Assembly: GCA_025060715.1 (NCBI GenBank)
Contig: JANXBG010000012.1
Span: forward strand, 1 to 48,564
Direction: 5' to 3'
Source of the DNA: Caldifarciminota bacterium
GTDB taxonomy: Bacteria > Hydrothermota > Tepidihabitantia > Tepidihabitantales > DTDR01
Length of the DNA: 48,564 nt
The position numbers were made by a program, and so were the translations under genes. The notes below the pieces were generated by a model. That model was not told the origin of the DNA and searched no databases. It saw only the letters and a program-made list of their open reading frames with translations. Of this stretch, positions 1-48,564 are shown piece after piece. The first letter of the stretch is position 1; the number at the start of each line of letters is the position of its first letter.

Positions 1-137
1 GGCTTTCTCCTTTTATGATTAAATTGACATCTGCAATTGCTGCTTTATTACTTATTACTTCAATTAGTTTAGTATTAACTTCCCAACCAAGGGTTCCAAG
101 AGTGCAGCAAAGAACAGTAGAACAACAGAGAAGATAA
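1..137 (+). CDS. secG: Preprotein translocase subunit SecG, 3' end only
   Basis: An open frame enters from the left edge (first full codon at base 3) and stops with TAA at 135-137. The visible peptide has a hydrophobic segment reading LTSAIAALLLITSISLVL, followed by a short polar tail rich in R and Q. That is the look of the second transmembrane helix and tail of SecG, the small SecYEG channel subunit in the inner membrane: SecG proteins typically have a K/R-x-T-x-x-x-A stretch leading into this helix. The stop is one base before the rplU ATG, so the two are probably co-transcribed. The identification rests on about 45 residues; another small two-helix membrane protein is possible. Confidence 0.65.
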   Translation, partial: LSPFMIKLTSAIAALLLITSISLVLTSQPRVPRVQQRTVEQQRR

Positions 138-138
138 A

Positions 139-462
139 ATGTTTGCTATTGCTGAAATTAAAGGGTTTGAATATTTTGTAAAAGAGGGTGAAAAATTAAT
201 TATCCCTCGAATTAAAGCTCAAGTAGGGGAGATAGTTAAATTTAATGACGTGTTATTTTTAAAGGCCAACGATAAGGTTTGGATAGGAACACCCAAGGTA
301 GAAGGGGCTTCTATTGAGGCTAAAGTGTTATCCCATTTTAAAGGAGAAAAAGTTATTGTTTTCAAATTTCGACGAAGAGAAAATTATCGTCGGAAAAAAG
401 GTTTTCGCCCCTTATTAACCGAAATTGAAATTCTCAAAATTCATCTTCCAAAAGAGAGTTAA
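139..462 (+). CDS. rplU: 50S ribosomal protein L21
   Basis: At 107 residues this is the normal length for bacterial L21, which binds 23S rRNA in the large subunit. It starts FAIAEIKGFEY, has the basic stretch FKFRRRENYRRKKGFRP typical of the L21 rRNA-binding loop, and ends in a short TEIEILKIH strand. The ATG at 139 follows the secG stop directly. In most bacteria rplU is followed by rpmA (L27) and often obg; here it is followed instead by a convergent tRNA gene, so rpmA must lie elsewhere. Confidence 0.95.
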   Translation: MFAIAEIKGFEYFVKEGEKLIIPRIKAQVGEIVKFNDVLFLKANDKVWIGTPKVEGASIEAKVLSHFKGEKVIVFKFRRRENYRRKKGFRPLLTEIEILKIHLPKES

Positions 463-473
463 AAAATATTCAA

Positions 474-547
474 TGGGCGGTAGAGGATTTGAACCTCTGG
501 CCTTCGGTATGTGAGACCGACGCTCTAACCAACTGAGCTAACCGCCC
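474..547 (-). tRNA. tRNA-Val (anticodon CAC)
   Basis: Read on the minus strand, the gene begins GGGCGGT (547-541), which pairs perfectly with ACCGCCC (481-475), with discriminator A at 474. The anticodon stem TCGGT/ACCGA encloses the loop CTCACAT, giving anticodon CAC, which reads the Val codon GTG. The T-arm contains GGTTCAAATCC. CCA is not encoded. A TATAAT box lies 7 nt upstream on the minus strand. Confidence 0.95.
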
Positions 548-563
548 TTTAAAAATTATAATA

Positions 564-1124
564 ATGAAAATTTTAAATAAATCAATATTTTTAATTACTG
601 GAAAACCAGGAATTGGTAAAACTACCTTAATAAAAAAATTAATTTCTTTTTTCAATTTAAAAAATATCTGTGGATTTTATACTGAAGAGATAAGAGAAAG
701 AAATGTAAGAGTAGGTTTTAAAATAATTACCTTTTACAATGGTGAAGGAATTTTAGCCCATATCAATTTTTTCTCGCCCTATAAAATTTCTAAATACTAT
801 GTGGACATTCAAAATTTTGAAAAATTAGTAATTCCTGAATTATCTTTGGCTAAAGAAAAGAAAATTGTTTTTATAGATGAAATTGGTAAAATGGAGCTCT
901 TTTCTGAAAAATTTAAAGAAAAAGTGATAGAAATTTTTAATTTGAATAAAATTATTATTGCAACCATTCCAATTTCTAAAATTGACTTTATTGAAAGTCT
1001 CAAATCCTTGCCGAAAGTGAAAGTCTATGAAATAACTTTTGAAAATCGAAATCAAATGTTAGAAATATTAAAAGAGGAGATTGACAAATTTTTAAGAAAT
1101 TCTAATTATTCTTGTGGGAGTTAG
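564..1124 (+). CDS. THEP1-family nucleoside-triphosphatase
   Basis: This 186-residue P-loop protein has a Walker A GKPGIGKTT (residues 13-21, Lys19) and a Walker B KIVFIDEIGKME near residues 100-111. This arrangement and length match the NTPase_1/THEP1 family, slow NTPases that hydrolyse ATP, GTP and other NTPs; their cellular role is not settled. The ATG is immediately preceded by TATAATA, with no Shine-Dalgarno, so initiation is leaderless or driven from upstream. Its 3' end overlaps the convergent 5-FCL-like gene by 33 bp. Confidence 0.85.
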   Translation: MKILNKSIFLITGKPGIGKTTLIKKLISFFNLKNICGFYTEEIRERNVRVGFKIITFYNGEGILAHINFFSPYKISKYYVDIQNFEKLVIPELSLAKEKKIVFIDEIGKMELFSEKFKEKVIEIFNLNKIIIATIPISKIDFIESLKSLPKVKVYEITFENRNQMLEILKEEIDKFLRNSNYSCGS

Positions 1125-1682
1125 TATTACATTTACTTTAATATCGTGAGGTTCAACTAAATAGGAAAAGTCTTCCAAGACCTGACAGTCATGGACAATA
1201 GTGATTACTAAAGGTTTTTGGAGTAATCCCATATTTTTTAAATCATAATATTCTCTATCGCCATAACCTTTACCTTTTCCTAAGCGATTTCCTTTCAAAT
1301 CTACTGCAACACTTCCTTGAATAAAGACTTCAATAAAAGTTTCTGGCTTTTTGCCATACTTTTTAAAATTTTTAATGGTTATTGCTTTGTCAGCCAATTC
1401 TTTTCCTTTTATTTCTAAATACCCTTCAATGTGGGGTAAGGCAACAATTAAACTTTTTCCCTCTTTTAATGTTATTCTTCTTGCTTCCTTTAAGACACTG
1501 TCAGGAGCAGAGAATACCCCTTTTGCTTTTAAAAATTCTTGAATTTGGTATAATTTTCTTGCTGCCTTTTCACTACCTATAAAATTAGGAATTCTTCCGT
1601 AACAGGGTCTAGGAAAGCTTACAAGATTATTTTTTTCCATGTATTCCCAAATTTCTTTTCTTATTTCCTCTTTGCTTTTCAT
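1092..1682 (-). CDS. 5-formyltetrahydrofolate cyclo-ligase-like protein (MTHFS/MTHFSD type)
   Basis: This 196-residue protein belongs to the COG0212 fold. It starts with a basic helix (KEEIRKEIWEYME), has GRIPNFIGSEKAA near residues 29-41 and the phosphate-loop-like GKGKGYGDREYYDL around residue 137. True 5-FCL converts 5-formyl-THF to methenyl-THF using ATP. The GRIPNF signature belongs to the divergent branch shared with archaeal proteins and eukaryotic MTHFSD, so the enzymatic role is less certain. A TATAAT (1694-1699, minus) lies 11 nt before the ATG without a good -35 or Shine-Dalgarno. It is convergent with and overlaps the THEP1-type gene. Confidence 0.8.
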   Translation of the reverse strand: MKSKEEIRKEIWEYMEKNNLVSFPRPCYGRIPNFIGSEKAARKLYQIQEFLKAKGVFSAPDSVLKEARRITLKEGKSLIVALPHIEGYLEIKGKELADKAITIKNFKKYGKKPETFIEVFIQGSVAVDLKGNRLGKGKGYGDREYYDLKNMGLLQKPLVITIVHDCQVLEDFSYLVEPHDIKVNVILTPTRIIRIS

Positions 1683-1755
1683 TTTAATTTTATATTATAC
1701 AAAAATTATTGATTTTTAAAAGCAATTTATTAATATTTTAAAAAAGGAGAAATTT

Positions 1756-2931
1756 ATGCGAGAATTTACTAAGTATGTTCACGGAAAAGAAATTTTGGGA
1801 GAAAAATTCACTCGTTCTTTATCGGTGCCGATTTATCAAACAGCAATTTTTACATTTTCCTCTGCAGAAGAAGGTGCTAGTATTATTGCTAAGGAAAAGG
1901 AAGGCTATTTTTATACTCGTTTAGGAAATCCCACTATTCGTGCTTTTGAGGAAAAAATGGCTTTTTTAGAAGAAGGTGAAGATGCTTGTGCTTTTGCTTC
2001 AGGAATGGCCGCAATAAGTGCGGTAATTTTTGCTTTAATAAAAACGGGAGATGAAATTTTAGCCTCCTATCCTATTTACGGTTGTACTTATACTCTTTTT
2101 ACTTCTATTCTTCCTAACTTTGGCGTTAAAGTTGAATGGCTTCCTGCAAGAAATTTTACAGAAGAGTTAAAAAGGAAAATAAGTAAAAAAACTAAACTCG
2201 TTTTTATTGAAACTCCGACTAATCCAACGGTAGAAGTTATTGATATCAAAGAAAGTTCAGAAATTGCCCATCGTTATGGTGCCAAGGTAGTTGTGGATAA
2301 TACTTTTGCTACCACTTTTAATCAAAAACCATTAAAATTAAATGCTGATATCTCTCTTCATTCTGCTACAAAATATATTTCTGGCCATGGTGATACCTTG
2401 GGAGGAATAGTGATTGGTGATAAAGAGACAATCAAAAATCTAAAAGAAAATTTGATTAGAAATTTTGGAGGTGTGTTAAGTCCTTTTAATGCTTGGTTAT
2501 TATTGAGGGGCTTAAAAACTATGGCTTTAAGAATGAGTAAACATAATGAAAATGGCTTAAAAGTAGCTCAGTTTTTAGAAAATCATCCAAAGGTAAAAAA
2601 GGTTTCTTATCCTGGTCTTTCCTCTCATCCTCAGTATGAGATTGCTAAAAAACAGATGAGCGGTTTTTCTAGTATGATTGCTTTTGAATTAAAAGGGGGT
2701 CGAGAGGCTGGTAGAAAATTAATGAATAATATTAAACTATGTGTTTGTGCAGTAAGTTTGGGAGACACCGCAACTTTAATTGAACATCCGGCTTCAATGA
2801 CCCATTTTAGTTATTCAAAGGAAGACTTAGAAAAATCAGGAATTAGCGAAGGGCTTGTTAGAATGTCTGTGGGAATTGAAGATGCAGAAGATATTATTGA
2901 AGATTTAGAACAAGCTTTAGCCAAGATATGA
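1756..2931 (+). CDS. Methionine gamma-lyase-like Cys/Met metabolism PLP enzyme
   Basis: This 391-residue enzyme is of the cystathionine gamma-synthase fold-type I family. PLP Lys206 lies in HSATKYISGHGD, Asp181 in VVVDNTF and the phosphate-binding Tyr/Arg in YFYTRLGNP (51-59). YPIYGC places a Cys at 110, matching the active-site Cys that distinguishes methionine gamma-lyases (Cys116 in the Pseudomonas putida enzyme), and HPASMTH and GISEGLVRMSVG also match. It probably cleaves methionine or homocysteine to an alpha-keto acid, ammonia and a thiol; O-acetylhomoserine sulfhydrylase or cystathionine gamma-lyase activity cannot be excluded. A clear AAGGAG site lies 7 nt before the ATG. The next gene overlaps its stop by 4 nt. 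Confidence 0.85.
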   Translation: MREFTKYVHGKEILGEKFTRSLSVPIYQTAIFTFSSAEEGASIIAKEKEGYFYTRLGNPTIRAFEEKMAFLEEGEDACAFASGMAAISAVIFALIKTGDEILASYPIYGCTYTLFTSILPNFGVKVEWLPARNFTEELKRKISKKTKLVFIETPTNPTVEVIDIKESSEIAHRYGAKVVVDNTFATTFNQKPLKLNADISLHSATKYISGHGDTLGGIVIGDKETIKNLKENLIRNFGGVLSPFNAWLLLRGLKTMALRMSKHNENGLKVAQFLENHPKVKKVSYPGLSSHPQYEIAKKQMSGFSSMIAFELKGGREAGRKLMNNIKLCVCAVSLGDTATLIEHPASMTHFSYSKEDLEKSGISEGLVRMSVGIEDAEDIIEDLEQALAKI

Positions 2932-3317
2932 ATGATAAAATTGATGAAATTATTAAAAAAAATCCAAAATATAAAAGAGAGGCTTATCTTTTTGTTTTAG
3001 ATGCTTTAGAATATACTAAAAGAAAACTAAAAACAAGAGACCACATTTCTGGTCATGAATTACTTTTAGGGTTTAAAGAATTAGCCACAAAGGAATTTGG
3101 CATCTTAGCAAAAACGGTTTTAGAATATTGGGGAATAAAATCTACTGATGATGTCGGCGAAATTGTTTTTAATCTTTGTGAGGCTAAAATTTTGACAAAA
3201 AGAAAAGAAGATAAGAAGGAAGATTTTTCTAATTTTTTTGATTTTGAAGAGGAGTTTGTAAAAAAATATCAGATCTTTTCTAAAGAAGAGATTAAAAGAA
3301 ATATCCATCAAGAATAA
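2928..3317 (+). CDS. Minf_1886 family protein, function unknown
   Basis: This 129-residue protein resembles the Minf_1886 (TIGR04138) family. It has a YKREAYLFVLDALEYT helix, the conserved DHISGHELLLGFKELA, the segment FGILAKTVLEYWGI and then DDVGEIVFNLCE, plus an acidic/lysine-rich C-terminal tail. No catalytic motif is visible and the family has no established function. Its ATG overlaps the stop of the methionine gamma-lyase gene (ATGA), implying translational coupling, and the helicase gene starts 6 nt after its stop. Confidence 0.75.
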   Translation: MNDKIDEIIKKNPKYKREAYLFVLDALEYTKRKLKTRDHISGHELLLGFKELATKEFGILAKTVLEYWGIKSTDDVGEIVFNLCEAKILTKRKEDKKEDFSNFFDFEEEFVKKYQIFSKEEIKRNIHQE

Positions 3318-3323
3318 TTTTGA

Positions 3324-5282
3324 ATGAAATTAAGTGAGATATTTAAAAATTTTCCTATTGTTTTTTCTCGTTTTGGTAAAGAATATGAAGAAAGGAAAGA
3401 ACAAGTTGACTATGCTTGGGCAATTTATAATGCTTTAGAGAAAAGAGATATATTATTAATTGAAGCAGAAACCGGCATTGGTAAAACTTTAGGTTATCTT
3501 TTACCAGCAATTCTTTATGCTAAGAAATATAACAAAAGAATAATAATTTCTACCTATACTAAAGTATTACAAAACCAGATTTTAAATTCTGATATTTTAT
3601 TAGCCAAAGAGATATTAGGGATAGACTTTTTTTATGCGGTAGCTTATGGAAGAGAAAATTATATTTGTAAAAGAAGAATAAAACAGACCTTTAATTATCA
3701 ACTTTTTGATTTTTCTGAAGAAAAAGAAAGATTAAATAATCTTTATCAGCAATTAAACGCAAAAAGTGAAATAAATATAAATTTTTGGGAAAATCTTCCT
3801 CCATCCCTTAAAGAAAAAATCAATTGTGTCTCCGAGGCCTGTCTTAATGAAGAATGTAGTTATTATTATGAATGTTTTTATCAAAGAGCCCGGTGGGAAT
3901 GGAGAAGAAGTGATATTTTGATTGTTAATCATGCCTTATTTTTCGCTAACTTGAAATATCCGATTTTACCCGAATATCAAGGAATAATTTTTGATGAAGC
4001 TCATTCTTTAGAGGATGTTTGTGCTAATAGTTTTGGTTTTTCTATTACCGAGAATGGCCTTAAAAGTCTTATTTTCCGATTGTATAATCCCAAAACAAAA
4101 GTTGGTTTATTAAAAATTCTTAAATTAAATGCTAAAAAATTTAGAGAGTATCAAAAAGAAATTTTTTATGTTCTTAATGATTTAAATGACTATTTTCAAA
4201 AATTAAAAAATTTTTTGAAGGATGAGAAGAAAAAAAGGATAAAAGGAGATTTAACAATTTTACCTAATTTTCTTGCTCCTTTACAAAATCTAAAAGAACA
4301 AATAAATGAAGAGGTTCAAAAAATTGACAATAAAGAAATAACAATTGAATTTATCGCTTGGAAAAAAGAAGTTGAAGAAAAGATAAAAAATATTGAAGAG
4401 TTTTATAAAGAAAAAGATAATTTTGTTTTTTGGCTTGCTGAAGAAGAAAATTCTCTTTCTTTAAATTCTGCCTTAATAGATGTTCAGGAAGTAATGAAGC
4501 AAAATCTTTATAATAAAGAGATACCAATAATTTTTACTTCAGCAACTTTGCGAATAAAAGAAGATTTTCATTTTTTTGCTTCTCGATTGGGAATTGAAAA
4601 ATATGATAAAAAATATTTTCCTTCTCCTTTTGATTATTCGCAACAGGCTTTAGTTTATATTGAAAAAAATATACCTCTGCCTACCGAAGAAGAACCTTTC
4701 TATGAAAAGGCAGCAAAAATAATAAGTGATATTATTCACCACGCTAAAGGAAGAACTTTAGTACTTTTTACCAGTTTTAAGGCGTTAAAACGAGTTTATG
4801 AATTATGTGATAAAACGAGATATCCAATTTTAATTCAAGAAGAAAATTCTTCTACTATTTTCCTTTTATCTGAATTTCAAAAAAATATTAATGCTTCCCT
4901 TTTTGCTACAGGTTCCTTTTGGCAAGGTATTGATGTACCAGGTGAATCCCTTTCTTGTTTAATAATTACTCGTTTGCCTTTTGATGTACCTGATGAACCA
5001 AGAATTGAAGGAATTAAAGAAAAATTGAAGAAAGAAAATTTAGACCCCTTTTGGTATTATCAATTACCTAATGCTGTTTTAAAATTTCGTCAAGGGTTTG
5101 GAAGATTAATCAGAAGCAAAGAAGATTATGGGGCTATTGTTATTTTAGATAAAAGAATAATTGAAAAATCTTATGGTAAATATTTTCTTAAATCATTACC
5201 AAAAAGTGTTAAAAATACTGAAAATATCAATCTTCTTATTAATTTTTTAAAAAATGTACCAACCAAAATTTTTAGAAACTAA
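3324..5282 (+). CDS. DinG/XPD-like Fe-S ATP-dependent DNA helicase
   Basis: This 652-residue superfamily 2 helicase has Walker A EAETGIGKT (48-56), DEAH at 224-227, a C-terminal TGSFWQGIDVPG motif and FRQGFGRLIRS (motif VI). Cysteines at 115, 168/173, 178 and 184 sit between motifs Ia and II, where XPD/DinG proteins bind a [4Fe-4S] cluster. Such enzymes unwind DNA 5'-3' and act in repair or R-loop removal. There is no N-terminal exonuclease domain, so it is the YoaA/DinG type rather than the DnaQ-fused Gram-positive type. It is in a tight operon with flanking genes; the downstream radical SAM gene overlaps its end by 29 nt. Confidence 0.9.
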   Translation: MKLSEIFKNFPIVFSRFGKEYEERKEQVDYAWAIYNALEKRDILLIEAETGIGKTLGYLLPAILYAKKYNKRIIISTYTKVLQNQILNSDILLAKEILGIDFFYAVAYGRENYICKRRIKQTFNYQLFDFSEEKERLNNLYQQLNAKSEININFWENLPPSLKEKINCVSEACLNEECSYYYECFYQRARWEWRRSDILIVNHALFFANLKYPILPEYQGIIFDEAHSLEDVCANSFGFSITENGLKSLIFRLYNPKTKVGLLKILKLNAKKFREYQKEIFYVLNDLNDYFQKLKNFLKDEKKKRIKGDLTILPNFLAPLQNLKEQINEEVQKIDNKEITIEFIAWKKEVEEKIKNIEEFYKEKDNFVFWLAEEENSLSLNSALIDVQEVMKQNLYNKEIPIIFTSATLRIKEDFHFFASRLGIEKYDKKYFPSPFDYSQQALVYIEKNIPLPTEEEPFYEKAAKIISDIIHHAKGRTLVLFTSFKALKRVYELCDKTRYPILIQEENSSTIFLLSEFQKNINASLFATGSFWQGIDVPGESLSCLIITRLPFDVPDEPRIEGIKEKLKKENLDPFWYYQLPNAVLKFRQGFGRLIRSKEDYGAIVILDKRIIEKSYGKYFLKSLPKSVKNTENINLLINFLKNVPTKIFRN

Positions 5283-6141
5283 TTTAGAAGAAAAATTAAA
5301 AGAATTAAAAAAATTTTTCTCGCCTTGCAAAATTTGTCCTAAAGAATGTAATGTCTTAAGGTTAAAGGATGAAAAAGGGGATTGTCAAGTTGGACGATAT
5401 GCAATCGTTAGCAGTTTTGGACCTCATTTTGGTGAAGAAGAAGAATTGGTTGGTGAAAATGGCTCAGGTACTATTTTCTTTTCAGGTTGCAATCTCCATT
5501 GTGTTTATTGTCAAAATTATGAAATTAGTCAATATGTTGAAGGAAGAGAGGTAAAACCAGAGGAATTAGCCGAAATGATGCTTAAATTACAAAAAATCGG
5601 CTGTCATAATATTAACTTAGTAAGTCCCACCCACGTCATTTTTCAAATATTAGAAGCTTTAATTATTGCTAAAGAAAAAGGGCTTAAATTGCCAATTGTT
5701 TATAATTCTGGTGGTTATGACAAAGTAGAAATATTAAAAATCTTGGAAGGGGTGGTAGATATATATATGCCGGATATGAAATATAGTGATGATGAATATG
5801 GTTTAAAATATTCAAAAGTAAAGAATTATTCAGAAATTAATAAAAAAGCAGTAAAAGAAATGTATCGTCAAGTTGGTGATTTGAAAGTAATTAATGGAAT
5901 TGCTTATTCTGGTTTATTAATTAGACATTTAGTTTTACCTAATAAAATTGCTGGTTCTTTTGAAATCTTGGATTTTATTGCTAAAGAGATTTCTAAAAAT
6001 TCTTATGTAAATATAATGTTACAATATAGACCTTGTTATTTAGCAACTCATTATTTGGAATTAAGTAGAAGAATAACTAAAGAAGAATACGAAGAAGTTG
6101 TAAATTATGCTAAAAAAATCGGCTTATATCGGGGATTCTAA
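5254..6141 (+). CDS. PflX-like radical SAM protein (COG1313)
   Basis: This 295-residue protein has the radical SAM cysteine motif CNLHCVYC in residues 70-80, giving CxxxCxxC. An N-terminal cysteine cluster (CKICPKEC and a fourth Cys in GDCQVGRY) may bind a second metal centre. This order matches COG1313, relatives of pyruvate-formate-lyase activating enzyme whose own target is usually unknown. No glycyl radical enzyme is present nearby, so its substrate cannot be inferred. The ATG at 5254 lies inside the helicase gene. The gene ends just before a bidirectional hairpin. Confidence 0.85.
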   Translation: MYQPKFLETNLEEKLKELKKFFSPCKICPKECNVLRLKDEKGDCQVGRYAIVSSFGPHFGEEEELVGENGSGTIFFSGCNLHCVYCQNYEISQYVEGREVKPEELAEMMLKLQKIGCHNINLVSPTHVIFQILEALIIAKEKGLKLPIVYNSGGYDKVEILKILEGVVDIYMPDMKYSDDEYGLKYSKVKNYSEINKKAVKEMYRQVGDLKVINGIAYSGLLIRHLVLPNKIAGSFEILDFIAKEISKNSYVNIMLQYRPCYLATHYLELSRRITKEEYEEVVNYAKKIGLYRGF

Positions 6142-6149
6142 AAATTTAA

Positions 6150-6185
6150 AAGGGGAGGTAAAATTAATTTATACCTCCCCCTTAT
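6150..6185. terminator. Bidirectional hairpin terminator
   Basis: GGGGAGGTA (6152-6160) pairs with TACCTCCCC (6172-6180) around an 11-nt AT-rich loop. On the minus strand the stem is followed by TTTTAAATTTTT, and on the plus strand by CTTATCCTTTT. It sits between two convergent genes, so it probably terminates both. Confidence 0.75.
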
Positions 6186-6204
6186 CCTTTTAAGAATTAT
6201 CTTT

Positions 6205-7917
6205 TTAAAATAGAACTATCTTTTTTGTTTTCTTATAACTTGGTGTTTCAAAATGGATAAGATAGACTCCTTTTGATAATGTTTTGCTATCCAAAGAAAT
6301 CACCCCTTTTTGGGAAGTATTTTCGGCATTTTTATAGAAATACCTTATCACTCGACCTGCAACATCATTCAAAGTAACTTTTACCCACATACCCTTTGGA
6401 ATCTGCCATTTGATTTTAATTTCTTTCTTAGGATTAGTAATTTCTTTAACATCAAATTCTACTGAATAATTATCAATTTCTTCAACAGCAGTAAGTTGTC
6501 TAACCGAAACGGCATTAAAATATTCGCCGTAAGTCCAAGACATCCAGCTACCAGGACTTCCGTAAAATGATTTTCCTAAAGGTTGATTATCTGCTAAAGT
6601 TGAAGGATGTCCCGAATAACTTCTGGGCATAACTGCTATATAAAATGTTCCAGAATTAATTGTTACCGGTGGTTCAACTGCATGTTCAATAGATAATGGA
6701 TAGGAAACAGCACGAATTGTATCAGATTCGTATAATAATGTTTGACCATCGTCAGCATAGATTCTAAATCGAAAGATGCTATCGGGCCAAGGATATTGTT
6801 GATGCCAATAAAATTGATGTCTTATCCGGGTAATCTGAAATGGATAAGTTAATCTAAAATCAGCAGGATTAAATCTTGTTGCTCTTTGTGGTCCTGCCCA
6901 GGTAAGATAGGCAGGATTATTCCAATTGGCATAAGTAATCCAAGAGGCAATACCTAAACTTCTTCTAATTGTATCATTAAAACGATATTCATCGTTACCA
7001 AATTCGTGCCAGACAATTATTTGATAAGTTCCACTGGTGTCAGGAATTCGCCACGCAGGAGTAAAGGTAATGGTTTGGGATTGCCTTCTTGCTAAATTAG
7101 TTGTTGTTGTTTGGTCAATATCCTCGTAAACATAACCTTGGGGACCAACAATCCTTAACTTCACTGGCACACCGCTAGAAATTGTTTGAGTTCCAATATT
7201 TCTTACTGTTGCCCTTAAAGTAAAACTAATTCTTGGGATAGTATCAAAAGGCATAGCACCAAAAACCGTGGTCATTAGATTATTATTTTGTGGTGTCCAA
7301 TCAATTACTGCTCTCATCATCCATTCTCCTCTTCTTTTATCAACAGAATAACTTCCCGCAAGAAATTGCCATAAGACATTATCCGGGGCATTACTATTAC
7401 CGTCAATACACAAACCAGGACAAAGTGGATAAGAATCAGGTTGAATATAAAAGATATAGAAGTTACTATTAACAATTGGCGTATCAATTAAGACAAAATT
7501 CCAAGCACCGCGAGTTCCTAAAATAGTATCGGATTGATAAATAAGTGTTCCCGGTGCACCATTTGGTCCATCATCTTTTAAAACTCTTATTAAAAATCTT
7601 CTTCCACCAGGAACCGGCCAGGTAGTATCCCAAAGCATCACCAGAGCACCTTTTAAGCGAATATTAGGAGCTGGAGAGATAAATTTCATTCCCCAACCGT
7701 TGCCACGAGTATTCCAAGCCCAGGCGTTGAAGCGAATATTCTCGTCATACATTAAAGTATCTAAGTCAGGAGAATTTTCATCAGCTGGAGGCAAAGGGAT
7801 AATTTCTGGTTGTGGAATAGGACAAGGGATTGCGAAGTTTTCAATATAAGAAAGTTCTCTTTCACTTGCGAAAATTAATGATAAAAATAAAAAAGAAATT
7901 AATAAATATTTTTTCAT
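6205..7917 (-). CDS. Secreted multidomain protein with T9SS C-terminal sorting domain
   Basis: Start chosen at 7917 because the codons just upstream spell an ideal Shine-Dalgarno (GGAGGTTATAATG); the longer frame from 7947 would translate the ribosome-binding site itself. The 570-residue protein opens with a signal peptide (KKYLLISFLFLSLIFAS). Two similar beta-sandwich units follow: one with KDDGPNGAPGTLIYQSDTI and FYIFYIQPDSY, the other with YADDGQTLLYESDTI and FYIAVMPRSY. A CARDB-like immunoglobulin-type segment lies between them. The last ~80 residues have the Por/T9SS tail pattern (LNDVAGRVIRYF, LSKGVYLIHFE, YKKTKKIVLF). Predicted to be exported by Sec and then T9SS. Its own function is unknown. 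Promoter at 7956-7984. Confidence 0.8.
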   Translation of the reverse strand: MKKYLLISFLFLSLIFASERELSYIENFAIPCPIPQPEIIPLPPADENSPDLDTLMYDENIRFNAWAWNTRGNGWGMKFISPAPNIRLKGALVMLWDTTWPVPGGRRFLIRVLKDDGPNGAPGTLIYQSDTILGTRGAWNFVLIDTPIVNSNFYIFYIQPDSYPLCPGLCIDGNSNAPDNVLWQFLAGSYSVDKRRGEWMMRAVIDWTPQNNNLMTTVFGAMPFDTIPRISFTLRATVRNIGTQTISSGVPVKLRIVGPQGYVYEDIDQTTTTNLARRQSQTITFTPAWRIPDTSGTYQIIVWHEFGNDEYRFNDTIRRSLGIASWITYANWNNPAYLTWAGPQRATRFNPADFRLTYPFQITRIRHQFYWHQQYPWPDSIFRFRIYADDGQTLLYESDTIRAVSYPLSIEHAVEPPVTINSGTFYIAVMPRSYSGHPSTLADNQPLGKSFYGSPGSWMSWTYGEYFNAVSVRQLTAVEEIDNYSVEFDVKEITNPKKEIKIKWQIPKGMWVKVTLNDVAGRVIRYFYKNAENTSQKGVISLDSKTLSKGVYLIHFETPSYKKTKKIVLF

Positions 7918-7955
7918 TATAACCTCCATTTTATAATTTTTTTTCATGTTTTTAA

Positions 7956-7984
7956 ATTATACAAATATTAATAATAAAAATCAA
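7956..7984 (-). promoter_or_regulatory. Promoter of the 570-residue T9SS-tailed protein
   Basis: On the minus strand, TTGATT (7984-7979) is separated by 17 bp from TATAAT (7961-7956). Transcription should start near 7949, giving a ~30-nt leader that contains the GGAGG site for the ATG at 7917. Confidence 0.7.
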
Positions 7985-7995
7985 CTAATTTATAA

Positions 7996-8076
7996 CAGGT
8001 TAATAAGGTTATTAAGTTATATAAACAGGGCTTGAAATTATCTAATAAGCTTCTTAAAAATTTAAAAAAATGCTAA
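7996..8076 (+). pseudogene. C-terminal tail of an unknown gene, copy 1
   Basis: A short open stretch reads QVNKVIKLYKQGLKLSNKLL plus about six more residues and stops at 8074-8076. A second copy at 24382-24447 reads QVNKVIEVYKQELKLFNKFLK and also ends in a stop. An in-frame TAA directly precedes copy 1, so it is a remnant rather than an active gene. The source gene is not recognised. Confidence 0.45.
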
Positions 8077-8405
8077 CCTTTGGGGCTCTTTTTTCGTTAT
8101 ATATATAGAAGGAGAAATTTATGGTTAATAAGATAAAAAAATATTACTTCTCTTTGGACTGGGATTATTTAAGTCTAATATCCATATATTACTACCAAAA
8201 AAGGATTTACAAGTTGTTAAAGAAAATAAAGGTATTAGATTTAAAGGATTTGATTAAGAAAAAGGAGGTATTAAGGAAGTTATATATTCTATTGTTAAAA
8301 AATAATTAAGTAATTCCTCTAAATATTTTCTTAATGCTACATTAATAAGGCAAGGGGGTTTTACTTTCTATAAAGAAAGGGGCAGTATAGTAGATGGTAT
8401 AGGGT
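8066..8405 (+). pseudogene. Decayed signal-peptide gene, repeat copy A
   Basis: This is the longest of three related copies (B at 12675-12937; C at 25371-25632, minus). All share a leader reading roughly AACCTTTGGGGGTCTTC followed by TTTCGTTATATATA. Only copy A keeps an AAGGAG site and ATG (8121). One frame gives a signal-peptide-like KKILLLFGLGLF, then LLPKKDLQVVKENKGIRFKG, and later GGIKEVIYSIVKK and LIRQGGFTFYKERGSIVDG, broken by at least three stops and one frameshift near the start. It looks like the N-terminal part of an exported protein family I do not recognise. Confidence 0.5.
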
Positions 8406-8616
8406 AAGATAATTGATAATTGGGTTTGTGGTAAAATAAAGTTCTGGGTTATATTTCTCATAATAAGTTCGTCAGTTAATTTACCAATTAAATATACTGA
8501 TATTCTTTTATGACAATGAAAAGAAAGATTTAAGATATAGAAGCTATATATTAGCATTTTATCAATAAAAAATATGTAAAAATCATTCTTTTTTGAAGAA
8601 ACACAATAATATTTAA

Positions 8617-8790
8617 ACACCCCATTCTGGCTATGGTAGAAATAATCTCACTCCATTAGAGAAATTAAAATCCTTATGTTTAACTCCTTTGGATAAAAAC
8701 TTTGCTAATTTTCGGTTATTATTTTAGATAATTAGGCTTCTGATTATTGTTACCTTATAACTGGTAACGATGTCTTAGCCAAATACAATA
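8617..8790 (+). mobile_element. Right end of a degenerate IS481-like element, copy A
   Basis: An in-frame piece (8617-8727) begins TPHSGYGRNNLTPLEKLKSL and continues to a TAG stop, which is the usual C-terminus of rve/DDE transposases of the IS481 type. About 60 bp of non-coding sequence follows and ends GGTAACGATGTCTTAGCCAAATACAA. Closely similar ends occur at ~25310 and ~48470, marking a common element terminus. The rest of the transposase is absent here. Between 8405 and 8617 I see no intact gene, and nothing between 8790 and 8861. Confidence 0.6.
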
Positions 8791-8861
8791 ACAGTTTTCA
8801 TAAACATAAATTGAAAAATTAAAACAGGTATATTCATTAAATAATTTTTTCTTAAAATTGT

Positions 8862-9938
8862 TTAATAAGAAATTTTTCTTTTTATTATCTCACAAAAAGC
8901 CGATAATCTTGTGTCAATTAAATTTTCTGAGGTATGCTCATCTAAAGAAATATCTAAAATGGGGGTATTATATTCTTGGCTTATTTTTTCCAAAATCCCA
9001 TCTGCCATTGTTTGGGGCATACAACCAAAAGGATGAAGATGGATAATTCCTGAATACCCATTTTTTATTGCTAATAAAGTATGACCGATGGTATTGGTAT
9101 CTTCACCGCCAACATTATATTGCCAATATTTTTTTGCTAATTTTCTAACTTTTTTATAAATATTATTGCCTAGTCTTATTGAATGAAAACCAATCCAAGA
9201 ATGGGCGGTTAAAAATGGGTCAGCATGAAATCCTAATTCACCAAGTTTTTCAATAATCCGAAAGTTAACAAAAGGCTCAATGACACAAAAAGATTCACCA
9301 ACAATCTTTATTTTCGGAATAGGAAATTTTATTTTCTTATCAACCAAATTTGTTAATTCTTCTATTCCCTCTTTTCTAATCTTTTTCATTTTAAAAATAT
9401 TATCCTCTTTATAAAGTTTTTTTAAATATTTATTCAAAACTTTATTTACCATTCCCTTTTTATTCTCCTTTGGCCTTATTTCCATCGCTTTTCTTTCTAA
9501 TTCTTCCATAATATTTGATTTATAATAACTTTTTATAATTGCTTTAGTAAATTTTGTTATTACTTTGTAGTCTCTTTTATGAATTTTTTTTAAAATAAAA
9601 TAAATATTTTTCAGTTCTTCTTTTCTTAAAATAATGTGGTTAAATTTAAAGCCAAGATTTTTTAAAATTTGGGAATGTAAATAAGGATAATAACCATAAC
9701 GACAGGACCAAAAACCACTCCCATGGATAATTGTATCGGCACCCATTTCTAATGCCTTGATTAAATTTCCTAAAGTCAATTTAAAGGGAATACACATTAA
9801 TTCTGGTGAATATTTTGCTCCCAAAGCTAAAGTTTCTTTATCTGGTGGCGGAGGAATAATAGGTTCAATATCCAATTCTTTTAATAAAGTTGATAAAGGA
9901 ATATAGATATTTCCCATATAAGGAAAAGTGGCCTTCAT
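8862..9938 (-). CDS. 2-hydroxyacyl-CoA dehydratase-related Fe-S protein (COG3581-like)
   Basis: This 358-residue protein resembles the BcrAD/HgdB-related COG3581 group that accompanies acyl-CoA dehydratase activases. Conserved features are PFPYMGN-like FPYMGNIYIPL near the N-terminus, PELMCIPFKLTLGN, GSGFWSCRYGYYPYL and LHPFGCMPQTMADGI; the cysteines in these motifs are candidates for a [4Fe-4S] cluster. A long lysine-rich helical insert lies in the middle. Its ATG overlaps the stop of the upstream partner gene by 4 nt, so the two are co-translated and probably form one complex. No ATPase activase component (COG1924) is in the window, so the substrate is unknown. Confidence 0.75.
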   Translation of the reverse strand: MKATFPYMGNIYIPLSTLLKELDIEPIIPPPPDKETLALGAKYSPELMCIPFKLTLGNLIKALEMGADTIIHGSGFWSCRYGYYPYLHSQILKNLGFKFNHIILRKEELKNIYFILKKIHKRDYKVITKFTKAIIKSYYKSNIMEELERKAMEIRPKENKKGMVNKVLNKYLKKLYKEDNIFKMKKIRKEGIEELTNLVDKKIKFPIPKIKIVGESFCVIEPFVNFRIIEKLGELGFHADPFLTAHSWIGFHSIRLGNNIYKKVRKLAKKYWQYNVGGEDTNTIGHTLLAIKNGYSGIIHLHPFGCMPQTMADGILEKISQEYNTPILDISLDEHTSENLIDTRLSAFCEIIKRKISY

Positions 9939-10801
9939 TTCTTTTTTATTTTAATCATATCTAAAAAAGATTCTAAACGAGTTAAAAAACCCTCTTTTTG
10001 GGTATGCTCATCAATAATCAATTGTAAGATATTAATATTTTTACAAATTTCTTTTATCCGCTCATCAATCACCGCTGAAGTTCCGCAGGGAAAATTGTTG
10101 ATAATAATTACACCAGAAATATTATTTTCCTTTGCCCAATAAGCGGAGAATAATAAATGGCGATGGAAATACCAACAATATTCTCTTTCTTTATTAAAAT
10201 CAAAGTTCTCTTTGTAAAATTGAAAACTGGTAATATATTTAATATCCATCTTATCTAAAATGCCTAATAAATCTAAACTCAATCTTTTGTCAAATAAAAC
10301 ATAAGGATGGCCCACCACCAAAATTTCTTCTTTTTTAATAGATGTGGAAGTTTTTACCTTCTTTGCTTTTTGATAAGCAGCTTTTATCTCTCTTTTAGAG
10401 AAACCAAGTTTTGAAAAGAGCGAAAGATAACTTTCTTCTTCATTTTTTATATCTTCATCAATTAATAATTCTAATAAATGAAAATCATTAAAATTTATTT
10501 TAATTAAATCTGGTAAACCAATAAATTTTGGGCAACCAAATAAGGGGTGTTTATTTACATACTTTTTAACAAATCTTATTAAAAAAAGATAATCACATCT
10601 GTCGGATAAAGATTTTGTATGTCCCAAAAAAACCTTAACTGGGAGGCAAATTTCTGAAGGAGCAATTTTTGAACCTTCCTCAATTGTCTTTTGGTCGGTG
10701 TCGGTAGATAGCACAACTTCTAATTTTAAATTATTAAAAAATTCTATTAAAAAATCTTTATAATAATAGTAATATAACCCCTTTGGTATTCCAATTTTCA
10801 T
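9935..10801 (-). CDS. DUF2229/COG3580 acyl-CoA dehydratase activase-related protein
   Basis: This 288-residue protein begins KIGIPKGLYYYYY, the typical opening of DUF2229 proteins. It carries APSEICLPVKVFLGH, HPLFGCPKFIGLP and NNFPCGTSAVIDERI, each with a conserved Cys suited to Fe-S binding, and ends in a short helical tail with DEHTQKEGFLTRLESF. The same DEHT...TRL signature ends its partner at 8862-9938, showing that the two are distant homologues. In other genomes these domains are fused to or sit beside the HgdC-type ATPase. Here only the pair is present, next to tRNA-Leu(UAA). Confidence 0.75.
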   Translation of the reverse strand: MKIGIPKGLYYYYYKDFLIEFFNNLKLEVVLSTDTDQKTIEEGSKIAPSEICLPVKVFLGHTKSLSDRCDYLFLIRFVKKYVNKHPLFGCPKFIGLPDLIKINFNDFHLLELLIDEDIKNEEESYLSLFSKLGFSKREIKAAYQKAKKVKTSTSIKKEEILVVGHPYVLFDKRLSLDLLGILDKMDIKYITSFQFYKENFDFNKEREYCWYFHRHLLFSAYWAKENNISGVIIINNFPCGTSAVIDERIKEICKNINILQLIIDEHTQKEGFLTRLESFLDMIKIKKK

Positions 10802-10805
10802 CTTC

Positions 10806-10833
10806 TTGACTTTTCTTTTAAATTCATTATCAT
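10806..10833 (+). promoter_or_regulatory. Promoter of tRNA-Leu(UAA)
   Basis: TTGACT (10806-10811), 16 bp, TATCAT (10828-10833), then 10 nt to the tRNA 5' end. This matches the spacing of the other promoters in the window. Confidence 0.7.
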
Positions 10834-10843
10834 TTAATCTAAC

Positions 10844-10931
10844 GCCGGGGTGGCGGAATAGGAAGACGCAGCGGACTTAAAATCCGCTGGACTTTTAAAA
10901 GTCCGTGCCGGTTCGACTCCGGCCCCCGGCA
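10844..10931 (+). tRNA. tRNA-Leu (anticodon TAA)
   Basis: The acceptor stem GCCGGGG (10844-10850) pairs with CCCCGGC (10924-10930), with discriminator A at 10931. The anticodon stem GCGGA/TCCGC surrounds CTTAAAA, giving anticodon TAA. A long variable arm (GGACTTTTAAAAGTCC) is diagnostic of a class II leucine tRNA. CCA is not encoded. The last 37 bp lie antisense to the end of the Mut7-C gene. Confidence 0.95.
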
Positions 10932-11380
10932 TTTTTTATTTTTTCTAAAAATTCTTCCATATTTTTATAATGAGTCCCTGCCCAGTAAATCCTTTGGCAA
11001 ATAGGACAATAACTAAACTCATTTTTTGTCTGATAAACATAATAAGGAACTTTCCCTTTCACATCCTTTTTCTCGATTTTTTTAACTACTTCGTTACAAA
11101 GAAGACATCTACTTGCTAATTTAATCTTATCATATAAATTCAACTTATTAAGGATGATTAACAATTGCTCCTTAGGGTTGTCAGTGTTTAGAAACAAACA
11201 ATTTTCCTTCTCTTTATAACTACTATTTCTAGTTATAATTATTCTATTTTCTGTTTTGGCAACAAATTCCATTTTTACTTTATTAGTCTCTTTCTCATAT
11301 TTAGTATCAAAACCGAGCATTCTTAAATATTTCGCAAGTTTACCAAGCATAAAATCGCAAAGAAATTTAATCTCCGCCAT
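10895..11380 (-). CDS. Mut7-C RNase domain (DUF82/PIN-like) protein
   Basis: This 161-residue protein has the Mut7-C layout. An N-terminal PIN-like half opens with KFLCDFMLGKLAKYLRMLGF (acidic Asp in CDFMLG), continues with RIIITRNSSY, and is followed by a C4 zinc ribbon with CLLCNEV and YCPICQRIYWAGTH. Family members are predicted RNases, sometimes fused to ubiquitin-like domains. The final ~12 codons and the stop are read from the strand opposite tRNA-Leu(UAA), giving the tail GGRSRTGTDF. The ATG overlaps the end of the upstream lamin-tail gene by 14 nt, so the two are probably co-transcribed. Confidence 0.8.
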   Translation of the reverse strand: MAEIKFLCDFMLGKLAKYLRMLGFDTKYEKETNKVKMEFVAKTENRIIITRNSSYKEKENCLFLNTDNPKEQLLIILNKLNLYDKIKLASRCLLCNEVVKKIEKKDVKGKVPYYVYQTKNEFSYCPICQRIYWAGTHYKNMEEFLEKIKNAGGRSRTGTDF

Positions 11381-12572
11381 TGCTTATTATAAAACTTTTT
11401 CTATCTTCAATTGTTTGATTGTTATTTTTATATCTTAAAATTGCCAGATAAATACCATTTTTCAAATTTTCTGATAAGTTCCAAACAAAAAAATATTCTT
11501 TATTATCAATTTTTTTATTAAACCTTTTAATCAACTTTCCTTTTAAGTCAAAAATTTCTAAATTCAAATCTCCTTTATCAGGTAAAAAGAATTCAAATTT
11601 TATTATTTTGTCTAAATTTTTATAAAATATTTGAGGTTTGATTATAAGATATTCATTTTTTTTAAATAACGGTAATTCTAAACAATAATAATTATTGGTA
11701 GTATCGAAATCTTTTTTCGCCAATAATTTAACTTCCAATTTATTATAACCAAAATCCAAAGAATCTAAAATAAAGGAGATAAAACTATCTTTTTTGGGTT
11801 CTAAATTAACTAATAAGATTTCTTTTTTATATTTAGTGTTATTAAAAATTTTAATTAAAACACTTTCACTTTTGAAAAAACCATTATTAACAATTTGAAT
11901 TTTAAAAATGCCAAAATTTTTATCTCTATTAAAATCTTCACAAATAAAATTTAATAGCGCTGGGTCAGAAAAGAAAAAGACGCTATTATCCCTTCCCGGT
12001 GTGCCATGTTCAAAAAGGGAAGGAGACCAATTTTCTTTTTTATCTTCTATGTGAAAAGAGATTCTTTCATAAGAATAACCATCTTTAATATCTATTGGAA
12101 AACTATCTTCTTCAAAAGGGGTTCCAAAAGTAGAGGTATCATTTAAAGAAAATAAAATTAGTGGATCCTTTTGTTGAAGTTCATTACCAATAGTTGTATT
12201 TTCTACACTCACTACTATTAAGCTTTCCGGAAAATTATAAGGTTGAATCTCATCGCCCTGCGGTTCAGAAAAGGTATATTCTGGGTCAAGAATAAGACAA
12301 TAAGAATTGGGAGAAATTTTTGTAGTATTTATTTTTAATGTTGGATATTTAATTAATATTGAGGAATCTTTCCAAGGAACAATAGAATCAATCGCATCTA
12401 AATCGGTGATTTTATAAGCACTAATATCTACCGTATCTGAAGAAAGATTATAAACTTCTATAAATTCATTTCTATCTTCTGGATAATACCTTCCTGTTTT
12501 TCCCTTAGGGTTTGCCATTACTTCAGTAATAATCAATTTAGAATAAGAAAAGATGAGAAAAATAAAAAACAT
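11367..12572 (-). CDS. Lamin-tail-domain secreted protein with T9SS-type C-terminus
   Basis: This 401-residue protein starts with a short hydrophobic signal (FFIFLIFSYS) leading straight into a lamin tail domain: LIITEVMANPKG, NEFIEVYNLSSDTVDIS, TDLDAIDSIV and FEHGTPGRDN at about residue 195. A CARDB-like beta segment follows. The C-terminal 80 residues fit a T9SS/FlgD-like sorting fold (LEIFDLKGKLIKRF, LKNGIYLAILRYKN). Lamin-tail domains on secreted bacterial proteins often accompany nucleases or surface proteins, but no nuclease domain is present here. The ATG lies 5 nt after a TATAAT box, so the transcript should be leaderless. Confidence 0.8.
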   Translation of the reverse strand: MFFIFLIFSYSKLIITEVMANPKGKTGRYYPEDRNEFIEVYNLSSDTVDISAYKITDLDAIDSIVPWKDSSILIKYPTLKINTTKISPNSYCLILDPEYTFSEPQGDEIQPYNFPESLIVVSVENTTIGNELQQKDPLILFSLNDTSTFGTPFEEDSFPIDIKDGYSYERISFHIEDKKENWSPSLFEHGTPGRDNSVFFFSDPALLNFICEDFNRDKNFGIFKIQIVNNGFFKSESVLIKIFNNTKYKKEILLVNLEPKKDSFISFILDSLDFGYNKLEVKLLAKKDFDTTNNYYCLELPLFKKNEYLIIKPQIFYKNLDKIIKFEFFLPDKGDLNLEIFDLKGKLIKRFNKKIDNKEYFFVWNLSENLKNGIYLAILRYKNNNQTIEDRKSFIISNGGD

Positions 12573-12577
12573 ATAAA

Positions 12578-12605
12578 ATTATAAATTCCTAATTCTAAAA
12601 GTCAA
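12578..12605 (-). promoter_or_regulatory. Leaderless promoter of the lamin-tail gene
   Basis: On the minus strand, TTGACT (12605-12600), 16 bp, TATAAT (12583-12578), then only 5 nt to the ATG at 12572. Transcription starting 6-7 nt past the -10 box would begin at the start codon. Confidence 0.75.
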
Positions 12606-12674
12606 AAATTTTTATTAAGAAGGGTTAAATATGGTTGCTAATTTAATAAGATTTTTTTATAACCAAATATTTTT

Positions 12675-12937
12675 TGAAAAAATGATAATCTTTGGTGGTC
12701 TTCTTTCGTTATATATATAAAAGAATTATGAGGGTATTAGATTTTTATTAAGAAAAGGAGGTATTGAAAGGATCAAATATTTTTTATATTAGCAAATCAC
12801 TCCATAAAATAAGGCAAGGGGATTTTACTTTTTATAAATAAGGGGACTGTATAGGAGATAGTATAGGAGTTATTTGGTTTATTTATTAAGATCTTAACAG
12901 AATATTTTGTATAAAAATCCTGGCAGTTGTAATGGTT
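12675..12937 (+). repeat. Repeat copy B of the decayed signal-peptide gene
   Basis: Near-identical over about 260 bp to the reverse complement of 25371-25632, and related to 8066-8405. Shared blocks include CTTTCGTTATATATATA, AAATATTTTTTATATTAGCA, ATAAGGCAAGGGGATTTTAC and TTAAGATCTTAACAGAATAT. All frames are interrupted by stops, so it no longer encodes a protein. Nothing recognisable lies in 12606-12674 or 12938-13042. Confidence 0.6.
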
Positions 12938-13042
12938 ATTTATATTTTATTTTGGATTCAAAAGAGAGATAAATTGGTGCTTTTTACATAAGTCTTTAGT
13001 TTCTACCCAAAATACCTAAAATATAATTGATTAATTTTGAAA

Positions 13043-13071
13043 TTGACAAATTTAATATTTTTAAATATAAT
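13043..13071 (+). promoter_or_regulatory. Consensus promoter of the histidine kinase / PorX-like operon
   Basis: A perfect TTGACA (13043-13048), 17 bp, TATAAT (13066-13071). It lies inside the longest possible reading frame (TTG at 13027), which argues that translation begins downstream at the ATG at 13087, 15 nt past the -10 box. Confidence 0.8.
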
Positions 13072-13086
13072 AATATTAAAAATGAA

Positions 13087-14241
13087 ATGAAATTTGGTAA
13101 AAAGTTTCTAATTAGTTATTTTATCCTTATTTCTTTACTTTTTACAATAATATTTTTTGTTATTTCTTCTTACATTTTTAAAAAATTAGAAGAGGAAATA
13201 ACTTTACGTTCACGAATTTTTGCTAAATATATGTCAAAAACCCAAGAAGAGGGTTGGGAAAGTAGTTCTTATGAGTTAGATATAATATTTGAAGAGGTAA
13301 TTAAAAAGATCGATTTTCCTGTAATCGTTACGGATGATAAGGGTGAGATAATAGCTTATCGAAATGTTGGTAAAAATCCCACGAAGGAGATGTTAAAAAG
13401 AAAGATAGAAAATCTTAAAAAAGAAAAGTCGCCAATTCCTATTTTAGTAAATATCGGTGATACTACAAAATTTCTTGGTGAAATCTATTATGGTTTATCT
13501 CCTTCAGCAAAATTTGTTCGTTATTATCCTTATTATCAAATTCTAATTTTATTAATATTTCTCTTTTTGGGAATTTGGGCAATTTTTGTTTACAAGAAAA
13601 AAGAAGAAGAAAAATTATGGAATTTTTTAGCAAAAGAAACTGCTCATCAAATAGCAACCCCTCTTTCTTCTTTAATTGGCTGGCTTTTAACAATTAAAGA
13701 TAAAATTGAAAAAAGTTATTATGAAGAAATGTCCTTAGATATAAAGAAAATGGAAATTGCTTTAGAGAGATTTTCTCGTATTGGTTTACCTCCCAAACTT
13801 AGTGCCACACCGATAAGAGAAGTTATTGAAAAAGTTTGTCAACATTTTCAAAAAAGAATGCCTTTAAATATTGAGTTAATTTTAAATCTGAAAAGTAACC
13901 CAATCCTACCTTTAGACGAAGTTCTTTTTAGTTGGAGTTTAGAAAATTTGTTAAAAAATAGTGTTGATGCAATTGGTAATAATCCAGGAAGAATTGAGAT
14001 AAGGGAAATTTTTAATAATAATACTTATTACGAGATCCATATAATTGATAGTGGTGAAGGAATAGATAGAAAAATTAAAAATAAAATTTTTAAACCAGGG
14101 ATAACCACTAAAAGATACGGTTGGGGGATAGGTTTATCATTAGCAAAAAGGATTATTGAAGAATATCACAAAGGAAAATTGGTATTAAAAGAATCGAAAA
14201 AAGGAAGAACAGTTTTTTCTATTCTTTTAAGGAAAAAATGA
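13087..14241 (+). CDS. Membrane sensor histidine kinase (PorY-like by context)
   Basis: The start at 13087 is preferred over the upstream TTG because a consensus promoter overlaps the longer frame. The 384-residue protein has a transmembrane helix at about 6-30, a small extracytoplasmic domain (~120 residues), a second helix near 150-169, then the dimerisation/phosphoacceptor box KETAHQIATPLSSLIGW (His187). The ATPase domain has N-box ENLLKNSVDAI, G1 IDSGEGID and G2 YGWGIGLSLAKRI. Its end overlaps the next gene by 4 nt, so the kinase and the PorX-like regulator are co-translated, strong evidence that they are a cognate pair. The input signal is unknown. Confidence 0.85.
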   Translation: MKFGKKFLISYFILISLLFTIIFFVISSYIFKKLEEEITLRSRIFAKYMSKTQEEGWESSSYELDIIFEEVIKKIDFPVIVTDDKGEIIAYRNVGKNPTKEMLKRKIENLKKEKSPIPILVNIGDTTKFLGEIYYGLSPSAKFVRYYPYYQILILLIFLFLGIWAIFVYKKKEEEKLWNFLAKETAHQIATPLSSLIGWLLTIKDKIEKSYYEEMSLDIKKMEIALERFSRIGLPPKLSATPIREVIEKVCQHFQKRMPLNIELILNLKSNPILPLDEVLFSWSLENLLKNSVDAIGNNPGRIEIREIFNNNTYYEIHIIDSGEGIDRKIKNKIFKPGITTKRYGWGIGLSLAKRIIEEYHKGKLVLKESKKGRTVFSILLRKK

Positions 14242-15749
14242 AAATTCTTTGGATTGATGATGAAATTGAACTTTTAAAGCCTTTTATTTATTTTCTAAAA
14301 GAAAAAGGATACGAGGTAAAAGAAGTAAGTAATGGAGTGGATGGTTTAAATAAAATAAAAGAAGAAAATTTTGATTTAGTTTTTTTAGATGAAATGATGC
14401 CAGGAATTGATGGCTTAGAAGTTGCTAAAAAAATTAAAAATTATGACCCAAATATTTCTGTGGTAATGGTGACTAAAGTAAGTGAAGAGACCTTTATTGA
14501 TGAAGCCTACGCTAATTTGGTTGATGATTTTATTTTAAAACCATTAAATCCAATGCAAATCTTAGCGGTGATTAAAAGATTGTTAGAAAAAAAAGAAATT
14601 TTTAAAAAGAGTTTAGTAAGAGAATATTTAAAAATTCTTTCCAGTATAAAAAATTTTGAAAAATTTGAAGAATGGTGTGATTTTTATCAGCAATTGATAA
14701 AATGGCGTGAATATATTTATCGTTTTTCTCTTACGGATTTAAAAGAGAGCTATGAAGATATCTTAAAAGAAGGAAACGAAAATTTTGTCCATTTTATTGA
14801 AGCCAATTATTTTGATTGGTTAAAAAAGAATTCCGGACCAATCCTTTCTCATCGATTTTTTGATAAGTTTATTAAATCTAATTTAGATAAATTACCGCTC
14901 TATTGGATAATTTTTGATTCCTTAAGACTTGACCAATGGTTAATTATTTACAATATTTTAAAAGAGTATTTTTTAATAAAACAAGATTTTTACTGTTCTA
15001 TCCTTCCTTCAGCAACTCCTTATTCTCGCAATGCTTTATTAAGTGGTTTAACACCAGAAAAGATTTTTAGATATTATCCTCATTGCTGGGTATTTGAGGA
15101 TGTAGGACAAAACAGATATGAAGAAGAACTTTTTCAGAGACTTTTGATGAGAGAAAAAATTTCTTTAAAGTATTTTTATTTAAAAGTTTTAAAAATTCAA
15201 GATTTAAATGAAAAGTTGAATTATCTCTTAAACCCTGAGGCAGAAATAATTATAATTGTCATCAATTTTTTAGATTTCCTTATTCATTCCGCCAAAGAGA
15301 CCGAATTTATAAAAGAGATCGCGGAAAATGAAGACACTTTATTAGAATTTACTAAAATTTGGTTTAACTCTTCATTGATATTTCAGTTTTTGAAAAGGCT
15401 CAAACAAAAGAGAAGTAAAATTATTATAACTTCGGATCACGGATTTATTAAAGTTAAAAGGCCAACAATTATTCAAGGCGGAAGAGAACTTTCTCCTAAT
15501 CTTCGTTATAAATCCGGCGGTGGATTAACAGTGGATAAAAAAGCAGCTTGGCTTTTGGCACCAAAAGATTTAGAAATACCACAAGAATTTTTAGGTGAGC
15601 AGTACGCAATTTGTAAAAGTGACTATTATTTTATCTATCCAACAAAACCGAAAGAGTATGAAAAGACTTACAAATTTACCTATCAACATGGTGGAATTTC
15701 TATGCAAGAGATGATTTTGCCGGTAGGGATTTTATTTCCTCTTGATTAA
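14238..15749 (+). CDS. porX: PorX-like response regulator with PglZ phosphatase domain
   Basis: This 503-residue protein has an N-terminal receiver (1-120; acidic Asp7/Asp8, phospho-acceptor Asp51 in LVFLDEMMPG, Thr79, Lys101), a helical linker, and a PglZ/alkaline-phosphatase-superfamily domain from about 220. Candidate metal and nucleophile residues are Asp227 (IIFDSLRLDQW), Thr260 (SATPYSRNALLSG), Asp346/His350 (FLDFLIH), Asp400-His401 (TSDHGF) and His484 (YQHGGISMQE). This architecture is that of PorX, which in Bacteroidota controls T9SS and whose PglZ domain has been described as a phosphodiesterase. Several T9SS-tailed proteins in the window fit that role. No DNA-binding domain is present. 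Confidence 0.85.
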   Translation: MKILWIDDEIELLKPFIYFLKEKGYEVKEVSNGVDGLNKIKEENFDLVFLDEMMPGIDGLEVAKKIKNYDPNISVVMVTKVSEETFIDEAYANLVDDFILKPLNPMQILAVIKRLLEKKEIFKKSLVREYLKILSSIKNFEKFEEWCDFYQQLIKWREYIYRFSLTDLKESYEDILKEGNENFVHFIEANYFDWLKKNSGPILSHRFFDKFIKSNLDKLPLYWIIFDSLRLDQWLIIYNILKEYFLIKQDFYCSILPSATPYSRNALLSGLTPEKIFRYYPHCWVFEDVGQNRYEEELFQRLLMREKISLKYFYLKVLKIQDLNEKLNYLLNPEAEIIIIVINFLDFLIHSAKETEFIKEIAENEDTLLEFTKIWFNSSLIFQFLKRLKQKRSKIIITSDHGFIKVKRPTIIQGGRELSPNLRYKSGGGLTVDKKAAWLLAPKDLEIPQEFLGEQYAICKSDYYFIYPTKPKEYEKTYKFTYQHGGISMQEMILPVGILFPLD

Positions 15750-15769
15750 TTTTAAAATTTATTTATAAT
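15742..15769 (+). promoter_or_regulatory. Leaderless promoter of the hemerythrin-like gene
   Basis: TTGATT (15742-15747, overlapping the end of the PorX-like gene), 16 bp, TATAAT (15764-15769), and 6 nt to the ATG at 15776. No Shine-Dalgarno is present. Confidence 0.7.
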
Positions 15770-15775
15770 AATTTA

Positions 15776-16282
15776 ATGCCCGAATTTACATTTTTAGAAA
15801 CTTTGAAAAAAGAACATTTTTTGATAGAACGGGCTTTAAGAATAATGAATATACTTATCATCAGAGAGCAATTTTTAGAGAAAGAATTTTCTTTACTTTA
15901 TCGTTTAATTAAAAATTTTGTTGAGGAAAATCATTGTGCTAAGGAAGAAAAAATTTTGTTTCCTTTAATAAGAGAATATGAAATTGATGCTCAATTAATT
16001 ATGGTTGGAGAAGCTGAGAAAAGAAAGGAAATTATTGAGGATCTGGAAATAGGATTAAAAGAACTTGATAAAGAAAAAATTTTTTTGAGCTTAGAAAATT
16101 TTATAGAAACTTTTGCTCGACATATTTTTAAAGAGGAGGGGCTTATTTTTCCTGCTTGTGAGACTCTTTTACCTTTAGATATAAATGAAAAAATTGTTGA
16201 AGATTTTAAAGAATATGAAAAAAATGAAGAGAATTATGAATATTTCCTAAAAATCGTTGAGGACTTAGAAAAACTCATATAA
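15776..16282 (+). CDS. Hemerythrin-like (HHE) domain protein
   Basis: This 168-residue all-helical protein shows the hemerythrin pattern: His14 ([11 protein letters not shown]), His53 and Glu57 ([14 protein letters not shown]) and His116 with Glu120 ([13 protein letters not shown]). Such domains bind a diiron centre and sense or carry O2 or NO. The third-helix motif, normally EHxxGR, reads GEAEKRKE, so the expected His is replaced by Ala80; the diiron site may be altered. It has its own leaderless promoter and lies 4 nt before uvrA, with which it is probably co-transcribed. Confidence 0.85.
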
Positions 16283-16286
16283 TAAA

Positions 16287-19124
16287 ATGCCCGAAAACAA
16301 TTATATTTTTATCAAAGGAGCAAGGGAGCACAATTTGAAAAATCTTACTTTAAAGATTCCTCGTAATAAAATGGTAGTTATTACTGGAATTTCTGGTTCA
16401 GGAAAATCTTCCCTAGCTTTTGATACGATTTATGCCGAAGGACAGCGAAGATATATTGAATCCCTTTCTTCCTATGCTCGTCAATTTTTAGGTGTATTAG
16501 AAAAACCTGATGTTGATTATATTGAAGGCCTCTCACCAGCAATTGCAATTGAACAACGAACAGCAGCAAAAAATCCTCGTTCTACCGTTGGAACCGTTAC
16601 CGAAATTTATGATTACTTAAGGGTCCTTTTTGCCCGCATCGGAACTCCTTTTTGCCCTTATTGCAATAAAGAAATTACCTGTCAAACTTTAGACCAAATA
16701 ATTGATCAAATATCTCTCTATCCACTGAATACTAAATTGACGATATTAGCACCGGTAGTTAGAGGAAGAAAAGGAGAATATCAGACCCTTTTAGAAAAAA
16801 TTAGAAAAAAAGGTTTTTTAAGAGTAAGAATAGATGGGAAAATTTATGAAATTTCCGAAGTTAAAAATTTAGAAAAATATAAAAAACATAATATTGAAAT
16901 ACTTATTGATCGTTTAGTTTTAAACCAAGAAAATCAAAAAAGATTAGCAGAATCTGTAGAATTAGCATTAAAGGAAGGGCAAGGATTATGTTTAGTAATT
17001 TTTGATGAAAAAGAAGAAAAAATCTTTTCTGAGAGATTTGCCTGTGTGGAATGCGGTTTTTCTTACGAGGAAATTTCTCCTCGGTTATTTTCTTTCAATT
17101 CACCCTATGGTGCTTGTCCTGCCTGTCACGGATTAGGTACAAAAATGGAAATCGATCCAGAAAGATTAATTGTTGACCCAGAGCTTTCAATTAATGAAGG
17201 AGTGATTGAGGTGTGGGGAGAACCAAAAGGCAGATGGTTTACTTCAGTTTTGAAAGCCTTGGCTAAAAATTATAATTTTTCCTTAAATACTCCGTGGAAA
17301 AAGTTACCAAAAGAGGTTAAAAAAATAATTCTTTATGGTAGTAATGAAGAAATTCTTGTAGAACACGAAAGGTGGGATGGAACTCGTTACCAATTTTATG
17401 AAGAATTTGAAGGAGTTGTTCCCCATTTGATGCGAATTTATCAAACAACCGAATCAGAAAGTACTCGAGAGTGGATTGAAAGATATATGTCAATTTTACC
17501 TTGTCCAGAATGTTTAGGTGCCCGTCTTAAGAAAGAAGCCTTATCAATTAAAATTGCTGGATATTCAATATATGATATTTGTAAATTATCTATTAAAGAA
17601 TGTTTTCAATTTTTTGAAAATCTAAAATTAAAAGAACAAGAAAAGAAAATCGCTGGTGAGTTAATTAAAGAGATTAAAAAGCGGTTAGAGTTTTTAATTG
17701 AAGTTGGTGTTGACTATTTAACTTTAGAAAGACGTACCGATACTTTGGGTGGAGGTGAAGAACAGAGAGTAAGATTGGCAACACAAATTGGTTCCGGTTT
17801 AGTTGGTGTTACTTATATTTTAGATGAACCTACAATTGGTTTACATATGCGTGATAATCAAAAGTTAATACAGACTTTGTTAAGGTTAAGAGATTTAGGA
17901 AATACCGTAATTGTTGTTGAACACGACCGGGACACAATCTTAGCAAGTGATTATGTAATTGATCTAGGACCAGGAGCGGGTGAAAAGGGAGGTTATATAG
18001 TAGCTATGGGCACACCTTTAGAAATAATGGAAAACCCAAATTCCTTAACAGGGGCTTATTTAGCAGGTAAAAAAGAGATTCCTTTACCTAAAGAAAGAAG
18101 AAAAGGTAATGGTAAATTTTTGATTGTAAAAGGTTGTTGTGAAAATAATTTAAAAAATATTGATATTCAAATACCATTAGGAATGTTTGTTTGTCTTACT
18201 GGAGTTTCAGGTTCAGGTAAAAGCACTTTTATGAACGAAATTCTTTACAAAGCCTTAGCTGAAAAATTTTATGGTTCAAAGGAAAAGCCAGGAAAATTTA
18301 AAGAGATTATAGGTTGGGAAGAAATTGATAAAGTAGTTAATATTGATCAATCGCCCATTGGACGAACCCCTCGTTCTAATCCAGCGACTTATACCAATGT
18401 TTTTACACCTATAAGAGAACTTTTTGCCCAAACCAAAGAAGCTAAAATGCGAGGTTATCTTCCTGGCAGATTTTCTTTTAATGTTCGCGGTGGTCGTTGT
18501 GAAAATTGTGGAGGTGATGGAGTAAAAAAAATTGAAATGCATTTTCTACCTGATGTTTATGTCACTTGCGAAGTTTGTAAAGGAAAAAGATATAATCGAG
18601 AAACTTTAGAGATAAAATATAAAGGGAAAAATATTTATGATGTATTAGAAATGACGGTTAATGAAGCGCTAGAGTTTTTTTATAACATACCTTCTATTCG
18701 AAGAAAATTGGAGATGTTGAGGGATGTTGGATTGGGTTATATAAAATTGGGACAGCCAGCAACAACTTTATCTGGTGGTGAAGCCCAAAGGGTAAAATTG
18801 GCAAGAGAATTATCCAAGATTGGTACAGGAAAAACTTTATATCTTTTAGATGAACCAACTACTGGTTTGCATTTTGAGGATATTAGACTATTATTAATTG
18901 TTCTTAATCGCTTAGTAGATAGAGGTAATACCGTTTTAGTCATTGAACATAACTTAGAAGTAATAAAATGTGCTGATTGGATAATTGACTTAGGACCTGA
19001 AGGCGGTGAAAACGGAGGATATGTAGTGGTTTGTGGAAGACCAGAAGATGTAGCAAAGTGTGAAAAATCTTATACCGGAAAATTTCTTAAAGAAATACTA
19101 AAAAGACATGGAGTCAAAATTTAA
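16287..19124 (+). CDS. uvrA: Excinuclease ABC subunit A
   Basis: At 945 residues this is full length. It has two ABC ATPase halves: Walker [13 protein letters not shown] near residue 33 and [11 protein letters not shown] near 638, signature [12 protein letters not shown] and [12 protein letters not shown], and Walker [11 protein letters not shown] and [10 protein letters not shown]. Zinc-binding Cys sets are CPYCN...[11 protein letters not shown]...CPACHG and CENCGGDG...CEVCKGKR. UvrA scans DNA for bulky lesions and loads UvrB in nucleotide excision repair; uvrB and uvrC are not in the window. One oddity is LGGGE rather than LSGGE in the first signature motif. The 3' end overlaps the convergent ymdB gene by 27 bp. 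Confidence 0.97.
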
Positions 19125-19901
19125 ATTTTCTTCCCAAATTCTTTCAATTCTTACGGCCTTATAGGTAGGAGCGTCAATTTCTATTAAAACTCCCTCAATC
19201 TGAGAAGCAGAATCCGCAGGAGTGAGACGGTAATTAATTCCATAAAGAAATCTTTTAAGAGAATCCTCAATCCTCATTCCTAAGATAGAATTTGTGGCTC
19301 CACACATCCCTACATCACTGATGTATGCTGTGCCTTTTGGTAAAATTTTTGCATCCGCCGTAGGAATATGAGTATGAGTTCCTAAAACAGCACTTACTTT
19401 ACCATCTAAAAAGTATCCCATTGCTTTTTTTTCCGCAGTGGCTTCTGCATGAAAATCAACAATTATAATTCCTTTTTCATTAATCTTCGCTAACTCTTCC
19501 TCAATTCTGCGAAAAGGGCAATCCACCGGTTTCATGAATACTCTGCCAATAAGATTTATTACAATAAATAAAATATTTTTCTTTCGTGTTATATAAATTC
19601 CTTTTCCGGGAGCACCGGAAGGATAATTGAGAGGGCGAATAATTTTTTTTTCCTTTTCTAAATATGGAATAATTTCCTTTCTATCAAAAGTATGGTCACC
19701 CAAAGTGATGCAATCAACCCCTAAAGAAAAAAATTCTTCAGCAATCTTTGGAGTTATACCAAATCCTCCTGCTGAATTTTCACCATTAATAATAACAAAA
19801 TCAGGTTGGTACTTATCTTTCAAAATTTCTATCCCCTTTGCTACTGCTTTCCTTCCTGCTTCTCCGCAAACATCGCCTAAAAAAATAATCTTATAATTCA
19901 T
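19098..19901 (-). CDS. ymdB: YmdB-family metallophosphoesterase
   Basis: This 267-residue protein follows the TIGR00282 family: [14 protein letters not shown] (Asp10), [14 protein letters not shown] (Glu41, Asn42), [10 protein letters not shown] (where GNHTWD is usual), [11 protein letters not shown] and [12 protein letters not shown] supply the di-metal ligands. Family members hydrolyse 2',3'-cyclic nucleotides and affect RNase Y-dependent RNA turnover in Bacillus. The gene overlaps the end of rny by 11 nt, the conserved rny-ymdB pairing, which supports a shared role in RNA metabolism. Confidence 0.92.
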
Positions 19902-21414
19902 AGATTAAATTTATCTTTATCTCTCCTAACATATCTAACTCATTTCTTATTTTTTGTTGAAGATTTCTAATTAATAAATAGTTTTCCTTTTCGTCAAGTT
20001 TATTGATATTTAATAAAATTCGAATTTCTCTTCCTAATTGAAAGACATAAGCTTTTTTCACTTCCGGATTTTCTTCACAGAGTTCTTCAATTTTTGTCAA
20101 CCTTTTAAAAATTTTATCAAACTCCACTGCTCGCCCTTGGCCATAGAGATGAGAAAGTGAATTGGCTAAGGAAATTAGATAACATTCGGGATAAGGAAAA
20201 TTATTCGATTGGTGATGATTAAGAATTGACTGGACGACAATTTCATTTTCACCAAAATTTTTAACAAAATTAGCACCAATTACTTGATGAGGGAGATTTT
20301 CTTGGTTAGGAAGAATTTTACCGATGTCGTGTAAAAGGCCACTTTTTAAAACATTTAAAGGATTGAGACCCAGATTGATCGCTAAATTTTTACCTAAAAT
20401 CGCTACTTCTTTAGAATGGGAGAGGAGGTTTTGTCCATAAGTAATATGAAATTCCATTTCTCCTATTAATTTTATTAATTCTTTGGGAAAATTTTCAATC
20501 CCTAACTCTTTACAAGTATCTAAACCAATTTGAAAAATTTTCTCTTCAAATTCTTCTAATATCTTTTTAAAGGTTTTTTCAATAATCTCTGTAGAAATTT
20601 CTTTTTCATTGATAATTTCTTTAATTAATAATTTAGCAAGCATTCTTCTTTTAGGATTAAAGGAAAAAATAAAAATTTTCTTGGGAGTATCATCAATAAT
20701 AATTTCAGCACCAGTAAGATTTTCAATTAAGTGGATATTTCTTCCTTTACGACCGATTAATTTTCCTTTCAATTCTTCTTCTGGCACTTCTACCCAAGAT
20801 ACACTATATTCTTTAGCTGTTGGTAAAGCAAATTTCTGGCAAGCTTCTAATATCATTTTTTGAGCAATTATCTTTATTTCACCATCCGATTTTTCTTTAA
20901 TTTTTTTTAATTCTTCAAAATGTTCATTCCAAACTTCTTTTTCGAAAATCTTTTTTAATTCTTCTTTTATTTCCTCAATACTTAAATTAGGTATCTTTAA
21001 TAATCGAGTTTGATATTCGTTTATTAACTTATCAAGATATTCAATTTTTACTTTGTAAATTTTTTCAAGAGTTAAAATTTCATTTTCTTTATTTTGAATA
21101 CGATTTAAATAAGATAAATATTCTTTTTCTTTCTTTTGACAAAGGTTAATTTGCTCTTCTAATTCTTTTCTTTTTATTGTTAATTCATTTAACTTTTTTT
21201 CATATTCTTGTAAAATTTTTGTTTTTTCAATTTCTAATTCTTTTTTAAGATTTTCAATTAAACTTTGTGTTTCTTTTTTGTTTTCTTCTTCAATTTTCTT
21301 TTTATACTCATCAATTTTTCTTTTTTCTTCCTCATACCTTTTCTGCCAAGCTCTTTTTGTAAACAAATAAGTAAAAAAAGAGATTAAAGGTAATAAAAAT
21401 AATAGAAACCACAT
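19891..21414 (-). CDS. rny: Ribonuclease Y
   Basis: This 507-residue protein is of normal length for RNase Y. It has an N-terminal membrane anchor (FLLFLLPLISFFTYLF), a long lysine/glutamate-rich coiled coil to about residue 190, a KH domain (GKLIGRKGRNIHLIENLTGA) and a C-terminal HD domain with LLHDIGKILP and NHHQSNNFPYP. It is a membrane-tethered endonuclease that initiates mRNA decay. An AAGGAG site lies 6 nt before the ATG, directly after the 6S RNA, so the mRNA is probably produced by processing behind that RNA. Confidence 0.95.
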   Translation of the reverse strand: MWFLLFLLPLISFFTYLFTKRAWQKRYEEEKRKIDEYKKKIEEENKKETQSLIENLKKELEIEKTKILQEYEKKLNELTIKRKELEEQINLCQKKEKEYLSYLNRIQNKENEILTLEKIYKVKIEYLDKLINEYQTRLLKIPNLSIEEIKEELKKIFEKEVWNEHFEELKKIKEKSDGEIKIIAQKMILEACQKFALPTAKEYSVSWVEVPEEELKGKLIGRKGRNIHLIENLTGAEIIIDDTPKKIFIFSFNPKRRMLAKLLIKEIINEKEISTEIIEKTFKKILEEFEEKIFQIGLDTCKELGIENFPKELIKLIGEMEFHITYGQNLLSHSKEVAILGKNLAINLGLNPLNVLKSGLLHDIGKILPNQENLPHQVIGANFVKNFGENEIVVQSILNHHQSNNFPYPECYLISLANSLSHLYGQGRAVEFDKIFKRLTKIEELCEENPEVKKAYVFQLGREIRILLNINKLDEKENYLLIRNLQQKIRNELDMLGEIKINLIYEL

Positions 21415-21435
21415 TTTTTCTCCTTTTAAACTCCA

Positions 21436-21612
21436 GGCTCTCCGTAGTATCGTGTGGGGGATGGTCTCTGAACCCTAAAAAAACATGTGGCGTCCTTGAG
21501 ATGGGTCCTATCTGAGAGGATAAAACCTCCCGATAGTAAGCATCATCGGACATCCATTATTCAGGTGTTGGCTCAAGACCATATTTACCCATCACGGATA
21601 CTACCGAGAGCC
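21436..21612 (-). ncRNA. ssrS: 6S RNA
   Basis: Read on the minus strand from 21612, a ~177-nt RNA starts GGCTCTCGGTAGTATCCGTG and ends CACGATACTACGGAGAGCC, forming a long outer stem. Inner segments CTTGAGCC and GGGTTCAGAGACC resemble the conserved arms that frame the central bubble of 6S RNA, the structure that mimics an open promoter and sequesters sigma70 RNA polymerase. Its place immediately after zapA is the classic location of ssrS in many bacteria. The first 12 nt are also the last codons and stop of zapA. A structural model would be decisive; an unrelated structured leader of rny is the alternative. Confidence 0.8.
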
Positions 21613-21876
21613 TTTATTATTTGCCATTTTTTCAATGAGCAAATCTAATCGTTCTTTTAAAATCTTTTCTTTTTTTTCAGAATTATCAATTAATTCCTCA
21701 ATCAAATTAAGAGAACCAAAAAAAATTAGTTCACTAAAATCTAAATAAGGAAACTTCTCTTTTAATTCTTTAACTTTGCTTTCTAAGAGATGAAATAATC
21801 TTTTTAAATATTCTTCATCTTTGTCGCTTTTAATTTCGTAAGTTTGGTCTAAAAATTGGAGACGGTAGGTATTCAT
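21601..21876 (-). CDS. zapA: Cell division protein ZapA
   Basis: This 91-residue protein has a short N-terminal beta domain (YRLQFLDQTYEIKSDKDEEYL) followed by helices and a C-terminal coiled coil, the usual ZapA organisation. ZapA binds FtsZ and promotes bundling at the division ring. Genomic context supports the call: it overlaps the upstream coiled-coil gene by 4 nt, lies in the pheT operon and is followed directly by 6S RNA, as in many bacteria. Its last codons and stop (GGC TCT CGG TAG) fall inside the 6S outer stem. Confidence 0.85.
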   Translation of the reverse strand: MNTYRLQFLDQTYEIKSDKDEEYLKRLFHLLESKVKELKEKFPYLDFSELIFFGSLNLIEELIDNSEKKEKILKERLDLLIEKMANNKGSR

Positions 21877-22070
21877 ATTGTAAGTTTATCAAAATTTTTT
21901 AATTTTTCAATAATAATTTTTATTTTTTTTAAACTCTTTTCAATTTTTGCCTGATAATTTGTCAATTCTTTTTTTAAATTTTCATTTTCCTTTTTTAACA
22001 TTTCTTTTTCTTTAAGAGTTTTTTCAATTAATTCTTCTAAGGTTTTTAATTTTTTTTCAATTTCATTCAT
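21873..22070 (-). CDS. Small coiled-coil protein between pheT and zapA (ZapB-like)
   Basis: This 65-residue protein is almost entirely heptad-repeat coiled coil (KLKTLEELIEKTLKEKEML and following). It overlaps pheT and zapA by 4 nt each, so all three are translationally coupled. Size, composition and position next to zapA suggest a ZapB-like division factor, but coiled coils this short cannot be assigned by sequence alone. Confidence 0.7.
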   Translation of the reverse strand: MNEIEKKLKTLEELIEKTLKEKEMLKKENENLKKELTNYQAKIEKSLKKIKIIIEKLKNFDKLTI

Positions 22071-24310
22071 TTTTTTCTTAATTGAGCAGGAAAATTATTT
22101 TCAATTAACAAAATGATTTTGTTTAACGATTTTTCTAACTCCTCCCTAGTATAAGGTTGCTCTTTGGGATGGAAAAGAAGGCGGATACCTAAATTTCTTT
22201 TCCCCGGCGGTAATGGTTTGCCAACAAAGGAATCAAAAACAATAATTTCTTTTATAAAAGAACCACAATTTTTTTTAATAAAATCAATTATCTCTTTAGC
22301 CTTAAGGGTTTCATCAATAATGAATGATAAATCTCGATAAACAGGCAAAAAAGGAGAAGAGGGTTGATAGATTTTTTCTTTTGGTAAATGTCGATAGACT
22401 TTTTCTAAATTTATTTCTGAATAAAAAACTTCTTCTTCAATTTTGTAATTAATGAGTAAATTTTTATTTATTTTCCCTAAACAACCAATTTCTTCGTCTT
22501 TATAAATAATTGCTATGGAAGGAAAGGACGAAAAATAGGGATACTTCTTTAATGTATAATCAATTTCAGGAATATTTAAAAAAATAAAAATTTCTTCGAT
22601 AATTCCTTTGAGATCAAAATAATCTATCTTTTTAGATTTTACGTCAAAATTAACTGGATAATTTTCTCCTGTCAAGGCAATAGCTAAAAGATATTTTTCC
22701 TCCTTGTAAACTTTACCAATTTCAAAAATTCTTAGATTTTTATTATTAAAAGAATGATTATAGGAAATTACTGATAACAATGAATAAACAAGAGTATCTC
22801 TTAAAACTGCTAATCTTTCATTTAAAGGATTTAATAAATTAACACTTTCTTTTATGTTTTCCGGTAATAGACTTAAAGTAATTGTTTCGTAGAAACCTCT
22901 TCCCACAAGAAAATTTCTGAGATTATTTAAGAAGAGGGTAAAGGGCTGAATTTCACCAATCTTTTTAATTTTTAAATGAAAGAAAGAGGGAAAATTTTCG
23001 TAGCCATAATAGCGAGCAATTTCTTCTACCAAGTCAATTGGTAATTTTAAATCTTGACGCCAAGATGGTGGTTGATAAATAATCTCCTCTTCATCAACTT
23101 TAATAATTTTGCCCCCAAGCTTTTTAAAAATATTTAAGAGATAATCTTTAGAAAAAGTTATCCCCAGAATTCTCTTAGAATAATTTAAAGGAAAATTAAT
23201 TATTTCTTTCTTTAATTCTTTTTTAATAATTTTTCTTTCCTTTATAATTTGTCCTTTGCCCCAATGGGCAATCAAATTGGCAGCATAGTTGGCAGAATAA
23301 CTTAAATTTTCATAATCACTTCCTAACTCAAATCTTCTTGCTGCTTCGGTTCTCAAATTTAAAAAGTTTATTCCTTCACGGATTGCTTCTTGAGAGAAAA
23401 GGGCGCATTCTAAAAGTACTTCAGTGGTATTTTCAACAATTTCCGTATTTTGACCACCAATTATTCCAGCAATTGCTATTATTCTTTTACTATCAGCAAT
23501 ACAGAGAACCTTTTCAGAAACTTCTCTTTCTACTCCGTCAATAGTTCTAATTTTCTCTCCTTTCTTACCTTGGCGCACATAAATTTTGTTTCCGAAAATT
23601 CTTTTCAAATCAAAGGGATGTAAGGGTTGACCAAATTGAAGAAGAGTATAATTAGTAGCGTCAACCACATTATTTACCGGTCTTAATCCTGAAAGAAAAA
23701 GACGCCATTGATAAAATAAAGGAGAAGGTTTTATAGTTAAGTTAATAATTTTTGTAGCTATATAAAAGGGACATTTTTCTAAATCTTCAATAATTATTTC
23801 AATATCATTTTCCCTTTCAATTTCGTAAGAGTTTTCCACCTTTGGTAAAATTAAATTTCGGTCAGTAAAATAAGCAATCTCTCGGGCAATACCAAAAACC
23901 GAAAATAAATCAGCCCGATTAGGAGTAATTTCTACTTCTAAAGCAAAATTATCAAGATAATTAAAAACTTCTTTTTCATCTTCTCCTTCTTCAAAAACTA
24001 AATAACCTTCGTAAGGGAAAGCCAAGTCACTGCCTTTCAATATTTTTTTTTCTTTCAAATGATAACCTACTTTTTGGCCAATTTCACCAGGAAGATTTTC
24101 ATTAATTACAAATTCTTCATTATCTATCTTTAAAATAGTTTTATCCTCTTTTTTTTCAATAATTGTGGCTAAAAAATAACCCGAGAAATCTTTTAGATAA
24201 TTATAAAAATTAATAACCTCAATACCCTTTTTTTCTAATAAATTTAAAAGCTCCTTTTCGTCAATCTTTGGTTCTAGAAATTCATTGAGCCAATTTAAAG
24301 TAAGTTTCAT
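22067..24310 (-). CDS. pheT: Phenylalanyl-tRNA synthetase beta subunit
   Basis: This 747-residue protein has the bacterial PheT order: an N-terminal tRNA-binding region, a B3/B4 editing domain with EITPNRADLFSVFGIAREIA and RPVNNVVDATNY, a B5 domain, the pseudo-catalytic core (NPLNERLAVLRDTLV), and a C-terminal FDX-ACB domain (LPVYRDLSFIID...GIRLLF). It pairs with PheS to charge tRNA-Phe. pheS is not adjacent; the upstream side is a 1.3-kb scar region, and pheT has its own promoter (24320-24347), so the common pheST arrangement is broken. The N-terminal region is shorter than usual (~750 versus ~800 residues). Confidence 0.95.
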   Translation of the reverse strand: MKLTLNWLNEFLEPKIDEKELLNLLEKKGIEVINFYNYLKDFSGYFLATIIEKKEDKTILKIDNEEFVINENLPGEIGQKVGYHLKEKKILKGSDLAFPYEGYLVFEEGEDEKEVFNYLDNFALEVEITPNRADLFSVFGIAREIAYFTDRNLILPKVENSYEIERENDIEIIIEDLEKCPFYIATKIINLTIKPSPLFYQWRLFLSGLRPVNNVVDATNYTLLQFGQPLHPFDLKRIFGNKIYVRQGKKGEKIRTIDGVEREVSEKVLCIADSKRIIAIAGIIGGQNTEIVENTTEVLLECALFSQEAIREGINFLNLRTEAARRFELGSDYENLSYSANYAANLIAHWGKGQIIKERKIIKKELKKEIINFPLNYSKRILGITFSKDYLLNIFKKLGGKIIKVDEEEIIYQPPSWRQDLKLPIDLVEEIARYYGYENFPSFFHLKIKKIGEIQPFTLFLNNLRNFLVGRGFYETITLSLLPENIKESVNLLNPLNERLAVLRDTLVYSLLSVISYNHSFNNKNLRIFEIGKVYKEEKYLLAIALTGENYPVNFDVKSKKIDYFDLKGIIEEIFIFLNIPEIDYTLKKYPYFSSFPSIAIIYKDEEIGCLGKINKNLLINYKIEEEVFYSEINLEKVYRHLPKEKIYQPSSPFLPVYRDLSFIIDETLKAKEIIDFIKKNCGSFIKEIIVFDSFVGKPLPPGKRNLGIRLLFHPKEQPYTREELEKSLNKIILLIENNFPAQLRKK

Positions 24311-24319
24311 AATTTAATA

Positions 24320-24347
24320 AAGATAATAATTTTTATTCAAAAGTCAA
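24320..24347 (-). promoter_or_regulatory. Promoter of the pheT-zapA-6S-rny-ymdB operon
   Basis: On the minus strand, TTGACT (24347-24342), 16 bp, TATCTT (24325-24320), 9 nt to the pheT ATG. No Shine-Dalgarno lies between, so the mRNA has almost no leader. Confidence 0.7.
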
Positions 24348-24381
24348 GAAAAAAGGAGTAGAAGTGTTAAGAGATGATTAC

Positions 24382-24447
24382 CAGGTTAATAAGGTTATTG
24401 AGGTATATAAACAGGAGTTGAAATTATTTAATAAATTTCTTAAATAA
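24382..24447 (+). pseudogene. C-terminal tail of an unknown gene, copy 2
   Basis: Reads QVNKVIEVYKQELKLFNKFL then Lys and TAA. It matches the tail at 7996-8076 at most positions, with several conservative changes. The frame is open further upstream into the pheT promoter, but that part has no counterpart in copy 1. The source gene is unknown. Confidence 0.45.
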
Positions 24448-25310
24448 GCGTCCCTAAAAGAACAAAAGAAATTTGAAAGTTAAAAGGGAACGCTATGTTT
24501 TTAAACTCAGAGCTAAAATGATTAAAGAATATTAAAGAATATATCAATAAAAAAAACATAAGCTAAATTAGCAGAGAATATGGAGTTTCTAGAAATATTT
24601 TAAAAACTTTAAGAAAATAGATAAGAAGATATAAAGAAAAAGGAAAAGATGGCTTAAAAAGATAAAGAAAGAAAAGATTTTATCCCGCATGTTGGACTTA
24701 CGAAATAAAAGAACCTTTTATTCACGCCCAAGGAAATACTTTCTTAATAAAGAAACTTAGGAACAGAATTATATCAAAGATTTATCTCTTATGGTTATTT
24801 TTTTAAACAAAAGAATGGGCTTTCATTTATTGACTTAGTGAATGATGTGGTTAAAATGCTGGAAAATTAGACAAAGAGATATTTTAGCAAGAGGATTAGA
24901 AAAAGAGTTTGTTTATTAAATTAAGAATACTTAATGAAAGATGGTGTAAAAATTTATATACTATTTTAGGAGGAACATCAAAAGGCAGAAAAGATAACAA
25001 AGAAGAATAGAAAGATATCATATAAAACTGACAATGAGGAATTTATATTTTTTAATAGCAAATTTTTAATAGAAAATTTTAAAAATTGTTTCCATTTTTT
25101 AAAAGAAGCACAAGAAATAGTGATTGTATTATAATACTCAAAGATTTCATTCTGGTTATGGTATGAATAATTTCATCACTTAGAAAAATTAAAATCTTTA
25201 AGTTTAACTCATTTGGATGAAGATTTTGCTAATTTTTGGTTATTATTTTAGATAATTATGCTTTTGATTATTGCCATCTTATAGTTAGTAACGATATCTT
25301 AACTAGTACA
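24448..25310 (+). mobile_element. Degenerate IS481-like insertion sequence (most complete copy)
   Basis: A broken transposase runs from about 24495 (ATG) to 25251. The N-terminal helix-turn-helix part reads ISREYGVSRNILKTLRK, then IRRYKEKGKDGLK, with stops where Trp or Lys is expected. The centre has TDNEEFIFFNSKFLIENF, matching the second catalytic Asp region of rve integrases, and the C-terminus has HSGYGMNNFIT and LKSLSLTHLDEDFANFWLLF after frameshifts. The family normally catalyses DDE cut-and-paste or copy-paste transposition; this copy is dead. A hairpin-capable pair AGCGTCCC/GGGAACGCT (24447-24494) precedes the start. The right end carries GTAACGATATCTTAAC, as in the copies at 8790 and 48470. 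Confidence 0.65.
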
Positions 25311-25370
25311 AAAGTAAATGCGCAAACTAAAGTTAATACTTGCAAAGGTAGAGTTTTGATATTACAATAA

Positions 25371-25632
25371 AACCATTATAACTGCTATAATTTTTATACA
25401 AAATATTCTGTTAAGATCTTAATAAATAAACCAAATAACTACTATACTATCTCCTATACAGCCCCCTTATTTATAGAAAGTAAAATCTCTTTGCCTTATT
25501 TTATGAAGTGATTTGCTAATATAAAAAATATTTAATCCTTTCAGTATCTTCTTTTCTTAATCAAAATTTCAAAATCTAATAATCTCATATATATTATATA
25601 ACGAAAGAAGACTCCCAAAGGTTATCATTTTT
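25371..25632 (-). repeat. Repeat copy C of the decayed signal-peptide gene (inverted)
   Basis: The reverse complement aligns with 12675-12937 with roughly one difference per ten bases, and with the ends of 8066-8405. It is in inverted orientation and lies just beyond the right end of the dead IS. All frames contain stops. The stretch 25311-25370 between it and the IS contains nothing I can identify. Confidence 0.6.
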
Positions 25633-25660
25633 TATATATTAATAAGAGCTTTTTAACTTC

Positions 25661-25688
25661 TTGTTTTTAAAATCAGATTAATTATAAT
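25661..25688 (+). promoter_or_regulatory. Leaderless promoter of the class V aminotransferase operon
   Basis: TTGTTT (25661-25666), 16 bp, TATAAT (25683-25688), 5 nt to the ATG at 25694. No Shine-Dalgarno. Confidence 0.7.
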
Positions 25689-25693
25689 TTATT

Positions 25694-26815
25694 ATGCTTG
25701 ATTTCTCTTTTTATCGAAAAGAGTTTCCTATTTTAGAAAATTATATTTATCTTAATAGTGCTGCAAGTAGTCCTATGCCACTGCGAACAAAAAAAGCGAT
25801 AGAGAGTTGGCTTGATAAATATCTCTATGAAGGAAATATTGAATGGGAAGAATGTGAAAAATTGTCAGAGGAGACAAGAGAGATTATTGCCAAATTTTTA
25901 AATGCCAATAAAGAAGAAATTTGTTTTAAAAGAAATACCAGTGAAGGGATTTTAACCATTTTAAGTTTTATTAAGTTTAATAAAAATGACAACATTATTG
26001 TGGCCAAAGATAATTTCCCTGCCAATTTTCTACCATATAAAAATTTTGACAAGGTGGAGAAAAGATATATATCAATTTTAAAAGGAGATGTGTTAAAGCA
26101 GATAAAAAAGGTATTTAATAGAAAAACAAAGTTGATTGCCTTGGATTGGATACATTTCCTTTCGGGTTATCAAATTCCTCTAAAAGAGATAAGTGATTTT
26201 TGTAAAAATTATGATTGTTTTTTATTGATTGATGGAATTCAAGGAGTTGGAGCAATAGAGATAGATTTAGAAAAAATTAATATTGATTTTTTTGTTTTTG
26301 GTAGTGGCAAATGGCTTTTTCCACCACAAGGAATTGGAATTCTTTATATTAAAAAGGAAGTTTTAAAAAATCTTAAAATTGATTGTGTTGGATGGCTTGG
26401 GTACGAATGGAAAGAATTTAATAAAATATTTACAAAAAAGAAATTAAAAAGAAGTGCTGATAAGTTGGAAGAAGGCACAAAAAATTATTTAGGAATCGTA
26501 GGTTTGAAAGAAAATATAAAATTTATTAGTGAAATTGGTATAAAAAATATTCAAAATTATCTTTTATCTTTAACCAATTATCTAATTGAAAAGTTAAGAG
26601 ATTTAAATTTTCAAATTTTAGAAAGAAATAAAGGTAGCGGTATTGTGGCTTGTAAAAGAAAAGATAAAGATAGTGAATTTCTTTATCAGAGTATTTTAGA
26701 AAAAGGTTTCAAGATTTCTTTAAGGGAAGAGTATTTAAGAATATCACCCCATTTTTACAATACTAAAAAAGAAATAGATAATTTAATTGAAACATTAGCT
26801 TATTTAACAAAATGA
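25694..26815 (+). CDS. Class V aminotransferase-fold PLP enzyme (not a typical cysteine desulfurase)
   Basis: This 373-residue fold-type I enzyme opens YLNSAASSPMPLRT. It has Asp180 (LLIDGIQGVG) for the pyridine nitrogen and PLP Lys206 in FGSGKWLFPPQG. It resembles SufS/CsdA proteins over the core, but the C-terminal segment where a desulfurase carries its RxGxHC catalytic Cys reads SLREEYLRISPHFYNT, without Cys. Cysteine desulfuration is therefore unlikely; isopenicillin-N-epimerase-like or other lyase/transaminase activity is possible. Its stop overlaps the DUF58 gene by 4 nt, an unusual pairing. The substrate is unknown. Confidence 0.75.
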   Translation: MLDFSFYRKEFPILENYIYLNSAASSPMPLRTKKAIESWLDKYLYEGNIEWEECEKLSEETREIIAKFLNANKEEICFKRNTSEGILTILSFIKFNKNDNIIVAKDNFPANFLPYKNFDKVEKRYISILKGDVLKQIKKVFNRKTKLIALDWIHFLSGYQIPLKEISDFCKNYDCFLLIDGIQGVGAIEIDLEKINIDFFVFGSGKWLFPPQGIGILYIKKEVLKNLKIDCVGWLGYEWKEFNKIFTKKKLKRSADKLEEGTKNYLGIVGLKENIKFISEIGIKNIQNYLLSLTNYLIEKLRDLNFQILERNKGSGIVACKRKDKDSEFLYQSILEKGFKISLREEYLRISPHFYNTKKEIDNLIETLAYLTK

Positions 26816-27693
26816 AATATCTTTTACCAGAGATAATTCATAAAATAAAAAGATTAGATTTGAAAGCAAAATTGGTAGTTGAAGGATTTCTCTCGGGCCT
26901 TCACAAAAGTCCTTATAAAGGACAAGCGATAGAATTTGCCGATTATCGTCCTTATCTTCCGGGAGATGAACTTAAAAGGATTGATTGGAAGATATTTGCT
27001 AAGACTGATAGATTTTGGGTAAGAGAATATGAGGAAGAAACTAATCTAAGGGCTTATTTGCTTTTAGATAACTCCCATTCAATGGCTTATAAAAGTAAAG
27101 AGATAAGTAAGTTTGAATATGCCTCTTTTTTAGCAGCCTGTTTTGCCTATTTATTATTCAAACAACACGATAGTATAGGAATTGCTATTTTTAATAAAAA
27201 GGATTACCAATATCTTCCACCCCAATTTTCTAAAATTCATCTGTCAAAAGTATTAGAAACTATTGAAAAGGCAAGACCTGAAGGAGAGACAGATATTCTT
27301 AAAAGTTTAACCGAAATTGGAAAAAAAATTAAAAAGAGAGGATTGATAATTATTTTTTCTGACCTATTTGATAATAAAGATAATGTGTTAAAAGCATTAA
27401 AAAATTTACGACATAAAAAAAATGAAGTTTTAGTTTTTCATATCCTTGACCCAAATGAAATAAATCTCTCTTATAATGAACCTTTAATTTTTAGAGATTT
27501 GGAAACAAAAAGAGAGATAACCTTGGACCCAAGAGGAATAAGAAAGGAATATCAAGAAAGTTTAAAGAATTTATTTTTATATTATAAAAGAGAATGTGCT
27601 GCTCACTATATTGACTATAATCTTATTTTTACTGATATGCCTTTTGATTATGCTTTTTTTAATTATTTAGAAAAAAGGTCAAAAATTAAATGA
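26812..27693 (+). CDS. DUF58 domain protein
   Basis: This 293-residue protein carries the DUF58 hallmark: GLHKSPYKGQAIEFADYRPY, then PGDELKRIDWKIFAKTDRFW and a vWA-like LLLDNSHSMAY with DxSxS-type residues. DUF58 proteins are usually encoded with a MoxR AAA+ ATPase and Bat-type vWA membrane proteins, a set implicated in chaperone-like metal insertion or envelope stress functions. Here the BatA-like partner follows with a 4-nt overlap, while no MoxR gene is in the window. Predicted cytoplasmic. Confidence 0.88.
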   Translation: MKYLLPEIIHKIKRLDLKAKLVVEGFLSGLHKSPYKGQAIEFADYRPYLPGDELKRIDWKIFAKTDRFWVREYEEETNLRAYLLLDNSHSMAYKSKEISKFEYASFLAACFAYLLFKQHDSIGIAIFNKKDYQYLPPQFSKIHLSKVLETIEKARPEGETDILKSLTEIGKKIKKRGLIIIFSDLFDNKDNVLKALKNLRHKKNEVLVFHILDPNEINLSYNEPLIFRDLETKREITLDPRGIRKEYQESLKNLFLYYKRECAAHYIDYNLIFTDMPFDYAFFNYLEKRSKIK

Positions 27694-29555
27694 GCTTTTT
27701 TACTCCCTTTTTTCTTTATCTTCTACCGCTATCTTCTTTACCTATTATTCTCCATTTTATTTTCCGTTTCCGATTAAAAAAAGTTGATTTTTCTTCTTTA
27801 TTTTTCTTGGTTGATTTAAAAAAAGAGAGATTTAATTTTTATCGGTTAAGAGATATTTTACTTCTTATCTTGCGAACACTCTTTATTGCTTTTTTGATTT
27901 TAAGTTTAAGTCGCCCCTATATTTTAAAGAAAAAATCACCCCTTCTTAAAATTTTGCCTCAAAAAGCAAAATCAATTCTTATTATTCTTGATGATTCTTA
28001 TAGTATGGGATATGAAAATAATTTTGAAAAGGGGAAAGAAATTTTAAAAGAGATTATTAAAAATCTTAATAAAAATTCAAAAGTTACAATTTTGTTAACA
28101 AGTAAAAGAAAAATTGTTGAAAATGAAAAAGTAGCCAATATTTCGGAGAGTTTGATTGAAAATTTAAAAATCTCTTATGATATTTCTTATGCTAAAGAGA
28201 TATTAGAAAATCTTAAAGATTTTGATGGTGAAGTTTATCTGATTACTGATTTACAAGAATATTCTTATTCTTTTTTGAAAGATTTTAAAAGTAATTTTTT
28301 ATTAAGAATTGTTGATTTAGGAAAGGAGAATTTTAAAAATTGTGGAATTGTTGATTTTCGGTTTTTACCCGAAAGAGAAGAGAAAATTGCTTTCCAAGTG
28401 AAACTGGCTAATTATTCTCAAAGAGAAGTGGAAACACCAATTACTATTTATGGAGAAGATTTTGTTTTTAAAAATTTCTTAATTCTTTCTTCAGGGATAA
28501 AAGAGTTTAACTTGGAAATTCCTAAAAGATCTGAAAAAAATATAATTACAGGAAGAGTGGAAATTGGTGAAGATAATTTGGTAAGTGATAATATTTATTA
28601 TTTTGTTTATGAAAAAAAGAAAGAAATTCCTCTTTTGATCGCTTACGAGAGAGAGGAAGATATATTTTATTTGAGAAAGTTATTTTCGGTTATTAAAAAT
28701 TATCAAATAAATTATTTGTCTTTGAAAGAAATAAAAAAAATTTCTTTTTCTTCTTACTCTATAGTTTTTTTAGTCAATCCTTCTAAAATTGATCAATTTT
28801 TAAAATGGCAATTATTAAATTATTTAAAAAAGGGAGGAAAAGTTATTTTGATTTTAGGAAGGACTTTGGAAGAAAATAAATTTGAAGAGATTTTTGAGAC
28901 GAAAGAAACTTGGGAAGGAAAAGGGTTTTTGACTCTGGAAAAGTGGGAAAAAAATCATTTTATCTTTCAAGATTTTAAAGAAAAGGTTATAAAAGAACCA
29001 AAATTTTATCGAGTTGTTAATTTACAAGAAAAAAATCTGAAAGTATTAGCATATTTTAATAATAATTTTCCTTTTCTTTTAGAAGATACTTTAAATAATT
29101 TATTAATTTTTACCACTAATTTTTCTGATAACTTTACCGATATGCCATCAAAAATAATCTTTCTTCCTTTAATCCTAAGAACCCTTGAATATTTGGGAAT
29201 AGAAAGAAAAAATAATTTCTTTGTAGGTGAAACAATAGTCTTAAATTTTGATTTACCACAAATAAAAATTATGACTCCTTTTGGAAATTTTTTAAAGGAA
29301 ACCTATTTAGAAAAAGGAACGCGGATAATAAAATTTAACGAAACAAAAGAGCCGGGAATATATCAGTTTGAAGAAAAAAAAGTTTCGATAAATGTAAAAG
29401 GGGATGAAGGTAATCTTAAAAAATTAAATTTAAAGGAAAGAGAAAATTTAAAAATTATAAAAGGAGAAATAAAATTAGAGTATGAAATAACTTATTTTTT
29501 TCTATTTTTGACCTTCTTTATTTTTCTAACAGAAGTTATCCTTTTTCTTATTTAG
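27690..29555 (+). CDS. BatA/vWA-like membrane protein
   Basis: This 621-residue protein starts with the BatA N-terminal pair of membrane segments (PFFLYLLPLSSLPIILHFIF, and LLLILRTLFIAFLILSLSRPY near residue 60). A vWA-like domain follows with LIILDDSYSMGYENN, then a beta-rich region and a class I glutamine-amidotransferase-like segment (IVFLVNPSKIDQF...GGKVILILG). It ends with one transmembrane helix (FFLFLTFFIFLTEVILFLI). It is translationally coupled to the DUF58 gene, and the two probably act together at the inner membrane. Its last 4 nt overlap the convergent small gene. Confidence 0.8.
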   Translation: MSFFTPFFLYLLPLSSLPIILHFIFRFRLKKVDFSSLFFLVDLKKERFNFYRLRDILLLILRTLFIAFLILSLSRPYILKKKSPLLKILPQKAKSILIILDDSYSMGYENNFEKGKEILKEIIKNLNKNSKVTILLTSKRKIVENEKVANISESLIENLKISYDISYAKEILENLKDFDGEVYLITDLQEYSYSFLKDFKSNFLLRIVDLGKENFKNCGIVDFRFLPEREEKIAFQVKLANYSQREVETPITIYGEDFVFKNFLILSSGIKEFNLEIPKRSEKNIITGRVEIGEDNLVSDNIYYFVYEKKKEIPLLIAYEREEDIFYLRKLFSVIKNYQINYLSLKEIKKISFSSYSIVFLVNPSKIDQFLKWQLLNYLKKGGKVILILGRTLEENKFEEIFETKETWEGKGFLTLEKWEKNHFIFQDFKEKVIKEPKFYRVVNLQEKNLKVLAYFNNNFPFLLEDTLNNLLIFTTNFSDNFTDMPSKIIFLPLILRTLEYLGIERKNNFFVGETIVLNFDLPQIKIMTPFGNFLKETYLEKGTRIIKFNETKEPGIYQFEEKKVSINVKGDEGNLKKLNLKERENLKIIKGEIKLEYEITYFFLFLTFFIFLTEVILFLI

Positions 29556-29914
29556 TCTTCTCTTTCTGCTAATTGATGGAGATAACGGACATATCGGTTC
29601 ATAAAAGTTTCATCTTCTAATATTGCTACTCTTTTGATAATTACCCGATTGGCTTCGCCAACGATTTTAAGCCCATAGACTTCGTGTCCTGGTTCTCGTA
29701 CAATCCACTCAATCCCCATACCTGGTTCTTTTGAAGGAGAATACCCTTTACCAGTTTCTCTTTGTAAAAATTTTGCTATTTCCCAACTCAACGTTTCTAC
29801 CGCTTCACTAATAGAAACGCCTTCTTTTAAAAAAAGAATGATTACTTCGCCACCATATTCCCGTACATCATCTAATCTACTTCTTTTTAAGTCAAAATAG
29901 TCTCTTAAATCCAT
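29552..29914 (-). CDS. Conserved-looking small protein, function unknown
   Basis: This 120-residue protein is not recognised. It is less lysine-rich than its neighbours and has a mixed alpha/beta pattern: VIILFLKEG, a helix SEAVETLSWEIAKFLQRET, GMGIEWIVREPGHEVYGLKI, VIIKRVAILE, and a final helix FMNRYVRYLHQLAERED. It has no signal peptide or metal motif. It begins 14 nt after the stop of the M20 peptidase gene and is probably in its operon, which suggests but does not show a link to peptide metabolism. Confidence 0.7.
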   Translation of the reverse strand: MDLRDYFDLKRSRLDDVREYGGEVIILFLKEGVSISEAVETLSWEIAKFLQRETGKGYSPSKEPGMGIEWIVREPGHEVYGLKIVGEANRVIIKRVAILEDETFMNRYVRYLHQLAERED

Positions 29915-29928
29915 AATATATTATTATT

Positions 29929-31179
29929 TTAAAAATCCTTTAAGTCAAGACCAAAAAGATAAGCATAAACTTTGGTGGAATCAATCATATTTTCAATTAA
30001 AGAATATTCATTAGGTTGATGAGCAACACCACAAACTTTTCCCCACACTACTGGTTGAAATCCTTTTTTTCTAAAAATGGCTGCTACTGTTCCACCGCCG
30101 ATGCCGATTAATTTTGGTTTTTGGTTTAAGACTTCTTCAACTGCCTTTTTTAAAAATTTTACTATCAGGGCGTCTTCTTTTGTTTTAGGAGCTACTTCTT
30201 CGTGATGAATAACTTCTAAATCTATTTTTACCTTATATTTTTCTTGCCAAAAAGATATTATTTCTTTCAAATAGACAATTATTTCTGAAAAAGAATAATC
30301 AGGAAGATAACGACAATCAAAATAGAAAACATCTTCGCCAGGAATAGTATTGATATTGGGAATATTATTTTCTTTTTTCGTTGGTTCAAAAGTAGTAACA
30401 GGTGGTTCAAAAAGATAATCTTTTTTATTAAATTTCTTTTCAAAATTTTCTGATAGATAAGTAATTAAATAGGCACCAATTTTGTGGGCATTTATTCCTT
30501 TATGGGGAGTAGAAGCATGAGTTTGGTAGCCAATTATTTTAAATTTCAACCAAATTATTCCTTTTTCTGCGATTTCAATAGTGTCACCTTTTTCACTACC
30601 GGCATCAGGGATGATAATTAAATCTTCTTTATTAAAAAGGTTAAAATTCTCTAAAAGATATTTTATTCCGTACTTGCTACCGGTTTCTTCATCACTTACA
30701 AAAAGTAAACAAATAGAATAAAAAGGTGTTAAATTTAAATCTTTTATTATTCTTAAAGCAAAAATTGAGGAAACCATTTCTTGTTGATTATCTTCAGTTC
30801 CTCTTCCGTATATTTTTCCATCTTTAACCACTGCTTTAAAAGGTGGGGTTTCCCATAATTCTTCATTACCTGCTGGAACCACATCTAAATGGGTGATAAT
30901 CCAAATTTTTTTATCTTCTTCTTTACCAGGATAAAAAGCTAACAAATTTGGTCTTATTTTATTTTTTACCCGTTCATCAACAACATTATATTCTTTTACT
31001 GCTAATCCCCAATTTAATAATTTCTCTTTTAAGAACATTGCTTTTTCATACTCTCCTTCACCGTTATTTTCTGGACCGATAGCGGGAATTTCTGTTAAAT
31101 TTTTTTGTAAATCAATTATTTCTTCTTTATATTCTTCGATTTTTTTTAATATTTTTTGAATTTTCTCCTTTTCCCACAT
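29929..31179 (-). CDS. M20-family metallopeptidase (PepV/DapE-like)
   Basis: This 416-residue protein has the M20 metal and catalytic set: His97-x-Asp99 (THLDVVPAG), Asp130 (YGRGTEDNQQ), catalytic Glu164 with Glu165 (SDEETGSKYG), Asp192 (IIPDAGSEKGD) and a C-terminal His in GVAHQPNEYS. GYQTHASTPHKGINAH marks the lid/dimerisation domain. Members cleave dipeptides or N-acyl amino acids with two zinc ions. The exact substrate cannot be read from sequence; a cytosolic dipeptidase is the likely role, since no signal peptide is present. It is divergent from alr with overlapping promoter regions. Confidence 0.88.
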   Translation of the reverse strand: MWEKEKIQKILKKIEEYKEEIIDLQKNLTEIPAIGPENNGEGEYEKAMFLKEKLLNWGLAVKEYNVVDERVKNKIRPNLLAFYPGKEEDKKIWIITHLDVVPAGNEELWETPPFKAVVKDGKIYGRGTEDNQQEMVSSIFALRIIKDLNLTPFYSICLLFVSDEETGSKYGIKYLLENFNLFNKEDLIIIPDAGSEKGDTIEIAEKGIIWLKFKIIGYQTHASTPHKGINAHKIGAYLITYLSENFEKKFNKKDYLFEPPVTTFEPTKKENNIPNINTIPGEDVFYFDCRYLPDYSFSEIIVYLKEIISFWQEKYKVKIDLEVIHHEEVAPKTKEDALIVKFLKKAVEEVLNQKPKLIGIGGGTVAAIFRKKGFQPVVWGKVCGVAHQPNEYSLIENMIDSTKVYAYLFGLDLKDF

Positions 31180-31189
31180 ATTAATTAAA

Positions 31190-31217
31190 ATAATAATTAA
31201 CTTTTATTTTTTTGCAA
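31190..31217 (-). promoter_or_regulatory. Promoter of the M20 peptidase gene
   Basis: On the minus strand, TTGCAA (31217-31212), 16 bp, TATTAT (31195-31190), 10 nt to the ATG at 31179. It is back-to-back with the alr promoter. Confidence 0.5.
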
Positions 31218-31218
31218 T

Positions 31219-31246
31219 TTGACGAAATTACTCTTTTTAGTATAAT
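31219..31246 (+). promoter_or_regulatory. Leaderless promoter of alr
   Basis: TTGACG (31219-31224), 16 bp, TATAAT (31241-31246), 8 nt to the ATG at 31255. No Shine-Dalgarno. Confidence 0.75.
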
Positions 31247-31254
31247 CTAAAAAA

Positions 31255-32403
31255 ATGGAAAAAGAAAGAGTTTGGTTAGAGATAAATTTAGATAATCTTT
31301 TGTCTAATCTTTTAGTCGTTAAAAAAATAGTAAAAAATAAAAAAATCCTTTTGGCAATTAAAGCTGATGCCTACGGTTTAGGAGCTTGTGAGATTGCTCA
31401 ATTTTTAGAGGATAAAATTGATATGTTGGGTGTTGCTAGTATTGAGGAAGGAATAATTTTGAGAGAAAAAACAAAGATTAAAACTCCGATTCTCATTCTT
31501 AGTCCAATACCTTATAAAACAATTCCTTATTTATTTGAATATGATTTGATTCCTAATGTTAGTGATAAGGAGTTTTTAAAGGAATTAATTAATTATGCCC
31601 AAAAGAATAATAAAAAATTAAAAATTCATATTGAAATAGATACCGGAATGGGAAGAACCGGCTTTTTTATAAAAGAGTTTGAAAAAATATATCAAATAAT
31701 TAAGAATCAAAATTTTTTGAAAATTGAAGGAATTTTTTCTCATTTTCCTGTGGCTGATGGGGATATTCTCTTTAGCAAAAATCAATTAAAAGAATTTTTA
31801 ACATTAATAAAAAAATTAAATTTAAGAAAAAAAATTCTTCATCTTGCTAATTCTTGTGGCCTTTTAAATATTCCCCAATCTCATTTAGATATGGTTCGAC
31901 CAGGTTTAATAATTTATGGTGTTATTCCAAACGGAATTAAAAATGAAAAAATAAAAAAGTTAATTAAACCAGTAATTTCTTTAAAGTCAAAGATAATTAG
32001 TTTGAGATATTTTAAGGAAAATATGAGTATAAGCTATGGCCGAACTTATTTTACTTCTAAACCAACTTTAATTGGTATTCTTTCCTGTGGCTACGGAGAT
32101 GGTTATCCTTATCAACTTTCTAATCGAGGAGAAGTATTATTAAAAGGGAAAAGAACAAATATTGTTGGCGCTATCTGTATGGATTTAACTATGATTGATT
32201 TAAATAATTTTTCTAATATAAAAGTTGGCGATTTAGTAACTTTGATTGGTAAGGACGGAAAGGAAGAGATTACAGTTAATGATGTGGCTTTTTGGGCAAA
32301 TACCATTCCCTATGAAATTATTACCCGTTTAAGTCCTCGAGTACCAAGAGTATATTTTAAAAATAATGAAATTTGGAAAATAAAAAAAACTATAATGAGT
32401 TAA
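31255..32403 (+). CDS. alr: Alanine racemase
   Basis: At 382 residues this is normal length. PLP Lys36 is in LAIKADAYGLG; HIEIDTGMGRTGF lies in the TIM barrel; Tyr261 (SISYGRTYF) is the second catalytic base; and GYGDGYPYQLSNRG with GAICMDLTMIDL form the C-terminal beta domain. It converts L- to D-alanine for peptidoglycan. The gene stands alone, driven by a leaderless promoter divergent from the M20 peptidase. Confidence 0.95.
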   Translation: MEKERVWLEINLDNLLSNLLVVKKIVKNKKILLAIKADAYGLGACEIAQFLEDKIDMLGVASIEEGIILREKTKIKTPILILSPIPYKTIPYLFEYDLIPNVSDKEFLKELINYAQKNNKKLKIHIEIDTGMGRTGFFIKEFEKIYQIIKNQNFLKIEGIFSHFPVADGDILFSKNQLKEFLTLIKKLNLRKKILHLANSCGLLNIPQSHLDMVRPGLIIYGVIPNGIKNEKIKKLIKPVISLKSKIISLRYFKENMSISYGRTYFTSKPTLIGILSCGYGDGYPYQLSNRGEVLLKGKRTNIVGAICMDLTMIDLNNFSNIKVGDLVTLIGKDGKEEITVNDVAFWANTIPYEIITRLSPRVPRVYFKNNEIWKIKKTIMS

Positions 32404-32489
32404 ACTTTTATGAAAATTCTTGAAATTTCTACTTTACATAATTTTTTAAATCATTTCGCTACTATTAGTAATTCATTGGATCCATAATA

Positions 32490-32543
32490 AAATTAGGCAT
32501 AAATTATCTTTAAATCTTAAATAATAACCAAAAATTTGTAAAG
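32490..32543 (-). repeat. Short IS481-like scar
   Basis: The reverse complement contains AATTTTTGGTTATTATTTAA and then GATAATTTATGC. These line up with the transposase stop region of the copy at 25230-25265 apart from a ~10-nt insertion. It is only about 54 bp, so chance similarity in AT-rich DNA cannot be ruled out. Confidence 0.4.
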
Positions 32544-32581
32544 ACGTAGCAGATTTTTAACGTTTTTATTTTTTAGTCAAT

Positions 32582-32609
32582 TTGACTTTTTAAAAATTTT
32601 TATTAATAT
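32582..32609 (+). promoter_or_regulatory. Promoter of tRNA-Val(GAC)
   Basis: TTGACT (32582-32587), 16 bp, TAATAT (32604-32609), 20 nt before the tRNA. It probably also drives the genes downstream of the tRNA. Confidence 0.55.
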
Positions 32610-32629
32610 TATAATTAATGAATAAAAAT

Positions 32630-32705
<76 letters not shown>

Positions 32706-32724
32706 TTTTTTTCTTTTCTAATAG

Positions 32725-33432
32725 ATGGTTTCAGAGATAATTAAATTATTATGGGGGCTGCAACAGGTAGACAACGAAATAGATTATCTTACTAAAAAAG
32801 CAAATGAAATACCTGAAAAAATCAAGGGCTTAAATCTCCATTTGGAACAAGAAACAAAAAATTTAGAACAAAATAGAGCAAATGTTATTAATTATAAAAA
32901 AGAATATAAACTTGCGGAAGTAGATTTAAAAACTTGTGAAGAAAAGATTGCTCAATATCAAGTTCAATTATATAGTGCCAAAACTAATGAGCAATATAAA
33001 GCCTTTTTAAAAGAAATTGAAAATCAAAAGAAATTAAAAAATGAGATTGAGGATAAAATGATTGAACTTTTAGAGAAAATTGAAAATACTGAACGAGAGA
33101 TTAAACGTAAAGAAAAGGAGATTGAAATTATAAAAGAAGATACTCAGAAAAAGATAGAAGAACTTAAAAAAGAGGAAGAAAAAATAAGAGAAGAAATAAA
33201 AAAAAGAGAGGAAAAAAGAAAAGAATTAATATCCTCTTTACCGGTTAATTATTATGAAATTTATGAAAAAATTAAAAAAAGAAGAAATGGAATTGCGGTC
33301 GCTAAAATAGAGAATGAGGTCTGTGGTATTTGTTTTAATCCCATTCCACCTCAAACTGTTATTGAAATAAGAAAAAATGAGAATATTTATTATTGTGATT
33401 ATTGTGGCCGGATATTAGTAGTCATTGAATAA
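32725..33432 (+). CDS. Coiled-coil zinc-ribbon protein (COG1579 / CdsZ-like)
   Basis: This 235-residue protein opens with LLWGLQQVDNEIDYL, has a long antiparallel coiled coil with the conserved turn region YSAKTNEQYKAFLKEIE near residue 88, and ends in a C4 zinc ribbon (VCGICFNPIPPQTV and YYCDYCGRIL). This matches COG1579, proposed nucleic-acid-binding or assembly proteins. It has neither a Shine-Dalgarno nor its own -10, and starts 19 nt after tRNA-Val(GAC), so its mRNA is probably released by tRNA 3' processing. It abuts the acyltransferase gene with no gap. Confidence 0.82.
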   Translation: MVSEIIKLLWGLQQVDNEIDYLTKKANEIPEKIKGLNLHLEQETKNLEQNRANVINYKKEYKLAEVDLKTCEEKIAQYQVQLYSAKTNEQYKAFLKEIENQKKLKNEIEDKMIELLEKIENTEREIKRKEKEIEIIKEDTQKKIEELKKEEEKIREEIKKREEKRKELISSLPVNYYEIYEKIKKRRNGIAVAKIENEVCGICFNPIPPQTVIEIRKNENIYYCDYCGRILVVIE

Positions 33433-34314
33433 ATGTCTTTGAGACAATTTTTTAAAAAATATTTAATGTATTTAGGAATATTGATGGGAACTTTTTTACC
33501 TCGTTGGTTTTCTTTGATTTTAGCAAAAATTATTGGATATATTTGTTTTCTATTAATGAAAAACCAAAAAAGAAGAATGGTAAACAATTATTTTTATATT
33601 TTTGGAAAAGAAATTGGGGAAAAGAAAGCTCAAGAATTAACAAAAAAACTTTTTATAAATTTAGCAATTTGTGTTGCCGATTTTTTGAAATCACCGAGTT
33701 ATAAAAAAAAACATCTTTTTTCTCTAATAGAAAATCAGCCTTGTAAGGACTTTTTTTATGATGCTCAAACACAAAAGTTAATTTTAGCAACTTTGCATTT
33801 AGGCAATTGGGAATTGGGAGGCATTACTTTATCTCGCATGGGGTTAAATTTTTGTTGTTTAATTGAGGTTTTACCTTTTGGTCTGAGTAAGATTTTTAAT
33901 TGGATAAGAGAGAAAAGTCATTTAAAACCAATCCCTTATAATTCTTCAAAAGAGATAATTAATGCTTTAAAAAATGGTTATAATTTAGCGATTCTTTCTG
34001 ACCGTTCACTAAATCGCCAAGGATTAGTATTACCTTTTGGTAAAGGGAAAAGAATTTTTCCTAAGGGTGCTGCCTATTTATCACAGAAATATAAAATTCC
34101 CTTATATTTTGGTTATTTTGTGTTAAAAGAAAGAAGCCAAAGATATTTAATAAGTGTTGAAAAAATAAAAACGGAATATAGAAATGATGAAAATTTCGAA
34201 GAAGAGGTAGAAAAATTAACAAAGATAATTGCTGAAAAAATAGCATCGGCAGTGATGAAATATCCTACCCAATGGTTTGTTTTTCAAGGAGATTTTTTAG
34301 ATGAAAAAAATTAA
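33433..34314 (+). CDS. LpxL/HtrB-family lipid A (or lysophospholipid) acyltransferase
   Basis: This 293-residue protein has an N-terminal hydrophobic stretch (LMYLGILMGTFL), the catalytic HxxxxE motif in TLHLGNWELGG (His122, Glu127), LSDRSLNRQGLVLPFG, and the conserved PTQWFVFQGDF near the end. Such enzymes add secondary acyl chains to lipid A at the inner membrane, which supports an outer-membrane envelope. No other lpx gene is in the window, so the acceptor is inferred. The dut gene overlaps its 3' end by 14 nt. Confidence 0.85.
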   Translation: MSLRQFFKKYLMYLGILMGTFLPRWFSLILAKIIGYICFLLMKNQKRRMVNNYFYIFGKEIGEKKAQELTKKLFINLAICVADFLKSPSYKKKHLFSLIENQPCKDFFYDAQTQKLILATLHLGNWELGGITLSRMGLNFCCLIEVLPFGLSKIFNWIREKSHLKPIPYNSSKEIINALKNGYNLAILSDRSLNRQGLVLPFGKGKRIFPKGAAYLSQKYKIPLYFGYFVLKERSQRYLISVEKIKTEYRNDENFEEEVEKLTKIIAEKIASAVMKYPTQWFVFQGDFLDEKN

Positions 34315-34735
34315 AGTAAAAATAAAAAGGATAAGCAGTATACCTTTACCAAAATATCAAACTCCTGATGCTTCTGGTTTAGATTTATATTCAGCAGAAG
34401 ATAAGGTAATTAAAAAAAAATCCTTTGCTACAATAAGAACCGGTATCGCCATCGAAATTCCTAAAGGATATGAAGCTCAAGTTAGACCAAGAAGTGGTTT
34501 AGCAAAAAATTATGGGATTGGTGTTTTAAATAGTCCGGGAACAATAGATGCTGATTACCGAGGTGAAATTATGGTGATATTATTTAACTTTAGCAACAAA
34601 AATTTTAAAATCAAAAAAGGAGAAAGAATTGCTCAGTTGGTTTTTTCACCAATTGTAAAAGTTAAATGGGTGGAAGTAAAAGAGTTAAAAAAAAGTAAAA
34701 GAAATGAGGGAGGTTTTGGTCATACTGGGAGATAA
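34301..34735 (+). CDS. dut: dUTP diphosphatase
   Basis: This 144-residue trimeric-type dUTPase has all five motifs: ASGLDLYSAED, RPRSGLAKNYGI, LNSPGTIDADYRGEI with the catalytic Asp, KKGERIAQLVFSPI and the C-terminal arm RNEGGFGHTGR. It hydrolyses dUTP to dUMP and pyrophosphate, keeping uracil out of DNA. It lies in the run from tRNA-Val(GAC) to the glycosyltransferase, and the next ATG follows its stop directly. Confidence 0.96.
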   Translation: MKKIKVKIKRISSIPLPKYQTPDASGLDLYSAEDKVIKKKSFATIRTGIAIEIPKGYEAQVRPRSGLAKNYGIGVLNSPGTIDADYRGEIMVILFNFSNKNFKIKKGERIAQLVFSPIVKVKWVEVKELKKSKRNEGGFGHTGR

Positions 34736-35884
34736 ATGAAAATCCTTTTAGTTTCTTCTGCTTTTTATCCTTATCCTTCTGGAATTTCTGAACATGTTTA
34801 TCATTTAGCTTGGGAACTGAAAAAACTTGGTCACAGTATAAAAATACTTACAACCAATTATCCTAAATTATGGCCCGACAAACCTATTTCAGAGATAGAA
34901 ATTATTCGTTTTGGTAAAGTAATTTTTTTGCCATTAAACAAATCCTTTGCTACTCTTCCTTTTAGTGTAAAAATACCTAATTTAGTTAAAAATTATTTGA
35001 AAAAAGAACATTTTGATATAATTCATATGCACGGTTGTTTTCCTCCGGAAATTGGTTTTTGGGCCTTACATTTTTCAAAAAGTATTAATTGCGTAACTTT
35101 TCACACAGTAGGTTTTAAAAAATTAAATTTTCTAAAAGTTTTTATGCCTTTGTACAAGAAATATAACAAAAAAATAGATGGGAAAATTGCTGTTTCGGAA
35201 GTAGCAAAAAAATGGGTTGAAGATTTTTTGCCTGGCAATTTTCGAGTGATTCCTAATGGTGTGGATGTTGAAAGATTTAATCCTAATAAGAGTCCTTTTT
35301 CAGAATATAAAAAATACTTTCCTCTAATTCTTTTTGTTGGCCGTTTGGATAAAAGAAAAGGAGCAGAGATAGCGATAAAAGCTTTTTATAAAATTTATTC
35401 TTTTTTTTCTAATCCAAAACTTTTGATTATTGGTAAGGGACCGGAAGAAAAGAGATTAAAAAAGTTGGTTAAAAAATTAAATATTGAAAATTCTTGTGAA
35501 TTTTTAGGTTATGTAAAAAGGGATGATTTACCAAGATATTATGTAAGTTGTGATATATTTTTAGCCCCAGCTTTAGGTGGCGAAGCTCAAGGAATTGTCT
35601 TATTAGAAGCAATGGCAACTAAAAAATTGGTAATTGCTTCTGATATTGAAGGATATAAAACAGTGGTGAGAGATAAAGAAAATGGTTTATTATTTAAAGT
35701 AAATTCATATGAGGATTTAGCCCAAAAGATTTTGTGGATATTAGAAAAGAAAGATTTAAAGAAAAAGATTGAAGAAAATGCCTATTTAACTGCTCAAGAT
35801 TATTCTTGGGAAAAGATTGGGAAAATGGTTGAGGATTATTATTGTTACTTAAAGGATTTAAAAAAGTTGCAAACCAAGGGATAA
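34736..35884 (+). CDS. GT4-family glycosyltransferase
   Basis: This 382-residue GT-B enzyme has the N-terminal acceptor domain signature YPYPSGISEHVYHLAWELKK (residues 12-31), the linker VIPNGVDVERFNP, and the donor domain with FVGRLDKRKGAEIAIKAF. The EX7E-type motif GGEAQGIVLLEAMATKK binds a nucleotide-sugar phosphate. Family members (PimB/GlcNAc-PI type) build glycolipids or surface polysaccharide at the cytoplasmic face. The donor and acceptor cannot be read off. It shares an operon with the acyltransferase, which fits envelope biosynthesis. Its 3' end overlaps the convergent receptor gene by 27 bp. Confidence 0.88.
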   Translation: MKILLVSSAFYPYPSGISEHVYHLAWELKKLGHSIKILTTNYPKLWPDKPISEIEIIRFGKVIFLPLNKSFATLPFSVKIPNLVKNYLKKEHFDIIHMHGCFPPEIGFWALHFSKSINCVTFHTVGFKKLNFLKVFMPLYKKYNKKIDGKIAVSEVAKKWVEDFLPGNFRVIPNGVDVERFNPNKSPFSEYKKYFPLILFVGRLDKRKGAEIAIKAFYKIYSFFSNPKLLIIGKGPEEKRLKKLVKKLNIENSCEFLGYVKRDDLPRYYVSCDIFLAPALGGEAQGIVLLEAMATKKLVIASDIEGYKTVVRDKENGLLFKVNSYEDLAQKILWILEKKDLKKKIEENAYLTAQDYSWEKIGKMVEDYYCYLKDLKKLQTKG

Positions 35885-37732
35885 AAATATTTTTCTTCTT
35901 CCTATTGGGTAATCAAAATCCTCAGGAGTGTAGCCAAACATTTCCGCATATTCTTTATCAAAAAGATTGAGAATTGCTATTTCTGCATTAAGAAATTTGG
36001 TTAATTGATAATTTGCTTTTAAATCCAGAGTGAAATAGGAAGGAAGGATTTTAATTTCTTTTCCATAGTAATTTATCTTTTCGGTCCGATAATAAGTAAT
36101 AAGAGAGATATTAAAGGTTTGAAGAGGGGAATAATAAAAATAAAAGGAATTAGTAAGTTTTGGAACATAGGTAAGTTTTCGTTTTTTGAAAATAGTATCT
36201 TCTTTTATCTCTTCATTACCATTAAGAAGAGTTGTGTTAAAGCCAATTTCTACATCTGTAAATTTTAGTCTAAAAGAAATTTCTGTTCCATATATAAAGC
36301 TTTTATCTAAATTAAAAGGAGTATATTTTGTCATTGTTTTATCGAGAGTCCAGCGGATAAGGTCTTTTATTTTTTTAACAAAGGGATTAATTGAAATTTG
36401 GTATTTTTCGTAAGAAACTTGGTAGTTAATTTCTAAAACATTAGCAATTTCTCTTTTTAAATTTTGATTACCTGAAAGATAAAAGTTGGGAAAGATTTCA
36501 GTTTTTGGCCAATATAAATCATTAATTGCCGGTGCCTTAAAGGAGTTTCCAAGATGGAATTTTAAAAAATGATTATTTACTGAATAAAGACTTCCAACAC
36601 TGTAACTTAAAAATCTACCAAACTCATAATCATCTACGCGGATTCCGCCATTAATGAATAATCTTTCAAAAATGCGGTATTTTACGTTAGAAAATAAAGC
36701 GAAGGGCGTTCGAAAAGCTTGAAAAGCGGAAGAGTTTATATATTTTACTTTTTCCCATTTTATATCCAATCCGAAATTAAAATTATTTTCTTTACCAAAA
36801 GGATAAGAGATAATTAAGTTGCTGCCATAAGAGTTATTTTTTAATGAAGTAGTTTCATAGGAAGCAAAATTTGTCCTTTGATAAGTGGCATAAATTTGAT
36901 AATTAAAAAAAATAATATTTTCTAAGTGAGGTAAAAAATGTAGGCTTAAAAAATAAAAGGTGTCTCTTTGGCGATCAATCTTTGAGTAAGATAAAGAATC
37001 TCCAAAAGGAGGAATAAAATTTGGATTTGGTTTTGGTCCAGGAACGCCGATTTCTCTTAAAGAAACGCCACTATTTAATTTAAAAAGCTCGGATAATTTT
37101 GTAAGAATAGTAAAATTATAAAATTTCTGTCCGTCATTTGTTCTCATTCCATTTGTTTTAAATTGTTCCCAATTTAAAGAAAAAAGAAAGTCTTTGATTT
37201 TGAAGCCAGTTTTTGCTATTAACTGGTAGGTCTTAAAACTTCCGTAAGAAAAATTTAATGACAATGGTTTATCTTCAATAATTGGGATAAAGTTAATGAC
37301 ACCATTCAAAGCATTGGTCCCATAGATATTAGAATTAGGACCTTTATAGATTTCAATCTTTTGGATTAAACCTGATGGTAAAAGTCCTAAATCAGTAGTT
37401 TGAGAAGATGGTTGGTTTAAAGGTAGATTATCAAAAAGTATTAAAGTATGAGAAGATTTGGGATTTCCTTGCAAAGAAACCCCGGTTAAGCCTTTAAAGA
37501 AAGAATAAGAATTAAGATTTATTCCCGAAAAGTAATTAAGAATATTTTTCTTTTCAATGGTTGGGAAAATTTTTAATGTCAATTGGTCGATTATGGTAAT
37601 AGGTAATGAGAGAGTGTTAAGATTTTCTTTTATTCTTTTGGCATACACATAAACAGTTTCAGTTTGATATAGCTGGGAAAAGATAAAAGAGAAGTTAATA
37701 AAAATTAAAATAAAGCAAAAGTTTTTTTTCAT
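35858..37732 (-). CDS. TonB-dependent outer-membrane receptor (BtuB-like)
   Basis: This 624-residue protein has a signal peptide (KKNFCFILIFINFSFIFS), a plug domain (ITIIDQLTLK, GVSLQGNPKSSHTLILFD, IQKIEIYKGPNSNIYGTNAL) and a beta barrel with many alternating aromatic strands, ending GRRKIFLSLGLQLF with a terminal Phe. The size and plug are close to BtuB-type receptors. The cobalamin riboswitch directly upstream makes corrinoid uptake the likely role. TonB, ExbBD and the BtuCDF transporter are not in the window. A GGAGGTG site lies 5 nt before the ATG and can be masked by a hairpin. Confidence 0.9.
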   Translation of the reverse strand: MKKNFCFILIFINFSFIFSQLYQTETVYVYAKRIKENLNTLSLPITIIDQLTLKIFPTIEKKNILNYFSGINLNSYSFFKGLTGVSLQGNPKSSHTLILFDNLPLNQPSSQTTDLGLLPSGLIQKIEIYKGPNSNIYGTNALNGVINFIPIIEDKPLSLNFSYGSFKTYQLIAKTGFKIKDFLFSLNWEQFKTNGMRTNDGQKFYNFTILTKLSELFKLNSGVSLREIGVPGPKPNPNFIPPFGDSLSYSKIDRQRDTFYFLSLHFLPHLENIIFFNYQIYATYQRTNFASYETTSLKNNSYGSNLIISYPFGKENNFNFGLDIKWEKVKYINSSAFQAFRTPFALFSNVKYRIFERLFINGGIRVDDYEFGRFLSYSVGSLYSVNNHFLKFHLGNSFKAPAINDLYWPKTEIFPNFYLSGNQNLKREIANVLEINYQVSYEKYQISINPFVKKIKDLIRWTLDKTMTKYTPFNLDKSFIYGTEISFRLKFTDVEIGFNTTLLNGNEEIKEDTIFKKRKLTYVPKLTNSFYFYYSPLQTFNISLITYYRTEKINYYGKEIKILPSYFTLDLKANYQLTKFLNAEIAILNLFDKEYAEMFGYTPEDFDYPIGRRKIFLSLGLQLF

Positions 37733-37738
37733 CTTTCA

Positions 37739-37763
37739 CCTCCTTTCCCTGCCAGGAGGGAAA
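37739..37763 (-). promoter_or_regulatory. Riboswitch expression platform with competing hairpins over the ribosome-binding site
   Basis: Two exclusive stems can form on the minus strand. TTTCCCT (37763-37757) can pair with AGGGAAA (37750-37744), leaving the Shine-Dalgarno free. Alternatively CCTCC (37759-37755) can pair with the Shine-Dalgarno GGAGG (37743-37739), hiding it. The shared bases make this a plausible translational switch. Confidence 0.6.
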
Positions 37764-37772
37764 TAGTTTACC

Positions 37773-37957
37773 GGGCTTGTGACAGGTCTCCTGACTCGCA
37801 ACCATCCCTATTCCACCTTCCCATCGGCAAGAAGCCGACAGTGGTATTTGGAATAGGTTTTTCGGTTGCTCACAGTGGGCAGGACCGTGGCGGATTTTCA
37901 CCGCCTTCCCTGGCACCAAAAAATTTGGTGCTCCGCTCTTGCGGACTTCACAAGCCC
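37773..37957 (-). promoter_or_regulatory. Cobalamin riboswitch aptamer
   Basis: Minus-strand P1 is a perfect 9-bp stem: GGGCTTGTG (37957-37949) with CACAAGCCC (37781-37773). Inside are GGAAGGCGGTGAAAATCCGC, TGCCCACTGTGAGCAACC and the near-invariant GAGTCAGGAGACCTGTC, all signatures of the B12 aptamer. It lies ~40 nt upstream of a TonB receptor gene. No open reading frame here should be taken as coding. Confidence 0.95.
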
Positions 37958-38185
37958 AATAAATGTAATCCTCAACCATTTTCCCAAATAAACGTTTATT
38001 AAAAATATGATTTTATAAAAAATAAATGAAAAATCAATAAAAAAAGAATAAATGTATTAAGAAAATTAGCAGGTTTAATAGGGATATTAAATAGAGAAGA
38101 ATGTTTAATTTATAAAAACTTTTACTACTTTTAAGTTGATACCGAAGATATTTTTGATAAATTTAATAAAGGAAACTTAAAATAA

Positions 38186-38311
38186 GGTTATCCTTTTGCT
38201 GCCTCTTTTTATAATAACCTCCTAACTGATTACCCTATAGTCATCGGATACTTCTCATATAATTTAGATATTAGCGAGTCCAAAAGTAGAATTGTTGTTA
38301 ATTATTTTTGA
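38186..38311 (+). pseudogene. Remnant of an unknown gene, C-terminal part
   Basis: A clean 41-residue frame reads GYPFAASFYNNLLTDYPIVI followed by GYFSYNLDISESKSRIVVNY and Phe, ending in TGA. Upstream in the same frame, after a TAA at 38183-38185, comes VDTEDIFDKFNKGNLK, then another stop. The even composition and length of the frame suggest a decayed protein gene, not recognised. Between 37981 and 38140 I see nothing else except a weak resemblance around 38060-38110 to the tail repeats at 7996 and 24382. Confidence 0.4.
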
Positions 38312-39120
38312 TAATACCGATAATCAATATCATCTTCGGGTGCTTTGGTATAACTAAGATTAAAGAAATTTTGGAAAGTTCTTATCTGTTTGGCATCAAT
38401 GGTATGTCCATAAGGATGGATATATAATTTTACTTCACAATCTTTTTCTTTTAAAATTTCGGCAGTTCTTTTTATAATTAGTAATATGTTTTTCTCTTTT
38501 TCACCACAGGCTAAAAAAACTTTTAACCCTTTTAAATTTTTATTTTCCTTTATTGGTAAAATTAAGGTATCAAAAACTGGTGAACTGGCAATTATTCCTG
38601 AAAATATTTCAGGATATTTTAAACCAAGATGTAATGCAGCAGGTCCTCCTAAAGATAGTCCCCAAAGATAACGGCGATTTGGGTCAATATTATATTTTTT
38701 CTCAAACTCTCCTAAAATTTCTAAAACTCTTTCTTCACAAGTCAAAAGGGAAGATTTTTGGAGGTTTAAAATATTTTTAAATTTTTTCGCTAAACTATCT
38801 GATTCGGCAAACCAGGTATATCCTTTCTTTCTTTTAGCAAAAGGTGCCCTAATAGAAAGTAAAATGAAATTAGGTTCATAGAAAAATTCCTCATCATAAA
38901 AAAGGATTGATTTGTTTTCATCGCTTAGATAACCATGAAAAACAATCACTAATGGATAACTATAGGCAGAATTATAATTTTTCGGAAGGCGATAGGAATA
39001 AATTTTTGGAATTTCAGGATTTAATTTTATTATCTTCTCTTTTTTACAAAAAATAAAAATTGATAAAATTAAAAATAAAGAAATGCCGAAGGAGGGAGTC
39101 GAACCCTCACGAGGTGTCAC
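38302..39120 (-). CDS. Alpha/beta-hydrolase (esterase-like) lipoprotein, start uncertain
   Basis: The body is a serine hydrolase: oxyanion segment VIVFHGYLSDENKS, nucleophile elbow GLSLGGPAALHLG (GxSxG) and catalytic His in HPYGHTID. The N-terminus ISLFLILSIFIFC-KK is a lipoprotein signal with a Cys lipobox. No ATG, GTG or TTG lies between the end of tRNA-Leu(CAA) and the lipobox. Candidate starts are the GTG at 39120 inside the tRNA variable arm (used here) or the ATT at 39084, which begins at the tRNA discriminator base. The in-frame ATG at 39171 would read through the whole tRNA and is rejected. Expected location: outer-membrane or periplasmic face. Substrate unknown. Confidence 0.75.
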   Translation of the reverse strand: MTPREGSTPSFGISLFLILSIFIFCKKEKIIKLNPEIPKIYSYRLPKNYNSAYSYPLVIVFHGYLSDENKSILFYDEEFFYEPNFILLSIRAPFAKRKKGYTWFAESDSLAKKFKNILNLQKSSLLTCEERVLEILGEFEKKYNIDPNRRYLWGLSLGGPAALHLGLKYPEIFSGIIASSPVFDTLILPIKENKNLKGLKVFLACGEKEKNILLIIKRTAEILKEKDCEVKLYIHPYGHTIDAKQIRTFQNFFNLSYTKAPEDDIDYRYYQK

Positions 39121-39169
39121 CCTCAGCGGATTTTGAGTCCGCCGCGTCTTCCAGTTCCGCCACTTCGGC
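39084..39169 (-). tRNA. tRNA-Leu (anticodon CAA)
   Basis: On the minus strand, GCCGAAG (39169-39163) pairs with CTTCGGC (39091-39085), discriminator A at 39084. The anticodon stem GCGGA/TCCGC surrounds CTCAAAA, giving CAA. A long variable arm marks a class II tRNA. CCA is not encoded. The hydrolase gene continues on the same strand. Confidence 0.95.
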
Positions 39170-39180
39170 ATTTATTTTAT

Positions 39181-39208
39181 ATTATAATTAAACAAATTTC
39201 AAAGTCAA
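39181..39208 (-). promoter_or_regulatory. Promoter of tRNA-Leu(CAA)
   Basis: On the minus strand, TTGACT (39208-39203), 16 bp, TATAAT (39186-39181), 11 nt to the tRNA. It probably also transcribes the hydrolase gene. Confidence 0.75.
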
Positions 39209-39212
39209 GATT

Positions 39213-41909
39213 TTATTTTAAATAGATAATTTTTTCTTTATATCGCACACTTTTAGAATTTAATTCAATTAAATATACACCTTGAGAAATTTTTTTATTT
39301 TGCCATTGAAAGTTATATTCACCGGGTTTTAAGTTAGTTTTTATTATTTTATCAATTAAATTTCCTTTAATATCATAAATCTTTATTGTTAAATCTTCAG
39401 GAAAGGAAATGGAAAATTTGATAGTCAATTTCTTAGAAAAGGGATTTGAGAAAATAAATACTTTTCTTTTTTCTTTTATTAAATTTTCAGTAATTACTAC
39501 TTGAGGAGATTGGGTAATTCTTATCATCCAATCGTGATATCTCCACAATTGAAAAGTATCTAAATTAGAAGACCAATAAGAACGATAGTCTCTTGGTTCA
39601 TTTGCATCGGCGCCCACACCTAAAGGAGGCGAATTGTTTGGCCAATGTAATACTACCCATAAATCAGTTAGAGAATAAATATTCACATTAAAAGTAAAAT
39701 CTGCCCAAGCAGGCGCGATAGGTGCGGAGATATTTTCTACCCGAGCAAGGGGGTTTGCCGTATCCGGTCTGCCATTTTCGTCTTTACATAAAAGAATATA
39801 ATCAAAAGGAGTATTTGCTATATTTACCATCACCCGACCAGTGGTAATACTAAAAGGTGGAGTTAATGTTGGTGTAAATTTAACATAGAATTTATCATTG
39901 TTTAACCTTCCAACCCAATAATAAGCCTCTGGGAAACCATCATCATAAATGATTTCATAACTGCCAATAAAGTTTTTACTAATTGTGTCATTATTAGGAA
40001 TAAAATCATTATTTAATCTTACTTTCCCTTCGGCTTTAAAAGGGCCAACATAGGGTATAGTAAAATTTCTTAAAGTTAAGGTATATTCTTCTTCAGGTTG
40101 AAGAAGAGGTGAGATTGCTGAGTCAATATAAATTTCATTATTTAAGGAATCTCTAATAATAAGTATTCCTTTTATTGAATCAGAATAGGACCCGTTATTT
40201 TTTATTCTTAACATACAGGGAGAGGTATAGCCGATTGTCATTTCTGAAAAAGGCGGGTTTATTAATTTTGCTTCGGCATCGTGGAAGCACTTTGATTTAA
40301 TTAATAATGAATCATCGTAATGATAGGTATCACCAATTAAATGAGTATAAAATAGAAAATTATAATAGTTATAAAAAGAAGGAGTAAAATTGCTAAAATT
40401 AACAATTCTTGAAGAATTTGGCCCTAATGAGGTTATAAATAAAGAGTCTTTTCTTAAAATACTATCATTCACTTTTGCTACAAAATAAGCATAAAAGTTT
40501 ACTGTGCTGTCGCCAAAATTATAAAATTGTGCTTGTGGTGTGAAGGTTTCGCCTATCCGAATATGACGATGAGGCGAAAGAATTTTTGTTGTACCGACAT
40601 TCAATTTTGGTCTTCTTCTAATTGTTATTGAATAGACTTGTCCGCCATTTCCAAAACGATAAGCGTGGACCGCTTTGCCACCACAAGTAGCATAACTGCC
40701 ATCGCTTGATATATCACAAGCAAAAAGAGAACCCGGTTCTTGATTACGGGTAATCCCAGTTATTGGAATATTAGAGCTTTTATGATGAAGAGTGAAAACA
40801 TAGAAAGAACCAGTTTGAGCAGTATCACCCCAAGAAGTAGCGGCAATAAAACTTCCATTATAAGATAAAGCAACTGAACTAATCATCGCACCGTAACTGC
40901 CGTAACCTTGATAACTCCATAAGGGTGTGGATGAAGAACTATCGAAAACAACTATTTTACCATTAGCATAGCCGGTTCCACAAACAATTGTGGATCCATC
41001 TTTAGAAATAGCAACATCTGTTACCCAAGGATTACCCACCAAACTTTGCCATTTTAAACGGTAACGAGAGCCATCCCAATAATAAAGTTTTACATATCCA
41101 TAATAATCACCAGTGACTAATAACCGTCCATCAGCAGAAATTTTTGCCGCATATTGAGTACCAACATTCGCTGTGCCGATAGGCAAAGCTCCTCTTCTTC
41201 TACCATTTTCAAAAATAAAACAGGAATCATAAACAGTAACAACTACTACTGAACCATCATTAGAAATATCTAAACCTTGTAAACGATTCCCTTCACTAAA
41301 ATTTGCTTGCCAAATTAAATTTCCATTTTTATCAAAAAGAAATAAATCACCATTAATAGTTGCTGAAGCGACATAATTTCCATCATAAGAAATTTTACTT
41401 ATTCCACCGCCACTTGTGGGATAATTATAAATCCATACTGGAAAAGAAGAATTTTTATTCCAGTAATAACAACTGCTAAGACTGCTTAAAACTAAACCTG
41501 AACCATTATAAGAAGTGCCGATAGAATGGCCACCATAATTCCAATAAAAACTACCTGGATATTCCCAGATTGGCAAATTAGAACCGATGGTGCGGTAAAA
41601 AGAAGCCCGTTCATCGTTTAAATCCCAATAGGCAAAAATTCCCATTCCGTCATCAGTGATATCAATACTTTGGACAATCGCATAGCGATGATTTCGGTCT
41701 ACCCAAATTAACCCTGTTTCGGGATAGAAAAGGGGAGAAGGAATTTTAGCTATTTCATCAAGGCTAAATTCTTTTTCGCCATCAAAAAGAATATGACAAG
41801 CAAGCTTCTTTCCATCAATTATTTTTTCTTCTAAAAATATACCAACCTCTTTACTACTGAGAATTATTGGGAAAATTAATAAAAGAAAATAAAGAAGTTT
41901 TTTTGTCAT
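39213..41909 (-). CDS. Large secreted beta-propeller protein with T9SS sorting domain
   Basis: Start set at 41909, 5 nt after AAAGGAGGAAAG; the longer frame to 41930 includes that site. The 898-residue protein has a signal peptide (TKKLLYFLLLIFPIILSS). A WD40/PQQ-like propeller (about residues 60-420) follows, with repeated DG-containing blades such as ISNDGSVVVVTVYDS, ISADGRLLVTGDYYGYVKLY and ISKDGSTIVCGTGYANG. Two CARDB-like domains (about 440-650) come next, then a beta-sandwich and a Por-type tail (KIYDIKGNLIDKII, ISQGVYLIELNS, KEKIIYLK). Predicted to be exported through T9SS. Function unknown. Confidence 0.85.
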   Translation of the reverse strand: MTKKLLYFLLLIFPIILSSKEVGIFLEEKIIDGKKLACHILFDGEKEFSLDEIAKIPSPLFYPETGLIWVDRNHRYAIVQSIDITDDGMGIFAYWDLNDERASFYRTIGSNLPIWEYPGSFYWNYGGHSIGTSYNGSGLVLSSLSSCYYWNKNSSFPVWIYNYPTSGGGISKISYDGNYVASATINGDLFLFDKNGNLIWQANFSEGNRLQGLDISNDGSVVVVTVYDSCFIFENGRRRGALPIGTANVGTQYAAKISADGRLLVTGDYYGYVKLYYWDGSRYRLKWQSLVGNPWVTDVAISKDGSTIVCGTGYANGKIVVFDSSSSTPLWSYQGYGSYGAMISSVALSYNGSFIAATSWGDTAQTGSFYVFTLHHKSSNIPITGITRNQEPGSLFACDISSDGSYATCGGKAVHAYRFGNGGQVYSITIRRRPKLNVGTTKILSPHRHIRIGETFTPQAQFYNFGDSTVNFYAYFVAKVNDSILRKDSLFITSLGPNSSRIVNFSNFTPSFYNYYNFLFYTHLIGDTYHYDDSLLIKSKCFHDAEAKLINPPFSEMTIGYTSPCMLRIKNNGSYSDSIKGILIIRDSLNNEIYIDSAISPLLQPEEEYTLTLRNFTIPYVGPFKAEGKVRLNNDFIPNNDTISKNFIGSYEIIYDDGFPEAYYWVGRLNNDKFYVKFTPTLTPPFSITTGRVMVNIANTPFDYILLCKDENGRPDTANPLARVENISAPIAPAWADFTFNVNIYSLTDLWVVLHWPNNSPPLGVGADANEPRDYRSYWSSNLDTFQLWRYHDWMIRITQSPQVVITENLIKEKRKVFIFSNPFSKKLTIKFSISFPEDLTIKIYDIKGNLIDKIIKTNLKPGEYNFQWQNKKISQGVYLIELNSKSVRYKEKIIYLK

Positions 41910-41937
41910 CTTTCCTCCTTTTATTTTCATTTTTGAA

Positions 41938-41965
41938 ATTATAATTTAAAAGAAAAATAATTCAA
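41938..41965 (-). promoter_or_regulatory. Promoter of the beta-propeller T9SS protein
   Basis: On the minus strand, TTGAAT (41965-41960), 16 bp, TATAAT (41943-41938). The ~22-nt leader contains AAAGGAGG. Divergent from the next promoter with 6 bp between the two -35 boxes. Confidence 0.7.
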
Positions 41966-41971
41966 GCATTT

Positions 41972-41999
41972 TTGACTTTTAGATAACTTCTTGTATAAT
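41972..41999 (+). promoter_or_regulatory. Promoter of the crotonase-thiolase-tsaE operon
   Basis: TTGACT (41972-41977), 16 bp, TATAAT (41994-41999), then a ~18-nt leader with GGGAGGT before the ATG at 42024. Confidence 0.8.
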
Positions 42000-42023
42000 A
42001 TTTTTTTTAAATTGGGAGGTTTT

Positions 42024-42806
42024 ATGGAATTTAAGAATATTATTTTAGAATATGAAGAAGAAATAGTAATTTTAAAAATCAATCGGCCACAAGTTTTAAA
42101 TGCTTTAAATACTGAAACTATTTTGGAATTAGAAAAGGCGATTGATTTAATAAAAGAAAATGAGAAAATTAGGGTTTTAATTATTACTGGCGAAGGAAAG
42201 GCATTTGTTGCAGGTGCGGACATTTCGGAAATGGTAAATTTTTCTCCTTTTGAGGCAGAAAGATTTTCTTGCAATGGTCATAGATTACTTTCTAAAATTG
42301 AGAATCTTGATAAAGTAGTTATTGCGGCAATAAATGGTTATGCTTTGGGCGGTGGTTGTGAGATTGCGTTAGCTTGTGATATTAGGTTAATGGCCGAAGA
42401 CGCTAAAATTGGTCAACCCGAAGTAAAATTAGGAATTATTCCTGGTTTTGGAGGAAATATTCGTTTACCAAAAATATGTGGAAGCGGAATTGCGAAAGAA
42501 CTAATTTTTACCGGTGAGATGATTGATGCTAATGAAGCATTGAGAATTGGATTAGTAAATAAAATTTATCCAAGAGAGAAATTATTAGAAGAAGCAAAAA
42601 ATTTAGCAAAAAAGATAATTACTCGCGGTCCTTTGGCAATAAAATTGGCAAAGCAGGCAATTAACCAATCTTTAAATATGAGTATTGAGCAGGCAAAAGA
42701 ATGGGAGATAAAATTATTTGCTTTAAATTTTAGTAGTAAAGAAGCAAAAGAGGGTTTGAAGGCATTTTTAGAAAAAAGAGAACCTAATTGGAAAAAGGAG
42801 GAATAA
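42024..42806 (+). CDS. Enoyl-CoA hydratase (crotonase family)
   Basis: The start at 42024 follows GGGAGGT at 6 nt; the longer frame from 41991 overlaps the promoter. The 260-residue protein has the oxyanion and CoA-binding loop AFVAGADISEM and both catalytic glutamates of true hydratases: Glu113 in LGGGCEIALACDIR and Glu133 in GQPEVKLGIIPGFGG. It hydrates trans-2-enoyl-CoA to 3-hydroxyacyl-CoA. The thiolase gene starts at the last base of its stop (TAATG), so the two are coupled and probably serve beta-oxidation or C4-acyl metabolism. No 3-hydroxyacyl-CoA dehydrogenase is nearby. Confidence 0.92.
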   Translation: MEFKNIILEYEEEIVILKINRPQVLNALNTETILELEKAIDLIKENEKIRVLIITGEGKAFVAGADISEMVNFSPFEAERFSCNGHRLLSKIENLDKVVIAAINGYALGGGCEIALACDIRLMAEDAKIGQPEVKLGIIPGFGGNIRLPKICGSGIAKELIFTGEMIDANEALRIGLVNKIYPREKLLEEAKNLAKKIITRGPLAIKLAKQAINQSLNMSIEQAKEWEIKLFALNFSSKEAKEGLKAFLEKREPNWKKEE

Positions 42807-43981
42807 TGTATATTATTGGCGCAAAAAGAACACCGATTGGTAGGTTTTTAAGTAGTTTAGCAAGTTTTAAAGCTCCTGAATTAGGAGCAATTGCGATAAA
42901 GGGCGCTTTAGAACAATCTCAAATACCACCAGAAAAAGTGAATGGAGTAATAATGGGAAATGTTTGTCCTGCTGGTTTAGGTCAAGCACCGGCAAGACAA
43001 GCACAAATTAAAGCGGGTTTATCTCCCGAAATTCCTGCCCTTACGGTTAATAAAGTTTGTGGTTCTGGTCTTATTTCTGTTGTGCTTGCCTGCCAAGCAA
43101 TAAAAGCTGGTGATGCCAAGGTAATGGTCGCCGGTGGCCAAGAGTCAATGTCTAATGTTCCTTATTATCTTCACGGTTTAAGAATGGGTGTAAGAATGGG
43201 AGAAGCGAAACTTGTGGATGGTATGATTTATGATGGAATTTGGTGCGCTTTCGAAGATGTCCATATGGGAATGCTCGCTGAATTTACTGCGGAAAGAAGT
43301 GGAATAACTAGAGAGATGCAAGATAAATTCGCCTATGAAAGTCATATGAAAGCAGTAAAAGCAACGAAAGAAGGTAGATTTAACGAAGAGATAATTCCTA
43401 TTGTTATTCCTCAAAAGAAAGGCGAACCAATTATTGTAAAAGAAGATGAAGGTCCAAGACCCGATACTTCTTTAGAGAAACTTGCCCAATTAAAACCTGT
43501 TTTTAAACCTGATGGCACAGTGACTGCTGGTAATGCTTCGCAAATTAGTGACGGTGCCGCAGCAGTTGTCGTTGCTTCCGAGGATTTTGTAAAAGAATAT
43601 AAATTACAACCCTTAGCAAAAATTGTGGCTTATGCGGTCGGGAGTGTGGAACCAAAAATGTTATTTTATGCACCAGTTAAGGCTATTAGAAAAATATTAG
43701 ATGTTTTGAAAGTAGATATTGATTATTTTGACTTAATTGAAGTAAACGAAGCCTTTGCTGCCCAAGTTCTTGCGGATGGCAAAGAGTTAAATTGGAATTG
43801 GGAAAAAGTGAATGTTAAAGGTGGTGGAGTTGCTTTAGGCCATCCAATTGGTGCAAGTGGAACAAGAATTTTAGTAACTTTGATTTACGCTTTAAAAGAA
43901 ATAAAAAAAACAAAAGGGCTTGCCGCTATTTGTTTAGGTGGCGGTGAAGCAGTAGCAATGGCAATTGAAGTTATCCATTAA
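42806..43981 (+). CDS. Acetyl-CoA acetyltransferase (thiolase)
   Basis: Start chosen at 42806, 5 nt after AAAGGAGG; the longer frame from 42788 includes that site. The 391-residue enzyme has nucleophile Cys85 ([12 protein letters not shown]), EVNEAFAAQ, the catalytic His in [16 protein letters not shown] and the second Cys in [12 protein letters not shown]. It performs Claisen condensation or thiolytic cleavage of 3-ketoacyl-CoA. The central region shows the metal/CoA loop typical of acetoacetyl-CoA thiolases. Coupled to the crotonase gene upstream and to tsaE downstream (TAATG overlap). Confidence 0.93.
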
Positions 43982-44394
43982 TGAAAATAAAAACTTATTC
44001 TGAAGAGGAGACAATTGAATTTGGACGACAATTCGCCAAAAGACTTAAAAAGGGGGATGTTTTAGCTTTCTATGGCGAATTAGGAAGCGGTAAGACCACT
44101 TTAATAAAAGGGATTGTTGAAGGACTTTCTTATAAAAAACCGATAAAAAGTCCAAGTTTTATTATTGTTGCTGTATATCCTAGTGAAATTCCTATTTATC
44201 ATATTGACCTTTATCGATTAAATAATATCAAAGAGATAGATAATATTGGGCTTTTAGAATATATTTATGGTGACGGAATAAGTTTGATTGAATGGGCAGA
44301 AAAGATAGAAGAGCTTTTGCCTAAAAAAAGAATTAATATAAAAATTAGTATAATTAGTGAAAAAGAAAGAGAAATTGAGATAGAAGAATTTTAA
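43981..44394 (+). CDS. tsaE: tRNA threonylcarbamoyladenosine biosynthesis ATPase TsaE
   Basis: This 137-residue protein is TsaE length. It has Walker A GELGSGKTT (32-40), the switch region KSPSFIIVAVYPSE, HIDLYRLNN and ISLIEWAEKIEELLP. TsaE is the ATPase that recycles the TsaB-TsaD complex in t6A37 modification of ANN-decoding tRNAs. TsaB/TsaD are not nearby. The usual SPTFxL reads SPSFII here, a mild change. It ends 4 bp before a convergent gene. Confidence 0.93.
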   Translation: MKIKTYSEEETIEFGRQFAKRLKKGDVLAFYGELGSGKTTLIKGIVEGLSYKKPIKSPSFIIVAVYPSEIPIYHIDLYRLNNIKEIDNIGLLEYIYGDGISLIEWAEKIEELLPKKRINIKISIISEKEREIEIEEF

Positions 44395-44398
44395 ATTT

Positions 44399-46384
44399 TT
44401 ATTTCTCCTCTTCTATTTCTTTTTTCTCTTCCACCTCTTCCTTTAAAAGAATTTCAATATTTGCCTTTTTCCTTAAATCAGCAATAAATTCTTGATATCT
44501 CTTATCTTCTTTCTCCTTTCTTAATTTTCTTTCAATTTTATCTTTTACTTCATTAAAAGGACGATGATAAGCTTTTTTATGGTCTTCTTTCTTTATTATT
44601 ACAAAGGTAGTATCATTAAGTTTTATTGGTTTACTAATCTCTCCTTTATTGGCTTTAAAGGCAAATTGGATGACTTCTTTTGGTTTATGTTTATCATCTT
44701 TTGAGAAATATCCTAAATCACCACCAAAGTACTTTGTCTGAGAGACAGAATATTCTTTTACTAAGGAATCAAAGGGTATTTTCTCTTTTAATAATTTTAT
44801 TCTTACTTTATTTGCCAATTCTAAGGAACGGACAACAATCTCTCGAGCTTTCACTTGTTCAGGCACAAAGAAGTCTTTAAGATTGGCTTTATAATCTTTT
44901 TTTAATTCCTCTTCTTTTAATGTTATTTTGTTGGAAACTTCTTGTTTTTTTAATTCATTGATAAGAAGGCTTTTTAAACGTTCTTGTAATTGACCAAAGA
45001 CAACATTTCTTAACCAACATTTTGTGGATTCCGCCTCTTTTAATATTAAATATTCTTGGATAATATTTTCTACTAATCTTGCTTTTCCCTCCGGTGTTTC
45101 AAACTGAGGACGAACAAAAGGAGGTAATCGGGAAATCCTATTTTCTAATTGGGACATTTTAATCGTAATATTATAGAATTTAGCAATTTCCTCTTTATTT
45201 TCCTTTATTGCTTGGGTATCAATTGTTGGTGAAGCATTTGCCATTAAAGTTTTTATCTTTTCTTCGTAATATTTATTAATCTTTTCATTTTTTATTCTTA
45301 ATTCAATATCACCTTCCACATCTTTGAATTTTTTAACCTCTTTTGGTTTTTTATCTTCACATTTTAAGAGAACATAACCTTCTTTTGTTTTTATCGGTTT
45401 AGAAATTTCATTAATTTTTAATTTAAAGGCAACTTTCTCAATCTCTTTTGGATAGGTTCCTTTTCGGAAATATCCTAAATCACCATTTTTATTAGGAGAA
45501 AGATTGATAGTAGTATCTTTGGCAACTGAATCAAAAATAAGTTCATTTTTTAGAAATTTTTCTCTTAAATTTAAAGCGGTTTGTAAATCTTTTACTAAAA
45601 TTTCTCTTGCTTTTACTTGCTCTTCTTTTATATAATTTCCTTTATTTTTCTTATAATAATCTTTCTTCTCTTTTTTACTTACTTTTATTTTATTAACTAT
45701 CTCATCATTATACCATTGTTGAAAGATCAACATCTTTCGGTGTTCATTATAATTCTCTTTTATTAAAGGAAATAGTTCCCTCTTTTTTGCTTCGGAATAG
45801 AGTAATCTTTCGTCAATCATCTCATTTAGAAGTTTCAATTTATCTTCAAATTTTTCATAAGCGGTTGGGTTGCGGGCAATCCTTTCGTCAAATTCGATTT
45901 GGGTAATAGGCCAACCATCCACTAAAGCAACCCTTTCAATATAATTCTTTTTAAAACACCGCTCAATCGCGTCCAAGGCATCTTCCGCATATTTTGATTT
46001 TGGATATTCTACCACTACTTTTTCAAAAATCTGTGCTGCCTCTAAATAATTTTCCTCTAACTCTTTAATAAGTCCTAAGCGATAATAAACTTCCGGAATA
46101 AATTTTGATTTCTTATAATTATTAATAATTTCTTGATAAATTTCTTCGGCTTTTTTATAATCTCTTAACTTATCAAAATAAATATCAGCCTTTTCTATCA
46201 ATAAAATAACTTTTCTATCAGGCTTTGTTTCCAAAGATAGAAGGGAATCCAAATATTTTATCCCTTTTTCCCATTCACCAGTGAGGTAATAATTATTGTA
46301 TAAGGGTGTTAAAAAATTATTTTGGGCGAAAAGAAATAAAATACTAGTAATTAAAAGACTTAATATTATTTGCTTTTTCAACAT
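44399..46384 (-). CDS. TPR plus double-parvulin periplasmic peptidyl-prolyl isomerase (SurA-like)
   Basis: This 661-residue protein has a signal peptide (LKKQIILSLLITSILFLFA) and TPR repeats at about 40-155 (YLEAAQIFEKVVVEYPKSKY). A SurA-like helical region with FDERIARNPTAYEKF follows, then two parvulin domains: about 255-345 (VKAREILVKDL, GDLGYFRKGTYPKE) and 525-615 (VKAREIVVRSL, GGDLGYFSKDDKHK). It is probably a chaperone for outer-membrane proteins such as the PorV-like barrel and TonB receptor in the window. An AGGAGGG site lies 5 nt before the ATG. The acidic lysine/glutamate C-terminal tail is unusual. Confidence 0.88.
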   Translation of the reverse strand: MLKKQIILSLLITSILFLFAQNNFLTPLYNNYYLTGEWEKGIKYLDSLLSLETKPDRKVILLIEKADIYFDKLRDYKKAEEIYQEIINNYKKSKFIPEVYYRLGLIKELEENYLEAAQIFEKVVVEYPKSKYAEDALDAIERCFKKNYIERVALVDGWPITQIEFDERIARNPTAYEKFEDKLKLLNEMIDERLLYSEAKKRELFPLIKENYNEHRKMLIFQQWYNDEIVNKIKVSKKEKKDYYKKNKGNYIKEEQVKAREILVKDLQTALNLREKFLKNELIFDSVAKDTTINLSPNKNGDLGYFRKGTYPKEIEKVAFKLKINEISKPIKTKEGYVLLKCEDKKPKEVKKFKDVEGDIELRIKNEKINKYYEEKIKTLMANASPTIDTQAIKENKEEIAKFYNITIKMSQLENRISRLPPFVRPQFETPEGKARLVENIIQEYLILKEAESTKCWLRNVVFGQLQERLKSLLINELKKQEVSNKITLKEEELKKDYKANLKDFFVPEQVKAREIVVRSLELANKVRIKLLKEKIPFDSLVKEYSVSQTKYFGGDLGYFSKDDKHKPKEVIQFAFKANKGEISKPIKLNDTTFVIIKKEDHKKAYHRPFNEVKDKIERKLRKEKEDKRYQEFIADLRKKANIEILLKEEVEEKKEIEEEK

Positions 46385-46407
46385 CTTTCCCTCCTTTTAA
46401 AAAAAGA

Positions 46408-46435
46408 ATTATAAAAAATTTCTTATTAAAGTCAA
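46408..46435 (-). promoter_or_regulatory. Promoter of the parvulin gene
   Basis: On the minus strand, TTGACT (46435-46430), 16 bp, TATAAT (46413-46408); the leader carries AAAAGGAGGG. It begins right after the stop of the SEC59-like gene. Confidence 0.75.
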
Positions 46436-47035
46436 TTAAGATAAGATTGTTTTAAAAATCTGCATACCGATTGCTGAAACTAAAGGAATAAGAACATTAT
46501 CATTAATTTCTAGAGGAATAATTTCAATAAAAGTTGCAATAGTGGCACCAATTAACCCAATCTTTAAAGGTAAAGTTATGTCGGGCAGAATAGAAAGAAT
46601 ATAAGCAATAAGAGTACAAGAAATAAAACAGGCAATCATTCCTTCTAAGGTTTTTCTTAATGTGAAAATTTTTGTCCTTCCATGAGTTAAGCCAACTAAG
46701 GCAGCCATCGTATCACCCACTGCTAGAAAGGCAATTGATGCCATAAAAATTCCTTTGTCTTCAAAGATAAGCATATTAACCAAAGAGGCGAGCATTAAAT
46801 AACTTCCACCGGTTAAAGAAGAAAACTCTCTTTTTCTCAATAAAGAACCAAATAAAATAATAAAAATACTTTTTATTGGATTGATATGAAGTCTTAAAAA
46901 GTCAACAAGAAGAAAAGTTAAGGCAGTTAAAAACATTAAAAAAATACTTAATTTTCTTGGCAGAAAATAATAAAGAATTGGAATTAAAAGTGCTAATAGA
47001 TGGACAAATTTTCTTCCGTATTCGGGACTTAAAAT
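46436..47035 (-). CDS. SEC59/dolichol-kinase-like membrane protein, probable ATT start
   Basis: The first ATG in this frame (46936) cuts off a conserved N-terminus. Extending upstream gives LSPEYGRKFVHLLALLIPIL, the typical ERxRKxxHL opening of this family, with no ATG, GTG or TTG. An ATT at 47035-47033 sits 6 nt after GGAGG, so it is the likely start. The ~199-residue protein is all transmembrane helices with FLAVGDTMAALVGLTHGRTK, the conserved GD-x-x-A-x-x-G-x-x-G motif of CTP-dependent polyprenol/diacylglycerol kinases (COG0170). Substrate unknown. It overlaps the end of the PorV-like gene by 7 nt and is translationally coupled to it. Confidence 0.8.
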   Translation of the reverse strand: MLSPEYGRKFVHLLALLIPILYYFLPRKLSIFLMFLTALTFLLVDFLRLHINPIKSIFIILFGSLLRKREFSSLTGGSYLMLASLVNMLIFEDKGIFMASIAFLAVGDTMAALVGLTHGRTKIFTLRKTLEGMIACFISCTLIAYILSILPDITLPLKIGLIGATIATFIEIIPLEINDNVLIPLVSAIGMQIFKTILS

Positions 47036-47934
47036 TTTACCCCTCCGCTTATCTTCAAAATAGAAGATGGTAAATCGCTATCCAAATATTTTTTTGTCTC
47101 ATAACCATAATCTAAGTATATGGAACGATAAGTTATACCAAAACCAAAAGAAAAACAACGATGATAGAATCCCATTCTAAAAGAAACCAAATCTTTTATC
47201 TTGTATTCTAAGCCAAAATTATTGTTATCAGGAAGTTTATTTAAACTTGGTTCGTTTTCATAGGCAATGGTTAAGGAGCCAAAATTCTTACTAATACCAA
47301 CTGCCAAATTTGGTTTTATCCTCTCAACCTTTTTATCTGACCAAAGAATTGGTGAAGTGGTGAAATTTCTTATTCTCAAACCTAATAATAAATTTTGTGT
47401 AGGAATTAGAGAAAATCCAATATCAGCTCCACAACCAAATCCATAATGAAGGTAAATATTCCGATAAATTAATTTTATATTAAGACCAAACAAAAGAAAA
47501 TCTTTTAGAAAAGTAGCAAAATTAGAGTAGAAAATAAGGTCATAAGCAAAAACGTTCTTAACAAAAATTGGTTTATTAGTCTCTTCATTTGGTGGCAAAT
47601 TTGGGTTTGGTAAAGAGCAATAGGGAACATTAGGAATAAGATTAATATATAAAGAGAAACCAAAAGCATATTTTTCTTTGGGTAGGATTAAGGAAAAATA
47701 CTCATTTCTAAATTGACCACCATAATTTTCTGAATGGTAAAAATAAAATTCCCTTTTTTTATGAAGACAGGTGAGAGAAGGATTATAATAAAAAGAAGAA
47801 CCATCCTTTTTTAAAGCAACCATTGCCTGTCCTAACCCTACTCCCAAAGCTGAAGTTCCCAGTTCTTCAAATTCACCAACATATTCCTGAGAAAATAAGA
47901 AAAAGAAGATAAACAAAATTAGATATCTTTTCAT
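47029..47934 (-). CDS. PorV/PorQ-like outer-membrane beta-barrel protein
   Basis: Start chosen at 47934 because a promoter (-10 TAAAAT, 8 nt upstream) overlaps the longer frame to 47970. The 301-residue protein has a signal peptide (KRYLILFIFFFLFSQ), then LGTSALGVGLGQAMVALKKD and SSFYYNPSLTCL, the opening of PorV/PorQ/FadL-related barrels. Alternating strands follow to a final ISGGVKF with terminal Phe. In T9SS, PorV and PorQ shuttle or retain cargo at the outer membrane, so it may serve the T9SS-tailed proteins; a general barrel role is the alternative. Confidence 0.75.
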   Translation of the reverse strand: MKRYLILFIFFFLFSQEYVGEFEELGTSALGVGLGQAMVALKKDGSSFYYNPSLTCLHKKREFYFYHSENYGGQFRNEYFSLILPKEKYAFGFSLYINLIPNVPYCSLPNPNLPPNEETNKPIFVKNVFAYDLIFYSNFATFLKDFLLFGLNIKLIYRNIYLHYGFGCGADIGFSLIPTQNLLLGLRIRNFTTSPILWSDKKVERIKPNLAVGISKNFGSLTIAYENEPSLNKLPDNNNFGLEYKIKDLVSFRMGFYHRCFSFGFGITYRSIYLDYGYETKKYLDSDLPSSILKISGGVKF

Positions 47935-47942
47935 TAAAAATA

Positions 47943-47970
47943 ATTTTATAAAAGAAAAATATAAAGTCAA
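47943..47970 (-). promoter_or_regulatory. Leaderless promoter of the PorV-like gene
   Basis: On the minus strand, TTGACT (47970-47965), 16 bp, TAAAAT (47948-47943), 8 nt to the ATG at 47934. No Shine-Dalgarno. Confidence 0.7.
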
Positions 47971-48241
47971 TTATATATCTAACATTTGATTTTCCAATTT
48001 TGTTACACAGAAAATAATATTAAGAGTCTTAAGTAATGTTAAAATACGACCAAATCAATGATTTAATACCATAAAAGAAAATTATCTGTATAGATGTAAA
48101 GATAACTTTATACCTATATAAGTTTTTAACTATCAACAATTTACACATACTATTACTTTTGTTCGTCTTCTTTGAATACGGATATCTGTTTCCTATTAAA
48201 TCATCTTTTGCCATTTTTGAGATATTTTTGGGCTATATTAT

Positions 48242-48415
48242 TTAAATCGGCTTCTCCTTGAAGCCCTTTGAGAAAATAATAGGTAAATAGACTATGATTT
48301 TTTCGGAAGTGCTACTAAAACAGGCATCAATAACAACATTTATACTTCTTGCTTTAATTTTAGAGAGATTTTTGAAAAAGGTCTCTAAGGGATAACCCGT
48401 AATCTTCAAATTCAC
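48242..48415 (-). pseudogene. Caspase-like (peptidase C14) protein fragment
   Basis: A 57-residue open frame on the minus strand contains GYPLETFFKNLSKIKARSIN followed by VVIDACFSSTSEKIIV. The DACFS motif with catalytic Cys, preceded by a YPL...L...K-A-x-S-(V/I)-x-V block, is the hallmark of the caspase/metacaspase p20 core. The His-containing half is missing, the frame stops at 48242, and a dead IS end lies just upstream, so this is a truncated remnant. The region 47971-48241 downstream shows only short frames that I cannot assign. Confidence 0.55.
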
Positions 48416-48469
48416 ATAAAAGATAAAAAGATTGTTTTAAAGATAAAGAAAAATTAAGTAGTATATTTG

Positions 48470-48564
48470 TACTTGGTTAAGACATCGTTACCAACTATAA
48501 ACAATTTAGAAAATTAGCAGAGTTTTCATCCAAATGAGTTAAACCTAAGGATTTTAATTTTTCT
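48470..48564 (-). mobile_element. Right end of a degenerate IS481-like element, copy D (runs off the window)
   Basis: On the minus strand the frame EKLKSLGLTHLDENSANFLN ends at a TAG (48497-48495), followed by TTGGTAACGATGTCTTAACC and AAGTACAA. It matches the transposase C-terminus and terminal sequence of the copies at 8617-8790 and 25175-25310, with a deletion between the stop and the end. The remainder lies beyond the right edge. Confidence 0.6.

Follow-up and report, generated by a model that had tools for sequence, protein, structure and literature searches.

In the Caldifarciminota bacterium contig analyzed here (48,564 nucleotides; hereafter, the window), the genome's single 6S RNA gene, recognized by homology, is located between zapA and rny, and the last codons of zapA are also part of the RNA. 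Judging from the genome comparisons below, the zapA-6S-rny gene order appears to be old and common to several phyla rather than a local oddity. The overall explanation that we consider quite probable is a single 6S RNA residing in an old array of a zapB-like gene, zapA, 6S and rny, with a presumed role in the control of RNA polymerase and with processing as the favored route of its production. The 6S RNA itself is ordinary; the interest lies in the gene array and in the coding overlap.

All the protein-coding genes of the neighborhood lie on the minus strand: pheT (22067..24310; Pfam domains B3_4, B5, FDX-ACB and CLM), an ORF for a 65-aa coiled-coil protein in the zapB position (21873..22070), zapA (21601..21876; 91 aa; Pfam PF05164, ZapA, 45.2 bits, cut-off 23.8), rny, encoding a divergent RNase Y (19891..21414; TIGR03319, 357 bits, E 1.3e-106; Pfam HD and KH_1), and ymdB (19098..19901; Pfam YmdB, E 1.7e-104). 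The 65-aa ORF overlaps both pheT and zapA by 4 nt, and rny overlaps ymdB by 11 nt. The 6S RNA gene (ssrS; 177 nt; 21436..21612, minus strand) fills the space between zapA and rny, and the interval 21436-21876, to which a preliminary description of this region had drawn attention, comprises zapA and the RNA. That description had placed the 3' end of the RNA almost against the rny ribosome-binding site, as is indeed the case: the RNA ends at 21436, a Shine-Dalgarno-like AAGGAG follows 10 nt further on (21420..21425, minus strand), and the rny ATG is at 21414.

Most genomes of the window's class have a small coiled-coil ORF ahead of zapA. ZapB was the best Pfam match for 7 of the 8 such ORFs tested, all seven from other genomes of the class, and two of the matches exceeded the curated cut-off; the window's own 65-aa ORF has no ZapB match in Pfam. 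Given that coiled coils match many families weakly, these matches are suggestive of a ZapB-like ORF ahead of zapA in the class.

The 6S RNA was identified by an Rfam cmscan search of 21380-21660, in which RF00013 (6S) matched 21435-21612 of the minus strand over model positions 1-187 of 187, with a score of 42.2 bits and an E-value of 1.7e-7. This score is about 4 bits under the gathering threshold of 46.4, at which Rfam reports no 6S RNA at 21436-21612, so that a standard annotation run is silent there; the gathering cut-off is the Rfam inclusion rule, not a biological feature. In a genome-wide search, the window copy is the sole 6S match (E 2.2e-7). The predicted fold reaches -84.2 kcal/mol, compared with -47.4 (sd 4.2) for 200 shuffled sequences, none of which folds as well (z -8.7). 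The covariance match and the fold jointly predict a rod with a closing stem, a bubble-flanking helix, a central bubble and a terminal arm, and both bubble-flanking sequences, GAGCC and GGUUC, are present. The preliminary description had called this RNA 6S, had proposed the Rfam covariance search and folding as checks, and had named the lack of a covariance match and of a conserved central bubble as the evidence that would speak against it. The identification is borne out by the match over the full model and by the fold z-score, and the alignment described next contains invariant 6S core segments.

Two other genomes of the genus retain the RNA at 88-89% identity, and in a relative from the same order (G006), it remains alignable as DNA (68%, E 1.2e-5), with an RF00013 score of 78.7 bits, well above the cut-off. 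We aligned 22 sequences, which represent the order of the window and not the whole class. In this alignment, the core AGUCUUGAGC.AAC.CC and GGUUC are invariant, apart from one or two exceptions at single columns; GTTC is invariant and GAGCC nearly so. Also nearly invariant are AGUCUUGAGCCAACACC and its partner GGGUUCA.AGAC, as well as CGUGA...CACG at the base of the closing stem. In the window, alignment and fold place the 5' strand of the inner helix beside the central bubble at 21570..21580 (GGTCTTGAGCC, minus strand; its core is invariant in the order) and the 3' strand at 21463..21475 (GGGTTCAGAGACC, minus strand). Just inside the bubble, an AAC (21567..21569, minus strand) is invariant in 22 of 22 sequences and, by analogy, is a possible start template of the product RNA, a role of the bubble that we take over from the 6S RNAs of E. 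coli and B. subtilis.

The RNAalifold consensus of the order alignment contains 30 pairs, and for 12 of these at least one sequence has both partners changed. Because MAFFT puts part of the outer 3' strand in the wrong place in the genus sequences, the closing stem was re-derived from duplexes; in the window, its 3' strand lies at 21436..21451 (GATACTACGGAGAGCC, minus strand), with a duplex energy of -30.8 kcal/mol. Compared with the commonest pairs in 50 other sequences of the class, the genus closing stem is changed on both sides at three pairs (offsets -11, -7 and -3), from C-G to U-A twice and from G-C to A-U once, and at one closing-stem pair, the three species of the genus have U-A, U-G and C-G, respectively. 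Such compensatory changes preserve the closing stem within the genus. The notion of a hairpin that arose by chance, or of a structured spacer of another kind, for which the score under the gathering cut-off could be cited, has next to no probability given the E-value, the z-score, the double-sided changes at 12 of the 30 consensus pairs and the presence of homologues above the cut-off in 41 of the 65 genomes of the class, and we reject it.

The window RNA resembles the 6S (SsrS) family of RF00013 in the rod, closing stem, bubble-flanking helix, central bubble and terminal arm, in its single copy and in its class-wide conservation; it differs in scoring below the gathering cut-off and in an outer stem that is altered by compensatory changes and includes the last zapA codons. 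Like other 6S RNAs, it would mimic a promoter and in this way bind the housekeeping RNA polymerase holoenzyme, would restrain transcription during slow or arrested growth, and would be freed from the polymerase when a short product RNA is transcribed from the conserved bubble; polymerase binding and the product RNA are what we infer from the analogy. As for 6S-Flavo (RF01685), which was considered as a better-fitting family and rejected, nothing in the stretch 21380-21660 matches RF01685 at E <= 10. The pertinent part of PMC2864571 describes 6S-Flavo as a class of 6S RNAs that has diverged in Bacteroidetes. This group also has the zapA-6S-rny order, but the Bacteroidota loci with this order in our set were found with RF00013. 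At L111, L148 and the Bacteroidota loci L293-L321, RF00013 places a 6S RNA between zapA and rny, mostly below the cut-off.

Within the class, 6S was found in 59 of the 65 genomes, of which 51 match at E <= 0.01 and eight were added (G000, G001, G009, G011, G013, G007, G004 and G029), and zapA lies just upstream in 57 of the 59; G045 and G006 (contig edge; no PF05164 match) were not scored as having zapA upstream. The tables of 53 class loci omit the later additions G009, G011, G013, G007, G004 and G029, all six of which carry zapA just upstream. When these 53 loci are oriented by script, zapA is upstream on the same strand in 51, where its stop ranges from 28 nt within the 6S RNA to 74 nt ahead of it, and rny is downstream in 52; in G016, the contig ends 283 nt past the 6S RNA.

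The arrangement extends well outside the class. In the other classes of WOR-3, the group to which we assign the window, zapA and rny flank the 6S RNA at all 26 loci. For four further phylum groups, labeled after the named record at the center of each group, we analyzed the 30 best-scoring loci per group, out of 63 (G077), 35 (G078), 53 (G080) and 60 (G084) genomes with matches. In the Syntrophaceae-MAG phylum (6S match in 63 of 99 genomes), rny is downstream at 30 of the 30 best loci and zapA is present as well at 23. The Bacteroidetes-MAG phylum has a 6S match in 35 of 198 genomes, 34 of the 35 below the cut-off, with both zapA and rny at each of the 30 best loci. In the Aminicenantes-MAG phylum (53 of 80 genomes), zapA is found at 27 of the 30 best loci, and both genes at 22. 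In contrast, the Bacillota 6S RNA, although of the same RNA family and matched in 60 of 61 genomes, has neither zapA nor rny alongside at any of the 30 best loci. Among seven further loci from named genomes, the array is seen in Ignavibacteriales only; it is lacking at the Desantisbacteria, Planctomycetota, two Omnitrophota and two Bacillota loci, the Desantisbacteria one having merely 181 nt upstream.

Three loci with both genes are exceptions to the array. In L128 (Zixiibacteriota) and L179 (Neomarinimicrobiota), only 94 and 66 nt, respectively, separate the zapA stop from the beginning of the rny match, which leaves no room for a 6S RNA, so that the zapA-rny linkage can exist without it; in L160 (Aminicenantes), the 253 nt between zapA and rny contain no 6S match. 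Four other loci (L113, L116, L124 and L149), with zapA-rny gaps of 227-376 nt and stable predicted folds, were considered as 6S loci and not counted, having no Rfam match; these gaps may hold unrecognized 6S RNAs. More generally, the zapA-rny junction is a place to look for 6S genes that fall below the threshold.

The position of the RNA directly before rny in four phylum-level groups, together with a closing stem that is followed by a T run in many relatives, could be taken to indicate that the hairpin acts mainly in cis on rny, as a leader, a terminator-like barrier or a site of RNase Y autoregulation, with the 6S features being ancestral or secondary. We regard this as rather improbable. 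A leader would not need the bubble-flanking helix that is so strongly conserved in the 22 sequences of the order; the Bacillota 6S RNAs lack adjacent rny and zapA; rny follows zapA without a 6S RNA in L128 and L179; and the window itself has no T run.

The junction with zapA is closer still than that with rny. The last four zapA codons, GGC TCT CGG TAG (21601..21612, minus strand; GGCTCTCGGTAG), which specify Gly-Ser-Arg-stop, are the first 12 nt of the 6S RNA and the 5' strand of its closing stem, in which 11 of the 12 nucleotides are paired in all three members of the genus. The claim in the preliminary description that the outer stem is built from the end of zapA thus holds for both the sequence and the pairing. 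The zapA stop lies 12 nt inside the 6S RNA in 3 of 3 genus members. Across the class, its position ranges from 3 nt inside the 6S RNA to 16 nt upstream of it at 40 of 51 loci and lies 18-74 nt upstream at seven loci, and in one genome (G026), zapA overlaps the RNA by 28 nt. Outside the class, the overlap is 12 nt in two genomes of family f34 (G159 and G160) and 21 nt in G153 (family f32) and in five genomes of family f37; single loci on the Acidobacteriota and Desulfobacterota sides show overlaps of 12 and 28 nt.

In f34, f37 and G153, the start of the 6S RNA (GGTTCCCTG) is read as Gly-Ser-Leu of ZapA, and in f37 and G153, the zapA stop is the UGA of the conserved CGUGA of the 6S RNA. Because the 6S UGA serves as the zapA stop in these genomes, the old zapA stop was seemingly lost and the loss was caught by the RNA, and as far as the sequences tell, this seems to have happened repeatedly. 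One family displays two states: at L278 (G153), zapA extends 21 nt into the 6S RNA, and at L279, in its relative G154, zapA stops 3 nt short of it. The overlap looks like a small lineage-specific variation that has arisen several times, where the recurrence is counted by loci. In the overlapping lineages, the letters of a housekeeping regulatory RNA are read as protein.

A comparable unit, zapB-zapA-ssrS-ygfA(-EVE), is described for beta- and gamma-proteobacteria in the relevant sections of PMC7641849 and PMC9788540. It shares with the window the direct succession of zapA and 6S and co-directional downstream genes, and with the window's class a ZapB-like gene ahead of zapA. Unlike that unit, the window has rny-ymdB in place of ygfA, a 12-nt overlap of zapA with 6S, and pheT in front; directly downstream of the window 6S RNA, there is no ygfA or EVE gene but RNase Y and YmdB. 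Among other reports, PMC7366714 and PMC9723704, in the portions concerned, mention 6S without gene context, and the corresponding portion of PMC2245857 mentions 6S and zapA in separate contexts. The literature searched, the scope of which did not extend to a 2014 survey of 6S dissemination and a 2005 6S paper, contained, as far as we found, neither the zapA-6S-rny order nor a zapA-6S overlap, only zapA-6S-ygfA/EVE; the zapA-6S-rny form may be undescribed, although prior notice is possible. That WOR-3 and three other phylum-level groups have the zapA-6S junction together with RNase Y suggests a bond between zapA and 6S that predates the proteobacterial unit, with RNase Y as its commoner partner elsewhere. 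The proteobacterial zapA-6S neighborhood has been discussed as connecting cell division with growth arrest.

The layout implies, as the preliminary description had noted, that the 6S RNA is either cut from a polycistronic transcript or made from a promoter inside zapA; this dichotomy stands, but for the second option, a consensus scan detected no sigma-70-like promoter on the RNA's own strand within 250 nt 5' of it. We somewhat favor processing. Endonuclease cuts, probably in the AU-rich single strands that flank the closing stem, would free most of the 6S RNA from a longer zapA-6S-rny transcript; the RNA would then be trimmed to the stem, and the downstream product would carry rny with its ribosome-binding site. 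In support of this route, the gap between zapA and 6S is -3 to +16 nt at 40 of 51 class loci and the flanks of the RNA are AU-rich. The E. coli 6S RNA, according to the part of PMC7641849 that deals with it, is a processing product of a dicistronic ssrS-ygfA transcript. What speaks against processing is that an abundant 6S RNA could come from a low-abundance division-gene transcript only if it were highly stable.

Transcription of 6S from its own promoter buried in zapA, independent of the operon transcript and with the overlap as mere compact packing, is a plausible, if somewhat doubtful, alternative. The 6S RNAs of E. coli and B. subtilis are transcribed from promoters of their own, and in the window, an AATAAT that matches the -10 box at 5 of 6 positions is located 4-9 nt 5' of the RNA; however, this is nearer the start than usual, in an AT-rich genome. 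The scan found no two-hexamer site near the 5' end of 6S, and the 5 sites that it did find, against 3.2 expected from shuffles, are no clear excess. By eye, the last 16 nt before 6S share no -10-like motif across the class. Within the three-member genus, synonymous sites are better conserved over the last ten zapA codons, where 24 of 26 codon pairs are identical, than over the gene body (124 of 180); a buried promoter could account for this, but so could the stem. In the three larger families f6, f3 and f8, synonymous conservation is not raised at the zapA 3' end: the fraction of same-residue codon pairs that are identical is 0.54, 0.57 and 0.64, respectively, over the last ten columns and 0.50, 0.58 and 0.61 over the gene body.

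If the RNA is processed, RNase E/G, encoded in the genome (PF10150, E 5.9e-100), would be the likeliest cutter. RNase Y would be the weaker candidate for 6S cutting here because it is divergent in the window and carries a replacement of Asp by Asn. Its TIGR03319 score of 357 bits compares with 609 in a relative of the same order and an NCBIfam cut-off of 454. A single-protein search with the window RNase Y over the genome contigs retrieved no relatives; these were found with a 15-row alignment as the query. The ADSISG segment of the HD domain has Asn instead of Asp in 3 of 3 RNase Y proteins of the genus, whereas Asp is found in all 45 other class proteins that cover the site, and the window genus has HHQ where the others have HHE or HHK. 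We take the Asp of ADSISG to be the last metal ligand of HD domains, and the RNase Y of the genus is possibly altered catalytically.

Processing would have a further consequence in the overlapping lineages: a cut at the 5' end of 6S would remove the zapA stop codon, so that one transcript molecule would yield either 6S or an intact zapA message but not both. The array might then be a processing switch, in which release of 6S removes the zapA stop (in the overlapping lineages) and frees the rny message, lowering ZapA and changing RNase Y, while ribosomes terminating on zapA hold the closing stem open and restrain 6S production, and the recurrent stop losses are selected tuning. This scheme strikes us as unlikely; were it true, making an RNA polymerase inhibitor would automatically lower ZapA, the stabilizer of the Z-ring. 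The gene order hints at a possible functional link between division, RNA decay and the control of RNA polymerase, and the array poses a testable question, namely, whether cutting out 6S costs the cell ZapA.

Elsewhere in the window, an ORF on the plus strand (14238-15749) encodes a response regulator fused to a PglZ domain and adjoins a histidine-kinase-like ORF (13027-14241; kinase assigned by eye); the fusion resembles PorX of Bacteroidota type IX secretion. A Cobalamin riboswitch (91.5 bits) is located at 37764-37967 on the minus strand.
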